Below are positions 1 to 64,000 of a DNA stretch of 64,000 nucleotides, piece after piece. The first letter of the stretch is position 1. Each line of letters begins with the position of its first letter. The position numbers and the translations under genes are program-made. This DNA is from Conexibacter woesei Iso977N. GTDB taxonomy: Bacteria; Actinomycetota; Thermoleophilia; Solirubrobacterales; Solirubrobacteraceae. The notes beneath the pieces were generated by a model. It searched no databases. It was not told where the DNA came from and saw only the letters and a program-made list of their open reading frames with translations. The stretch covers positions 1 through 64,000 of the forward strand of contig NZ_AUKG01000004.1 of NCBI RefSeq assembly GCF_000424625.1. Direction: 5' to 3'.

Positions 1-390
1 GGCCAGGCCGACGGCCTGCTCCTCACCCCCACGATCGTCGCCGGCGTCACGCCGGAGATGCGGATCTACGCCGAGGAGTCCTTCGGCCCGATCGTCACGG
101 TCATCGAGGTCGACGGCGCCGACGAAGCCGTCCGCGTCGCCAACGACACCGAGTACGGCCTCGCCGCCGCGGTCTTCGGCGACCCGGCGAGCGCGGAGGC
201 GGTCGCCCGGCGGATCCAGTCCGGCATCTGCCATATCAACGGCGCCACCGTCCACGACGAACCCCAGATGCCCTTCGGCGGCGTCAAGCACTCCGGCTGG
301 GGCCGCTTCGGCGGCGACGCCGCCCTCGACGAGTTCACCGAGCTCCGCTGGCTCACCCGCCAGGACGGCGCGCGCCAGTACCCGATCTAG
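1..390 (+). CDS. Aldehyde dehydrogenase, C-terminal part (5' end outside window)
   Basis: This is the last 129 codons of an NAD(P)-dependent aldehyde dehydrogenase. The reading frame is open from the first base of the window, so the true start and the catalytic cysteine lie upstream. The visible part carries the family motif EESFGP, the segment NDTEYGLAAAVF, and the C-terminal signature PFGGVKHSGWGR that closes the active site. The closest family fit, from memory, is the vanillin/benzaldehyde dehydrogenase group. The pobA and pca genes follow about 2 kb downstream, so oxidation of an aromatic aldehyde to a hydroxybenzoate is a reasonable inference, but the substrate cannot be read from this fragment. 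A strong hairpin follows 8 bp after the stop. Confidence 0.9.
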   Translation, partial: GQADGLLLTPTIVAGVTPEMRIYAEESFGPIVTVIEVDGADEAVRVANDTEYGLAAAVFGDPASAEAVARRIQSGICHINGATVHDEPQMPFGGVKHSGWGRFGGDAALDEFTELRWLTRQDGARQYPI

Positions 391-397
391 CCACGTC

Positions 398-438
398 AAC
401 GGTGCATTTGGGCTCGTATGGGACCCAAATGCACCGTT
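398..438. terminator. Perfect 15-bp inverted repeat between two genes
   Basis: Arms AACGGTGCATTTGGG (398-412) and CCCAAATGCACCGTT (424-438) are exactly complementary and flank an 11-base loop. The repeat starts 8 bp after the aldehyde dehydrogenase stop. There is no T-tract on either side, so a classical intrinsic terminator is not obvious, though actinobacterial terminators often lack one. The arms are much richer in A and T than the surrounding DNA. Confidence 0.6.
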
Positions 439-526
439 CACTGGCGGGGTGCGGCTGGCCGTACCCCGGGGATCTTTGGGGAGGTCCCTGGTGTGCGGGC
501 AGCCGGTGGGCGGGAGAGTGCGGCGC

Positions 527-2038
527 ATGCTCCGCTCTCCCCTCCTCCTCACCTCCACGATGGCCGCCCTCGCGCTCGGCGCGCCGGTCGCCGCGCACGC
601 CGCGACGATCACCTCCGACGGCGCCGGCACGTTCACCTACAACAGCGCGCCGGGCGAGATCAACAGCGGCTCGGTCCAGTACGACGACGACACCGGCGCG
701 ATCGTCTTCTACTCGTCGGGCAGCGTGCCGCTGACCGGCCCGATGCCGGCCGGGTGCACGCAGGACGACGCGTCGGACGCGCGCTGCGTCGGCGCCAGGG
801 CCGCGGTCTGGAACGCGGGCGACGGCGACGAGAACGTCGCGGTCTCCTACGGCTTCCCGGCGGGCATCCCGGTCACGATCGACGGCGGCCCGGGCAAGGA
901 CTGGCTGCGCGGCTCCGACAGGTCCAACGACACGCTGATCGGCGGCGACGGCAACGACCACCTCCAGGGCTTCGACGGCGCCGACACGCTCGACGGCGGC
1001 AACGGCGACGACGAGGTCGACGGCGGCGCCGGCGCCGACCACCTGCAGGGCGGCGCGGGCGACGACCTGATGGAGCCCGACGCGCACGAGGACCCGTCGG
1101 CCGACGTCGTCGACGGCGGCCCGGGCACCGACACGATCGACGGCGACTACTCCTCGCGCTTCCGCTCGACCAGCGCGGGCTCGCAGGTGTTGAACTTCAC
1201 CTTGGCCGGCGGCGCCGACGACGGCCGGCCCGGCGAGAACGACGACGTCAGGGGCGTCGAGCGCCTGATCGTCAGCGACGGCGGCAGGTTCGTCGGGACC
1301 GACGGCAACGACTACATCAAGCTCGCGCAGGTCGGCACGTCCGGCGACCTGACCGGCGGGTACGGCGACGACGAGCTGCGCGGCGGCGACGGCGCCGACA
1401 GGCTCGACGGCGGTCCCGGCAACGACACGCTCGACGGCGGCTTCAACGACGACGTCATCACCGGCGGTCCCGGCCAGGACCACATCTCCGCCGACCTCGC
1501 CAACGGCGACTGCGGCCCGCTGTGGTGCAAGTACCCGTACGGCAACGACACGGTCTACGCCCAGGACGGCGAGGTCGACACGATCTCGTGCGGGTTCGGC
1601 ACCGACACGGTCTACGCCGACGCGGTCGACGTCGTCGACAGCGACTGCGAGAACGTCATCCGCGGCGGCGCCGCACCCACGACGCCGGCCAGGCCGACGA
1701 CCCCGAGCAAGCCCACCAACAACGGGAGCGGCGGGAGCGGGAGCGGCGGCGGTCGCACCGTCCGCGCCTCGCTGGCCAAGGTCTCGCTGGCCCGCGCGTT
1801 GAGGTCCGGCTTCACGCTGAAGGTGTCGGGCGCCAAGGCGGGCACGAAGCTCAAGCTCGCCGCGACCCGTTCCGGGAGGCTCGTCGCCCGCGGCTCCGGC
1901 AAGACCACCAAGAACGGCACGGCCGCGATCAAGCTGCGCTTCACGACCAAGGCCAAGCACTCGCTGCGCCACGCCAAGACCATCACCCTGAAGGTCTCCG
2001 GCAACGGCGTCAGCGCGACCGTCACGCTGAAGCGCTAG
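527..2038 (+). CDS. Secreted RTX-type calcium-binding repeat protein
   Basis: A 503-residue exported protein. The start chosen is ATG 527, preceded by GGGAGAG and followed at once by a signal peptide (residues 1-25, cleavage after VAAHA). An earlier in-frame GTG at 449 would bury that signal. Two blocks of glycine/aspartate nonapeptides of the GGxGxD type, at about residues 118-205 and 275-325, are the hemolysin-type repeats that fold into a calcium-loaded parallel beta roll. A Thr/Pro/Gly/Ser linker (about 383-408) leads to a basic C-terminal domain (410-503) rich in Lys and Thr, probably beta-sandwich and possibly wall-associated. No catalytic domain is seen. Export would be by the Sec route here, not the type I route usual for Gram-negative RTX proteins. 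Function is unknown. Confidence 0.85.
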   Translation: MLRSPLLLTSTMAALALGAPVAAHAATITSDGAGTFTYNSAPGEINSGSVQYDDDTGAIVFYSSGSVPLTGPMPAGCTQDDASDARCVGARAAVWNAGDGDENVAVSYGFPAGIPVTIDGGPGKDWLRGSDRSNDTLIGGDGNDHLQGFDGADTLDGGNGDDEVDGGAGADHLQGGAGDDLMEPDAHEDPSADVVDGGPGTDTIDGDYSSRFRSTSAGSQVLNFTLAGGADDGRPGENDDVRGVERLIVSDGGRFVGTDGNDYIKLAQVGTSGDLTGGYGDDELRGGDGADRLDGGPGNDTLDGGFNDDVITGGPGQDHISADLANGDCGPLWCKYPYGNDTVYAQDGEVDTISCGFGTDTVYADAVDVVDSDCENVIRGGAAPTTPARPTTPSKPTNNGSGGSGSGGGRTVRASLAKVSLARALRSGFTLKVSGAKAGTKLKLAATRSGRLVARGSGKTTKNGTAAIKLRFTTKAKHSLRHAKTITLKVSGNGVSATVTLKR

Positions 2039-2393
2039 GCCTCAGCCGCAACGACCCAACCGACGCGACCCCGAACAGGGCCAGGGCGGCGACGCACAGC
2101 GTGCCGCCCGGCCCGCGTTCTTCGAGCCCGAACGTCGCGACGAGGTACAGCACGCACCCAAGTGCCTGCCCCGCCAGCAGCGCGCGACCGAGCGGCGGAG
2201 CGTGGCGTCCCCGCCGCGCGTCGAAGTACACCTCCAGGGCGAAGGTCGCAAGCAGCACGATGGCAAGGGTGCGGAAGAAGCCGTCGCCCCAGCCGTAGCG
2301 GTCGATCATGCGGCCGGAGAGGATCCCCGCGAGGGCGCCGGCGGCGACTCTGATCCACATCGACGTCTCATGCCACGGCGAGTCCTCGGCCAC
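2022..2393 (-). CDS. Small membrane protein of unknown function
   Basis: A 123-residue protein with about four predicted membrane segments (for example IRVAAGALAGILSG, FFRTLAIVLLATFALEVYF and LLAGQALGCVLYLVATFGL). I do not recognise a family. Start GTG 2393 is well supported by AGGAG six bases upstream. The 3' end overlaps the convergent RTX gene by 17 bp. It lies 17 bp downstream of the end of pobA on the same strand, so it may be the last gene of a pobA transcript, but nothing in the sequence links it to aromatic metabolism. Confidence 0.7.
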   Translation of the reverse strand: MAEDSPWHETSMWIRVAAGALAGILSGRMIDRYGWGDGFFRTLAIVLLATFALEVYFDARRGRHAPPLGRALLAGQALGCVLYLVATFGLEERGPGGTLCVAALALFGVASVGSLRLRPSASA

Positions 2394-2410
2394 GCAGCAC
2401 TCCTACCCAA

Positions 2411-3580
2411 TCAGGTCGGCAGGCCCACGTAGTTCTCGGCCAGGGAGCGGGCGGCGGCTTCGGAGGTGGTGACGTAGCGGAGGCGGGCGCGTTGGAGGCC
2501 GGCGTCGAAGTCGTCGCCGTCGAGGCGGTGCAGCAGGGTCGTCATGTAGGTGGAGAAGTCCTGGACGCGCCAAACGCGCTGCAGGCAGGTGTCGCTGTAC
2601 TCGTCCAGGCCGGTGGTCGAGCCGTTCGCGTAGAAGGCCGTCAGAGCCTCGGCGAGGACGCGGACGTCGTTGACCGCCAGGTTCAGCCCCTTGGCCCCGG
2701 TCGGCGGCACGATGTGCGCGGCGTCGCCGGCCAGGAACAACTTGCCGCGGCGCATCGGCGCGGCGACGAACGAGCGCATCGGCGTGATGCCCTTCTCGAT
2801 GATCGGCCCCTCGGTCAGCGACCAGCCCGGCGCCTCGAAGCGCAGGTGCAGCTCCTCCCAGATGCGGTCGTCGGGCCAGTTGGCGATGTCGTCGTCGGGG
2901 TCGACCTGGAGGTAGAGCCGGCTCAGCGTGGGCGAGCGCAGCGAGTGCATCGCGAAGCCGCGGTCGTGGTAGGCGTAGATCAGCTCGTCGGTCGACGGCG
3001 CGACGTCGGCGAGGATCCCGAGCCAGCCGAACGGGTACTCGCGCTCGGCGATCTGCAGCCGGTCCGCGCCGACCGCCGGCCGGCAGATGCCGTGGAAGCC
3101 GTCGCAGCCGGCGATGACGTCGCAGTCGAGGCGTGCGTCTTCGCCGTCGACCGTCCTGTAGGTGATGAACGGCGCGTCGCCGTCGACATCATGCACTTGA
3201 ACGTCGCTGACCTCGAAGACCGGCGGATCGCCCGCCGCCTCGCGCGCCGCGATCAGGTCCTTGACCACTTCCTGCTGGCCATAGATCCAGATCGCCCGCC
3301 CGCCGGTGAGGTCGCTCATCGCGATCCGGTGGCCCTCGCCGTCGAAGCGCAGCTCGATGCCGTGGTGGACGATGCCCTCGCGGTCCAGGCGCTCGGCGAC
3401 GCCGGCCTCGCGCAGCAGGTCGACCGTGTTCTGCTCCAGGACGCCGGCGCGCACGCGCTGCTGCACGTACTCGCGGTCGCGCGCCTCCAACACCACCGAC
3501 TCGATCCCCTGGAGGTGGAGCAGGTGCGCGAGCACCAACCCCGCCGGACCCGCTCCGACGATCCCGACCTGCGTACGCAC
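2411..3580 (-). CDS. pobA: 4-hydroxybenzoate 3-monooxygenase
   Basis: A flavoprotein hydroxylase of 389 residues, the usual family length, that converts 4-hydroxybenzoate to protocatechuate with NAD(P)H and O2. Visible features are the N-terminal FAD dinucleotide motif VGIVGAGPAG, the DG motif in CDVIAGCDGFHGICRP, and the GD motif FLAGDAAHIVPPTGAKG that contacts the FAD ribityl chain. The start was set at GTG 3580, which has AGAGGA nine bases upstream and gives the conserved N-terminus MRTQVGIVGAG; the open frame extends further but without family similarity. It is divergent from the pca operon, which degrades its product, and the two share a 71-bp promoter region. Confidence 0.95.
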   Translation of the reverse strand: MRTQVGIVGAGPAGLVLAHLLHLQGIESVVLEARDREYVQQRVRAGVLEQNTVDLLREAGVAERLDREGIVHHGIELRFDGEGHRIAMSDLTGGRAIWIYGQQEVVKDLIAAREAAGDPPVFEVSDVQVHDVDGDAPFITYRTVDGEDARLDCDVIAGCDGFHGICRPAVGADRLQIAEREYPFGWLGILADVAPSTDELIYAYHDRGFAMHSLRSPTLSRLYLQVDPDDDIANWPDDRIWEELHLRFEAPGWSLTEGPIIEKGITPMRSFVAAPMRRGKLFLAGDAAHIVPPTGAKGLNLAVNDVRVLAEALTAFYANGSTTGLDEYSDTCLQRVWRVQDFSTYMTTLLHRLDGDDFDAGLQRARLRYVTTSEAAARSLAENYVGLPT

Positions 3581-3612
3581 GACCACGACTCCTCTGGCTC
3601 CTGACCACCGGC

Positions 3613-3640
3613 TTGACGCCGCTCGCGGAGAGCATATACC
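3613..3640 (+). promoter_or_regulatory. Promoter of the pca operon
   Basis: TTGACG (3613-3618), a 16-bp spacer and TATACC (3635-3640) make a good sigma-70-type promoter. The expected transcription start (about 3646-3648) is only 4-6 bases before the pcaI ATG, so the message would be nearly leaderless. No Shine-Dalgarno sequence precedes that ATG, which agrees. Confidence 0.6.
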
Positions 3641-3659
3641 GTCGTGTGCGCATGGCAAC
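3631..3659 (-). promoter_or_regulatory. Promoter of pobA, overlapping the pca promoter
   Basis: On the minus strand TTGCCA (3659-3654), a 17-bp spacer and TATGCT (3636-3631) precede pobA by about 50 bases. The two divergent -10 elements share the same ten bases (3631-3640), so polymerase at one promoter should exclude polymerase at the other. Confidence 0.5.
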
Positions 3660-4470
3660 CAAGCGTGCGCATAGCGCACAACTCCTGGCCCTGTCCGATG
3701 CGGTCGCGTCGCTCGTCCACGACGGCGACAGCGTCGCGCTGGAGGGCTTCACCCACCTGATCCCCTTCGCGGCCGGTCACGAGGTGATCCGCCAGGGCCG
3801 GCGCGACCTCGAGCTGATCCGGATGACGCCCGACCTCTTGTACGACCAGATGGTCGGCATGGGCTGCGCGCGCAAGTTGGTGTTCTCGTACGCGGGCAAC
3901 CCCGGCGTCGGCTCGCTGCACCGCCTGCGCGACGCGGTCGAGCACGGCTGGCCCACGCCGCTGGAGATCGAGGAGCACTCGCACGCCGGGATGGCCAACC
4001 GCTACGCCGCGGGCGCGTCGAACCTCCCGTTCGGGCTGCTGCGCGGCTACAGCGGGACCGACCTGGTCGCGCACACCAACGTGAAGTTCGTCGAGTGCCC
4101 GTTCACCGGCGAGGAGCTGGCCGCGGTCCCCGCGCTGCGCCCGGACGTCGCGATCGTCCACGCCCAGGAGGCCGACCGGCGCGGCAACGTGCAGCTCTGG
4201 GGCATCCCGGGCGTGCAGAAGGAGGCCGTGCTCGCGGCCTCGCGGTCGCTGGTCACCGTGGAGCGCGTCGTCGACGAGCTCGAGCCGCGCGCCGGCGGCG
4301 TGATCATCCCGGGCTGGTGCGTCGACGCGATCGCCGAGGCGCCGCGCGGCGCCTACCCGTCCTACGCGCACGGCCTGACCGAGCGCGACAACGACTTCTA
4401 CAAGGCGTGGGACAAGCTCTCGCGCGACCGCGACGAGTTCTTGTCGTGGATGAAGGAGCACGTGCTGTGA
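3652..4470 (+). CDS. pcaI: 3-oxoadipate CoA-transferase, alpha subunit
   Basis: The 272-residue alpha subunit of a class I CoA transferase that moves CoA from succinyl-CoA to 3-oxoadipate, the next-to-last step of the beta-ketoadipate pathway. It has the N-terminal CoA-transferase fold (SVALEGFTHLIPFAAGHEVI) and the conserved stretches LIRMTPDLLYDQMVGMG and HAQEADRRGNVQLWG. It resembles the glutaconate transferase (GctA/CatI) lineage in length and motifs. ATG 3652 was chosen because it sits just below the promoter; an upstream TTG at 3613 is actually the -35 element. It overlaps pcaJ by 4 bp and is the first gene of the operon. Confidence 0.92.
   Translation: MATKRAHSAQLLALSDAVASLVHDGDSVALEGFTHLIPFAAGHEVIRQGRRDLELIRMTPDLLYDQMVGMGCARKLVFSYAGNPGVGSLHRLRDAVEHGWPTPLEIEEHSHAGMANRYAAGASNLPFGLLRGYSGTDLVAHTNVKFVECPFTGEELAAVPALRPDVAIVHAQEADRRGNVQLWGIPGVQKEAVLAASRSLVTVERVVDELEPRAGGVIIPGWCVDAIAEAPRGAYPSYAHGLTERDNDFYKAWDKLSRDRDEFLSWMKEHVL
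3665..3679. promoter_or_regulatory. Palindromic operator candidate for an IclR-type regulator
   Basis: GTGCGC-ATA-GCGCAC is a perfect 15-bp palindrome just inside pcaI and just upstream of the pobA -35 element. The half sequence GTGCGCAT also occurs 19 bp away at 3646-3653, about two helical turns. IclR-family regulators of protocatechuate genes bind short palindromes of this kind, and the operon ends with such a gene, so it is a good candidate site. Binding is inferred. Confidence 0.45.
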
Positions 4471-5165
4471 GCGCCTCCCGAGGGGACGTCCAGACGATCG
4501 TCGCCGCCCGCCACCTCGCCGACGCCGAGTCGGTGTTCATCGGCGTCGGGCGCCCGTCGACCGCCGCGATCCTGGCCCGGGCGATCATCAACCCCGACCT
4601 GGTCCTGGTCTACGAGTCCGGGACGATCGGCGCCAAGCCGACCAGGATCCCGTTGTCGATCGGCGACGGCGAGCTGGCGGCGACCGCCGACTTCGTGGTC
4701 TCGGTCCCCGAGATGTTCAACTACTGGATCCAGCCGGGGCGGGTCGACGTCGCGTTCCTGGGTGCGGCGCAGGTCGACCCGCGCGGCGCGCTGAACTCGA
4801 CGGTGATCGGCGACTACGCGGCGCCCAAGACGCGCCTGCCGGGCGCGGGCGGCGCGCCGGAGATCGCGCGCGGCTGCCGCCGCGTGATGGTCGTGGCGCC
4901 GCACTCGAAGCGCACGTTCGTGGAGAGGCTGGACTTCGTGACGACGCCGACCGCGCCGGTCGCGGTGATCACCGACCTCGGCGTGCTGGAGCCGTCGCAG
5001 GCCCACGACGGCGAGCTGGTCCTGACCCAGGTCCACCCCGGCGTGACCGCCGACGAGGCGCGCGAGGCGACCGGCTGGCCGCTGCGCGTCGCCGACGACC
5101 TGCGCGAGACGAGCGCACCCACCGACGAAGAGCTGACCGCCTTGCAGGAGCTGTTGAGCCGATGA
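4467..5165 (+). CDS. pcaJ: 3-oxoadipate CoA-transferase, beta subunit
   Basis: The 232-residue beta subunit that pairs with the preceding gene product. The segment LVLVYESGTIGAKP holds the glutamate (ESG) that forms the enzyme-CoA thioester in this family, followed by the conserved IGDGELAATADFVVS and the VAFLGAAQVDPRGALN region. GTG 4467 starts inside the pcaI stop (GTGA overlap), a sign of translational coupling and equal subunit production. It overlaps pcaF by 4 bp (ATGA). Confidence 0.92.
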   Translation: MSASRGDVQTIVAARHLADAESVFIGVGRPSTAAILARAIINPDLVLVYESGTIGAKPTRIPLSIGDGELAATADFVVSVPEMFNYWIQPGRVDVAFLGAAQVDPRGALNSTVIGDYAAPKTRLPGAGGAPEIARGCRRVMVVAPHSKRTFVERLDFVTTPTAPVAVITDLGVLEPSQAHDGELVLTQVHPGVTADEAREATGWPLRVADDLRETSAPTDEELTALQELLSR

Positions 5166-6340
5166 CCGACACGTACATCCTGGACGCGATCCGGACCCCG
5201 TTCGGCCGCTACGGCGGGGCGCTGAGCGGCGTCCGGCCCGACGACCTCGCCGCGAGCACGTTGAAGGCCTTGGTCGAGCGGACGCCGTCACTCGACCCCG
5301 CCGACATCGACGACGTCTTCCTCGGCAACGCCAACGGCGCGGGCGAGGACAACCGCGACGTCGCGCGGATGGCGATCCTGCTCGCGGGGCTGCCGACGTC
5401 GGTGCCCGGCGTGGCGGTCAACCGGTTGTGCGGGTCCTCGCTCGACGCGACGATGCAGGCCTCGCGGGCGATCGCGGCGGGCGACGCGAGCGTCGTCGTT
5501 GCGGGCGGCGTCGAGTCGATGTCGCGCGCGCCGTGGGTCCTGCTCAAGCCCGCCAAGGGCTTCCCGGCCGGGCCCGAGACGCTGCACTCGACGACGCTCG
5601 GCTGGCGCATGGTCAATCCCGCGATGCCCGAGCAGTGGACGATCTCGCTGGGCGCGTCCGCCGAGAAGCTGGCCGGCATGTACAACATCTCGCGCGACGA
5701 CCAGGACGCGTTCGCGCTGCGCTCGCACCGCCTCGCGGCGCAGGCGTGGGACGCCGGGGTCTACGACGGCGAGGTCGTCGCGGTCCCGGGCGTCGAGCTG
5801 GCGCGCGACGAGGGCATCCGCGCGGACTCGTCGCTGGAGAAGCTCGGCAGGCTGAAGGCCGCGTTCGTGGACGGCGGGACCGTCACGGCGGGCAACTCGT
5901 CGCCCCTCAACGACGGCGCGTCGATGATCCTGCTCGGCGACGAGGCCGCGGCCGGTCGGCTGGGCCGGGACCCGCTGGCGCGCGTGGTCTCCCGCGCCGC
6001 GCACGGCGTCGACCCCGACGTCTTCGGGATCGGCCCGGTCGAGGCGGCCAACGCCGCGCTGCGGCGTGCCGGGATCGGCTGGGGCGACCTGACCGCGGTC
6101 GAGCTCAACGAGGCGTTCGCCTCGCAGTCGCTGGCGTGCGTGCGCCAGTGGCCCGAGCTGGATCCGGAGATCGTCAACGTGCGCGGCGGGGCGATCGCGA
6201 TCGGCCATCCGCTGGGCGCGAGCGGGGCGCGGATCGTCGGGCGGCTCGCCCACGAGCTGCGCGCGAGGGGCGGCGGGTACGGTCTTGCCGCGATCTGCAT
6301 CGGAGTTGGACAGGGATTGGCGGTGGTGCTGCATGCATGA
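5162..6340 (+). CDS. pcaF: 3-oxoadipyl-CoA thiolase
   Basis: A 392-residue type II thiolase of the PcaF/PaaJ class that cleaves 3-oxoadipyl-CoA to acetyl-CoA and succinyl-CoA, ending the pathway. The acyl-accepting cysteine is in VNRLCGSSLDA (about residue 89), the catalytic histidine in GHPLGASGARIVG (about 349), and the second cysteine in AAICIGVGQGLA (about 379). Length and motif spacing match functional thiolases. ATG 5162 overlaps the pcaJ stop, and the 3' end overlaps pcaH by 8 bp. Confidence 0.94.
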   Translation: MTDTYILDAIRTPFGRYGGALSGVRPDDLAASTLKALVERTPSLDPADIDDVFLGNANGAGEDNRDVARMAILLAGLPTSVPGVAVNRLCGSSLDATMQASRAIAAGDASVVVAGGVESMSRAPWVLLKPAKGFPAGPETLHSTTLGWRMVNPAMPEQWTISLGASAEKLAGMYNISRDDQDAFALRSHRLAAQAWDAGVYDGEVVAVPGVELARDEGIRADSSLEKLGRLKAAFVDGGTVTAGNSSPLNDGASMILLGDEAAAGRLGRDPLARVVSRAAHGVDPDVFGIGPVEAANAALRRAGIGWGDLTAVELNEAFASQSLACVRQWPELDPEIVNVRGGAIAIGHPLGASGARIVGRLAHELRARGGGYGLAAICIGVGQGLAVVLHA

Positions 6341-7061
6341 TGATGTGGTTGACGCGGACGCCGGCTACCTGCGCGATCCGGACGGGACGCACCCGCCGCT
6401 GGACTACGACGGCTACCGGTCGACCGCGCTGCGCCATCCCAAGCAGCCGCTGGTCTACCTCCCCCACTCGGTCGCCGAGCGCACGGGGCCGCAGCTCGGG
6501 CCCGAGCGCGTTCTCGGTGCGCTCGACCACGACCTGACCAAGCAGCACGGCGGCGAGCCGCTGGGCGAGCGGATCATCGTCGGCGGGCGCGTTCTCGACG
6601 GTGATGGTCGCCCGATCCGCAACACGCTCGTCGAGGTCTGGCAGGCCAACGCGGCCGGGCGCTACCTGCACAAGGGCGACCAGCACCCGGCGCCGTTGGA
6701 CCCCAACTTCTCGGGCGCCGGGCGCTGCGTGACCGACGACGAGGGGCGCTACGAGTTCATCACCATCAAGCCGGGCGCCTACCCGTGGGGCAACCACCAC
6801 AACGCGTGGCGGCCGCAGCACATCCACTTCTCGCTGCTCGGGCAGGCGTTCGCGCAGCGGCTCGTGACCCAGATGTACTTCCCGGGCGACCCGCTGTTCC
6901 AGTACGACCCGATCTACAACTCGGTCCGGGACCCGCAAGGGCGCGAGCGGATGGTCTCATCGTTCAACATCGACAAGACCGTGCCGGAGTGGGCGTTGGC
7001 CTATGACTTCGACATCGTCCTGCGCGGGCGCGAGTCGACGCCGATCGAGGAGGAGATCTAG
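6333..7061 (+). CDS. pcaH: Protocatechuate 3,4-dioxygenase, beta subunit
   Basis: The iron-bearing subunit (242 residues) of intradiol protocatechuate 3,4-dioxygenase, which opens protocatechuate to 3-carboxy-cis,cis-muconate. All four Fe(III) ligands of the family can be placed: Tyr in AAGRYLHKG, Tyr 39 residues later in KPGAYPWGN, and the two His of RPQHIHFS 13 and 15 residues further on, the spacing known for the Pseudomonas enzyme (Tyr408, Tyr447, His460, His462). ATG 6333 overlaps the end of pcaF by 8 bp. pcaG follows with no spacer, and GAGGAGGAG at the end of pcaH serves as its ribosome binding site. Confidence 0.95.
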   Translation: MHDDVVDADAGYLRDPDGTHPPLDYDGYRSTALRHPKQPLVYLPHSVAERTGPQLGPERVLGALDHDLTKQHGGEPLGERIIVGGRVLDGDGRPIRNTLVEVWQANAAGRYLHKGDQHPAPLDPNFSGAGRCVTDDEGRYEFITIKPGAYPWGNHHNAWRPQHIHFSLLGQAFAQRLVTQMYFPGDPLFQYDPIYNSVRDPQGRERMVSSFNIDKTVPEWALAYDFDIVLRGRESTPIEEEI

Positions 7062-7580
7062 ATGGCCCTGGAGTCGACCCCGTCACAGACGGTCGGGCCG
7101 TACTTCTCGATCGGCCTGCCGTGGGACGGCGGACCGGACGCGGTGGCGCCCGACGACGCGGGCGCGCTGACGATCGGCGGCGTCGTCTACGACGGCGCGG
7201 GCACGGCGATCCCGGACGCGATGATCGAGACCTGGCAGGCCGACGCCTCCGGCGCGTGGGGCACGCGCGACGGGTTCCGCGGGTTCGCGCGGGTGGGCAC
7301 CGACGACGACGGGCGCTGGGCGATCCGGACCGTCAAGCCGGGCGCTGCCGAAGGCGCCGCGCCGTTCATCGAGGTGTCGGTCTTCGCCCGCGGATTGCTG
7401 CATCGCTGCGTCACGCGGATCTACTTCGGTGACGAAGAGGCGGCGAACCGGGAAGATGCCGTCCTGGCGTCCGTTCCGGCGGAGCGGCGTGACACGCTCC
7501 TGGCGACGCCGACCGACGATGGCTACCGATTCGACATCCACCTCCAGGGCGACGGCGAGACCGTCTTCTTCGACGTCTGA
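7062..7580 (+). CDS. pcaG: Protocatechuate 3,4-dioxygenase, alpha subunit
   Basis: The 172-residue alpha subunit, homologous to PcaH but lacking the iron ligands, as is normal. Conserved features are the N-terminal TPSQTVGPYFSIGLPWDG, the core VYDGAGTAIPDAMIETWQAD and the C-terminal RFDIHLQGDGETVFFDV. It forms the structural half of the (alpha-beta) dioxygenase protomer and shapes the substrate pocket. The gene directly abuts pcaH and shares its last bases with the start region of pcaB. Confidence 0.94.
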   Translation: MALESTPSQTVGPYFSIGLPWDGGPDAVAPDDAGALTIGGVVYDGAGTAIPDAMIETWQADASGAWGTRDGFRGFARVGTDDDGRWAIRTVKPGAAEGAAPFIEVSVFARGLLHRCVTRIYFGDEEAANREDAVLASVPAERRDTLLATPTDDGYRFDIHLQGDGETVFFDV

Positions 7581-8667
7581 CGCCGGCACGTTGCTCGGCG
7601 GGATCTTCGCGCGCGGCGGCGCCGCGGCGGCGGTGAGCGACGCCGCGTTCGTGCAGGCGATGCTCGACGTCGAGGTCGCGCATGCGCGCGCGGTGTTGCC
7701 GCCCGACGCCGCCGACCGCGTGGCGGCGGCCGCGACGCTGGACGCGTTCGACCTGGTGTCGCTGGGCGCCGCGGCGGCGCGGCACGCGACGCCGGTCATC
7801 GGGCTGGTCGACGCGCTGCGCGCCGCGTCGGGGGTCGAGGAGGTCCACGTGGGCCTCACGTCGCAGGACGTCGTCGACACCGCGTTGATGGTGGTGTCGA
7901 AGCGCGCGTTGTTGGTGATCTTGGCCGACGCGCGCGCTGCGGCGTCCGCGCTGGCGCTGCTGGCGGAGGCGCACCGCGCGACGCCGATCCTGGCGCGCAC
8001 GCTGATGCAGCCCGCGCAGCCGACGACGTTCGGGCTGAAGGCCGCGGGCTGGATGACGGCGATCGACGAGGCCGCCGCGGCGCTGGCGGGCGTCGAGCTG
8101 GCGGTGCAGGTCGGCGGCGCGGTCGGCAACCGGACCGACTCCGCGGCGGCGGTCGCGGCCGCGCTCGGGCTGGCCGAGCCGGTGCTGCCATGGCACGGCG
8201 ACCGGCGCCGGGTCGCGGCGCTCGCGGGCGCGCTGGGCGTGCTCGCGGGGTCGGTCGGCAAGGTCGCGGGCGACGTGGTCCTGCTGGCCCAGGGCGAGGT
8301 CGCCGAGGTCCGCGACGGCGTGGCCGGCGGCTCGTCGGCGATGGCGCACAAGGCCAACCCGGTCGCGGCGATCTCCACGCGGGCGTGCGCGAAGCGCGTC
8401 CCGGGCCTGGTGGCGACCATGTTGTCCGTGATGGACGGCGAGCACGAGCGCGCCGCGGGCGCGTGGCAGGCGGAGTGGGAGACGCTGCGGGAGCTGCTGC
8501 GCTGCACCGGCTCGGCCGTCGCGTGGTGCCGCGCGCTGCTGGAGCACCTGGAGGTCGACCCCGCGCGCATGGCCACCAACTTGAGCACGATCCTCGGCGA
8601 CGACGCGGTTGCGCACAACACCGACATGTTGATCGATCGCGCGCTCGCCGCCCACCGCGCGCGATGA
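7519..8667 (+). CDS. pcaB: 3-carboxy-cis,cis-muconate cycloisomerase
   Basis: A fumarase/aspartase-superfamily enzyme that lactonises 3-carboxy-cis,cis-muconate to 4-carboxymuconolactone. The superfamily signature GGSSAMAHKANPV, carrying the catalytic serine loop, is at about residues 272-284, and GLTSQDVVDTAL is a second conserved region. The start is uncertain: ATG 7519 overlaps pcaG by 62 bp and adds a Ser/Thr-rich leader that is merely pcaG read in another frame. TTG 7591, 10 bp after the pcaG stop, would give a start typical of the family (LLGGIFARGG). Neither has a clear ribosome binding site. It overlaps pcaD by 4 bp. Confidence 0.88.
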   Translation: MATDSTSTSRATARPSSSTSDAGTLLGGIFARGGAAAAVSDAAFVQAMLDVEVAHARAVLPPDAADRVAAAATLDAFDLVSLGAAAARHATPVIGLVDALRAASGVEEVHVGLTSQDVVDTALMVVSKRALLVILADARAAASALALLAEAHRATPILARTLMQPAQPTTFGLKAAGWMTAIDEAAAALAGVELAVQVGGAVGNRTDSAAAVAAALGLAEPVLPWHGDRRRVAALAGALGVLAGSVGKVAGDVVLLAQGEVAEVRDGVAGGSSAMAHKANPVAAISTRACAKRVPGLVATMLSVMDGEHERAAGAWQAEWETLRELLRCTGSAVAWCRALLEHLEVDPARMATNLSTILGDDAVAHNTDMLIDRALAAHRAR

Positions 8668-9425
8668 CGCTGCACCACGAGACGCGCGGCTCCGGGCCTG
8701 CGGTCCTGCTCGCGGGGTCGCTCGGGACGACGCTGGAGATGTGGGAGCCGCAGGTCGCCGCGCTCTCCGAGCACTTCACGACGATCGCCTACGACCAGCT
8801 CGGCCACGGCCGCTCGCCGGTCCCGGAGGGGCCGTACTCGGTCCCGCAGCTCGGCGAGGCCGCGCTCGAGCTCCTCGACCACCTCGACGTGGAGCGCGCG
8901 TCGTTCGTCGGGCTGTCGATCGGCGGCATGGTCGGGCAGTGGCTGGCGGCCAACGCGCCCGAGCGGATCAACCGCCTCGTCCTGCTCTGCACGACCTCGC
9001 ACTTCCCCTCCGCCGACCCGTGGCGCGAGCGCGCGCGGCGCGTCATCGCCGAGGGCACGACCGCGGGGATCGCGCCGGACGTCGTCGCGCGCTGGCTCAC
9101 GCCGGCCTACGCGGAGGCGCACCCGGACGACGCGGAGCGCCTGCGCGCGATGCTCTCCGCGCAGCCGGTCAAGGGCTACGCGGCCTGTTGCGCGGCGCTC
9201 GCGACGCTCGACCTCCGCGAGGACCTCGGGAGGATCGCCGCGCCGGCGCTCGTCGTCGGCGGCGCGCAGGACCTCGCGATCCCGCCCGACAACCAGCGCT
9301 TCCTCGCCGACCACATCAACAACGCGCGGCTGGAGCTCCTCGACCCGGGGGCCCACGTCGTGTCGATCGAGCGGGCCGGCGAGGTCACCGCGCTGATCCG
9401 CGCCCATCTGGAGGCCGCACCATGA
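8664..9425 (+). CDS. pcaD: 3-oxoadipate enol-lactonase
   Basis: An alpha/beta hydrolase of 253 residues that opens 3-oxoadipate enol-lactone. The nucleophile elbow GLSIGGMVG, the acid residue in VVGGAQDLAIP and the histidine in DPGAHVVSIE form the expected triad. AYDQLGHGRSP is the usual strand-turn after the oxyanion region. Unlike some actinobacteria, where PcaD and PcaC are fused (PcaL), the two are separate here but overlap by 4 bp (ATGA), which keeps them translationally coupled. Confidence 0.93.
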   Translation: MTLHHETRGSGPAVLLAGSLGTTLEMWEPQVAALSEHFTTIAYDQLGHGRSPVPEGPYSVPQLGEAALELLDHLDVERASFVGLSIGGMVGQWLAANAPERINRLVLLCTTSHFPSADPWRERARRVIAEGTTAGIAPDVVARWLTPAYAEAHPDDAERLRAMLSAQPVKGYAACCAALATLDLREDLGRIAAPALVVGGAQDLAIPPDNQRFLADHINNARLELLDPGAHVVSIERAGEVTALIRAHLEAAP

Positions 9426-9808
9426 GCGACAACTTGCACGACGCCGGGATGAAGGTCCGCCGCGAGGTGCTGGGCGACGCGCACGTCGACCGCGCGGTCG
9501 CGGGGACGACGGAGTTCAGCGCGCCGTTCCAGGAGTTCATCACCAACATGGCGTGGGGCTCGGTCTGGACGCGCGAGGAGCAGCTCGGGCGCCGTGAGCG
9601 GTCGATGATCACGCTCGCCGTGCTGACAACGCTGCGCGCCGAGGACGAGCTGGCGATGCACGTCCGGGCGGCGCTGCGCAACGGGCTGACGGCCGAGGAG
9701 ATCCGCGAGGTGATCCTGCACACCGCCGTCTACGCGGGCGTGCCGCAGGCCAACACGGCGATCGCCGCCGCGCAGCAGGTGCTGCGCGACGAGGGCGTGA
9801 TCGAGTGA
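9422..9808 (+). CDS. pcaC: 4-carboxymuconolactone decarboxylase
   Basis: A 128-residue member of the carboxymuconolactone decarboxylase (AhpD-like) family that decarboxylates 4-carboxymuconolactone to the enol-lactone used by PcaD. The family core is intact: ERSMITLAVLTTL, the ELAMHVRAALRNGLT segment and ILHTAVYAGVPQAN with the conserved histidine. There is no CxxC pair, so this is not a peroxiredoxin-type AhpD. It overlaps both neighbours by 4 bp. Confidence 0.94.
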   Translation: MSDNLHDAGMKVRREVLGDAHVDRAVAGTTEFSAPFQEFITNMAWGSVWTREEQLGRRERSMITLAVLTTLRAEDELAMHVRAALRNGLTAEEIREVILHTAVYAGVPQANTAIAAAQQVLRDEGVIE

Positions 9809-10614
9809 CGCAGACGCCGCCCGAGGCCGCGGACCCGCCGGCGCGCGACCGCCAGTTCGTCCAGTCGCTGGAGCGCGGCCTGTCGGTGATCCGGGCGCTG
9901 TCGGCGCCCGAGCCGCAGACGCTGTCGGAGGTCGCGCGTGCGACCGGGCTGACCCGCGCGGCGTCGCGGCGGTTCCTGCTGACGCTGCAGCAGCTCGGCT
10001 ACGTGCATCTCTCCGGGACCCGCTTCGCTCTGACACCGCAAGTGCTGGAGCTGGGCTACGCGTACCTGTCGAGCCTGACCCTGCCCGAGGTCGCCCAGCC
10101 GCATCTGGAGCGGCTGGTGGAGGAGATCCACGAGTCGTCGTCGGTGAGCGTGCTCGACGGCACCGACGTCGTCTACGTCGCCCGCGTCCCCACCCGCCGG
10201 ATCATGCGCGTGGCGATCTCCGTCGGGACGCGCTTCCCCGCCTACGCGACGTCCATGGGCCGCGTCCTGCTGGCGGGCCTGAGCGAAGCCGACCTCGCCG
10301 AGACGATCGCGCAGTCCGACCTGCAGCCGCTGACGCCCGAGACGCTCGCCGACGAGCGCAGCCTGCGCACCGAGCTCGACAAGGTCCGCAGCCAGGGCTG
10401 GGCGCTGGTCGACCAGGAGCTCGAAGCCGGCCTGCGCTCGATCGCCGCGCCCATCCACGACCGCGACGGCAACACCGTCGCCGCGATCAACGTCTCCGCC
10501 CAGGCCGCCCGCACCGACGTCGCCGACGTCCACGCCACCCTCCTGCCGCCACTCCTGGCGACGGCCCGCGCCGTCGAGCGCGACCTCGCCGCCGCCCGCC
10601 ACAGCACCGGCTGA
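9805..10614 (+). CDS. pcaR: IclR-family regulator of the pca/pob genes
   Basis: A 269-residue IclR-type regulator. An N-terminal winged helix (about residues 17-80, with LSEVARATGLTRAASRRFLLTL as the recognition region) precedes the effector-binding IclR domain (about 90-262: SSSVSVLDGTDVVYVARV, RFPAYATSMGRVLLAGL, SIAAPIHDRDGNTVAAINV). PcaR, PcaU and PobR of other bacteria belong to this subgroup and respond to protocatechuate, 4-hydroxybenzoate or 3-oxoadipate. As the last gene of the operon (GTG 9805 inside the pcaC stop) it would be under its own control. The symbol is assigned by context; activator or repressor mode cannot be read from sequence. Confidence 0.85.
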   Translation: MTQTPPEAADPPARDRQFVQSLERGLSVIRALSAPEPQTLSEVARATGLTRAASRRFLLTLQQLGYVHLSGTRFALTPQVLELGYAYLSSLTLPEVAQPHLERLVEEIHESSSVSVLDGTDVVYVARVPTRRIMRVAISVGTRFPAYATSMGRVLLAGLSEADLAETIAQSDLQPLTPETLADERSLRTELDKVRSQGWALVDQELEAGLRSIAAPIHDRDGNTVAAINVSAQAARTDVADVHATLLPPLLATARAVERDLAAARHSTG

Positions 10615-10629
10615 GCGGCGGTCCGGCGG

Positions 10630-11730
10630 CTAGGCCGCCGGGAGGGTGAACCAGAAGCGGGAGCCGGTGCCGGTCGTGGAGTCGACGCCGATCGAGCCGG
10701 AGTTGCGTTCGATCACGCGCTGGGCGATCGCCAGGCCGAGGCCGGTGCCGGGCTGGCCGGCGGCCGAGGGCAGGCGGGCGAAGGGCTGGAACAGTCGCGG
10801 ACGGTCCTGGGGATCGATGCCCATGCCGTTGTCGACCACGTCGAGGCGGATGTCCCTGGCGCCCTCGAGCAGCGCCGCGCGGACCGTCACGCGCGGCTGC
10901 TCGACCGACGCGAACTTCACCGCGTTGGAGATCAGGTTGCGCAGCGCGGCCTCGACGTCGCGGGACTCGGCGTGGACGTGGAGCTCGCCGGCGACGTCGA
11001 CCTCGATCGGCGTTCCGTGCTCGTCGATCGTCGCCTGGAGCTCCTTCAACACCGCGCCGACGGAGTCGGCCAGGACCACGGTGTTGCCCGGCTCCCCGGA
11101 CGACTCGGCGGCGCGGGCGTAGTCGAGCAGGTCGTCGACCATCTGCGACATGCGCGTCACGCCGGAGGTGATGTGGTCCAGGTACTTGCGGGCCGCCCCG
11201 TCCAGCTCGGCGCCGTGGCGCTCGACCAGCAGCCCCGAGAAGCCGCCGATCGTCCGCAGCGGCTCCTGCAGGTCGTGCGCGGCGACCGCGGCGAAGCGGT
11301 CCAGCTCCGTGTTGGTTCGCTCCAGCCTCGCGTTGGCCTCCCGCAGCGCCTGGTCGGCGGCGCGCCGCTCGGTGAGATCGCGTACGAGCTTGCCGTAGCC
11401 GATGACCGTGCCGTCCGGCTCGCGGATCGCGGTGATCAGCACGTTGGCCCAGAACTGCGTGCCGTCGCGCCGCACGCGCCAGCCCTCGTTCTCGACCCGG
11501 CCCTCGCGCGCGGCGGTCGCCAGCAGCGTCTGCGGCAGGCCGTGCGCGCGGTCCTCGTCGGTGTAGAACATCGAGAAGTTCTGGCCGATCGCCTGCTCCT
11601 CGGTGTAGCCCTTCAGCCGCGCGGCGCCGGCGTTCCAGGTCGTGATCGTGCCCTCGGGGTCCAGCAGCAGGATCGCGTAGTCGCGGATGGTGTCGACCAG
11701 CAGCGCCAACTCGTCCGCGCGCCGTGACAT
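10630..11730 (-). CDS. PAS-domain sensor histidine kinase
   Basis: A soluble 366-residue kinase without membrane segments. A PAS domain (about residues 8-120: IRDYAILLLDPEGTITTWN, GWRVRRDGTQFWANV, and the PAC-type end GYGKLVRDLTERR) leads through a short coiled coil to a HisKA domain with phospho-acceptor His152 in AHDLQEPLRTIGGF, then an ATPase domain with the N box (LISNAVKF), G1 (VVDNGMGID) and G2 (GTGLGLAI). Related PAS kinases with this H box resemble bacteriophytochrome-type kinases. ATG 11730 was chosen (GGGAT upstream); GTG 11745 is possible. It follows the response regulator gene by 19 bp, so the two form a pair. It is convergent with pcaR. Confidence 0.9.
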   Translation of the reverse strand: MSRRADELALLVDTIRDYAILLLDPEGTITTWNAGAARLKGYTEEQAIGQNFSMFYTDEDRAHGLPQTLLATAAREGRVENEGWRVRRDGTQFWANVLITAIREPDGTVIGYGKLVRDLTERRAADQALREANARLERTNTELDRFAAVAAHDLQEPLRTIGGFSGLLVERHGAELDGAARKYLDHITSGVTRMSQMVDDLLDYARAAESSGEPGNTVVLADSVGAVLKELQATIDEHGTPIEVDVAGELHVHAESRDVEAALRNLISNAVKFASVEQPRVTVRAALLEGARDIRLDVVDNGMGIDPQDRPRLFQPFARLPSAAGQPGTGLGLAIAQRVIERNSGSIGVDSTTGTGSRFWFTLPAA

Positions 11731-11749
11731 CTGATCCCGTGCCACGTCC

Positions 11750-12145
11750 TCAGCGCCCTGACGCGGCGCGTTCGGAGATGAAGCCGACCAGGTCCCCGAA
11801 GCGGTCCTTGAGGAAGTGTCGCGTCGCCCCGGCCTGCGCGAACTGGCGCTCGGCCCCGGGAACGGCGGTGAAGGCAACCACCTCAACATCGGCGTTCAAC
11901 GCCTTCAACTCGCGCGTCGTGGTCACGCCGTCCATGCCCGGCATGTTCTGGTCGACGACCGCGAGGTCCGGCGGATCGGCGGCGACGACCGCCAGCGCCT
12001 CCTCGCCCCCGCTGGCCTCGACGACCTCGACGCCCTCGTTGTCGCTCAGCATCGCCCGGATCAGGGCACGGATGTCCGGCGCATCGTCGACGACGAGGAC
12101 GCGTAGAACGCGTGGCTGAGACGTGGGACCCACTGTGTTGGTCAT
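11750..12145 (-). CDS. Single-domain response regulator (CheY-like)
   Basis: A 131-residue stand-alone receiver domain, probably the phosphoryl acceptor of the adjacent kinase. It has the acidic pair Asp20-Asp21 (VLVVDDAPDIR), phosphorylation site Asp65 (DLAVVDQNMPGMDG), switch Thr93 (VVAFTAVPGA) and Lys113 (HFLKDRFG). No output domain follows, so it must act by protein contact or pass the phosphate on. ATG 12145 was preferred over upstream starts because it gives a short linker before the first strand; GGGAAG lies a few bases upstream. It is divergent from the small paralogous pair at 12322. Confidence 0.88.
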   Translation of the reverse strand: MTNTVGPTSQPRVLRVLVVDDAPDIRALIRAMLSDNEGVEVVEASGGEEALAVVAADPPDLAVVDQNMPGMDGVTTTRELKALNADVEVVAFTAVPGAERQFAQAGATRHFLKDRFGDLVGFISERAASGR

Positions 12146-12261
12146 CGGCTTCCCGTCCCGCCCACTGGAGCAGACCAGTACGCGACACGACGAAGGTCGC
12201 AAAGCTACCGCGCCGCCCCGACGACGGCCCCGTCAGCTTTCCGACGAGCGCTGGCGCACCC

Positions 12262-12286
12262 GGCGTCACCCACCGCGGGTGACGCC
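12262..12286. promoter_or_regulatory. Perfect 10-bp dyad, possible operator
   Basis: GGCGTCACCC (12262-12271) and GGGTGACGCC (12277-12286) are exact inverted copies separated by five bases. The element sits in the 176-bp gap between the divergent response regulator and small-protein genes. The inner core CGTCACCC-N5-GGGTGACG recurs at 21092-21112 in another divergent gap, which argues for a protein-binding site and not a chance hairpin. Confidence 0.5.
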
Positions 12287-12321
12287 GACCCACCCGGCCA
12301 CGCGGGACCGTCCCCAGCATC

Positions 12322-12543
12322 GTGACGGCGTATGAGATCAGCGTTCTGGGGCGGGTCGACAGCGCGCTCCTCGCGGACCTGGAGGACCTCGAGACCGTGC
12401 GGCGCCCCACGGTCACGGTCCTGCGCAGCACGCTCTCCGATCCCGCCCAGCTGCGCCGGCTGCTCGCGCGCCTCCAGGACCGCGGGCTGGAGCTCGTCGA
12501 GATCCGCCAGCTCGACGCCGACGACGCCACCGGGACGGAGTGA
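12322..12543 (+). CDS. Small conserved actinobacterial protein, copy 1
   Basis: A 73-residue protein with predicted beta-alpha-beta pattern: YEISVLGRV, an acidic helix, TVTVLRSTLSD, a helix AQLRRLLARLQDRG and a last strand LELVEIRQL. It is a clear paralog of the next gene. From memory it fits a widespread actinobacterial family of small proteins with the core TVLxGxxxDQxxLxxLLxRxxxLGLELV, for which I know no function. GTG 12322 is used; no strong ribosome binding site is seen. It overlaps the next gene by 4 bp (GTGA). Confidence 0.7.
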   Translation: MTAYEISVLGRVDSALLADLEDLETVRRPTVTVLRSTLSDPAQLRRLLARLQDRGLELVEIRQLDADDATGTE

Positions 12544-12770
12544 GCGCGCCGATGGACGCCGGCGAATACGAGTTCCGGGTCCGTGGCCGGCTCGACGACG
12601 CCAGCGCGCAGCGCCTCCAGGAGTTCGACGGTGAGCTGCAGGCCGCCGAGACCGTGCTGCGCGGCCGCCTTCAAGACCAATCACAACTCCAGGGCACGCT
12701 CGCGCGCCTGCAGGAGCAGGGCCTGGAGCTGCTGGAGGTCAAGAAGGTCGCGCGCAGGACGTCCGGCTGA
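12540..12770 (+). CDS. Small conserved actinobacterial protein, copy 2
   Basis: A 76-residue paralog of the preceding protein. Matching blocks are YEFRVRGRLD, ETVLRGRLQDQSQLQG, TLARLQEQGLELLEVKKV. The two copies align over nearly their full length but are far from identical, so the duplication is old, and the coupled GTGA overlap suggests a heteromeric product. The end is only 3 bp from the end of the convergent LAL regulator gene. Confidence 0.7.
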   Translation: MSAPMDAGEYEFRVRGRLDDASAQRLQEFDGELQAAETVLRGRLQDQSQLQGTLARLQEQGLELLEVKKVARRTSG

Positions 12771-12773
12771 CGC

Positions 12774-15527
12774 TCAGCGGTCGCCCGGATCGCCGAGCCG
12801 CCCGGGTGCGACCAGGCCCAGCTCGCGCGCACGCCGCACCGCGTCACGGCGCCCGCCCGCGTCGAGCTTGCGGTAGATCGACTTCAGGTGCGACTTGACC
12901 GTGTTGACGGTCACGAAGAGCTCGCCGGCGATCTCCCCCGCCGTCAGCATCGTCGGCAGGTAGCGCAGGACCGCCAGCTCGCGCTCGCTGAGCTCCTCGC
13001 GCAGCGGCTCGACGTCGCCGCCCGCCGAGGCGCTCGTGCCGGACGCCACCAGCTCCTGGACCTCGCCGATCAGCGACCGGTGGCTGGTCCCGAAGCGCAG
13101 CAGGTGCTGGAAGACCGGCTCGATCGCCGGCGTCGCCTCCGCCAGCCCGAGCCGCAGCCCGTCGGGCTCGGCCAGGTCGAGCGCGCGCTCGGCCAGCTCG
13201 GCCGCCGTCCTGCGCTCGTGCTGGACCTCGGCCGCCGCGGCCGCGACGGCCAGCGCGGCAACCGCGTCGCAGCCCGCGACGTCGGTCCCGTCGACGACCG
13301 CCGACGCGCGCTCCAGCGCCGCGCCCGGCTGGCCCGCGGCCAGCTCGCAGCGCGCCAGCGCGATCGCCAGGACCGGCTGGTGGGCGACGTCGGCGTCGGC
13401 GTCGGCCGCCGCCACGTCGGCGCGCAGCGCCGCGGCGTCCGCCCCGGAGCGCGTGAGCAGCCGCGCCCGCGCGGCGCGCGCCTGGGCGCGCATCGCCTCC
13501 GGCGGCGTCCAGCCGTCCAGCAGCTCCGCCAGGACCGTCAGCGCGGCGGCCGCGCCGTCGCGGTCGGCGCCGGCCAGCAGCCGGGACCTCACGAGCAACA
13601 ACGACAACTCGGTCAGCCGGTCGGGGACCGCGCCGCCCGCGGCGCTCGCCCGCCCCGCGCGCTCCAGCTCCGCGTCGGCCAGCAGGGTGTTCCCGGACTC
13701 GGCGGCGGCGAGCGCCCGCGCGAGGTGCGCCGGGGCCACGAGCGGCTCCGCGCAGCCCTCGCCCTGGTCCGCCAGGACCGCGTCGGCGGCGAGCGTCGCC
13801 TGCCGCAGCCGTCCCTCGCGCGCGCACAGCCAGGCGCGCTCGGCGCCCGCGGCGGACTCGACCGCCGGCGTCCCGGCCTGGCGCGCCAGCTCGCCCGCGC
13901 GCCGCAGCTCGCCCTCGGCGCCGGCCTCGCCCTCGGCGGCCTGCAGGCGCCCGAGCTCCAGGTGCGCGAGCGCGCGCGCCACGCGGTCGCGGTGCGCGTC
14001 GTCGCGGGTGATCGCCGCCGCGGCAACGGCGCGCTCGCGGTGGCCGGCGTCGAAGTCGCCCTTGCGCCGCGCGCGCTCCAGGCGCAGCAGCGACAGGTCG
14101 CGCGTCAGCAGCGCGCGCCGCGGTCCGGTCAGGTGCTCGCGCGCGCCGGCGGCGGTGCGCATCAGCGCCGCCGCGCGCTCGCCGTCGCCCTCGTCCAGCG
14201 ACCGCGCCGCGGCGACCAGCGTCACGTGCGGGCGGCGCTCCAGCGCGTCCTCCGACAGGCCGGTGACGACCGCGTCGAGCGTCGCGCCCGCGCCGTCGAG
14301 GCGCAGCTCGATCCAGTGCTCGGCCAGGACGCGCTCGGCAAGGTCCCAGTCACGCCCGAGCGCCGCGTGGCGGACCGCCTCGGCAGGATTGCCCTGCTCC
14401 GAGAACCACGCCGCCGCGCGGCGGTGCTGCTCGGCGACCGCCTCGGGCCCGAGCGCGGCGAGCTGCGAGCGCAGCAGCTCGGCGAACAGCGCGTGATAGC
14501 GGAACCAATGGCCGTGGCGATCGAGCGGGACGACGAACGCGTTGGCCCGGACCAAGGCCTCCAACATGTCCTGCGCGCCGTGACCGGCGGTCAGCGCGTC
14601 GGCCAGCGGGCCGGACACGTGCTCGGCGACGATCGCGGTCCGCAGCAGCAGCTCGCGCACCGGCGCGGGCTGGCGCGAGAGGACCTCCTCGATCAGGAAC
14701 GCCACGACCGCGCGGTCATCGCCCGCGAAGTCGGCGACCAGCGCGCCCGGATCCGGGTGGCCGGCGAGTGATAGCGCTGCCAGCCGGAGCCCCGCCGCCC
14801 AGCCCTCCGTGCGCGCGACCAGCTGGCCGAGGTCGTCCTCCGCCAGCTGCACGTCGTGGCCCGCGAGCAGCTGGGCGGCTTCTGGTGCGGTGAAGGCGAG
14901 GTCGGACCCGCGCAGCTCGGACAGCTCGCCTGCGACGCGCAGGCGGTGCAGCGGCAGGTCCGGGTCGTTGCGGGTGCTGAGCACGAGCCGCAGGCGCTGT
15001 GGGCGCACGCGCAGCAGCGTCGCCAGGACGGCGGGCGCCGCGGCGCCCTCGGCGTCCTGCAGGTCGTCGACGACCAGGACGAACGGCGCGCGCCCCGGCC
15101 GTGCCTCGACCGCGGCGGCGACGCGCTCGGCCAGGCGCTCGGGCGTGGCGGGCGCCGCGCCGCGCAGGGCGCCGCCGCCGAACGCGGCGACGAACCGCGC
15201 CCACACGTCGCCGAGGTCGGCGCACGAGCGGTCGAAGGCGACCCAGGCCGCCGCGGCCGGCCCGGGGTGCGCGCGAGCGTCGAGCCATGCCGAGAGCAGC
15301 ATGGTCTTGCCCGCGCCGGGCGGCGCGGCGACGAGGGTGACCGGCCGGTCGACGGCGTCGTCCAAGCGCTGGTGGAGGCGCTCACGGACGACCGTCCCGG
15401 CCGCTGGGCGCGGGAGTCGGCTCGTTCCAGGACGCCCGGCCGCGCGGCGCCGCGAGCGCGGGCGATCGGGCAGTGGCTCGCGCGGCGCGGTGGGGGTGCG
15501 GGGCCCTGGGGAGCTCGGCTCTCGCAT
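12774..15527 (-). CDS. LAL-type (large ATP-binding) LuxR transcriptional regulator 1
   Basis: A 917-residue MalT-like regulator. After a basic, proline-rich 45-residue leader comes an NTPase domain with Walker A APPGAGKT (68-75) and Walker B LVVDDLQD (about 152), then the winged-helix-like region, a long alpha-helical TPR-like sensor section (about 400-840, very Ala/Arg/Glu-rich) and a C-terminal LuxR helix-turn-helix (about 848-905: LSERELAVLRYL, TAGEIAGELFVTVNTVKSHL). Proteins of this class assemble in an ATP-dependent way when they bind an inducer. The inducer is unknown. A second LAL gene lies 96 bp upstream on the same strand. Confidence 0.88.
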   Translation of the reverse strand: MREPSSPGPRTPTAPREPLPDRPRSRRRAAGRPGTSRLPRPAAGTVVRERLHQRLDDAVDRPVTLVAAPPGAGKTMLLSAWLDARAHPGPAAAAWVAFDRSCADLGDVWARFVAAFGGGALRGAAPATPERLAERVAAAVEARPGRAPFVLVVDDLQDAEGAAAPAVLATLLRVRPQRLRLVLSTRNDPDLPLHRLRVAGELSELRGSDLAFTAPEAAQLLAGHDVQLAEDDLGQLVARTEGWAAGLRLAALSLAGHPDPGALVADFAGDDRAVVAFLIEEVLSRQPAPVRELLLRTAIVAEHVSGPLADALTAGHGAQDMLEALVRANAFVVPLDRHGHWFRYHALFAELLRSQLAALGPEAVAEQHRRAAAWFSEQGNPAEAVRHAALGRDWDLAERVLAEHWIELRLDGAGATLDAVVTGLSEDALERRPHVTLVAAARSLDEGDGERAAALMRTAAGAREHLTGPRRALLTRDLSLLRLERARRKGDFDAGHRERAVAAAAITRDDAHRDRVARALAHLELGRLQAAEGEAGAEGELRRAGELARQAGTPAVESAAGAERAWLCAREGRLRQATLAADAVLADQGEGCAEPLVAPAHLARALAAAESGNTLLADAELERAGRASAAGGAVPDRLTELSLLLVRSRLLAGADRDGAAAALTVLAELLDGWTPPEAMRAQARAARARLLTRSGADAAALRADVAAADADADVAHQPVLAIALARCELAAGQPGAALERASAVVDGTDVAGCDAVAALAVAAAAAEVQHERRTAAELAERALDLAEPDGLRLGLAEATPAIEPVFQHLLRFGTSHRSLIGEVQELVASGTSASAGGDVEPLREELSERELAVLRYLPTMLTAGEIAGELFVTVNTVKSHLKSIYRKLDAGGRRDAVRRARELGLVAPGRLGDPGDR

Positions 15528-15585
15528 TCACGAGGATTCACTCAGAAGGCCTACATCTGCGCGTCCCCCGAAACGGATGATTCAC
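15526..15585 (-). promoter_or_regulatory. Three GTGAAT repeats upstream of the LAL regulator
   Basis: GTGAAT is found on the minus strand at 15531-15526, 15541-15536 and 15585-15580. The first two are exactly 10 bp apart, on one face of the helix, and the first overlaps the start codon. Direct repeats at such a position could be an autoregulatory site. The rest of the 96-bp gap shows no clear promoter. Confidence 0.25.
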
Positions 15586-15623
15586 CTACCGGAAAGTAGT
15601 TTGCGCGTAGCGTTTTGCATCGG

Positions 15624-18122
15624 TTACGAGTCCTCAGGGGCGAGCAAGCGGAGATCGCGCGCACAGGCCAGCGCCTCGCGCCGCCCCTTCGCCCCGAGCT
15701 TGCCGTAGATGTGGCGCAGGTGGGTCCGGACCGTGGCCTCCGAGACGATCAGCGCGTCGGCGATGTCGGCGGCCGTCATCGCCGACGGCAGGAAGCCGAG
15801 CACCACGCGTTCCCGATCGGTCAATGGTGCCGCAAGCTCGGCGTCCGGGCCGGGCCGCGACGCGGTCGTGCGGTCCAGCAGCTCGGCGACGAACCCGGCG
15901 TGTGCGGTCCCGCTGGAGCGATGGTCGGAGAGCAGCGCGACCAGCCGTGGCGCGGTGTCGCTGAACGGCCGCCGGACGCCCTCGGGCACCGCGGTGTCCA
16001 GCGCCGCCTCCAGCGACGCGTGCGCGGTCTCGGCGTCGCCGATCTGGTGCAACGCGACCGCCTGGTGCAGCAGCAGCCAGACGCGCAGCGCGCCGCCGGT
16101 GCGGGCGGGATCGGCGTCCTCGGCCAGCCACGGCGCGGCCGTGCCCAGCGCTCCGTGCGGGTCGCCGGCGCGCAGGTAGCGCCCGGCGGCGATGATCGCG
16201 ACGACCGGCGACGCGGTCGGGTCCAGCGACTCGAGGACGCGGCGGGCCTCGGCGTCGCGGCCCTCGCGCTCCAGCAGCCGGGCGCGGTAGACGTCGAGCA
16301 GCTCGCCGTAGAGCCCCGGATAGGGCGCGCGGCGGCGGATGTCGCGCGCCTGCGCCAGCCGCGCGCCGGCGTCGTCGTGGGCGCCGAGCGCCTCGAGCGT
16401 CGCGATCTCCCAGAACAGGACGTCGAGCCACAGCGGCAGGTCGTCGGTGGCGGCGACCGCCGCGCGGGCGCGCTCCGCCCAGGCGCGCGCGTCGACCATC
16501 TCGTCGCGCAGGACGGCGACCTGGGCGCGCGCCAGCGCCGCGCGGGCGCGGGCCGCGGCCGGGATCGTCTCGCCGGAGCCGAGCGCCGCGTCGGCCAGCC
16601 GGACCGACTCGCGCAGCCGCCCGGCCGAGGCGTTCAGCAGCGCCAGCCCGGCGCCGGCGCGCGCGGCCAGCGCAGCGCGGCCCGCGCCGCGGCCGAGCGC
16701 GATCGCCAGCTGCAGGTGCTCCTCGGCGGCGGGAAGGTCGCCGAGGTCGTGCTCCAGCAGGCCCAGCTCGACGTAGGCCAGCGCGCGCACGCCGTCGTCG
16801 CCGCCCCGGCCCGCGGGCAGCGCGTCCACGGCCGCGGCCAGCGCGTCGCGGTCGCCGCGGTGGCGGTGGCGCAGCAGCGCGACGATCGCCAGGACGTCGC
16901 CGGGCGGCGCGGAGGCGGCCGTGCCCGCACCGGCGCCCGCGCCCGCGTCGATCGCCAGGACCGCGTCGGCGGCGGCGAGGTCGCCCGCGGCCAGGAGCCC
17001 GAGCGCAGCAGCGGCGCGGCCGGCGGCCGAGGCGCGCGGCAGCGCGGCGAGCGCCGCGGGCGTCGGGCGGTCCAGGACGCCCGCGAGCAGCAGCTCGACC
17101 GCGTGGGCGGCCAGCAGCTCGTCGCCGAGCGCCGCGTCGGCGATCGCTCCCGGCGGCCCGGCCGGGACCGGCGCGCCGCTGATGCCGGACGCGGCGTCGC
17201 CGAGGTGGCGCTGCAGCCGGCGCCGCAGGTCGGCGGTCAGCGTCGGCTCGCGCGCGGCCAGCTCGCGCCGCGCGACGTGCGCGAACAGTCGCGTGAAGCG
17301 CAGCGCGCCGCGCGCCGCGGCGTCCGGGTCCTCGGCGCAGCGCACGAACAGCCGCCGCGTGCGCAGGCTCGCCAGCAGCGCGCCCGCGCCGCCGGGCGCG
17401 TGGACCAGCAGCTCGGCGACCGGCTCGTCGACCTCCTCGGCCAGCGCGAGCCGCAGCGCGGCGGCGACCACGTCGTCCGGGACGCCCCTCAGCGCCGGCC
17501 CGAGCACGTAGTCGGCGAGCGCGCCGCCGTCGGCGTCGAGCACCTGCGGGCCGACGAGCGCCGCCAGCCGCAGCGCGGCGGCCCAGCCGTCGGTGCGCCA
17601 CGCGAGGTCGGCCGCGGCGCCGTCGGGCAGCGGGCGGCCCCAGCGCGCGAACGCGTCGGCGACGTCGCCGGCGCACCAGGCGAGGTCGGTCCCGTCGAGC
17701 TCGTCCACGACGCCGGTCGCGCGCAGCTCGATCAGGCACAGCCCCGGGTCGCGGCGCCCGGCGAGCACCGCGCCGAGCCCGTCGCCGCGGTGGGCGAGCG
17801 CGTCGCCGAGCAGCGCGAGGTAGGCGGGCGGCAGTCGGTCGGCGTGGTCGACGACCAGCGCGGCGGGCCTTCCGGACGGGTGGTCGCGGGCCGCGCGCAG
17901 CCCGGGCGCCCAGGTGCGCGGCAGCGCGCCGTCGACCACCGTGACATCCAGAGCACTCGCGATCTGGGCGCGCCATTGCGCCAACAGCTCGCTCTTGCCG
18001 GTGCCGGGCTCGGCGGCGAGGATCGCCACGCCGCCGGCCAGCACGGTGTCGTCGAGCCGCGCCACCAGCGCCGGCCGCGCCAAGGGCGCCCGGTGCAGGG
18101 AGATCGTGGGCCCCTCGATCAC
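15624..18122 (-). CDS. LAL-type LuxR transcriptional regulator 2
   Basis: An 832-residue second MalT-like regulator, only distantly similar to its neighbour. Walker A is AAEPGTGKS (36-44); the Walker B-like strand is AALVVDHADRLP (about 90). A long Ala-rich helical repeat section fills the middle, and the C-terminal LuxR helix-turn-helix is at about 765-822 (LTDRERVVLGFLPSAMTAADIA, VSEATVRTHLRHIYGKLGAKG). Start GTG 18122 gives a short leader before the ATPase strand. It is 24 bp downstream of the SulP transporter gene on the same strand, so the two may be co-transcribed. Confidence 0.87.
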   Translation of the reverse strand: MIEGPTISLHRAPLARPALVARLDDTVLAGGVAILAAEPGTGKSELLAQWRAQIASALDVTVVDGALPRTWAPGLRAARDHPSGRPAALVVDHADRLPPAYLALLGDALAHRGDGLGAVLAGRRDPGLCLIELRATGVVDELDGTDLAWCAGDVADAFARWGRPLPDGAAADLAWRTDGWAAALRLAALVGPQVLDADGGALADYVLGPALRGVPDDVVAAALRLALAEEVDEPVAELLVHAPGGAGALLASLRTRRLFVRCAEDPDAAARGALRFTRLFAHVARRELAAREPTLTADLRRRLQRHLGDAASGISGAPVPAGPPGAIADAALGDELLAAHAVELLLAGVLDRPTPAALAALPRASAAGRAAAALGLLAAGDLAAADAVLAIDAGAGAGAGTAASAPPGDVLAIVALLRHRHRGDRDALAAAVDALPAGRGGDDGVRALAYVELGLLEHDLGDLPAAEEHLQLAIALGRGAGRAALAARAGAGLALLNASAGRLRESVRLADAALGSGETIPAAARARAALARAQVAVLRDEMVDARAWAERARAAVAATDDLPLWLDVLFWEIATLEALGAHDDAGARLAQARDIRRRAPYPGLYGELLDVYRARLLEREGRDAEARRVLESLDPTASPVVAIIAAGRYLRAGDPHGALGTAAPWLAEDADPARTGGALRVWLLLHQAVALHQIGDAETAHASLEAALDTAVPEGVRRPFSDTAPRLVALLSDHRSSGTAHAGFVAELLDRTTASRPGPDAELAAPLTDRERVVLGFLPSAMTAADIADALIVSEATVRTHLRHIYGKLGAKGRREALACARDLRLLAPEDS

Positions 18123-18146
18123 CGTGTCGATGCCACGTATGGTCGC

Positions 18147-19841
18147 CTACGCGGGCGCCGTGCGCTCGGATGTTGGCGCAGCAGCACTCACCGCTTCCTG
18201 GACCGTGGCGTGGACGTGGGTCGTGTCCCCCGCGCGGGCCAGCACATCGCGCACCTGCCCGACGTCGCCGGCCAGCAGGAGCTGCACGCCGCGCCGCTGC
18301 AGGTCCTCGCCGACCTCCTCCAACCGCCGCGCCGCGGTGAGGTCGACGAACGGCATCGCCTCGCCGTCGAGGACGATCGCGTGCACGCCCGGCATCGCGG
18401 CGGCGCTCATGATCCGCTTGCGGACCGCGTCGGCGTTGGCGAAGAACAGGCCGGCCTCGATCCGCAGGATCACGACGCCGTCCGGGGAGCGGTTCTCCGG
18501 GTGGCGGCGCAGGTCGCCGTACTGGTCGGTGGTCCCGGGCACGCGCCCGAGCTGCGCGACGTGCGGCGCCGACGCGCGGTACAGCAGCAGCGTGAGCGAC
18601 ACCGCGATCCCGATGAACAGGCCGGGCAGCGTGTCGAAGATCAAGACCCCCAACAACGCCGCGTTCGCCGCGACGAAGTCCGGCCGCGCGGCGAACGCGA
18701 AGCGCCCCGCGCTGCGCCCGCTGAACACGCGGTACATGCCCGCGACGGCCGGGAAGTCCACCAACTCGATCACCGCCGCGATCACGACCGCGGCCAGCGT
18801 CGCCTCGGGAAGCTGCTCGAACAGGCCGGTGAGCAGCAGCAGCGTCACGACCGTCAGCACCGCGACGATCAGCCCCGACACCTGCGACTTCGCGCCCGCG
18901 CTTCCGTTGACCGCCGTCTTGGACAGCGACCCGTTGACGACCATCCCGGAGCACAGCCCGGCGCCGAGGTTCGCGGCGCCGAGCCCCAGCAGCTCGCGGT
19001 TGGTGTCGATCTCGTAGTGCTCGCGCTGCGCGTAGGTGCGCGCCGCGCCGAGCCCCTCCGCGAACCCCACCAACATGACGCCGACGCCGCCCGCGACCAA
19101 GGACCCGATGTCGCTCCACGACACGTCCGGCGTCCCGACCGACGGTAGCCCGGAGTCGATGTGGCCGACGATCTCCAGGCCGTGGTCGTCCAGGTTGAAG
19201 AGCTTGACCGCCGCGACGCCCAGCGCGACCACGACCAGCGACGCCGGGACCGCCGGGGCCAGCCGCTTCAGCCCCAGCACCACCACCAACGACGCGAGGC
19301 CGACGGCGACCGTCAGCCCGTCGGCGTCGCCCAGGTGCTTGATCACGCCCCACGCCTGCTCGAAGAAGTCGCCGGAGTGCTTCTCGACGCCGAGCAGCTT
19401 CGGGACCTGGCCGACGATGATCGTCAGCGCCAGGCCGACGATGAAGCCCTTGATGACCGGCTCGGAGATGAACGACGCCAGGAACCCCAGGCGCGCGAGG
19501 CCCGCGAACAGCGCAGCCGCGCCGGTCACGATCGCCAGCGCCGCGGTCATCGCCACGAAGTGCGAGCCGGAGCCCGCGACCAGTGCGCCGACGGTCGCCG
19601 CGCTCAGCGCCGCGGTCGCCGACATCGGGCCGACGACGAGGTGGCGCGAGGACCCGAACAACGCGTACAACAACAACGCCGGCGGCGCCGCGTAGAGCCC
19701 GATGACCGGCGAGACACCCGCGATCGACGCGTAGGCCAGCGCCTCCGGGACCAGGACCGCCCAGACCGTCAGGCCCGCGATCAGGTCGCCGCGCAGCCAC
19801 GCACGCCTGTAGCCGTGCAGCGAGGGGAACGCGAAACCCAC
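18147..19841 (-). CDS. SulP-family anion transporter with STAS domain
   Basis: A 564-residue inner-membrane transporter of the SulP/SLC26 family. About 11-14 membrane segments fill residues 15-425, with the N-terminal signature GLTVWAVLVPEALAYASIAGVSP and the LVVGPMSATAALSAATVG loop at the substrate site. A cytoplasmic STAS domain occupies about 445-550 (VVILRIEAGLFFANAD, AIVLDGEAMPFVDLTAARRL). Members move sulfate, bicarbonate or organic anions, and the substrate cannot be decided here. GTG 19841 starts just before the conserved region. It lies 10 bp after the GAP-family gene. Confidence 0.88.
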   Translation of the reverse strand: MGFAFPSLHGYRRAWLRGDLIAGLTVWAVLVPEALAYASIAGVSPVIGLYAAPPALLLYALFGSSRHLVVGPMSATAALSAATVGALVAGSGSHFVAMTAALAIVTGAAALFAGLARLGFLASFISEPVIKGFIVGLALTIIVGQVPKLLGVEKHSGDFFEQAWGVIKHLGDADGLTVAVGLASLVVVLGLKRLAPAVPASLVVVALGVAAVKLFNLDDHGLEIVGHIDSGLPSVGTPDVSWSDIGSLVAGGVGVMLVGFAEGLGAARTYAQREHYEIDTNRELLGLGAANLGAGLCSGMVVNGSLSKTAVNGSAGAKSQVSGLIVAVLTVVTLLLLTGLFEQLPEATLAAVVIAAVIELVDFPAVAGMYRVFSGRSAGRFAFAARPDFVAANAALLGVLIFDTLPGLFIGIAVSLTLLLYRASAPHVAQLGRVPGTTDQYGDLRRHPENRSPDGVVILRIEAGLFFANADAVRKRIMSAAAMPGVHAIVLDGEAMPFVDLTAARRLEEVGEDLQRRGVQLLLAGDVGQVRDVLARAGDTTHVHATVQEAVSAAAPTSERTAPA

Positions 19842-19851
19842 GGCGTGCCCG

Positions 19852-20532
19852 CTAGCTCCCGAGCCCCGAGATCCCGTCGCCGGCGAGCCTGGCGCCGATC
19901 ACCAGGCACAGCACGGCCATGATCGCCGCGTTGTGCATGCCCATCCAGGCTTTCAGGCCGTCGAGGATCTCGCGGGAGCGCGACCCCATGAACCACGAGA
20001 TCAGCACCGGCGCGCCCGGGCCGAGCGTCCCGATCACGACGAACACCGCGAGCGCGACGACCTCGTCACCGGTGGAGACGTCGGCCTGGGCGATCGCCGC
20101 CGCCGCGCCGACGGTCAGGAGCAGGTTCTTGGGGTTGATCGCCGACAGCGCGACGCCCATCGCGACCGCGCGCCCGGGCGTGAACGTGTCGACCGCCTGC
20201 ATCCACTTCGGCAGCGTCCCCGCCTCCCCCGCCTGCGGGCGCCCGCGCCACTGCCTGACGGCCACCAGCACCAACAACACGCCGAGGACGATCTTCAGCC
20301 ACGACACCCACGTCGCCGGCGTCGCGTCGCTGTCGGTCGCGCCGGCGCCGTTGGACGCCACCAGCACGATCGTCCCGACGACGGCCAGCCCGAGCAGCCA
20401 GCCGGCGAGGAACGCCGGGCCGTTGACGCGGCCACGGGGCGTGGCCAGCATCAACACCACGGCGATGATCGGGACAGGGCTGATCGCCACGCCGACGGCG
20501 AGCGACAGCACCTGCCCGATCGCATCCGCCAT
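19852..20532 (-). CDS. GAP-family (LysE-like) membrane protein
   Basis: A 226-residue protein with about six membrane segments. The N-terminus (LAVGVAISPVPIIAVVLML) and the central GVALSAINPKNLLLTVGAAAAIAQ match the GAP / Sap-sulfolipid addressing family, which is related in fold to LysE exporters. Mycobacterial members help export glycolipids; no substrate is suggested here. It is 4 bp downstream of the DUF1269-type gene and 10 bp upstream of the SulP gene, so the three are probably one transcription unit. Confidence 0.8.
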   Translation of the reverse strand: MADAIGQVLSLAVGVAISPVPIIAVVLMLATPRGRVNGPAFLAGWLLGLAVVGTIVLVASNGAGATDSDATPATWVSWLKIVLGVLLVLVAVRQWRGRPQAGEAGTLPKWMQAVDTFTPGRAVAMGVALSAINPKNLLLTVGAAAAIAQADVSTGDEVVALAVFVVIGTLGPGAPVLISWFMGSRSREILDGLKAWMGMHNAAIMAVLCLVIGARLAGDGISGLGS

Positions 20533-20536
20533 CCGG

Positions 20537-21031
20537 TCAGCTCGCCGCGCCCGCGCCGGCCCTGGCCAGCGCGTCCCGGATCGGGCCTTCGGCCTCGCTG
20601 GTCAGCGACGTCTGGATCAGCTCGCCCGGGATCTTGACGCCCTCGAGGATCTTCTCCTGGTTGATCGACCGCACCAGGCCGATCACCGCGGCGCCGCCCG
20701 GCTCGAGCTTGTCGCCGAGCTCCTTGAGGAACTTGTCGTCGATGCCCGCGTCGCTGAGCGCGCCGGCCATGGCGCCGGTCGCCGCGCCGACCGCCATGCC
20801 GAAGAACGGCACCAGGAAGATCAGCCCGATCAGGCCGCCCCACGCCGCGCCACCCAGCGCGCCCGCGCCGGCCAGCGAAGGCTGGTGCAGCTTGATCTTG
20901 TCGTCCTTGCGCTCGACGATCACCAGGTCGTCGAGCTGGATCAGGTGCGCCTTCTGGGCCTCGGCCAGGTTGGCGGTGACCTCCTGCGCGGTGGGCAGGT
21001 CCTTGTAGGCAATGGCGATGAGATCGCTCAC
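20537..21031 (-). CDS. DUF1269-type membrane-associated protein
   Basis: A 164-residue protein with the layout of the DUF1269 family: an N-terminal alpha/beta section (LIAIAYKDLPTAQEVTANL, LDDLVIVERKDDKIKLHQ), a glycine/alanine-rich hydrophobic centre (residues about 65-105, GGAAWGGLIGLIFLVPFFGM, AVGAATGAMAGAL) and a C-terminal section ending in EGPIRDALARAG. The family is common near stress genes but has no settled function. Start GTG 21031 has a strong site, GGAGG, eight bases upstream. The dyad at 21092 lies about 60 bp upstream. Confidence 0.82.
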   Translation of the reverse strand: MSDLIAIAYKDLPTAQEVTANLAEAQKAHLIQLDDLVIVERKDDKIKLHQPSLAGAGALGGAAWGGLIGLIFLVPFFGMAVGAATGAMAGALSDAGIDDKFLKELGDKLEPGGAAVIGLVRSINQEKILEGVKIPGELIQTSLTSEAEGPIRDALARAGAGAAS

Positions 21032-21091
21032 GTCGTCCTCCGGTTCGTTCGTGGTCGGGTGACGATGGTCCGATTGGCAGGGGTGAGGTGT

Positions 21092-21112
21092 CGTCACCCG
21101 GGCGGGGTGACG
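21092..21112. promoter_or_regulatory. 8-bp dyad identical in core to the one at 12262
   Basis: CGTCACCC (21092-21099) and GGGTGACG (21105-21112) are exact inverted copies with a five-base spacer. It lies in the 102-bp gap between the divergent DUF1269-type and LLM oxidoreductase genes, immediately upstream of the latter's -10 element. The same arms with the same spacing occur at 12262-12286. Confidence 0.5.
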
Positions 21113-21121
21113 GCCGCGTCG

Positions 21122-21127
21122 TAAGGT
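21122..21127 (+). promoter_or_regulatory. -10 element for a leaderless message
   Basis: TAAGGT ends exactly six bases before the ATG at 21134, so transcription should begin at or next to the start codon. No Shine-Dalgarno sequence is present. Confidence 0.45.
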
Positions 21128-21133
21128 GGCGGC

Positions 21134-21916
21134 ATGGCGACGATCCGCGTAGGTGTCCAGGTTCAACCGCAGCACGCCGACTTCGACGGGATGCGCGCCG
21201 CATGGCGCGAGGCCGACGAGCTCGGTGCCGACACGATCTTCTGCTGGGACCACTTCTACCCGCTCTACGGCGAGCCCGACGGCAAGCACTTCGAGGCGCT
21301 GACGACGCTCGGCTCGATGGCCGAGGTGACCGAGCGCGCGCAGATCGGCGCGCTGGTCATCTGCAACTCCTACCGCAACCCGGAGCTGCTGGCCGACGCG
21401 CACCGGACGATCGACCACATCAGCGGCGGCCGCGCGATCCTCGGCATCGGCGCGGGCTGGTTCCAGCGCGACTACGACGAGTACGGCTACGAGTTCGGCG
21501 AGGCGCGGGACCGCCTCGCGCAGCTGAAGGCCGACCTGCCGCGGATCAAGGAGCGCCTGGGCAAGCTCAACCCGCCGCCGGTCGGCGACCTGCCGATCCT
21601 GATCGGCGGCAGCGGCCCGAAGGTGACGCTGAAGCTCGTCGCCCAGTACGCCGACATGTGGCACTCGTTCGGCGACGCCGAGGCGTACAAGAGCAAGAAC
21701 GACATCTTGCTCCAGCACTGCGCCGACGTGGGCCGCGACCCGAGCGAGATCGAGCGCACGTGGGGCCTGCACGGCGACCTCGGCGCGGTCGCCGACGACC
21801 TCGTCGCCGCCGGCGTCACGCACCTCATCACCGGCATCGGCGGCGACGGCAGGGGCTACGACCTGGGGCCGCTGCGCGAGCTGATCGCGTGGCGCGACCG
21901 CGTCAACGCCGGCTGA
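21134..21916 (+). CDS. LLM-class (luciferase-like) F420-dependent oxidoreductase
   Basis: A 260-residue luciferase-like TIM-barrel oxidoreductase. Typical features are VGVQVQPQHADFDGMRAAWREADELGADTIF at the start (first strand and helix), ICNSYRNPELLADAHRTIDHISGGRAILGIGAGW in the middle, and LPILIGGSGPKVTLKLVAQYADMWH, where the GGSG loop holds the cofactor phosphate. Actinobacterial members of this subgroup use F420, which is assumed here and not visible directly. Its substrate is unknown. The 3' end overlaps the convergent hydroxy-acid oxidase gene by 14 bp. Confidence 0.85.
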   Translation: MATIRVGVQVQPQHADFDGMRAAWREADELGADTIFCWDHFYPLYGEPDGKHFEALTTLGSMAEVTERAQIGALVICNSYRNPELLADAHRTIDHISGGRAILGIGAGWFQRDYDEYGYEFGEARDRLAQLKADLPRIKERLGKLNPPPVGDLPILIGGSGPKVTLKLVAQYADMWHSFGDAEAYKSKNDILLQHCADVGRDPSEIERTWGLHGDLGAVADDLVAAGVTHLITGIGGDGRGYDLGPLRELIAWRDRVNAG

Positions 21917-23081
21917 GCACGTCCGCGGTGACGGTCTCCAGGCTCGAGTGGCCGCTGAGCGCGAGCGTCAGGTCGAGCTCGGCCAGCAGCGACCGGATCA
22001 CCTGCGTGACCCCGGCCTCGCCGCCGACGGCCAGACCCCAGAGGTAGGGCCGCCCGGCCAGGACGGCGTCGGCGCCCAAGGCGATGGCCTTGAACGCGTC
22101 GGCGCCGCCGCGGATGCCGGAGTCGAACATGATGGTCAGCTCGTCGCCGACCGCGTCGACGACCTCCGGCAGCGCGTCGGCCGCGCCGAGCGCGCCGTCG
22201 ACCTGGCGCCCGCCGTGGTTGGACACGATGAGCCCGTCCACCCCGCGCGCCAGCGCCTCGCGGGCGTCGGCCGGGTGGTTGACGCCCTTCAGGATCAGCG
22301 GCAGGTCGGTCAGCGCGCGGATCCGGTCGATCCCCGCCCAGTCCGCGGCGGGGTTGGAGAACTGCAGGACGAAGTGGCCGACCGCGGCCTGCGGGTCCTC
22401 CTCCGGCGTCTTGTCGAGCGCGTCGCGGAAGACCGGGTCGGCGAGGTAGTTCGCGATCCCGATCGACTTCAGGAACGGCAGGTAGGCGCCCTCCAGGTCG
22501 CGCGGGCGCCAGGCCAGCAGCGGCGTGTCGAGCGTGACGACCAGCGCCTCGTAGCCCGCGGTCTCGGCGCGGGCGATGAACGAGGCCATCAGGTCCGGGT
22601 CCTTGGGCCAGTAGAGCTGGAACCAGCGCGACGCGTCCGGGTTGACGGCGCGGCCTGCCTCCGCGATCTCCTCGAGCGTGAACGACGACGCGGTCGACGC
22701 CACCATGGGGACGCCCTGGCCCGCCGCGGCGCGCGCGACCGCCAGCTCGCCCTCGGGGTGGATGATCGACTGCACGCCGACCGGCCCCAGCAGCACCGGC
22801 GCGGGCATGTTGGTGTTGAACAGGCGCGTCCTGAGGTCCCGCTGCGCGACGCCGCGCAGCATCCGCGGGACGATCCGGTACCGGCGCAGCGCCTCGAGGT
22901 TCTCGCGCTGCGTGTCCTCGGATCCGGCGCCGCCGAAGACGTAGCCGCGGGCGCCGGGGTCGAGCGCGTCGTGCGCCGCCTGCTCCAGCGCCGCCCATCC
23001 CACCGGGAAGTCGGGCGTCTTGTCCGCCATGCCCTGGAGGTAGATCTCGTACTGGTAGTTGCCGAACGGGACGTCGCTCAT
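21903..23081 (-). CDS. FMN-dependent alpha-hydroxy-acid oxidase (lactate 2-monooxygenase-like)
   Basis: A 392-residue member of the FMN alpha-hydroxy-acid dehydrogenase family. The active-site region VDGLIVSNHGGRQVDGALGAADALP holds the catalytic His and the substrate-binding Arg, and TIMFDSGIRGGADAFKAIALGADAVLAGRPYL is the phosphate site of FMN. The N-terminus (FGNYQYEIYLQGM) and the RNPR-like and FNTNMPAPVLLGPVG segments are closest, from memory, to mycobacterial lactate 2-monooxygenase. Start ATG 23081 is preceded by GGGAG; an in-frame ATG at 23093 would leave no site. It is divergent from the thioesterase gene with a 33-bp gap. Confidence 0.87.
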   Translation of the reverse strand: MSDVPFGNYQYEIYLQGMADKTPDFPVGWAALEQAAHDALDPGARGYVFGGAGSEDTQRENLEALRRYRIVPRMLRGVAQRDLRTRLFNTNMPAPVLLGPVGVQSIIHPEGELAVARAAAGQGVPMVASTASSFTLEEIAEAGRAVNPDASRWFQLYWPKDPDLMASFIARAETAGYEALVVTLDTPLLAWRPRDLEGAYLPFLKSIGIANYLADPVFRDALDKTPEEDPQAAVGHFVLQFSNPAADWAGIDRIRALTDLPLILKGVNHPADAREALARGVDGLIVSNHGGRQVDGALGAADALPEVVDAVGDELTIMFDSGIRGGADAFKAIALGADAVLAGRPYLWGLAVGGEAGVTQVIRSLLAELDLTLALSGHSSLETVTADVLSRR

Positions 23082-23114
23082 GTCGTCTCCCATTGTGGGG
23101 TACGGACCGGCGCG

Positions 23115-23516
23115 ATGTCCTTCTCTCCCTTCCCCAACCAGGGCCCGTTCCTGGAGCACATCGGCCCGATCCTCCTGCAGGACGGCTCCGACGCGAGCAG
23201 CACGGAGCTGGTCCTGGCGCTGCAGACCGAGGACCGCCACGCCAACCACCGCGGCACCGTCCAGGGCGGTGTGCTGTCGACGTTCGCCGACTTCGCGCTC
23301 GGCCGCGCGATCGAGGCCGACGCCGAGGACGGCAAGGACCGCGCGACGGTCTCGCTGACCGTCGACTACCTCAAGCCCGCGATGCCCGGCGACTTCATCG
23401 AGTCCAGGACGCGCGTGGACCGGATCGGCTCGACGCTCTCGTTCGCGGACTGCTCGCTGGTCGTCGGCGACCGCGAGATCGTCCGCGCGCGGGCGGTCTG
23501 GGTCGTCGCGGGCTGA
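23115..23516 (+). CDS. Hotdog-fold thioesterase (PaaI-like)
   Basis: A 133-residue hotdog-fold acyl-CoA thioesterase. The family core HRGTVQGGVLSTFADFALGRAIE has the glycine-rich turn and the catalytic Asp at the start of the long helix, followed by TVSLTVDYLKPAMPGDFIES, the central strand pair. Substrate unknown. ATG 23115 opens directly on the first helix; TACGGA eight bases upstream is a possible -10 element for a leaderless message. Confidence 0.85.
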   Translation: MSFSPFPNQGPFLEHIGPILLQDGSDASSTELVLALQTEDRHANHRGTVQGGVLSTFADFALGRAIEADAEDGKDRATVSLTVDYLKPAMPGDFIESRTRVDRIGSTLSFADCSLVVGDREIVRARAVWVVAG

Positions 23517-23562
23517 CGGCCTGCACCGCAACTTCGGGGACGCTGCGTAGTCTCGGGACGCG

Positions 23563-24963
23563 ATGCGCCGTTTTGCTGCCGCCGCCGTCGCCGTCCTGAG
23601 CTGCGCGCTGCTCGTCGCCCCCGCGGGCGCGAGCGCCGCCTCGCGGGCGCCCAAGCTCGCGAAGATCCGCTGCGTGCCGGTCAGCGCCGCCTCGTGCAGG
23701 TCCGGCGCGGTGGCGGTCCGGATCGGCAAGCAGGTCCAGCTGTCGGGGACGCGCCTGCAGGCCGGGATGCGCGTGACGTTCCGCTGGTCGCTGGGCGCGA
23801 TCGCCACGAAGCTGCACCACGGCAGCGCCGGCTGGGTCGCGCGCGTGCCGCCGGGCGTCCGGCCGGGGACCGTCCAGGTCTACGCGCGGGACAGGGCCGC
23901 GCGGAAGTCCAACGTCCTCAAGATCACCGTGCTGGCCGACGTCAAGCCGGTCGTCAGGCCCGCGATCACCGGCCAGGGCACGCTGCCCGAGGTGTTCAAG
24001 GGCAACGGCATGTGGATCTGGCAGCTGGAGAGGTCCGAGGGCGGCAACGTCGACAAGATCGCCGCGCGGGCCGCGGCGGCCGGGATCTCGACCGTGTTCG
24101 TGAAGGCCGGCGACGGGACGACGGCGTGGGATCAGTTCTCACCGTTGTTGGTCGGCGCGCTGCACGCGCACGGGTTGAGGGCGTGCGCGTGGCAGTTCGT
24201 CTACGGGTCGTCTCCGAGCGGCGAGGCGGCGGTCGCCGCGCAGGCGGTCCAGGCGGGCGCGGACTGCTTCGTCATCGACGCCGAGACGCAGTACGAGGGG
24301 CGCTACAGGTCGGCGCAGACCTACATGAACGCGTTGCGCGCCGCGGTCGGCGCGTCGTACCCGATCGGGCTGACGTCGTTCCCGTACGTCGACTACCACC
24401 CCAACTTGCCCTACAGCGTGTTCCTCGCGCCGGGGACGGGTGCGCAGGCCAACCTGCCGCAGGCCTACTGGAAGGACATCGGCGGCAGCGTCGACACGAT
24501 CAGCGCGCACACGCTGGCGCACAACCGGATCTACCAGACGCCGATCGCGCCGCTGGGACAGACCTACGACAACCCGCCCGCCGGCGACCTCGCGCGCTTC
24601 CGCCAGCTGTGGGCGGCCTACGGCGCGCAGGGCCTGTCGTGGTGGTCGTGGCAGGCGACCGACAGCGCGCACTGGGCCGCGCTGGGCCAGCCCGCGCCCG
24701 CCGCCTCGGTCGAGCCGGACCCGGGCTGGCCGGCGCTGGGCAAGGGCGCCAGGGGCGACGAGGTGATCTGGCTGCAGGAGCACCTCAGCGCGTCGTATCC
24801 CACCGTGACCGTGACCGGGAGGTACGACGCCGCGACGATCGCCGCGGTGTCGGCGGTCCAGACCGCCAACGGGATCCCGCCCAACGCGACGACCGACTCG
24901 CCGACGTGGCAGGCGATCCTGAGGCTGCCGTTCACCGCGGTGGACTGGACGGCGACCGCGTAG
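23563..24963 (+). CDS. Secreted TIM-barrel glycosidase-like protein with peptidoglycan-binding domain
   Basis: A 466-residue exported protein. Signal peptide residues 1-26 end in ASAAS. Residues about 30-128 look like an immunoglobulin-type beta domain (VAVRIGKQVQLSGTRL, TVQVYARDRAARKSN). A TIM-barrel domain (about 145-375) contains GADCFVIDAETQYEGRY, whose Asp-x-Glu matches the catalytic pair of GH25 lysozyme-like hydrolases, and ends in LSWWSWQATDSAHW. The C-terminal domain (about 395-460, LGKGARGDEVIWLQEHLS) is a typical peptidoglycan-binding repeat. A role in wall turnover is inferred. The family assignment to GH25 is not certain. Confidence 0.78.
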   Translation: MRRFAAAAVAVLSCALLVAPAGASAASRAPKLAKIRCVPVSAASCRSGAVAVRIGKQVQLSGTRLQAGMRVTFRWSLGAIATKLHHGSAGWVARVPPGVRPGTVQVYARDRAARKSNVLKITVLADVKPVVRPAITGQGTLPEVFKGNGMWIWQLERSEGGNVDKIAARAAAAGISTVFVKAGDGTTAWDQFSPLLVGALHAHGLRACAWQFVYGSSPSGEAAVAAQAVQAGADCFVIDAETQYEGRYRSAQTYMNALRAAVGASYPIGLTSFPYVDYHPNLPYSVFLAPGTGAQANLPQAYWKDIGGSVDTISAHTLAHNRIYQTPIAPLGQTYDNPPAGDLARFRQLWAAYGAQGLSWWSWQATDSAHWAALGQPAPAASVEPDPGWPALGKGARGDEVIWLQEHLSASYPTVTVTGRYDAATIAAVSAVQTANGIPPNATTDSPTWQAILRLPFTAVDWTATA

Positions 24964-24996
24964 CGCCGGCCCGGGGCGATCGGGCAAGATGCGGTC

Positions 24997-25677
24997 ATGG
25001 CAACCGCGTCGCCGACCTACCGCTTCGTCATGGCCGTGAGCACGCCCGCCGTGAGGTGGTGGGGCCGGCTCGAGGTCGAGGGCCTCGAGCACCTGCCGCT
25101 GTCGGGGCCGACGCTGCTGGCCGGCAACCACGACAGCTACTGGGATCCGATCGCGATCGGGTTGGCCGGGCTGCCGCGGCGCCAGATCTGCGCGCTGGCG
25201 AAGTCGTCGCTGTGGAAGCCCGGGCTCGGGAAGATCCTCGACGGCATGGGCCAGATCCCGATCCAGCGCGGCAGGGGCGACGCCCACGCGATGGACCGCG
25301 CGATCGAGGAGCTGCGCGACGGCCGCTGCATCGGCGTCTTCCCGGAGGGCACGCGCTCGCTCGGCCGCCAGCTCCGCGCGCGCTCCGGCTTCGGCCGGCT
25401 GGCCGAGGCGGTCCCCGAGGCGCAGATCGTCTGCTGCACGGTGCAGGGCACGGTCGACATCCCGAAGTTCCCGAAGTCCCGCCCCCACGTCCGCGTCCGC
25501 TTCTTCCCGCCGCGCGACGGCCAGCGCATCGCCGGCGAGTCGACGACCGACCTCGGCGTCCGCCTCCTCACCGAGATCCGCGAGTCGGCGCCGATCCGCC
25601 AGGCGGGTCGGAAGCCGAGGCCGATCCCGCCGCTGCCCGAGGACAGGCGCGCCTCCGAGCCGGCGCCCTCCGCCTAG
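24997..25677 (+). CDS. 1-acylglycerol-3-phosphate acyltransferase (PlsC-like)
   Basis: A 226-residue membrane-associated acyltransferase of phospholipid synthesis. Motif I is NHDSYWD (H-x4-D, catalytic), motif III is VFPEGTRS (substrate phosphate), with QIPIQRGRGD between them. One N-terminal hydrophobic segment may anchor it. CAAGAT ends six bases before ATG 24997, so the message may be leaderless. Its stop shares the bases CTAG (25674-25677) with the stop of the convergent desaturase, so two lipid genes end on the same four bases. Confidence 0.87.
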   Translation: MATASPTYRFVMAVSTPAVRWWGRLEVEGLEHLPLSGPTLLAGNHDSYWDPIAIGLAGLPRRQICALAKSSLWKPGLGKILDGMGQIPIQRGRGDAHAMDRAIEELRDGRCIGVFPEGTRSLGRQLRARSGFGRLAEAVPEAQIVCCTVQGTVDIPKFPKSRPHVRVRFFPPRDGQRIAGESTTDLGVRLLTEIRESAPIRQAGRKPRPIPPLPEDRRASEPAPSA

Positions 25678-26573
25678 GCGGGGATCTTGGTGCGCTGCGG
25701 GGGCAGCGCCTTCTCGGCCTGGCGCTCGGGTGAGATCACGACGACGTCGTGGGCCAGGCCGACCTTCTGCAGGCCGGAGATGATCAGGGCCGACAGGTCG
25801 ATCTCGGTGCGCTTGAGGCCGTGCTTGGCCGAGCGCGGGAAGGCGTGGTGGTTGTGGTGCCAGGATTCGCCGAGCGAGGGCAGCGCCAGCCAGAACACGT
25901 TGGTCGAGCGGTCCTCGATGTCGAAGCGCCGCGTTCCGAAGTAATGGCAGACGCTGTTGACCGACCACGTCACGTGGTGGACGAGGAAGATCCGGACCAG
26001 GCCGCCCCAGATGTAGCCGCGCAGCGCGCCCTGCCAGGTGAAGCCGTGCAGCACGAAGCCGAGCAGCGTCGGGATCAGCAGCGACATCAGCACGTACAGC
26101 GGGAAGCGCCGGCCCATCCGCTTCATCTTGGGGTCCTCGTAGAGGTCCCTGGCGTACTTCTTCCAGTCCGCCTGCCCCTGCGTCTCCAGCAGCCAGCCGG
26201 TGTGCGCGTGCCAGAGCCCGCTCAGGCCGGAGCCGTGGCCGACGTGCGGCGAGTGGGGATCGCCCTCGACGTCGGTGTGCGCGTGGTGCTTGCGGTGGTC
26301 GGCGACCCAGTCCAGGACGCTGCCCTGGACGCTCAGCTGGCCGAGCCCGGCGAACGTGCGCTCGAGCCACGGGTCGACCCGGAACGACCGGTGCGTCAGC
26401 AGCCGGTGGAAGCCCACCGTCACGCCCATCGCCGTCGCCAGGTACATCACCGCGAGGATCGCGAGGTCGATCCCGTCGACCCACGAGCTCCACAGCAGCA
26501 CGATCGCGATGAGGACGCCCGCGAACGGGACGACGACACCTGCGAGGTTGGCAGCCCGCTCCGTTCTGCTCAT
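25674..26573 (-). CDS. Acyl-CoA (stearoyl-type delta-9) fatty acid desaturase
   Basis: A 299-residue integral-membrane di-iron desaturase. The three histidine boxes are HRLLTHRSF (HxxxxH), HRKHHAHTD (HxxHH) and HHNHHAF (HxxHH) with the canonical spacing, and four hydrophobic segments flank them. It would introduce a double bond into acyl chains, which fits the adjacent acyltransferase gene and a role in membrane fluidity. ATG 26573 was chosen since the upstream extension is unrelated to the family and starts in the intergenic region. No strong ribosome binding site is seen. Confidence 0.88.
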   Translation of the reverse strand: MSRTERAANLAGVVVPFAGVLIAIVLLWSSWVDGIDLAILAVMYLATAMGVTVGFHRLLTHRSFRVDPWLERTFAGLGQLSVQGSVLDWVADHRKHHAHTDVEGDPHSPHVGHGSGLSGLWHAHTGWLLETQGQADWKKYARDLYEDPKMKRMGRRFPLYVLMSLLIPTLLGFVLHGFTWQGALRGYIWGGLVRIFLVHHVTWSVNSVCHYFGTRRFDIEDRSTNVFWLALPSLGESWHHNHHAFPRSAKHGLKRTEIDLSALIISGLQKVGLAHDVVVISPERQAEKALPPQRTKIPA

Positions 26574-26726
26574 GCTTTGCAGGTTGTCGCCAACGCGGCG
26601 CTTGTTCTTGTGCCGGTTGGCTTGAAGAACCGTCGTGAATCTGTAGCCTCGGCACAAACGTGCTCATGCGCACGTCAGCGTGCGACCGTCGCGCCGCAGG
26701 CGCGTGCACGCTAGAACAAGGGGCAC
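26574..26726. other. 153-bp divergent intergenic region with nested inverted repeats
   Basis: The gap between the desaturase and the penicillin-binding protein contains alternative 6-bp hairpins: ACGTGC (26658-26663) with GCACGT (26670-26675), and CGCACG (26669-26674) with CGTGCG (26679-26684). They share bases and so cannot form together. TAGAAC at 26712-26717 is a possible -10 for the downstream gene. No gene is seen here. Confidence 0.35.
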
Positions 26727-28394
26727 GTGTCCCGACGCCGTCGCCGCCGACGCTCCATGTTCGCCTCGGCCCCGCCGCGGCGGAGCGCCGGCGTGCCCTG
26801 GCTGGAGCCGGGCCACCGCGCGGGCGGCGGTGGCTACGGCGGCGGCCGCGGGCACGGCCGACGGCGGCGCAGCCCGCTCGTCTACCTCGTCCCGCTGATC
26901 CTGATCGTCGCTGCGGCGGGCGTCGTCGTCGCGGTCGTCCACCACAACCGCGAGGTCGACCGCCAGCGCGACCGGGCCGCGAAGTTCGTCAAGGCCTACG
27001 CCGCACGGGATGCAACGCAGATGTACGACGCGCTCGACAGCGCGTCGCAGAGGAGGTACCCGCGGGCCGCGTTCGACTCCGAGCTCAAGCGCGCCGACAG
27101 GGCCGCCGACGTCGAGGCGCGCAGGGTCGGCAGGTCGAGCGACCCCAAGGGCGGCGTCGTGACCGTCCCGGTCACCGTCACCTCCAGGACGTTCCCGACG
27201 ATGCACGGGCAGCTCACCTTGAAGGTGTCGGGCGACGGCGTCGTCTGGGATCCGACGATGCGCCTGCCCGGCCTGCGCAGGGGCGAGTCGCCGAGGCGCC
27301 GGACGCTGACCGCCGCCCACCAGGCCACGGTCCTCAACCGCCAGGGCCAGGACCTGTCGCTGGACCCCGTCCTCAACATCTTCACCAAGGGCCTCAGGCA
27401 GCGCTACCACGACCGCCTCGCCGGGACCGACGGCGCCGAGCTGCTCTACGGCAGGCGCAAGGTCGCCAAGGTCAGCGCCCACGCCGGCAGGTCGGTGCAC
27501 TCGACCCTCCGCCCCGGCCTGCAGCGCGCGGCGACCGAGGCGCTCGGGTCCAAGCTCGGCGGCGTCGCGGTGATCAAGCCGAAGACCGGCGACGTCCTCG
27601 CGCTCGCCGGCATCGCGGTCTCCGCGCCCCAGCCGCCCGGCTCCACGTTCAAGATCATCACCTTGAGCGCCGCGCTGGCCGACGGCAAGGCCACGCCGGC
27701 CTCGTCCTATCCCGTCCGAACCTTCGCGACGCTCTCCGGCGTCAAGCTCGCCAACGCCTCCGGCGAGCAGTGCGGCGGCTCGCTGGCCAAGTCGTTCGCG
27801 GACTCCTGCAACTCGGTCTTCGCGCCGCTCGGCGTCGCGGTCGGCGGCAGGAGGCTCGTCCAGCGCGCCGAGGCCTTCGGCTTCAACGAGACGCCCCGGG
27901 TCCCGGTCGCCAAGGCCAACACCATCAAGAAGGACCTGCCCGACGCCATCAACATCGGCAGCGCCGCGATCGGCCAGAACACCGACCTCGCGACGCCGCT
28001 CGGGATGGCCTCGGTCGGCGCGACGATCGGCAACCACGGCGTGCGCGCCAAGCCGCGCGCGGTCACCGAGGACCCGGTCATCAAGAACAGGGCGGTGTCG
28101 GCCAAGGTCGCCGGCCAGGTCCGCGACATGATGATCGGCGTCGTCCAGGGCGGCACCGGCACCTCCGCGCAGATCCCCGGCGTCACGGTCGCGGGCAAGA
28201 CCGGCACCGCCGAGCTGCGCTTCACCGGCAACGGCAGCAGCGACCCGTCGAACACCGACGCCTGGTTCGTCGCCTTCGCCCCCGCGAACGACCCGAAGGT
28301 CGCCGTCGGCGTGATGCTCGTCGGCGCCGGCGCCGGCGGCAAGGCCGCCGCGCCGATCGCCAAGAAGGTCCTGCAGGCCGCGCTCGCCGGCTAG
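26727..28394 (+). CDS. Penicillin-binding protein, class B-like transpeptidase
   Basis: A 555-residue cell-wall transpeptidase. A basic cytoplasmic N-terminus (9 Arg in the first 10 residues) precedes one membrane anchor (about 50-72). Residues about 85-150 form an NTF2-like MecA_N-type domain, followed by a pedestal region and the penicillin-binding domain with SxxK at Ser306 (PPGSTFKI), SxN at Ser360 (DSCNSVF) and KTG at Lys491 (VAGKTGTAE). All catalytic residues are present. It lacks a transglycosylase domain, so it is a monofunctional cross-linker. GTG 26727 is preceded by AAGGGG. From memory this resembles the PbpA-type proteins of actinobacteria; no division or shape genes are nearby. 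Confidence 0.87.
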   Translation: MSRRRRRRRSMFASAPPRRSAGVPWLEPGHRAGGGGYGGGRGHGRRRRSPLVYLVPLILIVAAAGVVVAVVHHNREVDRQRDRAAKFVKAYAARDATQMYDALDSASQRRYPRAAFDSELKRADRAADVEARRVGRSSDPKGGVVTVPVTVTSRTFPTMHGQLTLKVSGDGVVWDPTMRLPGLRRGESPRRRTLTAAHQATVLNRQGQDLSLDPVLNIFTKGLRQRYHDRLAGTDGAELLYGRRKVAKVSAHAGRSVHSTLRPGLQRAATEALGSKLGGVAVIKPKTGDVLALAGIAVSAPQPPGSTFKIITLSAALADGKATPASSYPVRTFATLSGVKLANASGEQCGGSLAKSFADSCNSVFAPLGVAVGGRRLVQRAEAFGFNETPRVPVAKANTIKKDLPDAINIGSAAIGQNTDLATPLGMASVGATIGNHGVRAKPRAVTEDPVIKNRAVSAKVAGQVRDMMIGVVQGGTGTSAQIPGVTVAGKTGTAELRFTGNGSSDPSNTDAWFVAFAPANDPKVAVGVMLVGAGAGGKAAAPIAKKVLQAALAG

Positions 28395-28408
28395 CTTCCG
28401 GCTGAAAG

Positions 28409-28438
28409 TTGTACGCGCCGGTACTAGCGCCGTAGGAT
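28409..28438 (+). promoter_or_regulatory. Promoter for a leaderless message
   Basis: TTGTAC (28409-28414), an 18-bp spacer and TAGGAT (28433-28438) precede ATG 28445 by exactly six bases. No Shine-Dalgarno sequence is present. Confidence 0.55.
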
Positions 28439-28444
28439 CGCGCG

Positions 28445-29584
28445 ATGTCCCGCCGCTTCCCGCTGCTCGCGGTCCTCACCGCCGCCGCAGCCACTGCCGC
28501 CGTCGCCGCCCCCGGCGCCGCGTCCGCCTCGACCACCTGGCTCTGCAAGCCCGGGCTCGCGTCCAACCCGTGCACGCCCGGCCTCGCCACCACCACGATC
28601 TCGCCCACCGGTCAGACCCTCGGAAGGGTCACGCCGAAGGCGACCAGGAACCCCAAGATCGACTGCTTCTACGTCTACCCGACGGTCAGCAACCAGTCCG
28701 GCCCGCAGGCCACCAAGAGGATCGACCCCGAGGAGCGCTCGATCGCCCTCTACCAGGCCGCCCGCTACTCCAGCGCCTGCCGCGTCTACGCGCCGATGTA
28801 CCGCCAGGTCACGATCGCCGGCCTGCTGAAGCCGTCCTCGGTCACCAACAGGATGCGCACCACCGGCTACGCCGACGTCCGCGCCGCGTGGCTGGACTAC
28901 CTCAACCACGACAACAAGGGTCGCGGCGTCGTCTTCATCGGCCACTCGCAGGGCTCGTTCGTCCTGCGCCAGCTGATCGCGCAGGAGGTCGACAGGAAGG
29001 CCGCGGTCCGCAAGCGCCTGGTCTCGGCGATCCTGCTCGGCGGCAACGTCCTGGTCAAGAAGGGCTCCGACCACGGCGGCGACTTCCAGAACATCAAGGC
29101 CTGCCACTCCGCCACCCAGCTGCGCTGCGTGATCGCGTTCTCGACCTTCGGCGACACGCCGCCGGCCAGGGCGGTCTTCGGCCGGCCGGACGCCAACGTG
29201 ACCGTCGTCGGCGGCAGGCCGGTCAAGAACACCGAGGTGCTCTGCACCAACCCGGCCGCGCTCGGCGGCGGCAGCGCGCCGCTGACCTCGATCTTCCCGA
29301 GCGCGCCGTTCGCCCCCGGCACCGCGATCGGGATCGAGACCACGCAGGTCGGCCTGCCCCAGCCCGCGGTCGGCACGCCGTGGATCGAGGCCCAGGCCTA
29401 CACGGGCGAGTGCTCGAGCGCCGGCGGCGCCGACGTCCTGAAGATCACCGGCGAGACCGGCGCGCCGGTCCTCAAGGCGCTCCCGGACGCGACCTGGGGC
29501 CTGCACCTCGTCGACGCGAACATCGCGCTCGGCGACCTCGTCACGGACGTCCAGTCCCAGGCCAAGCAGTTCACCGCCCACTGA
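28445..29584 (+). CDS. Secreted alpha/beta hydrolase of the DUF3089 type
   Basis: A 379-residue exported protein with a signal peptide (1-28, ending ASAS). The sequence KIDCFYVYPTVS near residue 75 and VFIGHSQGSFVLRQLIAQEV with nucleophile Ser168 match the DUF3089 family of alpha/beta hydrolases, found widely in actinobacteria. The later histidine region is TWGLHLVDANIALGDLV near the end, as in the family. Several cysteine pairs suggest an oxidised extracytoplasmic protein. The substrate is unknown. Its end lies 13 bp from the convergent YbhN-type gene. Confidence 0.82.
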   Translation: MSRRFPLLAVLTAAAATAAVAAPGAASASTTWLCKPGLASNPCTPGLATTTISPTGQTLGRVTPKATRNPKIDCFYVYPTVSNQSGPQATKRIDPEERSIALYQAARYSSACRVYAPMYRQVTIAGLLKPSSVTNRMRTTGYADVRAAWLDYLNHDNKGRGVVFIGHSQGSFVLRQLIAQEVDRKAAVRKRLVSAILLGGNVLVKKGSDHGGDFQNIKACHSATQLRCVIAFSTFGDTPPARAVFGRPDANVTVVGGRPVKNTEVLCTNPAALGGGSAPLTSIFPSAPFAPGTAIGIETTQVGLPQPAVGTPWIEAQAYTGECSSAGGADVLKITGETGAPVLKALPDATWGLHLVDANIALGDLVTDVQSQAKQFTAH

Positions 29585-29597
29585 GCAAGGACGACAA

Positions 29598-30674
29598 CTA
29601 GCGGCGCGGCGGGCGCTCCGGACCGAGCACGATCGGCTCGTGGAGCGTCGGCCGCAGCCGCAGGAACGCCAGCGTCCCGAGCAGCGTCGGGATCCACAGC
29701 ACGATCGCGTGATAGACGAGCACGGCCGCGGCGGCGCTCGCGGGATCCGCGCCGTAGAGCACCAGCGCGCCGGTCAGCCCGCCGTCCAGCGCGCCGATCC
29801 CGCCCGGCACCGGCAGCACGTTGCCGAGGTAGCCGATCAGGAACGCCAGCGTCAGCGCGCCGACCGGCGGCGCGTTGCCGAACGCCCGGAACGACACCCA
29901 CAACATCGCGATGTCGAACCACAGGTAGCCGACCGCGCCGAGCATCCGCCACGACGGGTGCTTGACGTGGTCCTTGGCGTCCTCGACCACGCGGCCGGTG
30001 GTGTGCAGCCAGCGCACGAAGCGCCCGGAGTCCTCGACCAGGATGAAGCGCGCCGCGACCGACGGCACGACCCAGAACAGCCCGATCCCGCCGGTCGCGA
30101 CCAGCCCGGGCAACAACCCCAACAAGATGTGATGCGGCGCGTGCAGCAACCCGATGCCGACCAGCAGCCCAGCCAGCGCCAGCGTCGCCGCGTTGATCCC
30201 GCTCGTCAGCAGGAACAGCACCGCGCTGCGCTCCATGAAGCGCCGGACCGACCCGCCCTTGGCCTTCGCCACCCACGCGCCGACCGCGATCCCGCCCGCG
30301 CCGCCGACGGGCAGCACCGCGCCGAAGGCCATCTCCGACAGCGCGACGCGGATCGCCAGCAGCTGCGGGATCCGGTAGAAGACCATGCGGAACGCGAGCA
30401 CGTAGCCGACGCACGACAGGATCTCCAGCGTCACGGCCAGCGCGATCCACCACGGGTTGACGTCGGCGATCTTGTCGGCGACGTCGCGCAGCCCCGGCAC
30501 CGCGAGCAGCAGCGCGCCGACCAGGATCACCAGGACGACGAGCGAGATGATGCCGTTGCGCAGCCGCTTGCCCTCGTCCTGCGCGGCGTCGGCGCGGCGG
30601 CCCTCGTACTCCTCGGCGTCCGTCACACCGGCAACCGGCGCATCGCGTTGGGTGTCGTGCAACGGTGTGCTCAT
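29598..30674 (-). CDS. YbhN/UPF0104-type membrane protein (flippase-like domain)
   Basis: A 358-residue polytopic protein of the lysylphosphatidylglycerol-synthetase transmembrane (UPF0104) class. A charged 37-residue N-terminus leads to about eight membrane segments. The family signature is present in FLIGYLGNVLPVPGGIGALDGGLTGALVLYG, where the PxPGGxGxxE/D loop is conserved with Asp in place of the more usual Glu. No catalytic synthetase domain follows, so a lipid transport or flippase role is likely but not established. Its ATG lies inside the sequence CATG that also holds the ATG of the divergent hydrolase gene. Confidence 0.83.
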   Translation of the reverse strand: MSTPLHDTQRDAPVAGVTDAEEYEGRRADAAQDEGKRLRNGIISLVVLVILVGALLLAVPGLRDVADKIADVNPWWIALAVTLEILSCVGYVLAFRMVFYRIPQLLAIRVALSEMAFGAVLPVGGAGGIAVGAWVAKAKGGSVRRFMERSAVLFLLTSGINAATLALAGLLVGIGLLHAPHHILLGLLPGLVATGGIGLFWVVPSVAARFILVEDSGRFVRWLHTTGRVVEDAKDHVKHPSWRMLGAVGYLWFDIAMLWVSFRAFGNAPPVGALTLAFLIGYLGNVLPVPGGIGALDGGLTGALVLYGADPASAAAAVLVYHAIVLWIPTLLGTLAFLRLRPTLHEPIVLGPERPPRR

Positions 30675-32445
30675 GCGGACGGGTCTGGGGAGGCTTCTGT
30701 CGATCGCGATGCTGGGCGCGGTGGTGCTGCCCGCGGCCGCTCACGCGCAAGCGCCTGCGGCTGGACCGCCACCCAGCGTACGGACTCTGCACTTCGACAC
30801 GCTGGTCGGTCCCACGAACGACACGCACTGCGACGTCGTCGGCGATCTCTACACGCCGGCCGGCGTCGACGCCCAGCACCCCGCGCCGGCGGTCCTGACG
30901 ACCAACGGCTTCGGCGGCTCCAAGGACGACCAGTCCGGGATGGCGACCGCGCTGGCGCAGCGCGGGTACGTCGTGCTGTCGTACTCGGGCCTCGGCTTCG
31001 GCGGCAGCGGCTGCAAGATCGAGCTCGACGATCCCGACTGGGACGGCAAGGCCGCGTCGCAGCTCGTGTCGTTCCTCGGCGGGACCAAGGCGGCGACCGA
31101 CGGCACCACGCTGGACGACGTCGTCCTCGACGGCCCCGGCGACCCGCGCGTCGGGATGCTCGGCGGCTCCTACGGCGGCGAGATCCAGTTCTCGGTCGCC
31201 GGCCAGGACAGGCGCGTGGACACGATCGTCCCGATCATCACGTGGAACGACCTGGCCTACTCCCTGACGCCCAACAACACCGACCTGACGAGCGGCGTGA
31301 CGTCCTCGACGCCGGGCGTCGCGAAGTACCAGTGGGCGGCGCTGTTCACGGCGGTCGGCATCGCCGACGGGCTGCAGAACTACGGCGTGGATCCCAACCG
31401 CCTGCTGACCACGTGCCCCAACTTCGACGCGCGCGTCTGCCCCGGCGTCCTGCGCGCGGCGACGACCGGCCGGCCGGACGCGACGACGCTCCAGCTCCTG
31501 CGCCACGCGTCGGTCAGCACCTACATGAAGTCGATCAAGATCCCCACCTTGCTCCTGCAGGGCGAGGGCGACACGTTGTTCAACCTCAACGAGTCGGTCG
31601 CCACCTACAGGGCGCTGCGGCAGCAGGGCACGCCGGTCAAGCTCGTCTGGCAGTCCTGGGGCCACTCGCAGTCGACGCCCGCGCCCGGTGAGCTGGGCGA
31701 CGGCGACGGCGGCTACGAGCCCGACGACGCCGACGGCAACCCGACCTACGAGGGTGAGCTGGTCACGCAGTGGCTGGGGCACTACCTCAGGGGCGAGGGC
31801 GCGGCGCCGAGCATGGACTTCAACTACTTCCGCGACTGGGTCAGGTACGACGGGATCGCGACGCCGGCGTACGGCAGCGCGCCGTCGTACCCGGCGGGCG
31901 CCGACCGCAGGTGGATGCTGAGCGGCACCGACACGTTGGTCACCACGAAGAACGACGTCTCCCCCGGCAGCGCGTCGTTCCTGACGCCGCCGGCCGGCGC
32001 GCCGACCAGCGTCACCGAGATCAGCGCGCTGTCGCAGGACGTGCCGCTGTTCGACGCGCCCGGGACCTACGCGCAGTACACGAGCGCGCCGCTGACGGGC
32101 GACACCGACGTCGTCGGGACGCCCACGGTCACGCTGAACGTCAGGACCGCGCTCGGCCTCAACCAGTCGCCGACGCTGTTCCTGAAGGTCCAGGACGTCG
32201 CGCCCGACGGAACCGTCACGCAGCCCGGCCGCCTCGTCGCGCCGATCCGCCCGGCGTCGCTGACCTACGCGCTCAGCGTGACGATGCCCGCGTTCGTGCA
32301 CCGCTTCGCCGCCGGCCACCGGATCCGCCTGGTGGTGGCCGGCAGCGACGCGGCCTACCGCGGCAGCCCGGCGCCGGCGGCGGTGACGATCGCCACCAGC
32401 CAGTCCGGCCCCGGGCTGCTCACCCTCCCGGTCGTGAGCGGCTAG
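30673..32445 (+). CDS. Secreted CocE/NonD (X-Pro dipeptidyl peptidase S15-like) hydrolase
   Basis: A 590-residue exported serine hydrolase. Signal peptide residues 1-25 end AAAHA. The alpha/beta hydrolase core (residues about 45-380) carries the nucleophile Ser166 in MLGGSYGGEIQF, TLLLQGEGDTLFNLNES (acid) and WQSWGHSQSTP (histidine), and a C-terminal jelly-roll domain (about 420-590) is typical of the S15/CocE family of peptidases and esterases. ATG 30673 was kept because it gives a complete signal peptide. It overlaps the divergent YbhN-type start by 2 bp. Its stop shares CTAG with the next, convergent lipase gene. Confidence 0.83.
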   Translation: MRTGLGRLLSIAMLGAVVLPAAAHAQAPAAGPPPSVRTLHFDTLVGPTNDTHCDVVGDLYTPAGVDAQHPAPAVLTTNGFGGSKDDQSGMATALAQRGYVVLSYSGLGFGGSGCKIELDDPDWDGKAASQLVSFLGGTKAATDGTTLDDVVLDGPGDPRVGMLGGSYGGEIQFSVAGQDRRVDTIVPIITWNDLAYSLTPNNTDLTSGVTSSTPGVAKYQWAALFTAVGIADGLQNYGVDPNRLLTTCPNFDARVCPGVLRAATTGRPDATTLQLLRHASVSTYMKSIKIPTLLLQGEGDTLFNLNESVATYRALRQQGTPVKLVWQSWGHSQSTPAPGELGDGDGGYEPDDADGNPTYEGELVTQWLGHYLRGEGAAPSMDFNYFRDWVRYDGIATPAYGSAPSYPAGADRRWMLSGTDTLVTTKNDVSPGSASFLTPPAGAPTSVTEISALSQDVPLFDAPGTYAQYTSAPLTGDTDVVGTPTVTLNVRTALGLNQSPTLFLKVQDVAPDGTVTQPGRLVAPIRPASLTYALSVTMPAFVHRFAAGHRIRLVVAGSDAAYRGSPAPAAVTIATSQSGPGLLTLPVVSG

Positions 32446-33341
32446 CCGCCGACCGCCGCGACGATCGGCGTGCAGATCGTCCCCTGCGCGTGGGCGGGGT
32501 CGAGCGCGTTGAGCACGTCGCGCGCGGCGATGTGATCGGACGTCATCGACAGGTGGTCGCCCAGGTCCAGGATGCACTGGTCCTGGAGCGTGATGTTGGT
32601 GACGTTGCTCCCGCTCAGGAAGGCCGACGTGTAGGGCGTGACGACCTCGTCGTAGCGCGACTGGATCACCGTGTACCTGACGCCCGGGACCGTGTCGCCC
32701 CCGGCGTTGAGCGCGGTGATGAACGCCGAGCCCCTGACCTGGTCCTGGCACGCCTGGCAGGCGGCGCCGACGAGGTCCAGCGCGCCGGGGAAGTACCCGG
32801 CCAGCGTGGCCAGGCCGTCGAGCGTCGTGCCGTGGTTGGACGGCGCCAGCCCGACCAAGGCGTTGACCTTGCTCGCCCCGCCGAGGTTCTTGAGGTAGTA
32901 GCGCGGCATCATGCCGCCCTGCGACCAGCCGACGATGTCGACCTTCGCGGCACCGGTCTGGGCCAGCACCCTGTCGACCTCGGTCTTCAACTGGCCGGCG
33001 GACGCGGCGATCGAGCCGGTGGCCTCGACGAAGCCGGTCCCGCCGTACTCGAACGTGTACACGCAGTAGCCGTTGTTCTTCAACAACGGCGAGATCGCGT
33101 TCCAGCTGTCGATCTGGTTGGCGAACGTGCCGTTGACCAGGACCACCGGGCGCGGGTGCGCGGCCGAGGGCCTGCAGCTGTTGTCGTTGGCGCCCGCGGG
33201 AGCGCCGTTGGGGTTGAGCACCGAGGCGGCGACCGCCGTCGGGAAGTTGTAGATGACGGGCAGGGCCGCGGCGCTCCCCGCCGAGGCCGCGAGCAACGCC
33301 GTCGCGGCGGCCACGACGGCCGCCAGACGCGTGATGCGCAT
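32442..33341 (-). CDS. Secreted lipase (class 2-like alpha/beta hydrolase)
   Basis: A 299-residue exported hydrolase. Signal peptide 1-27 ends SAAA. PVVLVNGTFANQIDSWNAIS is the oxyanion strand region and VDIVGWSQGGMMPRYYLKNL contains nucleophile Ser140; SRYDEVVTPY and DHLSMTSDHIAARDVLNALDP hold the probable acid and histidine. It matches the class 2 lipase family of actinobacterial secreted lipases, including paired cysteines (CQACQ). ATG 33341 is well supported by AGGAGGAG upstream. Four-base stop overlap (32442-32445) with the convergent hydrolase. Confidence 0.85.
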   Translation of the reverse strand: MRITRLAAVVAAATALLAASAGSAAALPVIYNFPTAVAASVLNPNGAPAGANDNSCRPSAAHPRPVVLVNGTFANQIDSWNAISPLLKNNGYCVYTFEYGGTGFVEATGSIAASAGQLKTEVDRVLAQTGAAKVDIVGWSQGGMMPRYYLKNLGGASKVNALVGLAPSNHGTTLDGLATLAGYFPGALDLVGAACQACQDQVRGSAFITALNAGGDTVPGVRYTVIQSRYDEVVTPYTSAFLSGSNVTNITLQDQCILDLGDHLSMTSDHIAARDVLNALDPAHAQGTICTPIVAAVGG

Positions 33342-33496
33342 GTGGGTTCTCTCCTCCTGCTGTGCGCCGCCCCGGGTGGGCGACACCGGACACGCGGGCG
33401 ACCCTCTCAGAAGTCGTCACCAAAAGGCAACCCGAGGTGGCACTTTCGCACAGCTTCCCTACCCCAGACGGGGCATGCGCAGCCCTGCCAGGTGGC
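33342..33496. other. 155-bp intergenic region, lipase promoter side
   Basis: This gap separates the lipase start from the end of the VOC dioxygenase gene, both on the minus strand. AGGAGGAG at its lower end serves the lipase. An A-rich patch (CCAAAAGGCAAC at about 33420-33431) is unusual for this DNA, but I see no convincing -35/-10 pair, hairpin or small gene. Confidence 0.3.
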
Positions 33497-34354
33497 TTAG
33501 GGCGCGACGACGACGTGCACGGTCATCCCGAACGGGTCGGTGACCGCGAAGCCGCCGGTGACCGGCGCGCCGTCGATCCCGGCCGCGCGCAGGCGCTCGC
33601 GGACCGCGTCGACCTCGTCGGGGCGCTGCAGGAGGATCGTCCAGTGGCGCATGCCGACGACGCCGGCCACCGGCCACGGCGGGATGCCCTCGCCGCGCCA
33701 GGTGTTGAAGCCGAGGTGGTGGTGGTAGCCGCCGGCGGCGACGAACGCGGCGCTCGGCAGCAGCGCCCAGACGTCGAAGCCGAGGACGTCGCGGTAGAAG
33801 GCCAGGCCCTCGTTGACGTCGGCGACGTGCAGGTGGACGTGGCCCATGCGCAGGCCGGGCCGGACCTGCTCGGGGGGCGGCTCGCCCTGCACGGTCGCCA
33901 GCAGCGCGTCGAAGTCCAGCGGGCGTGGGCCGCCGCCGGAGAACTCCTCCTCGGGCGTCGGCCACTGCTCGCGCGGGCGGTCGGCGGCCAGCTCGATGCC
34001 GTTGCCGTCCGGATCGGGCAGGTAGATCGCCTCGTGCGTGCCGTGGTCGGACGCGCCCTGGATCGGCGTGCGCGTCGCGGCCAGGCGCAGCGCGGCGCGG
34101 GCCAGCTCCTCGCGCTCGGGGTAGAGCAGGGCGTAGTGGTAGAGGCCGGAGTGGCGGCGCGGCTGCGCGGCCTGCGCGTCCTCGTGGAGGTGCAGGACGT
34201 CGGTGCTGCCGTCGCCGAGCGCGGCGTGGTCGGCCTCGTGGCGGTGGACGCGGAGGCCCAGCGCGGCCTGGTACCAGGCGACCGAGCGGTCCAGGTCGGT
34301 GACGGTCAGGGACACCGGACCGAGGCTCAGCGTGGCGGGGAGTCGAGAAGTCAT
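33497..34354 (-). CDS. VOC-family extradiol dioxygenase-like protein
   Basis: A 285-residue protein of two tandem vicinal-oxygen-chelate modules (about 10-135 and 170-285), the layout of type I extradiol dioxygenases such as CatE. MGHVHLHVADVNEGLAFYRDVLG and the later GGYHHHLGFNTW supply histidines at the expected metal positions of module 2, and module 1 has LPDPDGNGIELA. The last glutamate ligand in module 2 is not obvious (DPFGMTVHVVV), so catalysis is less certain. It is 11 bp downstream of the araC-type gene and close to benE, pointing to aromatic metabolism. GATAAT at the gene junction may be an internal -10 element. Confidence 0.78.
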   Translation of the reverse strand: MTSRLPATLSLGPVSLTVTDLDRSVAWYQAALGLRVHRHEADHAALGDGSTDVLHLHEDAQAAQPRRHSGLYHYALLYPEREELARAALRLAATRTPIQGASDHGTHEAIYLPDPDGNGIELAADRPREQWPTPEEEFSGGGPRPLDFDALLATVQGEPPPEQVRPGLRMGHVHLHVADVNEGLAFYRDVLGFDVWALLPSAAFVAAGGYHHHLGFNTWRGEGIPPWPVAGVVGMRHWTILLQRPDEVDAVRERLRAAGIDGAPVTGGFAVTDPFGMTVHVVVAP

Positions 34355-34365
34355 TGCACCCGCAA

Positions 34366-35250
34366 TTATCGCTCGTGGCGGGCGGGTTCTGGATGGACGA
34401 GCTGCGCCGATCCATGGACTTCCTCGCGGTAGGTCTGCGGCGCGCGGCCCGCGAAGCGCTTGAACGCCCGCGAGAAGTACAGCGGGTCGCCGTAGCCGAC
34501 GGCGTAGGCGATCTCCCCCACCGTGCGGTCGCTGAAGCGCAGCAGGCGCATCGCCTCGACCATCGCGCGCTCGACGATCAGCTCCTTGGTCCCGCGGCCG
34601 GTCAGCGTGCTCAGCGCGCGGGCCAGCGCCGCGGGCGGCACCGCGAGCGCGTCGGCGTAGTGGGCGACGTCGTGGTGCTTGTTGTAGTCCTTCTCCAACA
34701 GCTCCAAGAACCTCCGGTGCAGCGCGACGTCGGCGTCGTCGGCCTGCGGGCGCTCGGCGAGCGAGGCGTCGTGCCAGCGCTCCAGCCACAGCAGGACGGT
34801 CGCGGTCAGGTGCGCGATGAGGTCCGGCGCGAACGGGTCCGGTGGCCGCACGGTCTCGGCGTGCAGCGCAGCGAGCGTCGCCTCGAAGCGCGCGCGCTCG
34901 GTCGGCGGCACCGCGATCTCGCGCCCGCCGCGGCCGCCGAGCAGCCAGCCCGGCGGCGCGGTCAGCGCGGCGTCGGTGATCCGCAGCAGCGCGCCCGACA
35001 GCCCGCGCGCGTGGCGGAACTGGTGGACCTGGCCGCGCGCGATCACCGTCACGGTGCCGGGGACGATCGGCAGCGCCTCGCCGTCGACGAGCTGCTCGCC
35101 GGAGCCCTCGCGCAACCACATCAACTCGTGGTAGTCGTGGCGGTGCGGGGTCCGGATCGGCCCCTCGCCAACCGCGAAGTCCTCCAGCATCACGACCTCG
35201 ACGACACCGCCGTGCGCGAGCCGGTCGACGGTCAGGCGGTCGCTGCTCAC
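34366..35250 (-). CDS. AraC-family regulator with N-terminal cupin domain
   Basis: A 294-residue regulator. The cupin ligand domain (about 30-110) has RTPHRHDYHELMWLREGSG with a cluster of histidines, and the C-terminal double helix-turn-helix (about 185-285) has VPPAALARALSTLTGRGTKELIVERAMVEA and VGEIAYAVGYGDPLYFSRAFKRFAG, the standard AraC signature. GTG 35250 overlaps the benE stop (GTGA), so it is translationally coupled to the transporter and likely controls it in response to an aromatic acid. The ligand is inferred from context only. Confidence 0.86.
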   Translation of the reverse strand: MSSDRLTVDRLAHGGVVEVVMLEDFAVGEGPIRTPHRHDYHELMWLREGSGEQLVDGEALPIVPGTVTVIARGQVHQFRHARGLSGALLRITDAALTAPPGWLLGGRGGREIAVPPTERARFEATLAALHAETVRPPDPFAPDLIAHLTATVLLWLERWHDASLAERPQADDADVALHRRFLELLEKDYNKHHDVAHYADALAVPPAALARALSTLTGRGTKELIVERAMVEAMRLLRFSDRTVGEIAYAVGYGDPLYFSRAFKRFAGRAPQTYREEVHGSAQLVHPEPARHER

Positions 35251-36434
35251 GCCTTCAGGCTACGCGCGCCGAGCAGCAGCAGCCCGGCGACCAGGCCCCA
35301 GAACGGCGCGGTGATCCCGAACGCGGTGATGCCCGAGGCCGACACGACGAACGTGGCGATCGCGGGGTCGCGGTAGGTGTCGTCGTCGGTCGTGGTGCGC
35401 AGCGACGCGGCCAGCGTCGGCAGCATGGCGAGGCCCGCGATGCACTCGATCAGCACGACCGGCGAGGCCGCCAGCAGGACGGTCGCCAGCCCGGCCAGCG
35501 GGCCGAGCACGAAGTAGATGAGGCCGTTGGCGACCCCGGCGATCCAGCGCCGCTGCGGGTCTGGGTCGGCGTCCGGCCCTGCGCACATCGCCATCGTGAT
35601 CGCCGCGAGGTTGATCGCGTGGCCGCCGAACGGCGCGCCGATCATCGAGCCCGCGCCCGTCGCCACCAGCGCGGGCCGGACCGGCGCCGTGTAGCCGTTG
35701 GCGGCCAGGACCGAGAGCCCGGCGACGTTCTGCGACACCATCGTCACCAGGAACAGCGGCACGCCGAGGCCGAGCAGCGTCCCGAGGTGGAACGTCGGCG
35801 CGGTCAGCGTCAGCTGCGGCAGCGCGTGGGCGTGGTGGTGGCCGGACGCGGGGTCGACGATCACGGTCAGCGCGAGGACCGCCAGCGCGCCGATGATCGC
35901 CCAGCGCCGCGCGAAGACCCACAGGATCAGCCACGTCGCGACGACCGGCGCGGCGTGGCCCGGGACGTCGACCAGCGCGCGCGCCGGCTGGATGCAGACC
36001 TGGAGCAGCACCCCGGCGAGCAGGCCCGAGGCCAGCGGCCCGGGGATCGAGATGATGGCCTTGGTCACACGCTCGCTCAGCCCGGCCAGGACGACGAGCG
36101 CGCCGGCCAGCAGGAAGGCGCCGAGCGCGGCCGGGTAGCCGCCGCTCACATGGCCCGCGGTGACCAGCAGCGCGGCGCCCGGCGTCGACCACGCGATGCT
36201 CAGCGGCATCTTGTAGCGGTAGCTCAGGCCGGCGCCGCAGACGCCCATCCCGATCGACAGCACCAACAACCCCGACGACGCCTGCGCGTCGGACGCGCCG
36301 ACCGCGTGCAGTCCGGCCAGGACGATCGCGAACGAGCCGGCGAAGCCGACGACCGCCGCGACGATGCCCGCCAGCGCGGGCGCGGCCACGCCGCCGCGAT
36401 GCGGCGGCGAGGTGGCGACGGGCGCGGCGTCCAT
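35247..36434 (-). CDS. benE: BenE-family benzoate/aromatic acid transporter
   Basis: A 395-residue transporter with about 12 membrane segments. Family features are GLLVLSIGMGVCGAGLSYRYKMPLSIAWSTPGAALL, GFAGSFAIVLA near the start, MIGAPFGGHAINLAAITMAMCAGPDADPDPQRRW and the FVVSASGITAFGITAPFWGLVAG end. BenE proteins take up benzoate by proton symport; the exact substrate here could be another aromatic acid such as 4-hydroxybenzoate, for which the window has a full pathway. ATG 36434 was chosen; TAGGTT eight bases upstream is a plausible -10. First gene of a benE-araC-VOC operon. Confidence 0.87.
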   Translation of the reverse strand: MDAAPVATSPPHRGGVAAPALAGIVAAVVGFAGSFAIVLAGLHAVGASDAQASSGLLVLSIGMGVCGAGLSYRYKMPLSIAWSTPGAALLVTAGHVSGGYPAALGAFLLAGALVVLAGLSERVTKAIISIPGPLASGLLAGVLLQVCIQPARALVDVPGHAAPVVATWLILWVFARRWAIIGALAVLALTVIVDPASGHHHAHALPQLTLTAPTFHLGTLLGLGVPLFLVTMVSQNVAGLSVLAANGYTAPVRPALVATGAGSMIGAPFGGHAINLAAITMAMCAGPDADPDPQRRWIAGVANGLIYFVLGPLAGLATVLLAASPVVLIECIAGLAMLPTLAASLRTTTDDDTYRDPAIATFVVSASGITAFGITAPFWGLVAGLLLLGARSLKA

Positions 36435-36466
36435 GCTGCGGCAACCTAGTGGACGCCGCGCCCGTT

Positions 36467-36479
36467 CGGCCAATGGCCG
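36467..36479 (-). terminator. Small GC-rich hairpin after the chemoreceptor gene
   Basis: CGGCC-AAT-GGCCG forms a 5-bp stem with a three-base loop 11 bp after the chemoreceptor stop on the minus strand. There is no T-tract, so this is a weak terminator candidate. Confidence 0.25.
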
Positions 36480-36489
36480 GTTCGTTCGC

Positions 36490-38325
36490 TCAGGCGGCGG
36501 TGAGCGTGAACCGGCCGACCAGCGCCTCCAGATGCGCGGCAGTGGCGGCGAGCTCCTCGGCGGAGGCCGCGATCTCCTGCGCGCTGGCGCTGGTCTGCTC
36601 GGTGGAGGCCGAGACCTCCTCCGAAGATGCAGAGGACTGCTCGGCGACCGCGACGACCTCGGTGACCTCGGAGGTGATCGCGGTGGTGACCGAGGCGACC
36701 TCGGTGGCGGCGGCGGTGATCTCGCCGACGCGCTCGTTCATCGAGCGGACGCGCTCGACGATCAGGGCGAAGGAGGCGCGCGCCTCCTCGACGGTGGTGG
36801 CGCCGGCGGCGGTCTGACGGGCGCCGGACTCGACGACCTCGACGGCATTGCCGGTCTCGGCCTGGATCTCGGCGATCAGCGACGCGATCGAGCCCGCGGC
36901 GTCCTGGGACTCCTCGGCGAGCCTGCGGACCTCCTCGGCGACGACGGCGAAGCCGCGGCCCTGCTCCCCGGCGCGCGCGGCCTCGATCGCGGCGTTGAGC
37001 GCGAGGAGGTTGGTCTGCTCGGCGATCGAGGTGATCGTGTCGACGATGCCGCCGATCTCGTCGCTCTTGGCGCCGAGCTGGCGGATCGCGGTCGACGCGG
37101 CCTCCGAGGAGGCGGAGACCTCGCCCATCATCGTGGTCGCCTGCTCGACGGCGGCGGCGCCCTCGGCGGCGACGCGCTCGGCCTCGGTGGCCTCGTCCTG
37201 GGCGGTCTTGGCCGACTGCGCGGAGTCGGCGGCGTTGGCCGACAGCTGCTGGATCGAGGCGCGCGTGGCCTCGGCGGCGCGGACCTGGCGCTCGGAGCCG
37301 GCGGCGATCTCGCCCACCGCGCCGGCGATCTCGCCGACGGCGCGCCCGGCCTCCTCGGAGGTGGAGGCCATCTGCTGCGAAGACGAGGACAGGATGCCCG
37401 CGGTCCGGTCGACCTCGCCGAGCAGCTCGACGAGCGACTCGCGGGTCTTGTTGTAGGAGTCGACGGTGCCGCCCATCTCGTCGATGATGGTGTTGATCGC
37501 GCCGGCGACCTCGCCGAGCTCGTCGGAGGCGATCCGGTCGATCGGCTGGGTCGGGAGGCTGACCTCGTGGGTGAGGTCGCCGTCGGCCATCGCGCCGATC
37601 GCGCCGCGCAGGCCCTGGACGCCGTGGTCGCGGACGGAGGCGACGCGGTCCAGGACGTCGCTGACGCTGCGCTTCAGGCCGCGGGCCAGGAGGACGGAGA
37701 GCACGACGCCGACGATCGCGGAGAGCAACAGGATGATGATGATCGCGGTGCGGCTGCTGTTCGCGGTGTCGTCCACCGACTTGCGGTAGGCCTCGGCGGC
37801 GTCGGAGTTCAAGGTGAAGTCCTTGACGACGTCGTCCGACAGCGGCGTGTGGATCGCCGACAGCTTGGTCGTCAGCGCGATCGCCTCGGCGCGGCGGCCC
37901 TGGCGGGTGAGGCTGCGGACCTGTCCGCGCAGCTTCTCGTACTGCGAGTAGCGGCTGACGATCCGGGCCATCAGGGCCTTCTCGTTCGGGAACAGGTAGC
38001 CGGTCGACTGGTCCTTCAGCGTGGAGCGCGCGATCGTGACGGCGGCGGCGGTCTTCTTGTCGGCGTCGGCCTGGGCGGCGTCGTCGCCGGTCAGCGCGAT
38101 GCCCTTCCAGACCATCCGCTGCTGGTCGTTGAGCGCGATGCCGAAGCGGCCCATCGACTGCAGCGACTGCACCGAGTTGGTGTACATCAGGTCCGACTTC
38201 TTGGCGACGCCGTTGAGCTTGCCGATCGAGAAGATCCCGACGATCGCCATCAACACCACCAACACCCCGGCGGTGCCGAGCACCTTGCCCAGCACACCGA
38301 TCTTCAACCGCGCCATTCGCGTCAC
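36490..38325 (-). CDS. Methyl-accepting chemotaxis protein
   Basis: A 611-residue chemoreceptor. Membrane helix 1 (about 12-35), a four-helix-bundle periplasmic sensor domain (about 36-190), membrane helix 2 (about 191-212), a HAMP domain, and a long signalling coiled coil whose tip holds [38 protein letters not shown], the CheA/CheW contact site. The C-terminus lacks a CheR-binding pentapeptide. GTG 38325 has AAGAGG six bases upstream and was kept; ATG 38316 three codons later is also possible. No other chemotaxis gene is present. In an organism with type IV pili it may serve pilus-based movement instead of flagella. Confidence 0.9.
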
Positions 38326-38416
38326 CCGTCGCCTCTTGGAAGTTTTCTGCCTACCTCCTGGACGATCGGCCGCGGCCGGGGCGCGTGGGGTCCCCGGGTT
38401 GGGGGATCCCGTTCGG

Positions 38417-39214
38417 CTAAGCCGTAAGCGTTCTGACGGGTCGGCGCTCCTGCGCGATCGTGGCCCGGATCGTGGCGGCGACGAGCGCGGGGTCGTCGAG
38501 CATCGGGACGTGGCCGACGCCGGGCAAGATGATGTGGTTGGCGGCGGGGATCAGCTGCTTGGCGAGGGCGCCGTTGACGTCGGGGAGCAGCAGCGCGTCG
38601 GCGCCGGACCAGGCGACGGTGATGGGCGTCGTGGCGGGATCGATGTGCAGCGGCGGGAGCGACTCGGTGGTCGTCAGGAGGTCGTCGAGGACGGTGCAGC
38701 CGAGGAGGTCGTCGGCGGCGGCGATGATCTCGCGCGGGGTCAGGCGGGCGCCGTCGGCGGAGGTGCCGCGCATGGCGAAGCGGCGGATCTGCGGGACGTG
38801 CAGGACGAGCGGCAGCAGCGCGCGGCTGCGGCGCGAGTCGGTCCCGGCGCGGGCGAGCGCGTTGCGGGTGCGCTTGTGCTCGCGCGAGGTCGGGTCCCAC
38901 GTCCCGGCGGGCGAGAGCGCGGTGACGGTGGCGGCGCGGCCGCGGCGCGCGAGCTCGAGCGCGACCCAGCCGCCCATCGAGTTGCCGGCGAGGTGCGCCC
39001 TGTCGATCTGCAGCTCGTCGAGCGTGCGCTCGGCATCGTCGACCACATCGGCGATCTTGATCGGCCGGTGTTGTGGCGAGCGGCCGCCGGCGTGGCCGAG
39101 CGCGGTCGGCGTGACGACGTCGAAGTCGCCGGCCAGGAACGGGCGCGTCGCATGCCACGCCCGACCGCTCATCGTCAGGCCGTGGAACAGGACGAGGGTC
39201 TCGCGGTCGCTCAT
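38417..39214 (-). CDS. Alpha/beta hydrolase
   Basis: A 265-residue soluble hydrolase. [14 protein letters not shown] is the oxyanion turn, [17 protein letters not shown] holds the nucleophile serine, [14 protein letters not shown] the acid, and [17 protein letters not shown] the histidine. Residues about 120-190 form the cap domain. Substrate unknown. CAGACT seven bases upstream of ATG 39214 may be a -10 element. The next gene upstream on the same strand ends 13 bp away. Confidence 0.82.
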
Positions 39215-39227
39215 CCGGCGCAGTCTG

Positions 39228-39668
39228 TCAGTCCTCCAGGCCGATGCCCACCGCTTCCTTCAACTCCCTGAGCGCGTCGCCGGCGACCGGGATCGCGGAG
39301 AGGATCGAATCGAGCACGACGTCGCTGCCGGCCAGCAGCTTGGCGAGCTTGCGGCGGACCCTGCCGAAGAAGCCGGGCCCTCTGGACTGCTCCTCCCGGT
39401 CGGCCTCGCGGCGCGCGCGGTCCACCACCGCCAGCTTGAACGTCAGCTGCGCGCCGCCGAGACCGTTGCGATCCAGGCCCTCGTCGAACTCGCCGCTGGC
39501 GAGGGCTTCGCGGAGCAGCTCGAACGCCCCGCTGCCGAGCAGCTCGTCCCAAGCCGCGAAGGCGTAGGCCTGCAGCTCGGGGTCGAGTGCCTCCATCGAG
39601 CGCGGCAGATCCTCGCCGCGCAGCCGGTCCAGGAACTCCAGCAGTCGTGTGCGGTCTTCGGCGATCAT
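39228..39668 (-). CDS. Hypothetical soluble protein
   Basis: A 146-residue, mostly helical protein that I do not recognise. The first half is acidic (LLEFLDRLRGEDLPRSMEALDPELQAYAFAAWDELL), the second half basic then hydrophobic (FFGRVRRKLAKLLAG, VVLDSILSAIPVAGDALRELK), so it may contact a membrane with its C-terminal amphipathic helices. TAGCGT ends six bases before ATG 39668 on the minus strand, fitting a leaderless message. It precedes the hydrolase gene by 13 bp and may be co-transcribed with it. Confidence 0.65.
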   Translation of the reverse strand: MIAEDRTRLLEFLDRLRGEDLPRSMEALDPELQAYAFAAWDELLGSGAFELLREALASGEFDEGLDRNGLGGAQLTFKLAVVDRARREADREEQSRGPGFFGRVRRKLAKLLAGSDVVLDSILSAIPVAGDALRELKEAVGIGLED

Positions 39669-39674
39669 GGCGCG

Positions 39675-39680
39675 ACGCTA
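39675..39680 (-). promoter_or_regulatory. -10 element for a leaderless message
   Basis: TAGCGT on the minus strand ends six bases before the ATG at 39668. No Shine-Dalgarno sequence is visible. Confidence 0.35.
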
Positions 39681-39746
39681 CCGGTGACGAGTCGTGCGCG
39701 GCTTGGGCTGCCCATGCACCGGCGCGGTTTCGTGTAGATGTTCCGC

Positions 39747-40781
39747 ATGTCCTCGCTCCGCTGGCTTCCCGGACGCGCCGAGGCGTGGGTCGGTGGCCGC
39801 CTGCTCCGGTTGGTGTTGAAGCTGCCCGACGGCGTGCTGCGCCGGTTGGCGGACGCGCCGCCGGCCGAGGCCGCGGGGTTGCACCCGGAGGCATGGCTGA
39901 TCGGGCGGCTCGCGGCGGCGGGGCCGGATCGGATGAGCGATGACGCTCCGGTCGCGGAGCAGCGGCGGCGGCTGGCGCTGCAGTCGTCGGGGGTGTCGGT
40001 GGGACCGCCGGCGGGTGCGGTGGGCGTGACGGACCTGGTGGCGGATGGCGTTCCGGTGCGGCTCTACGTGCCGCCGGGCGCGGCGGCGGACTCGCCGTTG
40101 TTGGTGTACTACCACGGTGGCGGGTGGGTGCAGGGCAGCGTGGAGACGCACGACGCGGGCTGCCGGCTGCTGAGCTTCGCCAGCGGCGTGCGCGTGTTGT
40201 CGGTGGACTACCGGCTGGCGCCGGAGCACGTGTTCCCGGCGGCGGTCGACGACGCGGTCGCCGCCTACCGCTGGGCGGCGGCGACGTTCGCGGGCGTGCC
40301 GCTGGCGGTCGGGGGCGACAGCGCGGGCGGGAACCTCGCCGCGGTGGTGGCGCTGACGGCGCGCGACGACGCGTCGCTGCCGGACGCGGCGTTCCAGCTC
40401 CTGCTCTATCCGGTGACCGACCTCGGGGCGCAGGCCGAGTCCTACCGGACGTTCGCCTCCGGCTACCTGCTGACCGCGCGCGGGATGGAGTGGTTCTCCG
40501 GCAAGTACCGGCCGGACGGTTCGGACTGGCGCGCCTCACCGTTGCGAGCCCCCTCACTGTCCGGCCTCCCGCCCGCGTACGTGGCGACCTGCATCCCCGA
40601 CGTCCTGCGCGACGAGGGCGAGGCCTACGCAGCACGGCTGCGCGAAGCCGGGGTCCCGGTGGCGACCCAGCGCCACGACCAGGTCCACGGCTTCTTCAAC
40701 ATGACCGCCGCCCGCAGCGCCGAGCGGGCTCTGCTCCAGATCGCAGGGGCGCTTCGGCAGGGTGTCTCCACCTGCAGGTAG
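39747..40781 (+). CDS. Hormone-sensitive-lipase-type esterase
   Basis: An alpha/beta hydrolase of the HSL (family IV) esterase group, 344 residues. The oxyanion motif is YYHGGGWVQGS, the nucleophile lies in VGGDSAGGNLAAVVAL, and the acid and His in CIPDVLRDEG and HDQVHGFFNM. An N-terminal cap of about 90 residues precedes the core. ATG 39747 is used since TAGATG ends six bases upstream; ATG 39738, three codons earlier and inside that element, is the alternative. The substrate is unknown. Its stop is 14 bp before the DtxR-like gene. Confidence 0.86.
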   Translation: MSSLRWLPGRAEAWVGGRLLRLVLKLPDGVLRRLADAPPAEAAGLHPEAWLIGRLAAAGPDRMSDDAPVAEQRRRLALQSSGVSVGPPAGAVGVTDLVADGVPVRLYVPPGAAADSPLLVYYHGGGWVQGSVETHDAGCRLLSFASGVRVLSVDYRLAPEHVFPAAVDDAVAAYRWAAATFAGVPLAVGGDSAGGNLAAVVALTARDDASLPDAAFQLLLYPVTDLGAQAESYRTFASGYLLTARGMEWFSGKYRPDGSDWRASPLRAPSLSGLPPAYVATCIPDVLRDEGEAYAARLREAGVPVATQRHDQVHGFFNMTAARSAERALLQIAGALRQGVSTCR

Positions 40782-40795
40782 GCTGTAGGAGAGAG

Positions 40796-41239
40796 ATGCC
40801 TGCCCGTCCCCCTGCACGCCCGAAGCCAGTCGGTCCCGACCACGTGCCGTGCATGGAGCTGACCGAGGGCGAAGCCCGCTACCTGCTCGCGCTGCGCGAC
40901 CTGAACTCCGCGGGCACACCGCCGTCGCAGGCGGCCGTCGCACGCAAGGTCGGCGTCTCCCACCCGACCGCGCTGGAGATGATCCGCCGCCTCCGGGCGC
41001 TGGACCTCGTCGCCCCCGACGCACTGACGCTGACCGCCAACGGCACCTCCGCCGCACTGGTCCTCACCTCCCGCCGCCACGCAGCCCGCGTCTTGGCCCA
41101 GGAGGTCCTCGGGTTGGACGACGAGCAGGCCAACGCCGAAGCCGACGCGCTGGCCACATCCCTCTCCCCCGTCCTGGCCCGCCGCCTCGTCGCCTGGCGC
41201 ACCCGCCGCGACACCCCACCGCCCCCGGCGTCGGAGTAA
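40796..41239 (+). CDS. DtxR/MntR-family metal-dependent repressor
   Basis: A 147-residue regulator with an N-terminal winged helix (about 20-75: LTEGEARYLLALRDL, SQAAVARKVGVSHPTALEMIRRLRALDLV) and the dimerisation and metal-binding helices (TANGTSAALVLTSRRHAARVLAQEVLGLDDEQANAEADALATSLSPVLARRL, in pieces) where His, Glu and Asp residues occupy the DtxR metal-site positions. There is no C-terminal SH3-like domain, as in MntR. It stands just before the ABC importer genes and probably controls them with Mn, Zn or Fe as co-repressor. AGGAG lies five bases before ATG 40796. Confidence 0.8.
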   Translation: MPARPPARPKPVGPDHVPCMELTEGEARYLLALRDLNSAGTPPSQAAVARKVGVSHPTALEMIRRLRALDLVAPDALTLTANGTSAALVLTSRRHAARVLAQEVLGLDDEQANAEADALATSLSPVLARRLVAWRTRRDTPPPPASE

Positions 41240-41247
41240 CCCCGCGC

Positions 41248-41283
41248 CGCCGCCGAAGGCGGCGACCAAGCGAAGCGCCTTCG
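41248..41283 (+). terminator. Two tandem hairpins after the DtxR-like gene
   Basis: A 7-bp stem CGCCGCC/GGCGGCG with loop GAA (41248-41264) is followed by a 5-bp stem CGAAG/CTTCG with loop CGC (41271-41283). They begin 9 bp after the stop. No T-tract follows. Confidence 0.4.
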
Positions 41284-41460
41284 ACCACGGCGCCGGAAGA
41301 GGCGCTGTGTGTTGACGCGGAGCCAGCGTTGGCTGGACCGCGGCGATGGTTCGCGTGGGCCGATGCGGAGGCGCGGAGTAGGCGGTGGCGGTGTTGCGGC
41401 GAGGGGGCGCGTGGAGCGAGGGGTGTGGTGGGCGGAGGGAAGATGAGAATTGGTCTTGTC
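41284..41460. other. Non-coding, purine-biased region upstream of the ABC importer
   Basis: About 160 bp with strongly G-rich plus strand (long runs such as GAGGGGGCGCGTGGAGCGAG near 41401) and no supportable gene. It ends in an A/T-richer patch, AAGATGAGAATTGG, with an imperfect dyad GATGAGA-N5-TCTTGTC next to the -10 element, a candidate metal-repressor site. Confidence 0.35.
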
Positions 41461-41466
41461 TATACT
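41461..41466 (+). promoter_or_regulatory. -10 element of the ABC importer operon
   Basis: TATACT ends six bases before the in-frame GTG at 41473. This places the transcription start at the start codon and favours GTG 41473 over the upstream ATG 41443. Confidence 0.5.
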
Positions 41467-41472
41467 GGGTGG

Positions 41473-42291
41473 GTGCCTGCGCCGTTTGACCTGCCTTTTG
41501 TGCAACGAGGGGTTGTTGAGGTTCTGTTGTTGGCGGTGGGGTCGGGGTTCTTGGGGACGTGGATCGTGTTGCGGGGGTTGAGCTTCTATGCGCATGCGGT
41601 CGGCACGGCGGCGTTTCCGGGGCTCGTGCTCGCGGATGGGTTGGGGTTCTCGCCGTTGTTGGGGGCGTTGATGACGGCGGGGATCGTCGCGGTCGGCGTC
41701 ACGGCTCTCGCCGGGCGCGGGCGGGCGGAGTACGACTCCGCGACAGCGCTGGTGCTGGTCGCCGCGCTCGCGGGCGGGGTGATCCTGGCGAGCGATGTGT
41801 TCCACTCGCAGGGCAGCGTCGAGCGGTTGTTGTTCGGGTCGTTGCTGCTCGTCGACCGGACCGATCAGGTCGTGGCGGCTGTTGTAGGGGTTGCTGCCGT
41901 CGGGATCGGCGCGTTGCTCGGCCGGCGCTGGCTGGCGAGTGGCTTTGACCGCGAGGGCGCTCGGTCGCTCGGCGCGCGGTCGCGGGTGCCGGACCTGTTG
42001 TTGTTGGCGTTGGTCGCCGCTTCGGCGGTCGCGGCGTTGGATGCGATCGGCGCCCTGCTCTCCACCGCGCTGCTCGTCGTCCCGGCGGCGACGACGCGGC
42101 TCGTCGTCGACCGCATGCGCGTATGGCAGGCCGCGACGGTCGCGCTGGTGGCGGTCGAGGGGGTCTTCGGGCTGTACCTCTCTGTCGAGACGAACGCCCC
42201 GCCGGGCGCGACGATCGCGGTCGTCGGCGGCGTCGTGTTCGGGCTCGTGGCGGCGGCGCGGTTGGTGAGGGTCCATGCTCTTGCGAGCTGA
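41473..42291 (+). CDS. Metal ABC transporter permease 1 (ZnuB/MntB class)
   Basis: A 272-residue membrane protein of the ABC-3 family with about eight membrane segments. FVQRGVVEVLLLAVGSGFLGTWIVLRGLSFYAHAVGTAAFPGLVLA is the conserved N-terminal region (in pieces) and DAIGALLSTALLVVPAATTRL the characteristic late segment. It would form half of the channel for zinc or manganese import. GTG 41473 is preferred because a -10 element lies six bases upstream and it gives the usual short N-terminus (PAPFDLPF); ATG 41443 has GGAGGGA before it and is the alternative. It overlaps the ATPase gene by 17 bp. Confidence 0.85.
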   Translation: MPAPFDLPFVQRGVVEVLLLAVGSGFLGTWIVLRGLSFYAHAVGTAAFPGLVLADGLGFSPLLGALMTAGIVAVGVTALAGRGRAEYDSATALVLVAALAGGVILASDVFHSQGSVERLLFGSLLLVDRTDQVVAAVVGVAAVGIGALLGRRWLASGFDREGARSLGARSRVPDLLLLALVAASAVAALDAIGALLSTALLVVPAATTRLVVDRMRVWQAATVALVAVEGVFGLYLSVETNAPPGATIAVVGGVVFGLVAAARLVRVHALAS

Positions 42292-43024
42292 GGGCCTGGC
42301 CGCCGGCTACGGCGGCGAGCCGGTCCTCCGTGACGTCGGCTTCGAGGTCGCCGCCGGCGAGCGGGTCGCCGTCCTGGGCCCGAACGGCGGCGGCAAGACC
42401 ACGCTGTTCCGCACGCTGCTCGGCGAGCTGCGCCCGGTCGCGGGGTCGCTCGTGCGCCCGGAGCGCGTTGGCGTCGTCCCCCAGACGGAGCGGTCGCGGC
42501 TGGACTTCCCGGTCAGCGCCCTCGACGTCGCGCTGATGGGGACGATCTCGACGCTGCCGTGGTGGAAGCGCCCGTCCAAGAGCGACCGCGCCCGCGCCAG
42601 GCAGGCGCTCGAAGATGTAGGACTCGGCGATCGAGCAGGCCGGACCTTCGGCGACCTCAGCGGCGGTCAGCGCCAGCGGGTCCTGGTCGCCCGCGCCCTC
42701 GTGCAGGACGCGCCGGTCCTGCTGCTCGACGAGCCCTACGTCGGGCTCGACTCGCCGAGCACGGCGTTGTTGGATGACCTGCTCGCGCGGCTGGCCGGGC
42801 AGGGGCGCGCGTTGTTGATCGCCACCCACGACGTCGACCAGGCCTGTGAGTGGGAGCAGGTCCTCTGCCTCAACAGGCGCCAGATCGCCTACGGCCCGCC
42901 GCGAGAGACGCTGACCCGCGTGACGCTCGAGGCGACCTACGGCGCCGAGATCGTCGACATCCCCGGCGGAACGGGCGAGTGCGTCATGCCGCCGCACCAT
43001 CACGGCCACGACCACGCGCCATGA
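42275..43024 (+). CDS. Metal ABC transporter ATP-binding protein
   Basis: A 249-residue ATPase of the ZnuC/MntA class. Walker A GPNGGGKTT (about 35-43), Q loop VVPQTERSR, signature LSGGQRQRV (about 128), Walker B VLLLDEPYVGLD, and switch His in IATHDVDQ are all intact. The unusual feature is a histidine-rich tail PPHHHGHDHAP, which could bind the transported metal and adjust activity. It drives the two flanking permeases. It overlaps both by short stretches (17 bp and 4 bp). Confidence 0.9.
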   Translation: MLLRAEGLAAGYGGEPVLRDVGFEVAAGERVAVLGPNGGGKTTLFRTLLGELRPVAGSLVRPERVGVVPQTERSRLDFPVSALDVALMGTISTLPWWKRPSKSDRARARQALEDVGLGDRAGRTFGDLSGGQRQRVLVARALVQDAPVLLLDEPYVGLDSPSTALLDDLLARLAGQGRALLIATHDVDQACEWEQVLCLNRRQIAYGPPRETLTRVTLEATYGAEIVDIPGGTGECVMPPHHHGHDHAP

Positions 43025-43884
43025 TCGCCACCACCGTCTGGCACGCCCTCGCCGACCCGTGGTCGCAGGGCATCGACCGCCGCGCGCTGCTGGAGGTCGT
43101 GCTGCTCGGCCTCACCGGCGGCGCGCTCGGCTGCTGGATCATCTTCTACAACTTGAGCTACTCCACCGAGTCGCTCGCCCACGCGCTGCTGCCCGGCCTC
43201 GTGCTCGCCGCGCTCGCGGGCATCCCCCTGATCGTCGGCGGCGCGCTGGGGCTGATCGTCGCGGCCATCGCCATCGCGGCGGCAGCCCGAGTCCCCGCGG
43301 TCGGGAGAGACACCGCCGTCGCCGTCGTCGTCACCGGCTTCCTCGGGCTCGGCGCGCTGCTCGCCCTCTCCCCGGACACACCCGCGGGACTCGGCGAGCT
43401 GCTGTTCGGCGACGTCCTCGGCGTCAGCAACGCCGACCTCGCGCTCGCCGCCGGACTCGCCGGCGTCACGCTGCTCGCGCTCCGCGTCCTTCACGGCCGC
43501 CTGCTGCTCGTCGGCTTCGACCGCATCAACGCCCGCGCCCTCGGCGTCAACGCCGGCGCGACCGACCTGATGCTCCTCGTGCTGATCTCCGCCGCGCTGC
43601 TCGTCGCCGTGCAGGGGCTCGGCAACCTGCTGGTCGTCGCGGTCCTCGTCGGCCCCGCCGCCTGCGCAAGAGCCATCACAACGCGCATGTCCACCATGAT
43701 GGTCACGGCCGCCGCGATCGCCACGGCCTCCGGGATCGGCGGGCTGTACCTGTCCTACTACGCGCGCACCGCCGCCGGGGCCTCGATCGCCCTGACGATC
43801 TGCGCCGTCTACGCGCTGGCGCTGCTCACGCAGAGCATTCCGCGCACGACCCGTGGAGCACGACGTCGTGCTCTGCGACCGTGA
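43021..43884 (+). CDS. Metal ABC transporter permease 2 (ZnuB/MntB class)
   Basis: A 287-residue ABC-3 permease paralogous to the product at 41473. Shared features include GALGCWIIFYNLSYSTESLAHALLPGLVLA near the N-terminus and GLGNLLVVAVLVGPAACARAI late in the chain. Two different permeases around one ATPase suggest a heterodimeric channel. No solute-binding lipoprotein is encoded in the operon. ATG 43021 overlaps the ATPase stop (ATGA). Its last 59 bp overlap the end of the convergent fur-type gene. Confidence 0.87.
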   Translation: MIATTVWHALADPWSQGIDRRALLEVVLLGLTGGALGCWIIFYNLSYSTESLAHALLPGLVLAALAGIPLIVGGALGLIVAAIAIAAAARVPAVGRDTAVAVVVTGFLGLGALLALSPDTPAGLGELLFGDVLGVSNADLALAAGLAGVTLLALRVLHGRLLLVGFDRINARALGVNAGATDLMLLVLISAALLVAVQGLGNLLVVAVLVGPAACARAITTRMSTMMVTAAAIATASGIGGLYLSYYARTAAGASIALTICAVYALALLTQSIPRTTRGARRRALRP

Positions 43885-44311
43885 ACGTCACCTTCTGCGC
43901 GAGCCGCTGGATCGACCGCTCCAGCTCGTCGTCCTCGAACGGGATCACCACGCCGCACGCGTCGCAGACCATGTGATGGTGATGGCCTTCTGACCGGTGC
44001 GCCTCGAAGCGCGCCAGCCCCTGCCCCACCTCGACCCGCGTGACGAGCTTCAGCGCCTCGAGCTCCTCGAGGATCCGGTAGACGGAGGCGCGCGCGACGG
44101 GGCGCGTCGCGGTGGTCGAGAGCGCGTCCTCCATCTCGGCCGCCGACAGCGCGCAGCGCTGATCGTCGAGCAGCTCGATCAGCGACGCGCGTGCGCCGCC
44201 GCGGCGGTACCCCGCCGCGGCCAGCGCCTCCGTCGCCCGCTCGGCCCAGCACTCCCCGTCAGCGCACTGGTGCGCGTGATCGTGACCGTGCTGTGCCTTG
44301 ACGGGATCCAT
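43826..44311 (-). CDS. Fur-family metal-dependent repressor with His/Cys-rich N-terminus
   Basis: A 161-residue Fur/Zur/PerR-type regulator. The winged helix covers about 30-95 (LSAAEMEDALSTTATRPVARASVYRILEELEALKLV), and the dimerisation domain has GHHHHMVCDACGVVIPFED and HGSCAECSA, giving two CxxC pairs for structural zinc and a histidine run for the regulatory metal. Before the fold is a 25-residue leader with QHGHDHAHQCADGECW, which is not usual. ATG 44311 lies 21 bp after the efeUO stop; TACCCT eight bases upstream may give it its own promoter. Zinc or iron specificity cannot be told from sequence. Confidence 0.87.
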   Translation of the reverse strand: MDPVKAQHGHDHAHQCADGECWAERATEALAAAGYRRGGARASLIELLDDQRCALSAAEMEDALSTTATRPVARASVYRILEELEALKLVTRVEVGQGLARFEAHRSEGHHHHMVCDACGVVIPFEDDELERSIQRLAQKVTFTVAEHDVVLHGSCAECSA

Positions 44312-44331
44312 TCCCGTAAAGGGTACCGCCG

Positions 44332-46299
44332 CTACGACGCGCTGACCTGCGACGCGACCTTCGACAGCGGCTCGGCCAGCGCGTTGACCAGCTGGCTCAG
44401 GCGCTTGCGCTCGGCCTTGTCGACCGTGTCGTAGCTCGGGAACGCGTCGCCCTGCTTGAGCTTGTCCAGCTCGGCGTTGACCGCGTCGAACCGCGCCGCG
44501 ATCGTCGTCGCCAGCTGCGGGTTCTTGACCTTCAGCGCCGGGGCCAGCAGGCCGAACGCGGTCTCGGAGCCGGCCACGTTGGCCTCGAAGTCCGACAGGT
44601 CGGTGTGCGAGTAGCGGTCCTCCTCGCCGGTGATCTTCGACGACGAGACCTCGTCGAGCAGCCCGTTGGCGCCGTTGGCCAGCTCCTCCGGCTGGTAGGT
44701 GAGCCCGGTCGTCTTGGACTCCAGCCGCCCGATGTCGCTCATCAGCTTGTCGGCGAGCGGCGCCATACCGGCCGTCGACCTCTTGACCCACAGCGCCTGC
44801 TCGATGCGGTGGAAGCCGGTCCACTTGTCGCCCTTGGCGACGTCGTTGACGCGCGCGTCGATCTCCGGATCGAGGTTGCCGAACGACTCGGCGACGGGCT
44901 CGATCGTCTCGTACGGCGCGCGGGCGGCCGCGAACTGCGCCTTGGCCTCGTCGACGTCGCCGGCCTTGACCGCATCGGCGAACCTCTGCGCCTTGGTCTT
45001 CAGGACCTTGACCTGGTTGGTGACGTACGACGCGTAGGACGCCGTCGCCGCCTTCAGCTGCGGGTTGCTGTCGGCACCGTCGGCCACGGCCGTGCCGCCG
45101 ACGTTGATCGTGCCGGTCGCCGCGGTCTTGCCACCCGGGCAGGACATCGCGTACGTGCCCGGCCTCATGTTGATGGTGAACGAGCCGGACAGCCCGGGGA
45201 CCAGGTTCTCCTTCTCGCCCAGGATCCGGGAACCGCTCAGGACCTCCATCTCGGAGACCCGGCCCGTGCCCCCGTTGGTGACCTTGAACTCCGTCGGCCC
45301 GGCGTTGAGCTTCAGCGTCGCCGGCTCGCAGCCCGCGTCGGTCAGCTTGACGGCGACCTGCTTGGACCCGCTCGAACCGCCGGACTTGTCGTCCGACGAC
45401 CCGCAGGCGGTCAACAGCAGGGCGGCGGCCGTGGTGACGACCACGGTCGCAACGGCGGTGCTCTTCATGCGGTGCTCCTTGGGGCCCCTCTTGCGGGCCG
45501 GGATCAAGATGTAGACGATGGCGGGAACGGCGTAGACGAGGTAACCGACGACCTCGATCACGGTCGGCTGCGGCTGCAGGCCGAGCATGCCCGTGAGCAA
45601 TGCGGCGGTCCACGTGCCGGGCACGACCAGCCAGGTCAGGTCGAACGCCTGGTCCTGGCCGAAGTTGATCCACCCAGCTTCGTGGGCGGTGTGCAGCGCG
45701 CTGGCGACCAGGCCCGCCGCGACGAGCGCGAGGACGAGGCCGGTGAAGCGGAAGAAGCGCGCGTAGTTGAGCCTGATGCCGCCGCGGTAGATCGCGAAGC
45801 CGATCACGACCGCGCACAGCAGGCCGAGGATCGCGCCGAGACCGGCGCTGCCCGGGTTGTCGCTGTTCTGGAAGACGGCGACGAGGAAGACCGCGGTCTC
45901 CAAGCCCTCGCGGAAGACGGCGAAGAACGCCATCCCGATCAGCGCCTTGACCGAGCCGTCCTTCAGCGCCGCGGCCGTGCTGGCGCGCAGCTCGGAGCTG
46001 AGGCCGGCCGCGTTGCGGCGCATCCACACCAACATGAAGGTGACGATGCCCACGGCGACGAAGCCGACGACGGTCTCCAGGCCCTCCTGCTGCCTCTGGG
46101 GCAGCTCCTGGTTGAGGACCTCGAGCAGGATGCCGACCGCGAGGCAGATCGCCGCGGCGGCGATCACGCCCGCCCAGACCCAGCGCAGGGCGTCCTTGCG
46201 GCCCTCGCTGCGCAGGAAGGTCGCGATGATCGAGACGATGAGCGCGGCCTCCACGCCTTCGCGCAGGCCGATCACGAACGTCGGAAGCATGCCGTGCAT
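44332..46299 (-). CDS. efeUO: EfeU-EfeO fusion: ferrous iron permease joined to iron-uptake lipoprotein
   Basis: A 655-residue open frame that joins two proteins normally encoded apart. Residues 1-277 are EfeU/Ftr1: about seven membrane segments with both REGLE-type motifs (LREGVEAAL, FREGLETAV) that carry iron. Residue 278 is a methionine that begins a perfect lipoprotein signal (lipobox LLTAC, Cys299), followed by an EfeO cupredoxin-like domain (about 310-395) and the M75-type helical domain with HxxE (GFHRIEQAL). AAGGAG stands six bases before the internal ATG (45468), so EfeO could also be made separately. EfeB is not encoded in the window. fur follows 20 bp downstream. Confidence 0.85.
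   Translation of the reverse strand: MHGMLPTFVIGLREGVEAALIVSIIATFLRSEGRKDALRWVWAGVIAAAAICLAVGILLEVLNQELPQRQQEGLETVVGFVAVGIVTFMLVWMRRNAAGLSSELRASTAAALKDGSVKALIGMAFFAVFREGLETAVFLVAVFQNSDNPGSAGLGAILGLLCAVVIGFAIYRGGIRLNYARFFRFTGLVLALVAAGLVASALHTAHEAGWINFGQDQAFDLTWLVVPGTWTAALLTGMLGLQPQPTVIEVVGYLVYAVPAIVYILIPARKRGPKEHRMKSTAVATVVVTTAAALLLTACGSSDDKSGGSSGSKQVAVKLTDAGCEPATLKLNAGPTEFKVTNGGTGRVSEMEVLSGSRILGEKENLVPGLSGSFTINMRPGTYAMSCPGGKTAATGTINVGGTAVADGADSNPQLKAATASYASYVTNQVKVLKTKAQRFADAVKAGDVDEAKAQFAAARAPYETIEPVAESFGNLDPEIDARVNDVAKGDKWTGFHRIEQALWVKRSTAGMAPLADKLMSDIGRLESKTTGLTYQPEELANGANGLLDEVSSSKITGEEDRYSHTDLSDFEANVAGSETAFGLLAPALKVKNPQLATTIAARFDAVNAELDKLKQGDAFPSYDTVDKAERKRLSQLVNALAEPLSKVASQVSAS
45475..45480 (-). 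promoter_or_regulatory. Internal ribosome binding site inside efeUO
   Basis: AAGGAG on the minus strand lies six bases before an in-frame ATG (45468-45466) that opens the EfeO lipoprotein signal. It is as good as any site in the window, although no stop codon separates EfeU from EfeO. Confidence 0.6.
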
Positions 46300-46315
46300 C
46301 TTAGGGACGCCTAAG
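46300..46315. promoter_or_regulatory. Iron-box-like palindrome next to the efeUO start
   Basis: CTTAGG-GACG-CCTAAG is a perfect palindrome abutting the efeUO ATG. TTAGG/CCTAA are the half-site cores of DtxR/IdeR iron boxes, though here the spacer is shorter than the usual nine bases. A further CCTAA is at 46332-46336. A metal-dependent repressor site is likely; which regulator binds is unknown. Confidence 0.45.
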
Positions 46316-46349
46316 CCGCGATGTCGGGTGCCCTAACAGGATCGAAAGC

Positions 46350-46355
46350 TAAGGT
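46350..46355 (+). promoter_or_regulatory. -10 element for a leaderless message
   Basis: TAAGGT ends exactly six bases before ATG 46362, identical in sequence and spacing to the element at 21122. No Shine-Dalgarno sequence is present. Confidence 0.5.
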
Positions 46356-46361
46356 CGCCTG

Positions 46362-46976
46362 ATGAGCGCCACGATCCACCACCACGACCTCGGGCTGACC
46401 TGGGTGATCGACGAGCCGATGCAGCGCGGCAGCCATGCGCTGACCGCTCCGGACGGCGGTGTGTGGCTGATCGACCCGGCCCGCGACGACGCGGCGCTGG
46501 CGGAGGTTGCCCAACTTGGCGCACCCGCGGGCGTCCTGCAGCTGCTGGACCGCCACAACCGCGACTGCGCGGACCTCGCGCGCGAGCTCGGCGTCCGCCA
46601 TTGGACGACCGAGGAGGTCCTGCACGGCAGCGGCGAGCTGCCGTTCGAGCCGCGGCGCGTGGTCTGGAACCCGCTCTGGAAGGAGGTCGCGCTGTGGGAT
46701 CCGGCGCGCCGCGCGCTGGTCGTCAGCGAGTCGCTCGGGACGGTCTCCGCGTTCGCGGTCGGCGACGGGCCGGTCGGCGTGCACCCGCTGCGGCGCCTGT
46801 TCCCGCCGAAGATGTTGAAGGACTTGAACCCCGAGCACCTGCTCGTCGGCCACGGGATCCCGGAGCACGGCCACGACGTGCACGCCGACGTCCTGCGCGC
46901 GATCGACCACGCGCTGACCGACCTGCCCAAGCTGTTCCTCAGGCTGCCGGGCATCGTCAGGGACGCGCGCGGTTAA
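46362..46976 (+). CDS. Metallo-beta-lactamase-fold-like protein, degenerate
   Basis: A 204-residue protein with the strand order of a small MBL-fold protein: an N-terminal pair of strands ([30 protein letters not shown]), a segment [16 protein letters not shown] where the HxHxDH motif would sit but is reduced to His-x-x-Asp, and a late [11 protein letters not shown] resembling the last His strand. The lost ligands suggest that it is not a metal hydrolase. Similar degenerate proteins are frequent in actinobacteria, from memory. It is divergent from efeUO across a 62-bp gap, so a metal-related role is possible. Confidence 0.65.
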
Positions 46977-46986
46977 GCGACACCTA

Positions 46987-47016
46987 CTGGCATCTGTCGC
47001 AATCGCGGCGTAGGAT
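46987..47016 (+). promoter_or_regulatory. Promoter for a leaderless message
   Basis: CTGGCA (46987-46992), an 18-bp spacer and TAGGAT (47011-47016) precede ATG 47024 by exactly six bases. The layout matches the promoter at 28409-28438. Confidence 0.45.
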
Positions 47017-47023
47017 GCCGCGC

Positions 47024-47806
47024 ATGTCCGCTGAGCCCGTCCTGTCCCCCGTCCTCGACAGCTTCCGCCTCGACGGCAAGGTCGCGATCGTCACCGGCGC
47101 CTCGTCCGGCCTCGGCGTCGCGTTTGCCCAGGCGCTGGCGGAGGCCGGCGCCGACGTCGTCATCGGCGCGCGCCGCGTCGAGAAGCTCGAGGACACCAAG
47201 AAGCTCGTCGAGGCCACCGGGCGCCGCGCGCTGGCCGTCGCGACCGACGTCGCCAAGCCCGAGGACTGCACCGCGCTGGTCGAGGCCGCGATGGCCGAGT
47301 TCGGCCGCGTTGACGTGCTGGTCAACAACGCCGGGATCGGCACCGCCGTGCCCGCGACGCGCGAGACCCCGGAGCAGTTCCGCCAGGTCATCGACGTCAA
47401 CTTGAACGGCTGCTACTGGATGGCCCAGGCGTGCGGCCGCGTGATGCAGCCGGGCAGCAGCATCATCAACATCTCGTCGGTGCTGGGGATCACGACCGCG
47501 GGCCTGCCGCAGGCCGCCTACGCGGCGTCGAAGGCGGGCCTGATCGGCCTGACCCGCGACCTCGCGCAGCAGTGGACCGGCCGCAAGGGCATCCGCGTCA
47601 ACGCGCTGGCGCCGGGCTTCTTCGCCTCGGAGATGACCGAGCAGTACCCCGACGACTACCTCAAGATGATGAACTACCGGATCCTCTCGGGCCGGACCGG
47701 CGACCCGCGCGAGCTGGCCGCCGCCGTCGTCTTCCTGGCCGCACCGGCCTCCGGCTACGTGACCGGCCAGACGCTGCCGGTCGACGGCGGCCTTACTGTT
47801 ACGTGA
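47024..47806 (+). CDS. Short-chain dehydrogenase/reductase
   Basis: A 260-residue classical SDR. The cofactor motif is [13 protein letters not shown] (TGxxxGxG), the NNAG motif is [11 protein letters not shown], and the catalytic residues are Ser in INISSVLG and Tyr-x3-Lys in [10 protein letters not shown]. The end [17 protein letters not shown] is typical of the 3-oxoacyl-ACP-reductase-like branch. The Arg in IGARR after strand 2 suggests NADP(H). Substrate is unknown. ATG 47024 was chosen over ATG 47015, which lies inside the -10 element. The tetR-type gene starts 55 bp after its stop. Confidence 0.88.
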
Positions 47807-47865
47807 TGAGCGGGCTGACGCCGCCCGGCGCAGGTGGCCGTCCGACGAAGTCCGTCCTGGCGTGA
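47806..47865 (+). other. 19-codon ORF that looks like the displaced N-terminus of the TetR gene
   Basis: ATG 47806 overlaps the SDR stop and opens a 19-codon frame ending at a TGA that overlaps the GTG of the next gene. Its translation contains GAGGRPTKSVLA, which is the kind of basic GRP-type leader found at the N-terminus of TetR-family proteins. It may be a real coupling peptide, or the true start of the regulator split by a one-base frameshift near 47862. Confidence 0.4.
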
Positions 47866-48410
47866 GCCGCGTCGCTGCGGCGTCACGCGCCGACGTGGTG
47901 GAGGCCGCCGCGCGGCGCTTCCGCCATGGCGAGCGGATCGACGTCGCGGCGGTCGCCGCGGAGGCGGGCGTCGCGCGGGCGACGGCGCACCGCTGGTTCG
48001 GCACGCGCGAGGGGCTGATCGGCGAGGCGATCGTGGCGGCGTCCGGGCCGACGTTCGAGCACGCGCGCACGCAGGCCGAGCAAGATGGTGTGGTCGAGGC
48101 GCTGAGCGCGGTCGTCCGGACGCTCGCCGCCGACCGCGGCCTGCGGCGCTTCCTGGAGACCGAGCGCGACGCGGCGCTGCGGATCCTCACGTCCAGCGGC
48201 GGCCTCGTCCAGCCCGCGTGGGTGGAGCGCACGCAGGCGATGTTGGAGGAGTCGGTCGCGCGCAGGCAGCTGAGGCTCGCCGCCGACGCGCCGACGCTGG
48301 CCTACGCGATCGTCCGCCTGGTCGAGGCGTTCCTCTACAACGACGCGGCCGCCGGGCTGCGCGGCGACGCCGACCGGCTGCGCGTCGTCCTCGCCGCGCT
48401 GCTGCGCTAG
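47862..48410 (+). CDS. TetR-family regulator (QsdR-like)
   Basis: A 182-residue regulator. The helix-turn-helix (about 10-55) reads SRADVVEAAARRF, VAAVAAEAGVARATAHRWFGTREGLIGEAI, close to the QsdR-type branch of TetR proteins; the rest is a helical ligand domain. GTG 47862 gives a start with almost no leader before helix 1, while the preceding 19-codon ORF carries a plausible leader in another frame. Its stop shares CTAG (48407-48410) with the convergent glutathione transferase gene. It may control the SDR gene just upstream. Confidence 0.8.
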   Translation: MSRVAAASRADVVEAAARRFRHGERIDVAAVAAEAGVARATAHRWFGTREGLIGEAIVAASGPTFEHARTQAEQDGVVEALSAVVRTLAADRGLRRFLETERDAALRILTSSGGLVQPAWVERTQAMLEESVARRQLRLAADAPTLAYAIVRLVEAFLYNDAAAGLRGDADRLRVVLAALLR

Positions 48411-49159
48411 TCGAAGCGCGGCGTCGGGACCCAGCCCGCGGGGAACGCGCCGGCGGGCACGATGCCCGGGCGGTCGTCGAACCACTTGCGCGCGACCGCG
48501 GCCGCCGGGCGCGCCTCGATCAGCGGCTTGACGTCGCCGACGGTCAGCAGCACCGACAGCGTCGCGCCGATCTGGAAGTCGGCGGCGTTCGGCGTCACGT
48601 TGGCCAGGACGCCGTCCGACACGTAGGCATCGACCTGGTCGAGCAGCGCGGGCAGGCGCTGGAGGTCCTCGGCGACCTGGACCATCGTCATGTTGTGGTA
48701 CTTCATCGTGCCGCGCACGAACCTGATCGCGTAGTCGGTCCCGGCCGGGTCGAGCGGCTGTCCGCCGGGCGCGAAGGTGCCCAGCGCCTCGGGCCGGAAG
48801 TAGAGCGAGCCCCACGGCAGCCGGCGGCCGAGGTCCTGCAGGTGCGCGTCGCCCCATGCCGCGGCCTCGCGGACCGCCTCGGCGCGCTCGGCCGGGTACA
48901 GCGACGGCGCGTCGGGCGCGAGCTGCTCCAGGCGCTCCATGATCGGGTTGGAGCCGTGGACGGGCTCGTCGTCGATCAGCATCCCCGGCACGGTGTGCGA
49001 GCCGTAGAGCTCGGTCATCGGCTCGATGTGCTTGCCCGCGCCGAACTCGACCTTCTCGTACTCCAGCCCCTTCAGCCTCAGCGCGGCCTCGACCGTCGCG
49101 CACGGGTGAGACGGCGGCAGGACGTGGAGGATCAGGTGCGGCTGCGTAGTGGCGGACAT
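48407..49159 (-). CDS. Glutathione S-transferase-like protein
   Basis: A 250-residue protein with an N-terminal thioredoxin-like domain (LILHVLPPSHPCATVEAALRLKG, and HTVPGMLIDDEPVHGSNPIMERLE with the cis-Pro and the glutathione-site Ser position) and an all-helical C-terminal domain (NAADFQIGATLSVLL, the N-capping box region). A PxxPxC-like turn replaces the usual Ser or Tyr. Actinobacteria commonly use mycothiol and not glutathione, so the thiol partner is uncertain. TAGGAT ends six bases before ATG 49159 on the minus strand. Confidence 0.8.
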   Translation of the reverse strand: MSATTQPHLILHVLPPSHPCATVEAALRLKGLEYEKVEFGAGKHIEPMTELYGSHTVPGMLIDDEPVHGSNPIMERLEQLAPDAPSLYPAERAEAVREAAAWGDAHLQDLGRRLPWGSLYFRPEALGTFAPGGQPLDPAGTDYAIRFVRGTMKYHNMTMVQVAEDLQRLPALLDQVDAYVSDGVLANVTPNAADFQIGATLSVLLTVGDVKPLIEARPAAAVARKWFDDRPGIVPAGAFPAGWVPTPRFD

Positions 49160-49165
49160 CGGCGC

Positions 49166-49171
49166 ATCCTA
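49166..49171 (-). promoter_or_regulatory. -10 element for a leaderless message
   Basis: TAGGAT on the minus strand ends exactly six bases before ATG 49159, the same arrangement as at 28433 and 47011. Confidence 0.5.
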
Positions 49172-49195
49172 CGGGCGCAGGGCTCGTGGCGTGTC

Positions 49196-49564
49196 CTACA
49201 ACAACGCCATGTCCGGGTCGTGGAGCATGAAGCCCGCGGCGTCGAGGATGCCGCGGTCGTCGAGGCGCGAGAGGCGGTCGGTCAGGTCCCTGTCGCCGCA
49301 GTCCCACGCCGCCACCGAGGCGGTGTCGTCGAGCGGCTTCAGGCCCGCCGACGGCGGGTCGTCGAGCGCCTGGCGGAACCAGGCGAGATCGTCGGAGATG
49401 CGGCGCGGTCGTGCGGGTTGCGCAGCTTCGGTGTTCCACGGATCCTCGCCGCCGCGACGCTCCGGCACGCCGGGCGGGCGCGTGAGCGCGACGCCGAGGG
49501 CGCCCATCCAGTCCGGGCGCGGTTGGACCAGCTCCAGAATCGCCATAGGACCCGGTGTTCCCAT
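49196..49564 (-). CDS. Hypothetical protein
   Basis: A frame of up to 122 residues with no recognised family. The second half, ISDDLAWFRQALDDPPSAGLKPLDDTASVAAWDCG, has a normal protein-like composition for this genome, while the antisense frame is low-complexity. ATG 49564 is the first start and ATG 49546 the second; neither has a clear ribosome binding site. It is 36 bp upstream of the glutathione transferase gene on the same strand. Confidence 0.45.
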   Translation of the reverse strand: MGTPGPMAILELVQPRPDWMGALGVALTRPPGVPERRGGEDPWNTEAAQPARPRRISDDLAWFRQALDDPPSAGLKPLDDTASVAAWDCGDRDLTDRLSRLDDRGILDAAGFMLHDPDMALL

Positions 49565-49583
49565 TGCGGCGCATTTCTGACCG

Positions 49584-49994
49584 TCAGTGCCCGACGGAGC
49601 CGATCGCCTCGGCCGCCAGCGCGTACTGGCGCGGGGTGATCGAGATGTGCGACTGCTGGGACATCGAGCGCGGCATGACGCCCATCGCCTCGATCGGCGG
49701 CGCGTTCTCGAGGTGCGGGATGACGAGCAACGCCTCCAGCGGCACCTCGAACGGCCAGCGTTCGTGCCCGGACGGCCGGACCTCGCCGATCACCTCGGCC
49801 AGGCCGAACACGCGCTTCCAGACCGAGGCGTACAACACGAGCCGGTCGCCGGGGACGATCCGCGGCCTGCGCGGGAAGCCGGTCCGGGCCAGGCGCGTGT
49901 GCCAGCGCTCGTCGCCGAGCCACGCCTCGGGCAGCGGCCCGCGGGCGTGCCCGATCGCCTTGCACCAGTAGTTGCGCCCGGGGTCGTCGGCCAC
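49584..49994 (-). CDS. EVE/PUA-like domain protein, tentative
   Basis: A 136-residue soluble protein. The opening NYWCKAIGHARG and the central PRIVPGDRLVLYASVWKRVFGLAEVIGEV resemble the EVE domain, a PUA-like fold that recognises modified bases in DNA or RNA. The similarity is judged by eye only. GTG 49994 begins seven bases after TAGCCT, a possible -10 element for a leaderless message. It lies 10 bp downstream of the gene for the GGDEF/HD protein only in the sense that the two are adjacent on the same strand; it is encoded after the latter ends in transcription order of neither operon is certain. Confidence 0.5.
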   Translation of the reverse strand: MADDPGRNYWCKAIGHARGPLPEAWLGDERWHTRLARTGFPRRPRIVPGDRLVLYASVWKRVFGLAEVIGEVRPSGHERWPFEVPLEALLVIPHLENAPPIEAMGVMPRSMSQQSHISITPRQYALAAEAIGSVGH

Positions 49995-50004
49995 CGCGCG
50001 CAGG

Positions 50005-52026
50005 CTACGCGGCGGCGCGCAGCACCGGCGTGTCGTCGGCGCGCAGGTCCTCCAGCGCGGCGCGGAACGCGGCGACGACCGCCGGATCGAACTGCGCGCC
50101 CGCGCAGCGCTCCAGCTCGGCCAGCGCGACGTGCTCGGGCAGCGCGGCGCGGTACGGGCGGTCGGCGACCATCGCGTCGAACGAGTCGCAGACGCTGACG
50201 ATCCGCGCGCCGAGGGGGATCTCGTCGCCCCTCAGGCCGTCCGGGTAGCCGCCGCCGTCGTGGCGCTCGTGCGAGGCGCGGACCAGGAACGCGACCTCGC
50301 TCAGCGCGGGCGCGGCAGCGACGATCCGCTCACCGATGACCGTGTGGCGGCGCATGAAGACCCACTCCTCGTCGTCCAGCGGGCCGGGCTTGTCGAGGAT
50401 CGCGTCCGGGATCGCGACCTTGCCGACGTCGTGCAGGTCGGCCGCGTGGCGGACCTGCTCGACCTCGACCGGCGACAGGCCCATCGTGGTCGCGACCGCG
50501 ACCGCCAGCTCGGCGACCTGCGAGAGGTGCTCGCCGAGGTCCGGGTTGCGCTCGGCCAGCGCGCGCAGCAGCACGTCGCGCGACTGCGAACCCGCGGACT
50601 TGCGGCCGCCGTGCTTCTGGGCGTACATGCGCTGGTCGGCGAGGCGCAGCGCCTCGGCCGGGTCGGTGACCTCGGCGGGCGTTACGACGAAGCCGTGCGA
50701 GGAGCCGATGTCGAAGCCCTCGCCACGCTCGCGCAGCGCGGCCGCGGCGTTGGCGGCGACCAGCGCGGGCCGCGCGAGCCTCGGGCGCAGCAGCGCGCAG
50801 AACTCGTCGCCGCCCATCCGGTAGGCGCGCCCATGGCTCGCGACGGCGCGGGCGAGGTTGCCGCCGAGGCGGACGAGCAGGTCGTCGCCGGCCGGGTGGC
50901 CGTAGCAGTCGTTGTAGTGCTTGAAGCCGTCGAGGTCGAACAGCGCCAGGACGACCGGCTCGCCGCCCTCGGTGGCGCCGGCGATCGCGCGCTCCAGGTC
51001 CTGGGTCAGCGCGCGGCGGTTGCCGAGGCCGGTCAGGGCGTCGGTGAACGCCTCGCGGCGCGTGGCCTCCAACATGGTGGCGTTGTCGGCGAAGGCGATG
51101 TACAACCGGATCCCGACCGCGAACAGCGCCAGGCCCGCGAGGACGACCGCGGTCGGCGTCACGGTCCCGAGACCCGCGTAGACCAGGACGCCCAGCGCGG
51201 TCGCGCCGAAGGCCAGCGGCAGGATCGTCGCACGCTTGCGCCCCTGCCCCTCGCGCGCGGCGACCGCGACGCGGACCGGGACCACCGCCGCGACCGACAA
51301 CATCAGGAACGCGAAGTCCCAGCCCGCGTCCCACGGGTCCGGGAAGCCGCCGCCGCCCTGGGCGACGGCCACGAGGTAGTGCGAGTCCGCGGTCCAGAAC
51401 GAGACGATGCCCACGCCCGCCAGCGCCCAGGACCAGTCGAAGCGCCAGCCGCGCACGGCCATCGCCGCGACGACCAACCCCAGCAGGATCAGATCGCTGA
51501 GCGGGTAGGCGACGTTGGTCGCCACCGACTTCCAGTCGCCGCCGATCGAGTCCACGAACCCCGGGACGACGATCGCCGCAGCCACCGCGGAGACCGCGAG
51601 CGCCGCGGTGATCCCGTCGACCCACATCCGCCTCGGCGCGCCGTGCACGCGCGCGGTCAGCACGCGCGCCAGCCCGGCGAAGGCGAGGACGGGGAACGCG
51701 AGGTAGCCGAAGTCCGAGACCGACGGGACCGGGATCGTGTCCTTCTGCGACAGCACCGCCGTCCAGTAGACGTCGCCCGCCGCCCAGCAGATCGTCCCGA
51801 TCGCGACGAGCATCCACGCCAGCCGCATCGGGCCGCGCACGCGCCAGGCCGCGAGCGCGCACAGCACGCCCGAGCCGAAGTCGACGACGAGGTGCGACGA
51901 GCGTCCGAAGAGCAGGCCGGTGTGCGGGAACGCGCCGGTCAGCAGGTTCAGCTCGAACGCGGCCAGCCAGAGACCCAGCGCGCCGAGCGCCCAGAGGTGC
52001 AGCCGAGGGTGCGAGCGATCCCCCAC
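50005..52026 (-). CDS. Membrane-bound GGDEF plus HD-GYP-like signalling protein
   Basis: A 673-residue protein. Residues 1-300 form about nine membrane helices. A GGDEF diguanylate cyclase domain follows (about 325-480) with the signature RMGGDEF intact and FDLDGFKHYNDCYGH as its metal and base site. A C-terminal HD-GYP-type domain (about 490-660) has HDVGKVAIPD and SHERHDGGGYPDG. In the second motif a Ser replaces the first His of the classic HHE, so phosphodiesterase activity is doubtful. The protein probably makes or senses cyclic di-GMP at the membrane. GTG 52026 lies 17 bp after the M24 peptidase gene, so it may end that long operon. Confidence 0.87.
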   Translation of the reverse strand: MGDRSHPRLHLWALGALGLWLAAFELNLLTGAFPHTGLLFGRSSHLVVDFGSGVLCALAAWRVRGPMRLAWMLVAIGTICWAAGDVYWTAVLSQKDTIPVPSVSDFGYLAFPVLAFAGLARVLTARVHGAPRRMWVDGITAALAVSAVAAAIVVPGFVDSIGGDWKSVATNVAYPLSDLILLGLVVAAMAVRGWRFDWSWALAGVGIVSFWTADSHYLVAVAQGGGGFPDPWDAGWDFAFLMLSVAAVVPVRVAVAAREGQGRKRATILPLAFGATALGVLVYAGLGTVTPTAVVLAGLALFAVGIRLYIAFADNATMLEATRREAFTDALTGLGNRRALTQDLERAIAGATEGGEPVVLALFDLDGFKHYNDCYGHPAGDDLLVRLGGNLARAVASHGRAYRMGGDEFCALLRPRLARPALVAANAAAALRERGEGFDIGSSHGFVVTPAEVTDPAEALRLADQRMYAQKHGGRKSAGSQSRDVLLRALAERNPDLGEHLSQVAELAVAVATTMGLSPVEVEQVRHAADLHDVGKVAIPDAILDKPGPLDDEEWVFMRRHTVIGERIVAAAPALSEVAFLVRASHERHDGGGYPDGLRGDEIPLGARIVSVCDSFDAMVADRPYRAALPEHVALAELERCAGAQFDPAVVAAFRAALEDLRADDTPVLRAAA

Positions 52027-52043
52027 ACCCTCGTCTTCGGCTG

Positions 52044-53135
52044 CTATTCGATGATCTGCAGCTCTTTCGGCAGCGAGGTCAGGACGTCGGACCCGTCCGC
52101 GGTCACGATCGCCAGGTCCTCGATCCGGACGCCGACCGCGCCGGGCACGTAGACGCCGGGCTCGACGGTCACGACCTGGCCGACCTCGAGCGTCGCCTCG
52201 GAGCGCTGCGAGAGCCGCGGGCCCTCGTGCACCTCGGCGCCGACGCCGTGGCCGAGGCCGTGGCCGAAGTGCTCGCCGTGACCGGCCGCGGTGATGATCT
52301 CGCGGGCGACCGCGTCGACTGCGCGCCCGCCGGCGCCGGCCCTGACGGCCGCCAGCGACTCGATCTGGGCCTTGAGGACCAGCTCGTAGATCTCGCGGTC
52401 GCGCGGGTCCAGCTCGCCGGTCGCGTAGGTGCGCGTGCAGTCGCTGGCGTAGCCGTCCAGCTGCGCGCCCCAGTCGATCGTGACGAGCGTGCCCTTGGGG
52501 ATCTCGACGTCGCGCGGGACCGCGTGCGGCAGCGCCGAGTGCGTGCCCGAGGCGACGATCGACGGGAACGAGCCCGACTCGGCGCCCGCCCTGCGCATCG
52601 TCATCTCGAGGTCGAGCGCGACGTCGCGCTCGGTCCGCCCCGCGAGCCCGCGCGTCAGCACCTCGGACAGCGCCGCGTCGGCGAGCTTGGCGGCGGCGCG
52701 GATCCTCGCCTGCTCGTCGGCGTCCTTGACCGCTCGGAGGTCCTCGATGATCCCGCCGGCGGCGACCAGCTCGACGCCCTCGGCGATCCGGCCCGCCAGC
52801 GCGGTGTGATCCCTGACCGACATGTGCGCGTCGTCGAAGCCGAGCTTGACGGTCTTGCCGTCGGCCGGGCCGACGAAGCCGGTGACCGCCTGCTGCAGCT
52901 CGGGTGCGATCTCGCGCTGCCAGCCGTCGGCGACCTGCTCGGAGGCCTGCGTCAGGTAGCGGAAGTCGGTGAGGAAGACACGCTGCGCGGCCGGCCCGAC
53001 GAGCGCGAGCCCGTTGGAGCCCGTGTAGCCGGTGAGCCAGCGGACGTTGACGAGGTCGGTGACGAGCAGGGCGTCGAGCTCGCGCTCGGCCAGCTTGGCG
53101 GCGACACGGTCGGCGCGGTCCATCGGGTTGCTCAC
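52044..53135 (-). CDS. pepQ: Xaa-Pro peptidase, M24 family
   Basis: A 363-residue metallopeptidase of the M24B type. The N-terminal creatinase-like domain (1-130) is followed by the pita-bread catalytic domain with the five metal ligands visible in DWGAQLDGYASDCTRTY (two Asp), FGHGLGHGVGAEVHEGP (His), VTVEPGVYV (Glu) and VRIEDLAIV (Glu). It would release the N-terminal residue before proline. GTG 53135 overlaps the aroQ stop (GTGA) and has AAGGAG upstream; ATG 53123 is a second option. Presence beside aro genes and pilus genes is a known actinobacterial and Firmicute-like synteny. Confidence 0.9.
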   Translation of the reverse strand: MSNPMDRADRVAAKLAERELDALLVTDLVNVRWLTGYTGSNGLALVGPAAQRVFLTDFRYLTQASEQVADGWQREIAPELQQAVTGFVGPADGKTVKLGFDDAHMSVRDHTALAGRIAEGVELVAAGGIIEDLRAVKDADEQARIRAAAKLADAALSEVLTRGLAGRTERDVALDLEMTMRRAGAESGSFPSIVASGTHSALPHAVPRDVEIPKGTLVTIDWGAQLDGYASDCTRTYATGELDPRDREIYELVLKAQIESLAAVRAGAGGRAVDAVAREIITAAGHGEHFGHGLGHGVGAEVHEGPRLSQRSEATLEVGQVVTVEPGVYVPGAVGVRIEDLAIVTADGSDVLTSLPKELQIIE

Positions 53136-53578
53136 AGCTCCAGCTCCTTCTTGATGCGGGTCAGCGCGGTGCGGTAGCCCTCGACGCCCTCGCCCTTGAC
53201 GGTCTCGACGCAGAGGTCGCGGATGACCGAGATGCGGCGGAACTCCTCGCGCGCGTCGACGTCGGAGAGATGCACCTCGACGGTCGGCAGCGCGGCGATC
53301 TCGAGCGCGTCGCGGATCGACCAGGCGTAGTGCGTCCACGCGCCGGGGTTGATGACGATCGCGTCGGCGCGGTCGTCGGCGCGGTGCAGGTGCTCGACGA
53401 GCGCGCCCTCGTGGTTGGTCTGGAAGAACCGCGGCTCGAGGTTCAGCTCGTGGGCGAAGACGGCGATCCTCTGCTCGAGCTGGTCGAAGGTGATGCCGCC
53501 GTAGATCTCTGCGGGACGACGCCCGAGCATGCCGAGGTTGACGCCGTGGACGATGAGGACGCGGTTGCGCGTGGTCAC
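53132..53578 (-). CDS. aroQ: 3-dehydroquinate dehydratase, type II
   Basis: A 148-residue enzyme converting 3-dehydroquinate to 3-dehydroshikimate. Family motifs are VLIVHGVNLGMLGRRPAEIYG (lid loop with catalytic Arg and Tyr), FQTNHEGALVEHLH, INPGAWTHYAWSIRDAL (substrate site) and VEVHLSDVDAREEFR with the catalytic His. A tight GTGA overlap joins it to aroKB upstream and another to pepQ downstream. Confidence 0.93.
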   Translation of the reverse strand: MTTRNRVLIVHGVNLGMLGRRPAEIYGGITFDQLEQRIAVFAHELNLEPRFFQTNHEGALVEHLHRADDRADAIVINPGAWTHYAWSIRDALEIAALPTVEVHLSDVDAREEFRRISVIRDLCVETVKGEGVEGYRTALTRIKKELEL

Positions 53579-55134
53579 GATGGCGACAACTCTCGCACGG
53601 CGAGCGCGATGTCGTCGTCGGCTACGTCCTGGCCGTGGACGACGTCCCCCGGCGCGCGTACGAGCACGAACGGCGTGCGCGCGGTGTCGGTGCGCTTCTT
53701 GTCCAGGCGCGTCGCGGCGACGATGGTGTCCGGGTCGACATCATGGCCTTGGAGGGTGACCGGCAGGCCGGCGGCGCTCAGCAGTTGGCGAACCTGTCCG
53801 CGCAGGTCGCTGAGGCCGCTCAGCCGCAGAGCCGCCAACAGCCCGAGGCCGACGGCCTCGCCGTGGCGCAGCGTGCCGTAGCCGAGCGTGGTCTCCAGCG
53901 CGTGGCCGACCGTGTGGCCGAGGTTGAGCACCTGGCGGCGGCCGCCGTCGCGCTCGTCGGCGGCGACGACCTCCAGCTTGGTCCTGGCGCAGGCGAAGAT
54001 GACGTCGTCGTCGACCGGCGCGCCGCCGGCGACCTTCGCCCACAGCGGACCGCCCGCGATCAGCGCGGTCTTGACGACCTCGGCGTAGCCGGCGGCGTGC
54101 TCCTCGGCGGGCAGCGTGGCCAAGGTGGTGGTGTCGACCAGGACCGCGGCGGGCTGGTGGTAGGCGCCGACGTAGTTCTTGGCGGCGGGCAGGTCCACCC
54201 CGGTCTTGCCGCCGTAGGCCGAGTCGACCTGCGAGACGACCGTCGTCGGGCACTGGACGACCGGGATCCCGCGCTGGAACGTGGAGGCGACGAAGCCCGC
54301 GAGGTCGCCGACGACGCCGCCGCCGAGCGCGACGAGGTGGTCGGCGCGCGTGACGTTCTGCTCGACCAGCGCGGTCCAGACGCGCTCGCAGGTCGCGAGC
54401 GTCTTGTGCTCCTCGCCGGGCGGGAACTCGACCAGCCCCGCGATGCCGCCCGTGACCAGCGGGCCCACGTGGTGCTCGGCGACCGCCTCGTCGGTGATCG
54501 CGATCGAGCGCCCGCCGAGGCCGGGCAGCCCGGCCAGCGGCGCGCCCGCCAGCGCCAGCACGCCGCGCCCGACGTAGACCGGGTACTCGCCGGTCGCCGC
54601 GCTGGCCCACAGCATCCGGGTGCCCTCGGGTGCGGACTCCAGGACGCGCAGCGCGGCGTCGGCGCGGACGATCACGCCCGGGTCGGCCTGCGGCAGGCGC
54701 GCGTCGGCGAGCGCCTCGTAGATCTCGGCGCGCTCGGCGTGCAGCGCGGCGAACGCGGCGCGGTCGCGCGCCAGCGGGCGGCCGCGGCCCTCGGCACGCG
54801 CCCAGGCGGTCTCCAGCGGGACGTCGAGCAGCACGACCGTGTGCCGGGACAGCGCGGCCCGGACGTCCTCGTGCAGGACCGAGCCGCCGCCGAGCGACAC
54901 CACCATGTCGGCGTCGCGCGGCGCGTCGAGCAGGCCGAGGACGACCTCGGCCTCGGCGGCGCGGAACGCGGCCTCGCCGTCCTGGGCGAACACCGTCTCG
55001 ATCGGCCGCCCGAAGCGGGCGACGAGGAGGTCGTCGGTGTCGACGTGCTCGACGCCGCGCGCGGCCGCCAGCTCCCGGGCGAGGGTCGTCTTCCCCGCGC
55101 CCATGAAGCCGATGACGACGGTCAGCCGCGCCAC
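53575..55134 (-). CDS. aroKB: Bifunctional shikimate kinase / 3-dehydroquinate synthase
   Basis: A 519-residue fusion of two shikimate-pathway enzymes. Residues 1-165 are shikimate kinase: Walker A GFMGAGKT (9-16), the DTDDLL magnesium/shikimate motif, SLGGGSVL, and the lid RGRPLARDR. Residues about 175-519 are 3-dehydroquinate synthase with FPPGEEHKTL (NAD site), VALGGGVVGDLAGFVAS, PTTVVSQVDSAYGGKTGVD, and the zinc ligands in AEVVKTALI, NLGHTVGHALE and RHGEAVGLG. Both active sites look complete. It overlaps aroC by 13 bp and aroQ by 4 bp. Confidence 0.93.
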   Translation of the reverse strand: MARLTVVIGFMGAGKTTLARELAAARGVEHVDTDDLLVARFGRPIETVFAQDGEAAFRAAEAEVVLGLLDAPRDADMVVSLGGGSVLHEDVRAALSRHTVVLLDVPLETAWARAEGRGRPLARDRAAFAALHAERAEIYEALADARLPQADPGVIVRADAALRVLESAPEGTRMLWASAATGEYPVYVGRGVLALAGAPLAGLPGLGGRSIAITDEAVAEHHVGPLVTGGIAGLVEFPPGEEHKTLATCERVWTALVEQNVTRADHLVALGGGVVGDLAGFVASTFQRGIPVVQCPTTVVSQVDSAYGGKTGVDLPAAKNYVGAYHQPAAVLVDTTTLATLPAEEHAAGYAEVVKTALIAGGPLWAKVAGGAPVDDDVIFACARTKLEVVAADERDGGRRQVLNLGHTVGHALETTLGYGTLRHGEAVGLGLLAALRLSGLSDLRGQVRQLLSAAGLPVTLQGHDVDPDTIVAATRLDKKRTDTARTPFVLVRAPGDVVHGQDVADDDIALAVRELSPS

Positions 55135-56288
55135 GCGATCCGCTCGGTGTACCGCGCGACGGCCTCGCGGACGTCCTCGATGTGGTCGCCGCCGAACTTG
55201 CGCCGGTAGGCGTCGGCCAGCACGTAGGCCAGCATCGCCTCGCCGACGACGCCGCCGGCCGGGACCACGCAGGAGTCGGTGCGCTCGCGCAGCGCCTGCG
55301 CGGGCTCGTGGGTGGAGATGTCGACCGAGCGCAGCGGCTTGGTCAGCGTCGGGATCGGCTTCAGCGCGGCGCGCACGACCAGCGCGCCGCCGGTCGTCAT
55401 GCCGCCCTCCAGGCCGCCGGCGTGGTTGGTCTCGCGGTAGTAGCCGCGTTCCTCGGTGTAGAAGATCTCGTCGTGGGCCTGGGAGCCGGGCTTGCCCGCG
55501 AGGTCGAAGCCGTCGCCGAACGCGACGCCCTTGACCGCCTGGATCGAGCCGAGCGCACCGGAGATCCGGCCGTCCAGGCGCTCCTCCCAGGAGACGTGCG
55601 AGCCGAGGCCCGGGACGAGGCCGAACGCGACGACCTCGAAGACGCCGCCGATCGACTCGTTGGCCTTGCGCTGCACGTTGATGTGGTCGACCATCGCCCT
55701 GGAGGCGACCGGGTCCAGGCAGCGGACCTTGTCATCGTCGACGCCGTCGAAGTCGGCGACGGTCAGCGCGGCGTCGCGATCGGAGACGTAGACGTCGCCG
55801 ATCTGGATGACGTGCGAGCGGACCTCGACGCCGAGCGCGCTCAGGAACGCCTTGCACAGCGCGCCGCCCGCGACGCGCGCCGCGGTCTCGCGCGCGCTGG
55901 CGCGCTCCAGCACGTTGCGGACGTCGGAGAAGCGGTACTTCTGGACGCCGTTGAGGTCGGCGTGGCCCGGGCGCGGGAGGTGGACCTCGGGGATCTCGGC
56001 CTCCACCGGCCACGGGTTCATCCGCTCTTCCCAGTTCTGGTAGTCGCGGTTGGGGACCTGGAGCGCGATCGGGCCGCCGAGCGTCTTGCCGTGCCGGACC
56101 CCGGCCGTGACGTTGGCGTGGTCCTTCTCGATCTTCATGCGCCCACCACGGCCATGGCCCAGCTGACGCCGGGCCATGTCGCGATCGATCGACTCCTGCT
56201 CGAGGGCGAGCCCCGCGGGCAGCCCCTCGACGATGGTCGTGAGGCCCGGTCCGTGGGACTCCCCTGCGGTGATCAAGTTCAGCGCCAT
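55122..56288 (-). CDS. aroC: Chorismate synthase
   Basis: A 388-residue FMN-dependent enzyme that makes chorismate from EPSP, the last step of the common aromatic pathway. The three family signatures are present: GESHGPGLTTIVEGLPAG near the start, RSSARETAARVAGGA-type sequence at about 135 (ERASARETAARVAGGA), and the late DVSTHEP-type region (SVDISTHEPAQALRERTDSCVVPAGGVVGEAM, in pieces). Its ATG follows the pilus gene stop by 13 bp. TAGACT ten bases upstream could be an internal -10 element, so it may be transcribed both from the pilus operon and on its own. Confidence 0.93.
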   Translation of the reverse strand: MALNLITAGESHGPGLTTIVEGLPAGLALEQESIDRDMARRQLGHGRGGRMKIEKDHANVTAGVRHGKTLGGPIALQVPNRDYQNWEERMNPWPVEAEIPEVHLPRPGHADLNGVQKYRFSDVRNVLERASARETAARVAGGALCKAFLSALGVEVRSHVIQIGDVYVSDRDAALTVADFDGVDDDKVRCLDPVASRAMVDHINVQRKANESIGGVFEVVAFGLVPGLGSHVSWEERLDGRISGALGSIQAVKGVAFGDGFDLAGKPGSQAHDEIFYTEERGYYRETNHAGGLEGGMTTGGALVVRAALKPIPTLTKPLRSVDISTHEPAQALRERTDSCVVPAGGVVGEAMLAYVLADAYRRKFGGDHIEDVREAVARYTERIAWRG

Positions 56289-56301
56289 GCGGCGCCGAAG
56301 T

Positions 56302-57324
56302 CTATGAGCCCGAGCCGGAGACCACCGTGTTGGTCTTGCTGACAGCCTCGCCGGCCGGCTTGACGGCCGTGCGCTGCAGGAGCCCGAGGCTCTTGTTGTA
56401 GGTCAGCGACGACAGCTTGTCGGGGTCGGTCGCGACGATCTGGCGGATCACGTCGCGGCCGGCCTTCGACTCGCGGGCCTTGGCCGTCTGGGCCTTGGCC
56501 GCGGTCGTCGTGGTGGCCTTGATGTTCAGCAGCTCCAGCTGGTACTGCACGACGCCGGCGGTGCCGCTCTGCATGTCGAAGAACTCGATGTCGCCCCTCG
56601 TCAGCGTGATCTGCTGGCAGTCGGTCGGGGACGGCGTGCAGTGGCCGTCGCCGGACGGGACGACGTCGCCGTTGATCAGGAACGTCGCGGACCTCTTGTC
56701 GGCGCTGAGGCCCATGTACACGAAGAACGGGCTGTCCGAGGACGGCAGCGGCGTCAGGCGCGCGATGTTGTTGTACTTCCTCTCCGCCCCGGACTCGCCG
56801 AAGGAGAGGTCGACGCTGTAGGTCGTGACCTTCTTGGCCGGCGTCGTCGTGCCACCGGTCGACGGGGTCGTCGTGCCGGTCGACGGCGTCGTCGTGCCGG
56901 TGCTCGTGCTCCCGCCGGTGCTCGACGAGGAGCCGCCGCCCGTGGAGGTGGAGGCCGAGGTGGCCGCCCTCTTCTTCGGGGCGAGCGCCGCGACGAGCGC
57001 CTCGGCGGTCGTCTTGACGGACGCGCGGATCTCCGCGTCGGTCGCGTGCGGCTGGTGGTGCTGGACGAACGGATCGCGCACCGAGGAGGCGTTGGCGGTC
57101 TTGCCCGCGGCCTGCTGCTCGAGGCTGACGACCTGGGCGGCCGTGGTCGGTGACGGCGTGGCCGACGACGTCGCGGCGCTGGCGACGGCCGGCGGTGTGG
57201 TCGCCTCGGACTTGCCGCCGAGGGCGATCGGGACCGCGACGAGCGCGGCGACCAGCGCCACGGCCACGGGCCAGAGGCGCTTCTCGACGAGGTCGGTGAT
57301 GACGTTGCGCAGGAAGGGAGGCAT
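56302..57324 (-). CDS. Type IV pilus assembly protein, PilP-position, Thr/Ser-rich
   Basis: A 340-residue single-pass membrane protein (anchor at about 20-36). Residues about 40-175 are low-complexity, with long Ser/Thr/Gly/Pro stretches (STSTGTTTPSTGTTTPSTGG). Residues 178-290 form a beta-rich domain (YSVDLSFGESGA, FFVYMGLSADKRSATFLING, GDIEFFDMQSG, YQLELLNIKA). It directly follows pilO and occupies the place of pilP, but I see no clear sequence match, so it is named by position. The beta domain probably binds the inner-membrane pilus platform from outside. Confidence 0.65.
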   Translation of the reverse strand: MPPFLRNVITDLVEKRLWPVAVALVAALVAVPIALGGKSEATTPPAVASAATSSATPSPTTAAQVVSLEQQAAGKTANASSVRDPFVQHHQPHATDAEIRASVKTTAEALVAALAPKKRAATSASTSTGGGSSSSTGGSTSTGTTTPSTGTTTPSTGGTTTPAKKVTTYSVDLSFGESGAERKYNNIARLTPLPSSDSPFFVYMGLSADKRSATFLINGDVVPSGDGHCTPSPTDCQQITLTRGDIEFFDMQSGTAGVVQYQLELLNIKATTTTAAKAQTAKARESKAGRDVIRQIVATDPDKLSSLTYNKSLGLLQRTAVKPAGEAVSKTNTVVSGSGS

Positions 57325-57326
57325 CG

Positions 57327-58112
57327 CTAGTTGTCCTGGATGAGGCTGGCGGTGGCGGTCGACGAGCCCGTGCTCGGCGTCGTGGTCGTTCCGGACGGCG
57401 CGGTGGCGCCGGCGGTGAGGCCCTCATCGGCGGGCAGCAGGTAGGACGTGACGACCATGGTCGCCTGGATGTCCGGGAAGCCCTTCGGGCCGGCCGCGTA
57501 GACGACGCCGTCGGTGCTCAGCAGGCGGCCGCGGACGAGGATCCCGTCGCGGTTGACCTGCGTCAGGTTGTTGACCGAGTGCAGGAAGCGGTTCATGTCC
57601 GAGAACGAGCCGGTGAGCGAGAACGCGAACGGCATCGTCGGGAAGCCCGCCGTGCCGACGGTCGCGCCCGGCGGCAGCGCCGAGGTCGTCGTCGCCGACG
57701 TGGTCGTGCCCGGCGTCGTGGTGCTGCCGGTGGCCGAGGCGACCGCGGCGGCCGCGCCGGTCGGGGACGCCGACGCCGCTGAGGTGCCGGTCATCTTGAT
57801 CTGCTCCAGGTCGATGTGGTTGGCCGAGGCGGCGTGCTGGAGCTGGTAGACCAGCGAGGGCACGTCGTCGTCGACCGGCACCGACTTGCCCAGCTGGGCG
57901 ACCGTCGAGTAGTCGGAGGAGTACTTGGCCTTGGCGGACGAGGCGGAGGCCACGGCCGCGTTGGCGGTGTCCAGGCGCGTCTGGGCGGTCGAGACCTGCG
58001 CCGACAGCGCGCTGGCGTCCTTGTGCTTGGGGCTGATCGCCAGGAACCAGAAGGCGCCGAGGACGCCGACCATGCCGAGGACGATCAGGACGTAACGGTC
58101 ACGCGCGGTCAT
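57327..58112 (-). CDS. pilO: Type IV pilus alignment protein PilO
   Basis: A 261-residue PilO-like protein: a short cytoplasmic start, one membrane helix (about 8-26, VLIVLGMVGVLGAFWFLAI), a coiled-coil stretch (35-75), and a ferredoxin-like extracytoplasmic domain split by a Thr/Ser/Pro-rich insert (about 120-150). SLTGSFSDMNRFLHSVNNL is the typical PilO core helix. It would pair with PilN. ATG 58112 overlaps the pilN stop by one base (TGATG). Confidence 0.85.
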   Translation of the reverse strand: MTARDRYVLIVLGMVGVLGAFWFLAISPKHKDASALSAQVSTAQTRLDTANAAVASASSAKAKYSSDYSTVAQLGKSVPVDDDVPSLVYQLQHAASANHIDLEQIKMTGTSAASASPTGAAAAVASATGSTTTPGTTTSATTTSALPPGATVGTAGFPTMPFAFSLTGSFSDMNRFLHSVNNLTQVNRDGILVRGRLLSTDGVVYAAGPKGFPDIQATMVVTSYLLPADEGLTAGATAPSGTTTTPSTGSSTATASLIQDN

Positions 58113-58939
58113 CAGTTGGTCCCCCCGGGCGTCGTGGTGGACGCCGGAGTCGAGGTCGAGGCGGGCGTTGCGGTCGAGCCCGGCGTCGCGGTGCTCGCCG
58201 GCGTCGTGCTGGACGCGGGTGTGACCTGCGACGCGGTCGTCGTGGTCCCGGCGGCATCGATGTTGGTCACCGAGGTCGCGATCTGGCCGGTCGTGGCCTT
58301 GAAGAACACGTCCACGTTGAAGATCGGGAACTTGGCGTGCCCGCCGCGGCAGTCGGAGCTTGCGCCGCCGCCGCCGTTGCCGGCCGCGCCCTTCGTGGAG
58401 TCCTCGAGGCTGACACGGTCGACGCCGTTGACGAGGCGCAGGCGGGTCAGCAGCCCGGACACGGCGGCCTGGCTGGTCGTGCAGCCGGAGATGACGATCG
58501 CCGGCTCCGACAGGCCCTGGCGCAGCGCGCCGGCGGTGCCGCCGCTGACCGTGACGCCCGGCGACGTGGTCGCCGTCATCGAGGTCAGCCAGGCGTTGCG
58601 CGGCAGGTTGGCGGCGACCTCGCGCAACGCGTGCGCCCAGTCGAAGCGCGCGGCCGCGAGCTGCTTGACGGTGTCGACGCGCTTCTGGCGGATCGACGCG
58701 AACTTGGTGTAGGCGGTCAGCGACCCGGCCTTGGCCTCGGCCGCGGTGGCCTCGGCGTTCAGCGAGGCGACCTTGGCCTGCTTGTCGGAGACCGACCTGT
58801 CGGCGCTGAAGAAGAGCGCGGCCATCGCGACGACGAGCGCGAGCCCGCCGAGCACGAAGTACGCGCCGCCGCCGGACTTGCCCGCGACGCCGCCGGCGCC
58901 GCGCTGCTGGTCGGACGGGATGAGGTTGACAGCCCTCAT
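58112..58939 (-). CDS. pilN: Type IV pilus assembly protein PilN
   Basis: A 275-residue PilN-like protein. The short cytoplasmic N-terminus begins MRAVNLIPSDQQRG, matching the NLLP-type motif that docks into PilM, followed by a membrane helix (about 27-46), coiled coil, and a ferredoxin-like domain (about 100-215, with SGCTTSQAAVSGLLTRLRLVNGVDRVSL). The last 45 residues are a Thr/Ser/Pro/Ala repeat (TPAST-like units). The start overlaps the pilM stop (ATGA). Confidence 0.87.
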   Translation of the reverse strand: MRAVNLIPSDQQRGAGGVAGKSGGGAYFVLGGLALVVAMAALFFSADRSVSDKQAKVASLNAEATAAEAKAGSLTAYTKFASIRQKRVDTVKQLAAARFDWAHALREVAANLPRNAWLTSMTATTSPGVTVSGGTAGALRQGLSEPAIVISGCTTSQAAVSGLLTRLRLVNGVDRVSLEDSTKGAAGNGGGGASSDCRGGHAKFPIFNVDVFFKATTGQIATSVTNIDAAGTTTTASQVTPASSTTPASTATPGSTATPASTSTPASTTTPGGTN

Positions 58940-60000
58940 GCGGCCGGAGCCTCCTCGACGGCCAGGCCGGCCGCGATCGTGAGCAGGTGGGGATCGAGGC
59001 CCTCCGGCGAGCCCTCGAGCACGCCGGACTCGACCGGCAGGCCGAGCTCGGCGGCGAGCGCGTCGTCGAAGCCGGGCACGGTGGCCGCGGCGCCGGTGAG
59101 CACGGCCCGCTGGACGCGCAGGCTCATGCCCTCCTGGGCGTGGTGGAAGTCGAGCGAGTTGCGGACCTCGCCGCCGATGCGGCGGACGCCGTCCAGCAGG
59201 ACCGTGCGGGCCTCCTGGGCGATCTCGTCCTGGTCGTCGGACTCGATCTCGCTGAGCGGCAGGACCAGGCCGACGTGGCGCAGCCAGCCCCGCGCATGCT
59301 CCAGCGTCAGCGCCTTGCGCTCGGCGAGCTCGACGGCGATGGCCTCGAGGCCGCCGCCGACGACGCGGGTGAAGAGGCAGGTCGTGCCCTCGGCGACCGC
59401 GAGGTTCGTGAGGCCGCCGACCGAGAGGTAGAGGACCGGCTCGGCGGGCGCGAGCGGGTCGGCCGGGGCGCGGTGCAGCGCGCGGATCATCGCGAAGGCC
59501 GAGAGGTCGATGCCCTCGGGCTTCAGGCCCGCGGCCTTCGCGGCGGCCATGACGCGGTCGATCATGTCGCGGCGGGCCGCGACGATCAGGACGCGCTGGC
59601 GCTTGCCGTGCTCGGTCTCGACGATGTCCAGCGGCTGGAAGTCCAGCACGGCGGAGTCGAGCGGCATCGGGATCTGGTCCTGGGCCTGGAAGCGGACGGC
59701 CGCCTCGAGCTCCTTGCGGTCCTCGAGCGGTGGGAGCTCCAGAACGCGGACGACGATCTTCTGGTTGGCGATGCCGATGCGGACCTTCTTGTCGAGGCCC
59801 TTGTTGTCGCGGTAGAGCGACTTCAGAGCTTCGGCGAGGGCGTCGACGTCGTTGACCTCGCCGTCCCGGACGATGCCGGTCTCCAGCGGGGCGACGGCTG
59901 CGGTCTTGACGGAGACGACCCCGTTGACCGACACCGATGCGGCGTGGACGGCCGAAGGCTCGATCTCGAGTCCGACGATGTTGGTTGCGCGCTTGGCCAT
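58936..60000 (-). CDS. pilM: Type IV pilus assembly ATPase-fold protein PilM
   Basis: A 354-residue cytoplasmic actin/FtsA-fold protein. NIVGLEIEPSAVHAASV is the phosphate-1 loop, VRFQAQDQIPMPLDSAVLDFQ the PilM/PilN contact region, LYLSVGGLTNLAVAEG the phosphate-2 loop and AVLTGAAATVPGFDDALAAELG the adenosine loop. It anchors PilN and the membrane platform on the inside. It heads the pilMNO gene group, preceded by a 127-bp gap after pilD. Confidence 0.9.
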   Translation of the reverse strand: MAKRATNIVGLEIEPSAVHAASVSVNGVVSVKTAAVAPLETGIVRDGEVNDVDALAEALKSLYRDNKGLDKKVRIGIANQKIVVRVLELPPLEDRKELEAAVRFQAQDQIPMPLDSAVLDFQPLDIVETEHGKRQRVLIVAARRDMIDRVMAAAKAAGLKPEGIDLSAFAMIRALHRAPADPLAPAEPVLYLSVGGLTNLAVAEGTTCLFTRVVGGGLEAIAVELAERKALTLEHARGWLRHVGLVLPLSEIESDDQDEIAQEARTVLLDGVRRIGGEVRNSLDFHHAQEGMSLRVQRAVLTGAAATVPGFDDALAAELGLPVESGVLEGSPEGLDPHLLTIAAGLAVEEAPAA

Positions 60001-60127
60001 GTTCAGGACGGTGGGTCGGCGATAAGTGGCGGTGCCTCAAGCACACGCCCCGACACCCTCGGTTGTTCGTCCAAGTGGACGGCCGCTTGAGGGCGGGAGA
60101 GGTTCTGGCGTCCGAGCGCCAGGACCG
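60001..60127. other. 127-bp gap between pilD and pilM
   Basis: On the minus strand this gap may hold a promoter for pilMNO. An 8-bp inverted repeat CCTCAAGC (60035-60042) / GCTTGAGG (60085-60092) encloses a smaller one, GTCCA/TGGAC (60069-60080). I see no clear -35/-10 pair and no gene. Confidence 0.3.
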
Positions 60128-60883
60128 CTAGAAACGATCGGTGTAGGAGTCGACGAGCGAGTCGCCGACGAAGAAGGCGATCAGCGCGCCTGCGGCCAGG
60201 AACGGGCCGAACGGGATCTTGACCTTGCGGCCCGCGGTGACGCCGGTGCTGGTCATCACCGCCACGCCGACGACGACGCCGAGGATCAGGGCGATGAAGA
60301 TCGCGGGCGCGACGGCGCGGCCGAGGTAGAGGCCGAGCACGGCGGCGAGCTTGACGTCGCCCATGCCCATGCCCTTCTTGGACAACATCGCGGGCAACAT
60401 GAAGAAGATCAGCGCGGCGGCGCCGGCGGCCAGCTGCTCGGGCAGGTCGTGCGGCGCGAGCAGCGCGCCGAGGACGATCGCCAGGACGGCGGCGGGCGCG
60501 GTCAGCGCGTTGGGGATGCGCCTGACGTCGAGGTCGATGACCGCGATCGGCACGAGGAACGTGACGAGCACGAGGCCGAGGACGAGCTGCGCGGCATCGT
60601 CGTGCTTGACGGCGACGACCAAGGCGTACAACGCGCCGGTCACCGCCTCCACGACGGGATAGCGCGCCGAGATCGACGTCTTGCAGTTGCGGCAACGCCC
60701 GCGCAGGACGAGCCACGAGAAGAGCGGGATGTTGTCGTAGGCCTTGAGCTGCGTGTCGCAGCCGGGGCACTTCGAGCGCGGCTTGACGAGCGACTCGCCG
60801 CGCGGGAGGCGCCAGGCGACGACGTTCAGGAACGAGCCGATGATGAGGCCGAAGAGAGCGGCCGGTGCGAGCGCGGGAGCCAT
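60128..60883 (-). CDS. pilD: Prepilin peptidase / N-methyltransferase
   Basis: A 251-residue polytopic aspartic protease that cleaves and methylates type IV prepilins. The N-terminal methylase part has GSFLNVVAWRLPRGESL and the two zinc CxxC pairs (CPGCDTQL, CRNCKTSIS). The catalytic aspartates are in VIDLDVRRIPN and in GMGMGDVKLAAVLG (GxGD motif). About eight membrane segments. ATG 60883 with GGTGGTGAC upstream. Its substrates, two prepilins, are encoded just upstream. Confidence 0.93.
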   Translation of the reverse strand: MAPALAPAALFGLIIGSFLNVVAWRLPRGESLVKPRSKCPGCDTQLKAYDNIPLFSWLVLRGRCRNCKTSISARYPVVEAVTGALYALVVAVKHDDAAQLVLGLVLVTFLVPIAVIDLDVRRIPNALTAPAAVLAIVLGALLAPHDLPEQLAAGAAALIFFMLPAMLSKKGMGMGDVKLAAVLGLYLGRAVAPAIFIALILGVVVGVAVMTSTGVTAGRKVKIPFGPFLAAGALIAFFVGDSLVDSYTDRF

Positions 60884-60933
60884 GTCACCACCGTTGATCG
60901 GCAGCGGCCCCCGCGCCCTTGACGCGATGCGTC

Positions 60934-61356
60934 CTACCAGCTGCCGTTGTTGCAGCCGCGGCTGCCGCCGGAGCAGCCGCGCACCAGGCCGGAGCCGGCG
61001 TTGACGTCCTTGCTGATCGTGAATGTGCCGCCGGACCTCGACCTCGCGCTGACGGTGTAGGAGTCGGTGGTCGTGCTGGTGACGTCGACCTGGCCCTGGC
61101 CGGTGCCGATCGGCAGCCCGGTCTCGTCCATCTGGGACGCCGTGCACTTCGTGTAGTCCGTGGTCCCCGCGTAGCAGGACTCGACGTGCTCGACGAGCGA
61201 GCGCGCGTTGGACTTGGCCGACGTGTCCTGGGCCTTCTGCTGCTGGCCGAGGAACGACGGGATCGCGATCGCGGCGAGGATCCCGATGATCAGGATGACG
61301 ACGAGGAGCTCGATCAGCGTGAAGCCGTCGTCCTCGCTGGTGAAGCGGGTGTTCAT
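60934..61356 (-). CDS. pilA: Type IV prepilin 1
   Basis: A 140-residue type IVa-style prepilin. A short charged leader MNTRFTSEDDG is cut before the FTLIELLVVILIIGIL helix, with Glu5 of the mature protein present. Mature positions about 50-65 have CYAGTTDYTKC, and the C-terminus CSGGSRGCNNGSW gives a second cysteine pair, so two disulfide loops are likely. GGGAGAGG precedes ATG 61356. The N-terminal half is nearly identical to the second prepilin upstream. Confidence 0.92.
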   Translation of the reverse strand: MNTRFTSEDDGFTLIELLVVILIIGILAAIAIPSFLGQQQKAQDTSAKSNARSLVEHVESCYAGTTDYTKCTASQMDETGLPIGTGQGQVDVTSTTTDSYTVSARSRSGGTFTISKDVNAGSGLVRGCSGGSRGCNNGSW

Positions 61357-61413
61357 GTGAAGCGAACCTCTCCCTGGAAGGCCGTGAACTTGGGGGGCAT
61401 GGCCGGGAACACG

Positions 61414-61441
61414 GACGGGGCGGGCCTGAGCCCGCCCCGTC
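61414..61441 (-). terminator. 12-bp perfect hairpin between the two pilin genes
   Basis: GACGGGGCGGGC and GCCCGCCCCGTC pair perfectly around a CTGA loop, 41 bp after the stop of the upstream pilin gene. No T-tract follows on the minus strand. It is the most stable small hairpin seen in the window and probably ends or attenuates the transcript of the first pilin, or protects its 3' end. Confidence 0.65.
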
Positions 61442-61482
61442 GGCCGCTACTACGATGTCCTACGCGGTGAGCGCTACTGCGC

Positions 61483-61887
61483 TTACCAGGAGGTGCTGGA
61501 GCAGCCGGAGCCCTGGCAGGTACGCGAGACGGTGCCGTCAGAGTTCTTCGTGATGACGTACCTGTTGTTCGACTTCGAGGTCGACGTGATCGTGTACGTC
61601 GTGCCGTCGGAGCTCGGGGTGACCGTGGTCTGGCCCGTGCCGGTGCCGATGGCGATGCCGGAGGTCGAGGTGTTGCAGCCCGTGTAGCTCTGCGCGTCGG
61701 CGTAGCAGGACTCGAGCTGGGTGACCATGTTGCGGGCGTCCGACTTGGCCGACGCGTCCTGGCCCTTCTTCTGCTGGCCGAGGAACGACGGCAGGGCGAT
61801 CGCGGCGAGGATGCCGATGATCAGGATGACGACGAGGAGCTCGATGAGCGTGAAGCCCTCGTCCTCGTTCTTGAAGCGCTGAAGCAA
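61483..61887 (-). CDS. pilA: Type IV prepilin 2 (TTG start)
   Basis: A 134-residue prepilin paralogous to the one downstream. The leader LLQRFKNEDEG is followed by FTLIELLVVILIIGILAAIA, with the same cysteine layout (CYADAQSYTGC and CQGSGCSSTSW). The start is an unusual TTG at 61887: AGGAGGG stands seven bases before it and gives a normal-length leader, whereas the first in-frame ATG lies almost 100 bases upstream in the untranslated leader. The rare start and the pairing potential of its leader suggest that expression is limited at translation. Confidence 0.9.
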   Translation of the reverse strand: MLQRFKNEDEGFTLIELLVVILIIGILAAIALPSFLGQQKKGQDASAKSDARNMVTQLESCYADAQSYTGCNTSTSGIAIGTGTGQTTVTPSSDGTTYTITSTSKSNNRYVITKNSDGTVSRTCQGSGCSSTSW

Positions 61888-62001
61888 GACGATCCCTCCT
61901 GTGAGATCTGGTGTTTGGTCTTCACGTGCGGAGGGTTGACATCCCTCATCGGTCATCCGGGGTCTAGGTCTTTGCAGCAAGCCCCGTCAGTTGCCCGGTG
62001 G
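61888..62001 (-). promoter_or_regulatory. Structured leader of prepilin 2, possible RNA switch
   Basis: Three short segments on the minus strand compete: GAGGG (61947-61943), CCCTCC (61935-61930) and GGAGGG of the ribosome binding site (61899-61894). The first two form a 5-bp hairpin that frees the binding site; the last two form a 6-bp pairing that hides it. Upstream lies a folded-looking block (62001-61943) with GGGCAAC, TGCAAAG and CCCCGG. This is the layout of a switch or attenuator, but the aptamer, if any, was not identified. Confidence 0.4.
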
Positions 62002-62164
62002 TTCCGTCACCGCACAGTCGAAGTTGTCGGCGTGCGCCGGTCCGGCTTGCGCTTCGATGTCCGATTTCTGGACTTCTGTTCTAGGGGGAACACCCCATGC
62101 GGCCCGGCCGTCCTTTACACGGGCGCGCGCTCAAGCGCGGCGCGCGCGCGCCGATCTCGTGGGC

Positions 62165-63865
62165 ATGCGGCGTCTCCCCCTCCTCGGCCTGCTCCTGACG
62201 CTCGTCCTCGCGCTGGCCCCGGCCGCGGCACACGCGGACAACATCGTCGGCGTCGGCGTGACCACCCCGACCTCGCTCAACGAGGTTCCCCCGGGCTTCA
62301 GGACAAGCACGCGCCAGGCGGTCGGCCTCGCCCGCCGCCAGCCGGCGTTCGCCAAGCGGCTGGCCCAGCACGGCACCAGGATCGACGTCTCGATCTTCGC
62401 CAACAGCTTCTGGCAGGTCCAGGTCGAGGACCACGGCGGCCACGTGATCGCCCAGGTCGACGTCTCCCCCTACGGCCGCGTCATGGGCGTCTACACCGGC
62501 GTCGCCGCGACGTCGTACATCGCGCGGCCCGGCTTCGAGCAGAGCTTCCGCCGTCCCTGGGTCTGGCTGACCTTCGGGATCCTCTTCCTCGCGCCGTTCA
62601 TCGACGTGCGGCGCCTGCGCCGCCTGCTGGTCCTCGACCTCGCGGTGATCCTCAGCTTCGGCGTCTCGTTCGCGATCCTCGACGCGGGCGGGCACTCGGA
62701 CCTCGGCGTGTTGATGATCTACCCGCCGATGGTCTACCTGCTGGGCCGCATGCTGCTCGGAGGGCTGCGCCCGCGCGCCGCGCGCGGCCGGCTGGTCCCC
62801 CACTTCCCGACCTGGCTGCTGGCCGTCGGCCTGATCGCGCTGGTCGGCGGGCGCGTCGCGCTGAACGTCGAGAGCACCAAGGTGATGGACATCGGCTATG
62901 CCTCGGTCGCCGGCGCGGACCGCATCATGCACAGGCAGGAGCTGTACGTCGACAACGACACGCACGGCGACACGTACGGGCCGGTCAACTACATCTCCTA
63001 CATCCCGTTCGAGGCCGCGTTCCCGTTCGAAGGCGAGTACGACCGGTTGTGGGCCGCGCACGCCGCCGCGATCTTCTTCGACCTGATGACGATCGTCGGG
63101 CTGGTCCTGCTGGGCCTGAAGCTGCGCGCCGGGCCCGAGGGCCGGCGCCTCGGCCTGGCGATGGCGTGGGCGTTCGCCGCCTGCCCGTTCACGCTGCTGA
63201 CGCTGCTCGACAACACCAACGACGGGCTCGTCGCGATGTTGTTGGTGATCATGCTGCTCGTGTTCCAGTGGGCGCCGGCGCGCGGGCTCGCGCTCGGCCT
63301 GGCGACCGCGGCGAAGTTCTCACCGGCCGCGCTGCTGCTCGTCGTCGCACGCGGCACCGGCGGTCGCGACCGCGAGGACGGGCGCCGTCAGTGGCTGCAG
63401 GCCGCGGGCGTCTGCGCCGCGATCTTCGTGTTCACGATGGCGATCTACTTCCCGGCCGACGGCGGCCTGCGGGCGCTGTGGAACTGCACGCTCGGCTACC
63501 AGCTGGGCCGCGACCCGGACTTCTCGCTGTGGGCCGTCTCCTTCAACCTCGGCTGGTTGCAGACGGCGCTCGACGTCTTCGGGATCGGCGTCGCGCTGGT
63601 CGCGGGCCTGTGGCCCGGGCGCCGGACGCTGACGCAGGTCTGCGCGCTGGCCGCCGCGGTGCTGATCGCGATCCAGCTGCCCGGCGGGCACTGGTTCTAC
63701 TACTACATCACGTGGTGGGCGCCGCTGGTGATCGCCGCGCTGTTCACCCGTTACAAGGAGCCGCTCGCGGCGGCGCTGCCTCAGGACGAGGAGTCGTCGG
63801 AGGAGGGCTCCTCCGACGCGGTGGCCGCGGGCGCGTCGCCGAGCTCGGCCTTCTTGGCCGCCTGA
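62165..63865 (+). CDS. Polytopic membrane protein, GT-C (GT87-like) glycosyltransferase
   Basis: A 566-residue membrane protein. A signal peptide (1-24, ending AHA) and a small extracytoplasmic domain (about 25-125) precede about ten membrane helices. GADRIMHRQELYVDNDTHGDTYGPVNYISYIPFE after a membrane segment is the kind of loop that holds the catalytic acid in GT-C (GT87/mannosyltransferase-like) enzymes, and LLDNTNDGLVAMLLV and GLALGLATAAKFSPAALLLVV are typical of that group. A lipid-linked sugar donor is expected. It may glycosylate surface proteins; the Ser/Thr-rich pilus platform proteins nearby are possible targets. Its last 85 bp overlap the convergent small gene. Confidence 0.7.
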   Translation: MRRLPLLGLLLTLVLALAPAAAHADNIVGVGVTTPTSLNEVPPGFRTSTRQAVGLARRQPAFAKRLAQHGTRIDVSIFANSFWQVQVEDHGGHVIAQVDVSPYGRVMGVYTGVAATSYIARPGFEQSFRRPWVWLTFGILFLAPFIDVRRLRRLLVLDLAVILSFGVSFAILDAGGHSDLGVLMIYPPMVYLLGRMLLGGLRPRAARGRLVPHFPTWLLAVGLIALVGGRVALNVESTKVMDIGYASVAGADRIMHRQELYVDNDTHGDTYGPVNYISYIPFEAAFPFEGEYDRLWAAHAAAIFFDLMTIVGLVLLGLKLRAGPEGRRLGLAMAWAFAACPFTLLTLLDNTNDGLVAMLLVIMLLVFQWAPARGLALGLATAAKFSPAALLLVVARGTGGRDREDGRRQWLQAAGVCAAIFVFTMAIYFPADGGLRALWNCTLGYQLGRDPDFSLWAVSFNLGWLQTALDVFGIGVALVAGLWPGRRTLTQVCALAAAVLIAIQLPGGHWFYYYITWWAPLVIAALFTRYKEPLAAALPQDEESSEEGSSDAVAAGASPSSAFLAA

Positions 63866-63984
63866 GCGTCGTGGTCCGGGAGGAACGTCCCGGTCCCCTC
63901 GCACCAGGCGCAGTCGACGTTGAACGGCGTGCCGCCGAGGTTGGAGATCAGCGTGCCGGTGCCGCGGCACACCGTGCAGGGCAC
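63781..63984 (-). CDS. Small zinc-ribbon protein with two CxxCxGxG motifs (may start outside window)
   Basis: A 67-residue protein with CTVCRGTGT and, 18 residues on, CAWCEGTGT, the paired CxxCxGxG motifs of the DnaJ zinc-binding type, followed by an acidic, Ser-rich tail. GTG 63984 is the first start in the window, but the frame stays open to the edge and the acidic residues before it (DDEVV) could belong to a longer protein. It overlaps the convergent membrane protein gene by 85 bp, so one of the two tails may be shorter than shown. Confidence 0.55.
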   Translation of the reverse strand: MPCTVCRGTGTLISNLGGTPFNVDCAWCEGTGTFLPDHDAQAAKKAELGDAPAATASEEPSSDDSSS

Positions 63985-64000
63985 GACCTCGTCGTCGAGC

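What the first reader, a model, noticed from the sequence alone, without database searches (positions are those of the whole stretch)
61888..62001. Possible RNA switch controlling the second pilin
GAGGG, CCCTCC and the GGAGGG ribosome binding site can pair in two exclusive ways, one exposing and one hiding the site, and the gene starts with a weak TTG. Upstream is a compact folded block with GGGCAAC, TGCAAAG and a CCGG-rich closing part. Cyclic di-GMP or cGAMP switches control pilin genes in other bacteria, and a GGDEF protein ends this gene block. The resemblance to the GEMM aptamer is slight and judged by eye, so this may be a new class or a simple attenuator.
Basis: partly seen in the sequence, partly recalled or inferred. 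Interest (0 to 1): 0.6.

Follow-up and report, generated by a model that had tools for sequence, protein, structure and literature searches.

The report
Conserved RNA leader of a pilin operon
The stretch in front of a type IV pilin gene is a conserved RNA leader, found in five related soil-actinobacterial genomes, that can hide or expose the gene's ribosome binding site; it sits where many relatives carry a cyclic di-GMP riboswitch but is not one, so it may sense something else.

Summary
The sequence features are real and lie on the minus strand, in the 5' leader of the first pilin gene of a type IV pilus operon. The leader is strongly conserved (65-90% identity over the domain, against 30-53% upstream) in five genomes forming one clade of the genus, one copy each, always before the same pilin. 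No Rfam family matches it, including GEMM (c-di-GMP-I).

In the sister species G006, and in at least 33 of 67 pilin-bearing relatives, the same position holds a clear c-di-GMP-I riboswitch; this clade has a different RNA domain in its place. A terminal Shine-Dalgarno (SD) hairpin is shared across the family and is supported by covariation. Outer-helix and anti-SD pairings give a predicted ON/OFF pair, but within the clade no base pair shows a double compensatory change, and the fold is no more stable than shuffled sequence.

A core, CGGGRCUUGCUGC...ACCU, recurs only in pilin leaders of this clade, also before second or third pilins.

Best reading: a translational cis-regulatory RNA, with trigger unknown (ligand, protein or small RNA). 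A new riboswitch class is possible but unproven; the c-di-GMP/GEMM reading fails for this RNA but correctly points to what its relatives use.

The parts
62069..62096 (-). conserved upstream block GGGGT-N6-CCCTAGaACAgnnGTCCA, probable regulator or promoter element
   Evidence: conserved in the five clade genomes and in pilin promoters of other genera, while the region further upstream is not alignable; function unknown
62024..62031 (-). -10-like box GCCGACAA of a sigma28/WhiG-type promoter (inferred)
   Evidence: GCCGAT/GCCGAC-like box kept about 10 nt before the leader in relatives; resemblance to sigma28 boxes from general knowledge; no sigma70 site found
62010..62016 (-). outer helix, 5' strand UGUGCGG
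   Evidence: pairs 7/7 with 61931-61925 in all five genomes, with two one-sided changes that keep pairing
61925..61931 (-). outer helix, 3' strand CCGCACG
   Evidence: overlaps the anti-SD at 61931-61930
61997..62011 (-). alternative small hairpin GGUG/CACC (exclusive with the outer helix)
   Evidence: four invariant pairs; used in most of the predicted 'free' states
61961..61986 (-). core CGGGGCUUGCUGCAAAGACCUAGACC inside the leader domain
   Evidence: nearly invariant in five genomes; CGGGRCTTGCTGCNA occurs 7 times in 101 family genomes, all before pilins of this clade
61930..61935 (-). anti-SD CCCUCC
   Evidence: complements GGAGGG 61899-61894; present in 4 of 5, replaced by CCUCC elsewhere in G002
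61891..61908 (-). SD hairpin GAUCUC-ACAGGA-GGGAUC
   Evidence: paired in 5/5; the family-wide equivalent is supported by covariation
61894..61899 (-). Shine-Dalgarno GGAGGG
   Evidence: sequence, 6 nt before TTG 61887
61483..61887 (-). pilin gene (first of the operon), TTG start
   Evidence: Pfam N_methyl, 6e-9; start context invariant in five genomes
58936..61356 (-). downstream operon: second pilin 61356-60934, prepilin peptidase about 60883-60128, PilM 60000-58936
   Evidence: Pfam N_methyl, A24_N_bact/Peptidase_A24, PilM_2

Best explanation
A clade-specific cis-regulatory RNA leader that controls translation of the first pilin and, through it, perhaps the pilus operon. Inferred working: transcription starts just after the GCCGACAA box, so the outer-helix strand UGUGCGG lies at the 5' end of the RNA. 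If the inner domain (core CGGGGCUUGCUGCAAAGACCU) is stabilised by its trigger, the outer helix UGUGCGG/CCGCACG closes, takes up the last two bases of the anti-SD CCCUCC, and leaves the SD only in a short local hairpin (ON-leaning). Without the trigger the outer helix opens, CCCUCC pairs with GGAGGG, and translation is off. Shown: conservation, position, absence of known families, pairing potential and the predicted change in SD exposure. Inferred: transcription start, translational control, direction of the switch, and the trigger, which may be a small ligand, a protein or a small RNA.
For: Leader 65-90% identical in five genomes versus 30-53% upstream; found only before this pilin in 232 genomes of the order with model R1; same position as the GEMM in G006 and other relatives; similar 3' ends, for example GAAGAGGCCAAACGAGATCCAGGAGGATC in the GEMM leader L005 and AGAAGGCCAAACCTAGATCTCACAGGAGGGATC in G005; SD hairpin: 18 of 58 family leaders with at least 5 pairs, against 1.7 in shuffles and 8.9 (max 17) when upstream parts are permuted; folding: mean SD unpaired 0.02-0.17 free and 0.48-0.50 with the outer helix forced, ensemble cost 1.6-8.4 kcal/mol.
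Against: No double compensatory change in five sequences, and shuffles do as well; folding energy not below shuffles; a 7-bp partner for the 5' strand arises in 6-21% of shuffles; the CCCUCC anti-SD is missing in G002; even with the outer helix formed the SD is partly paired; no expression or binding data.
Confidence: 0.62

Rival explanations
1. A binding site in the leader for a protein or small RNA (core CGGGRCUUGCUGC...ACCU), used in trans to coordinate several pilins, with no small-molecule ligand. (This and the next item are the two main ways to fill in the trigger left open in the best explanation.)
For: The core recurs before second/third pilins of G001, G004 and G005 in otherwise unrelated leaders; CUUGCUGC is predicted in or near a loop in several clade leaders.
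Against: The second-type leaders keep only the core; the whole 130-nt leader of the first pilin, including the outer helix and SD region, is conserved, which is more than a binding site needs. No partner known.
Confidence: 0.35
2. A ligand-binding riboswitch of a new class that took the place of GEMM.
For: Same slot, platform and gene as GEMM in relatives; compact conserved domain closed by a helix at the RNA 5' end; predicted bistability.
Against: Known in one clade and one gene only, so neither consensus nor covariation can be established; no ligand evidence.
Confidence: 0.27
3. A degenerate or variant GEMM aptamer still binding c-di-GMP or cGAMP.
For: G006 has GEMM in the same slot; G000 still uses a c-di-GMP-I-GGC riboswitch elsewhere; superficial GGGCAAC / GCAAAG resemblance.
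Against: No RF01051 or RF03167 match at E up to 10; GGGCAAC and GCAAAG are not conserved in the clade (GGGAGAU, GGGCGUA; GCCAAG, GCUCAAG); no P2/P3 architecture.
Confidence: 0.06
4. A DNA operator downstream of the promoter (TTGCTGCAA is a near-palindrome), with the RNA incidental.
For: Core short and partly palindromic in G000 and G001.
Against: The palindrome is broken or shifted in G002, G004 and G005; conservation runs through linker and SD.
Confidence: 0.1
5. Part of a longer pilin coding region (upstream start).
For: The frame is open to TTG 61980.
Against: One-base indels shift the frame between relatives, and a good SD precedes the conserved TTG 61887.
Confidence: 0.03

Closest known systems
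c-di-GMP-I riboswitch (GEMM, RF01051) before pilin genes of Solirubrobacterales relatives
   Same: Position between a GCCGAT-type promoter and the pilin, SD hairpin after it, same gene
   Different: Aptamer sequence and structure absent; different outer helix (GUGCGG/CCGCAC, where GEMM leaders have GCCAG/CUGGC)
cGAMP (GEMM-Ib) riboswitches of Geobacter (PMC8835794)
   Same: Riboswitch class tied to a second messenger and to surface functions
   Different: Those are GEMM RNAs; this is not
[quoted passage not shown] 2015, cited in PMC6916266; class II from general knowledge)
   Same: Riboswitch control of type IV pili
   Different: No Rfam match of this leader to any c-di-GMP class; other phylum
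Orphan riboswitch candidates found by comparative genomics (for example PMC2864571)
   Same: Conserved leader, unknown ligand
   Different: Those usually have many diverse members with covariation; this has five close ones

Membership tests
c-di-GMP-I / GEMM (RF01051, RF03167) | covariance model match | tested here: not met
   no match at gathering score nor at E up to 10 in the leader; positive controls G006, L003, L005 and L039 found
c-di-GMP-I / GEMM (RF01051, RF03167) | conserved GGCAAAC and GACGCAAAGCC ligand-site strands | tested here: not met
   corresponding bases not conserved in the clade alignment
c-di-GMP-I / GEMM (RF01051, RF03167) | c-di-GMP or cGAMP binding | not testable with these tools
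   needs in-line probing
Any Rfam family | match above gathering score | tested here: not met
   permissive hits are unrelated, below cut-off and not shared by the five leaders
Riboswitch (generic) | conserved aptamer with covarying pairs | tested here: inconclusive
   strong conservation but no double changes in five sequences
Riboswitch (generic) | expression platform with exclusive structures | tested here: inconclusive
   predicted in five of five, but the elements are within the reach of chance singly
Riboswitch (generic) | ligand-dependent control | not testable with these tools
   experiment needed
Intrinsic-terminator attenuator | stable GC stem followed by a U run in the leader | tested here: not met
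   on this strand only the SD hairpin, with a weak tail that runs into the start codon, was flagged

The most novel reading that the evidence does not exclude
A new riboswitch class that replaced the ancestral c-di-GMP riboswitch in front of the pilus operon, keeping the outer-helix and SD-hairpin layout: a natural aptamer swap that rewires the pilus to another signal.
Probability: 0.22. Interest if true: 0.78.

Novelty: new variant of a known kind. Interest (0 to 1): 0.5.

Why it matters
Riboswitch aptamers are usually thought of as ancient and retained. Here related species keep the same pilin, a similar promoter and a similar SD hairpin, but the sensor in the middle is a c-di-GMP riboswitch in one and an unknown conserved RNA in others. 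If the unknown domain senses a ligand, it is a new class and a natural case of sensor exchange; if it binds a protein or small RNA, it marks a switch from ligand to trans control. The core element is also specific enough to pull out its partner.

Tried and rejected
GEMM or a GEMM variant (Rfam strict and permissive: no match). Folding stability as evidence (no better than shuffles). Long-range helix in GEMM leaders by generic best-helix search: not above permutations or shuffles, although GCCAG and CUGGC are both present in most of the 24 leaders by eye; counted as suggestive only. Wider members: BLAST and model R1 across 232 genomes of the order and a gapped pattern in 399 genomes of the class gave nothing outside the clade beyond background (the CCTGCTGC matches look like chance, close to the reversed-pattern controls). 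Coding extension (frame broken by indels). Terminator-type attenuation (no U run). I thought the clade leader might be a GEMM with its body deleted (similarity around CCACCGGGG..UGACG to L003); not tested, left as an idea. Literature: no paper in the held library on riboswitches in Conexibacter.

Full report
Place and gene. The finding lies on the minus strand, in front of a pilin gene that starts with TTG at 61887. Pfam identifies the pilin methylation motif, and the following genes are a second pilin, a prepilin peptidase and PilM. In the direction of transcription this pilin is the first of the operon, so the leader heads the pilus gene block. A GGDEF-containing frame lies at 50814 on the same strand.

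Observation. The CCCTCC anti-SD and the GGAGGG SD can pair, and this excludes the local SD hairpin. Single occurrences are not remarkable: shuffled leaders contain the six-base anti-SD in 4-7% of cases and a seven-pair partner for the 5' strand in 6-21%. The fold is not more stable than shuffled sequence. The case therefore rests on comparison, not on energy.

Comparison inside the clade. Four other genomes of the same genus (G001, G002, G004, G005) carry the same leader before the same pilin. The domain is 65-90% identical in pairs while the sequence upstream of the promoter is 30-53% identical, barely alignable. One-base indels show it is not coding. A covariance model built from the five finds exactly these five and nothing convincing elsewhere in 232 genomes of the order. 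In a chorismate synthase tree the five are one clade (support 0.997) and G006, labelled the same genus, lies outside (a single-gene tree, and deep nodes are weak). G003, the seventh genome of the genus, gave only a distant pilin and no leader, and its assembly is incomplete.

What the relatives have. RF01051, the c-di-GMP-I riboswitch, occurs at least 36 times within 61-135 nt upstream of the matched pilin stretch, in 33 of 67 pilin-bearing relatives (from the lists; the first two were truncated, so this is a lower bound). G006 has it at the orthologous pilin (48 bits). G000 itself keeps a c-di-GMP-I-GGC riboswitch before a secreted glycosidase-like gene (the gene's function was judged by eye). 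So c-di-GMP riboswitches are normal in this group, and the window's clade lacks one exactly here. The leader itself gives no GEMM match even at E 10. That GEMM was ancestral and was replaced is parsimony, not proof.

Shared platform. Pilin leaders of the family end in a hairpin around the SD, such as GAUCC-AAGGA-GGAUC, GAAUCC-AAGGA-GGAUUC and AGUCC-UGAGGA-GGACU. Eighteen of 58 distinct leaders have at least five consecutive pairs, against 1.7 on average in shuffles and 8.9 (maximum 17 in 1000) when upstream parts are exchanged among leaders, so part of the signal is covariation. The window's version is GAUCUC-ACAGGA-GGGAUC (61908-61891). The text just before it also resembles a GEMM-bearing leader (L005 against G005).

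Predicted switch. With no constraint all five RNAs bury the SD (mean unpaired 0.02-0.17). With the outer helix UGUGCGG/CCGCACG forced, the SD hairpin forms and the mean rises to 0.48-0.50, at a cost of 1.6-8.4 kcal/mol, a range a ligand or protein could plausibly pay. The outer helix is paired in 100% of cells with two one-sided changes, and no pair changes on both sides, so the clade alignment does not prove it. In G002 the anti-SD lies at a different place.

The core. CGGGRCTTGCTGCNA was found seven times in 101 genomes of the family, every time before a pilin of this clade, including second or third pilins of G001, G004 and G005 whose leaders otherwise differ. The reversed-pattern control gave scattered single matches. 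In 399 genomes of the class the gapped pattern with CTTGCTGC again matched only clade pilins. The shared core continues as ACCU(W)GACC in most copies. This is the most specific piece of the finding and could be the aptamer heart or a binding site for a trans factor.

Verdict. A real, conserved cis-regulatory leader of a known general kind, outside known families, in the slot of a c-di-GMP riboswitch. Ligand, partner and direction are open. What is shown is sequence conservation, placement, absence of Rfam families, and pairing potential; transcription start, translational control and the trigger are inferred.

Noticed in passing
pilin leaders of the family, for example L003, L005, L035, L059, L060: SD-sequestering hairpin with covarying arms directly before pilin start codons, with or without a GEMM upstream.
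   Followed up: yes
window 62096-62069 and equivalents: Conserved block GGGGT-N6-CCCTAGnACAgnCGTCCA upstream of a GCCGAT box in pilin promoters of the family; looks like a regulator site or second promoter.
   Followed up: partly
L172 1502 (-), L173 1502 (+), L174 1502 (-), L178 909 (+): Core CGGGACTTGCTGCAACCTG before second/third pilins of G001, G004 and G005.
   Followed up: partly
L144 1825-1899 (+): c-di-GMP-I-GGC riboswitch of the window's own genome before a secreted glycosidase-like gene.
   Followed up: partly
L058, L061, L008 pilin leaders: Leaders that look like decayed or deleted GEMM riboswitches in other genera; repeated loss of the c-di-GMP switch may be common.
   Followed up: no
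GEMM pilin leaders: GCCAG shortly before GEMM and CUGGC shortly before the SD hairpin in most of 24 leaders, possibly an outer helix; not significant in a generic helix test.
   Followed up: partly
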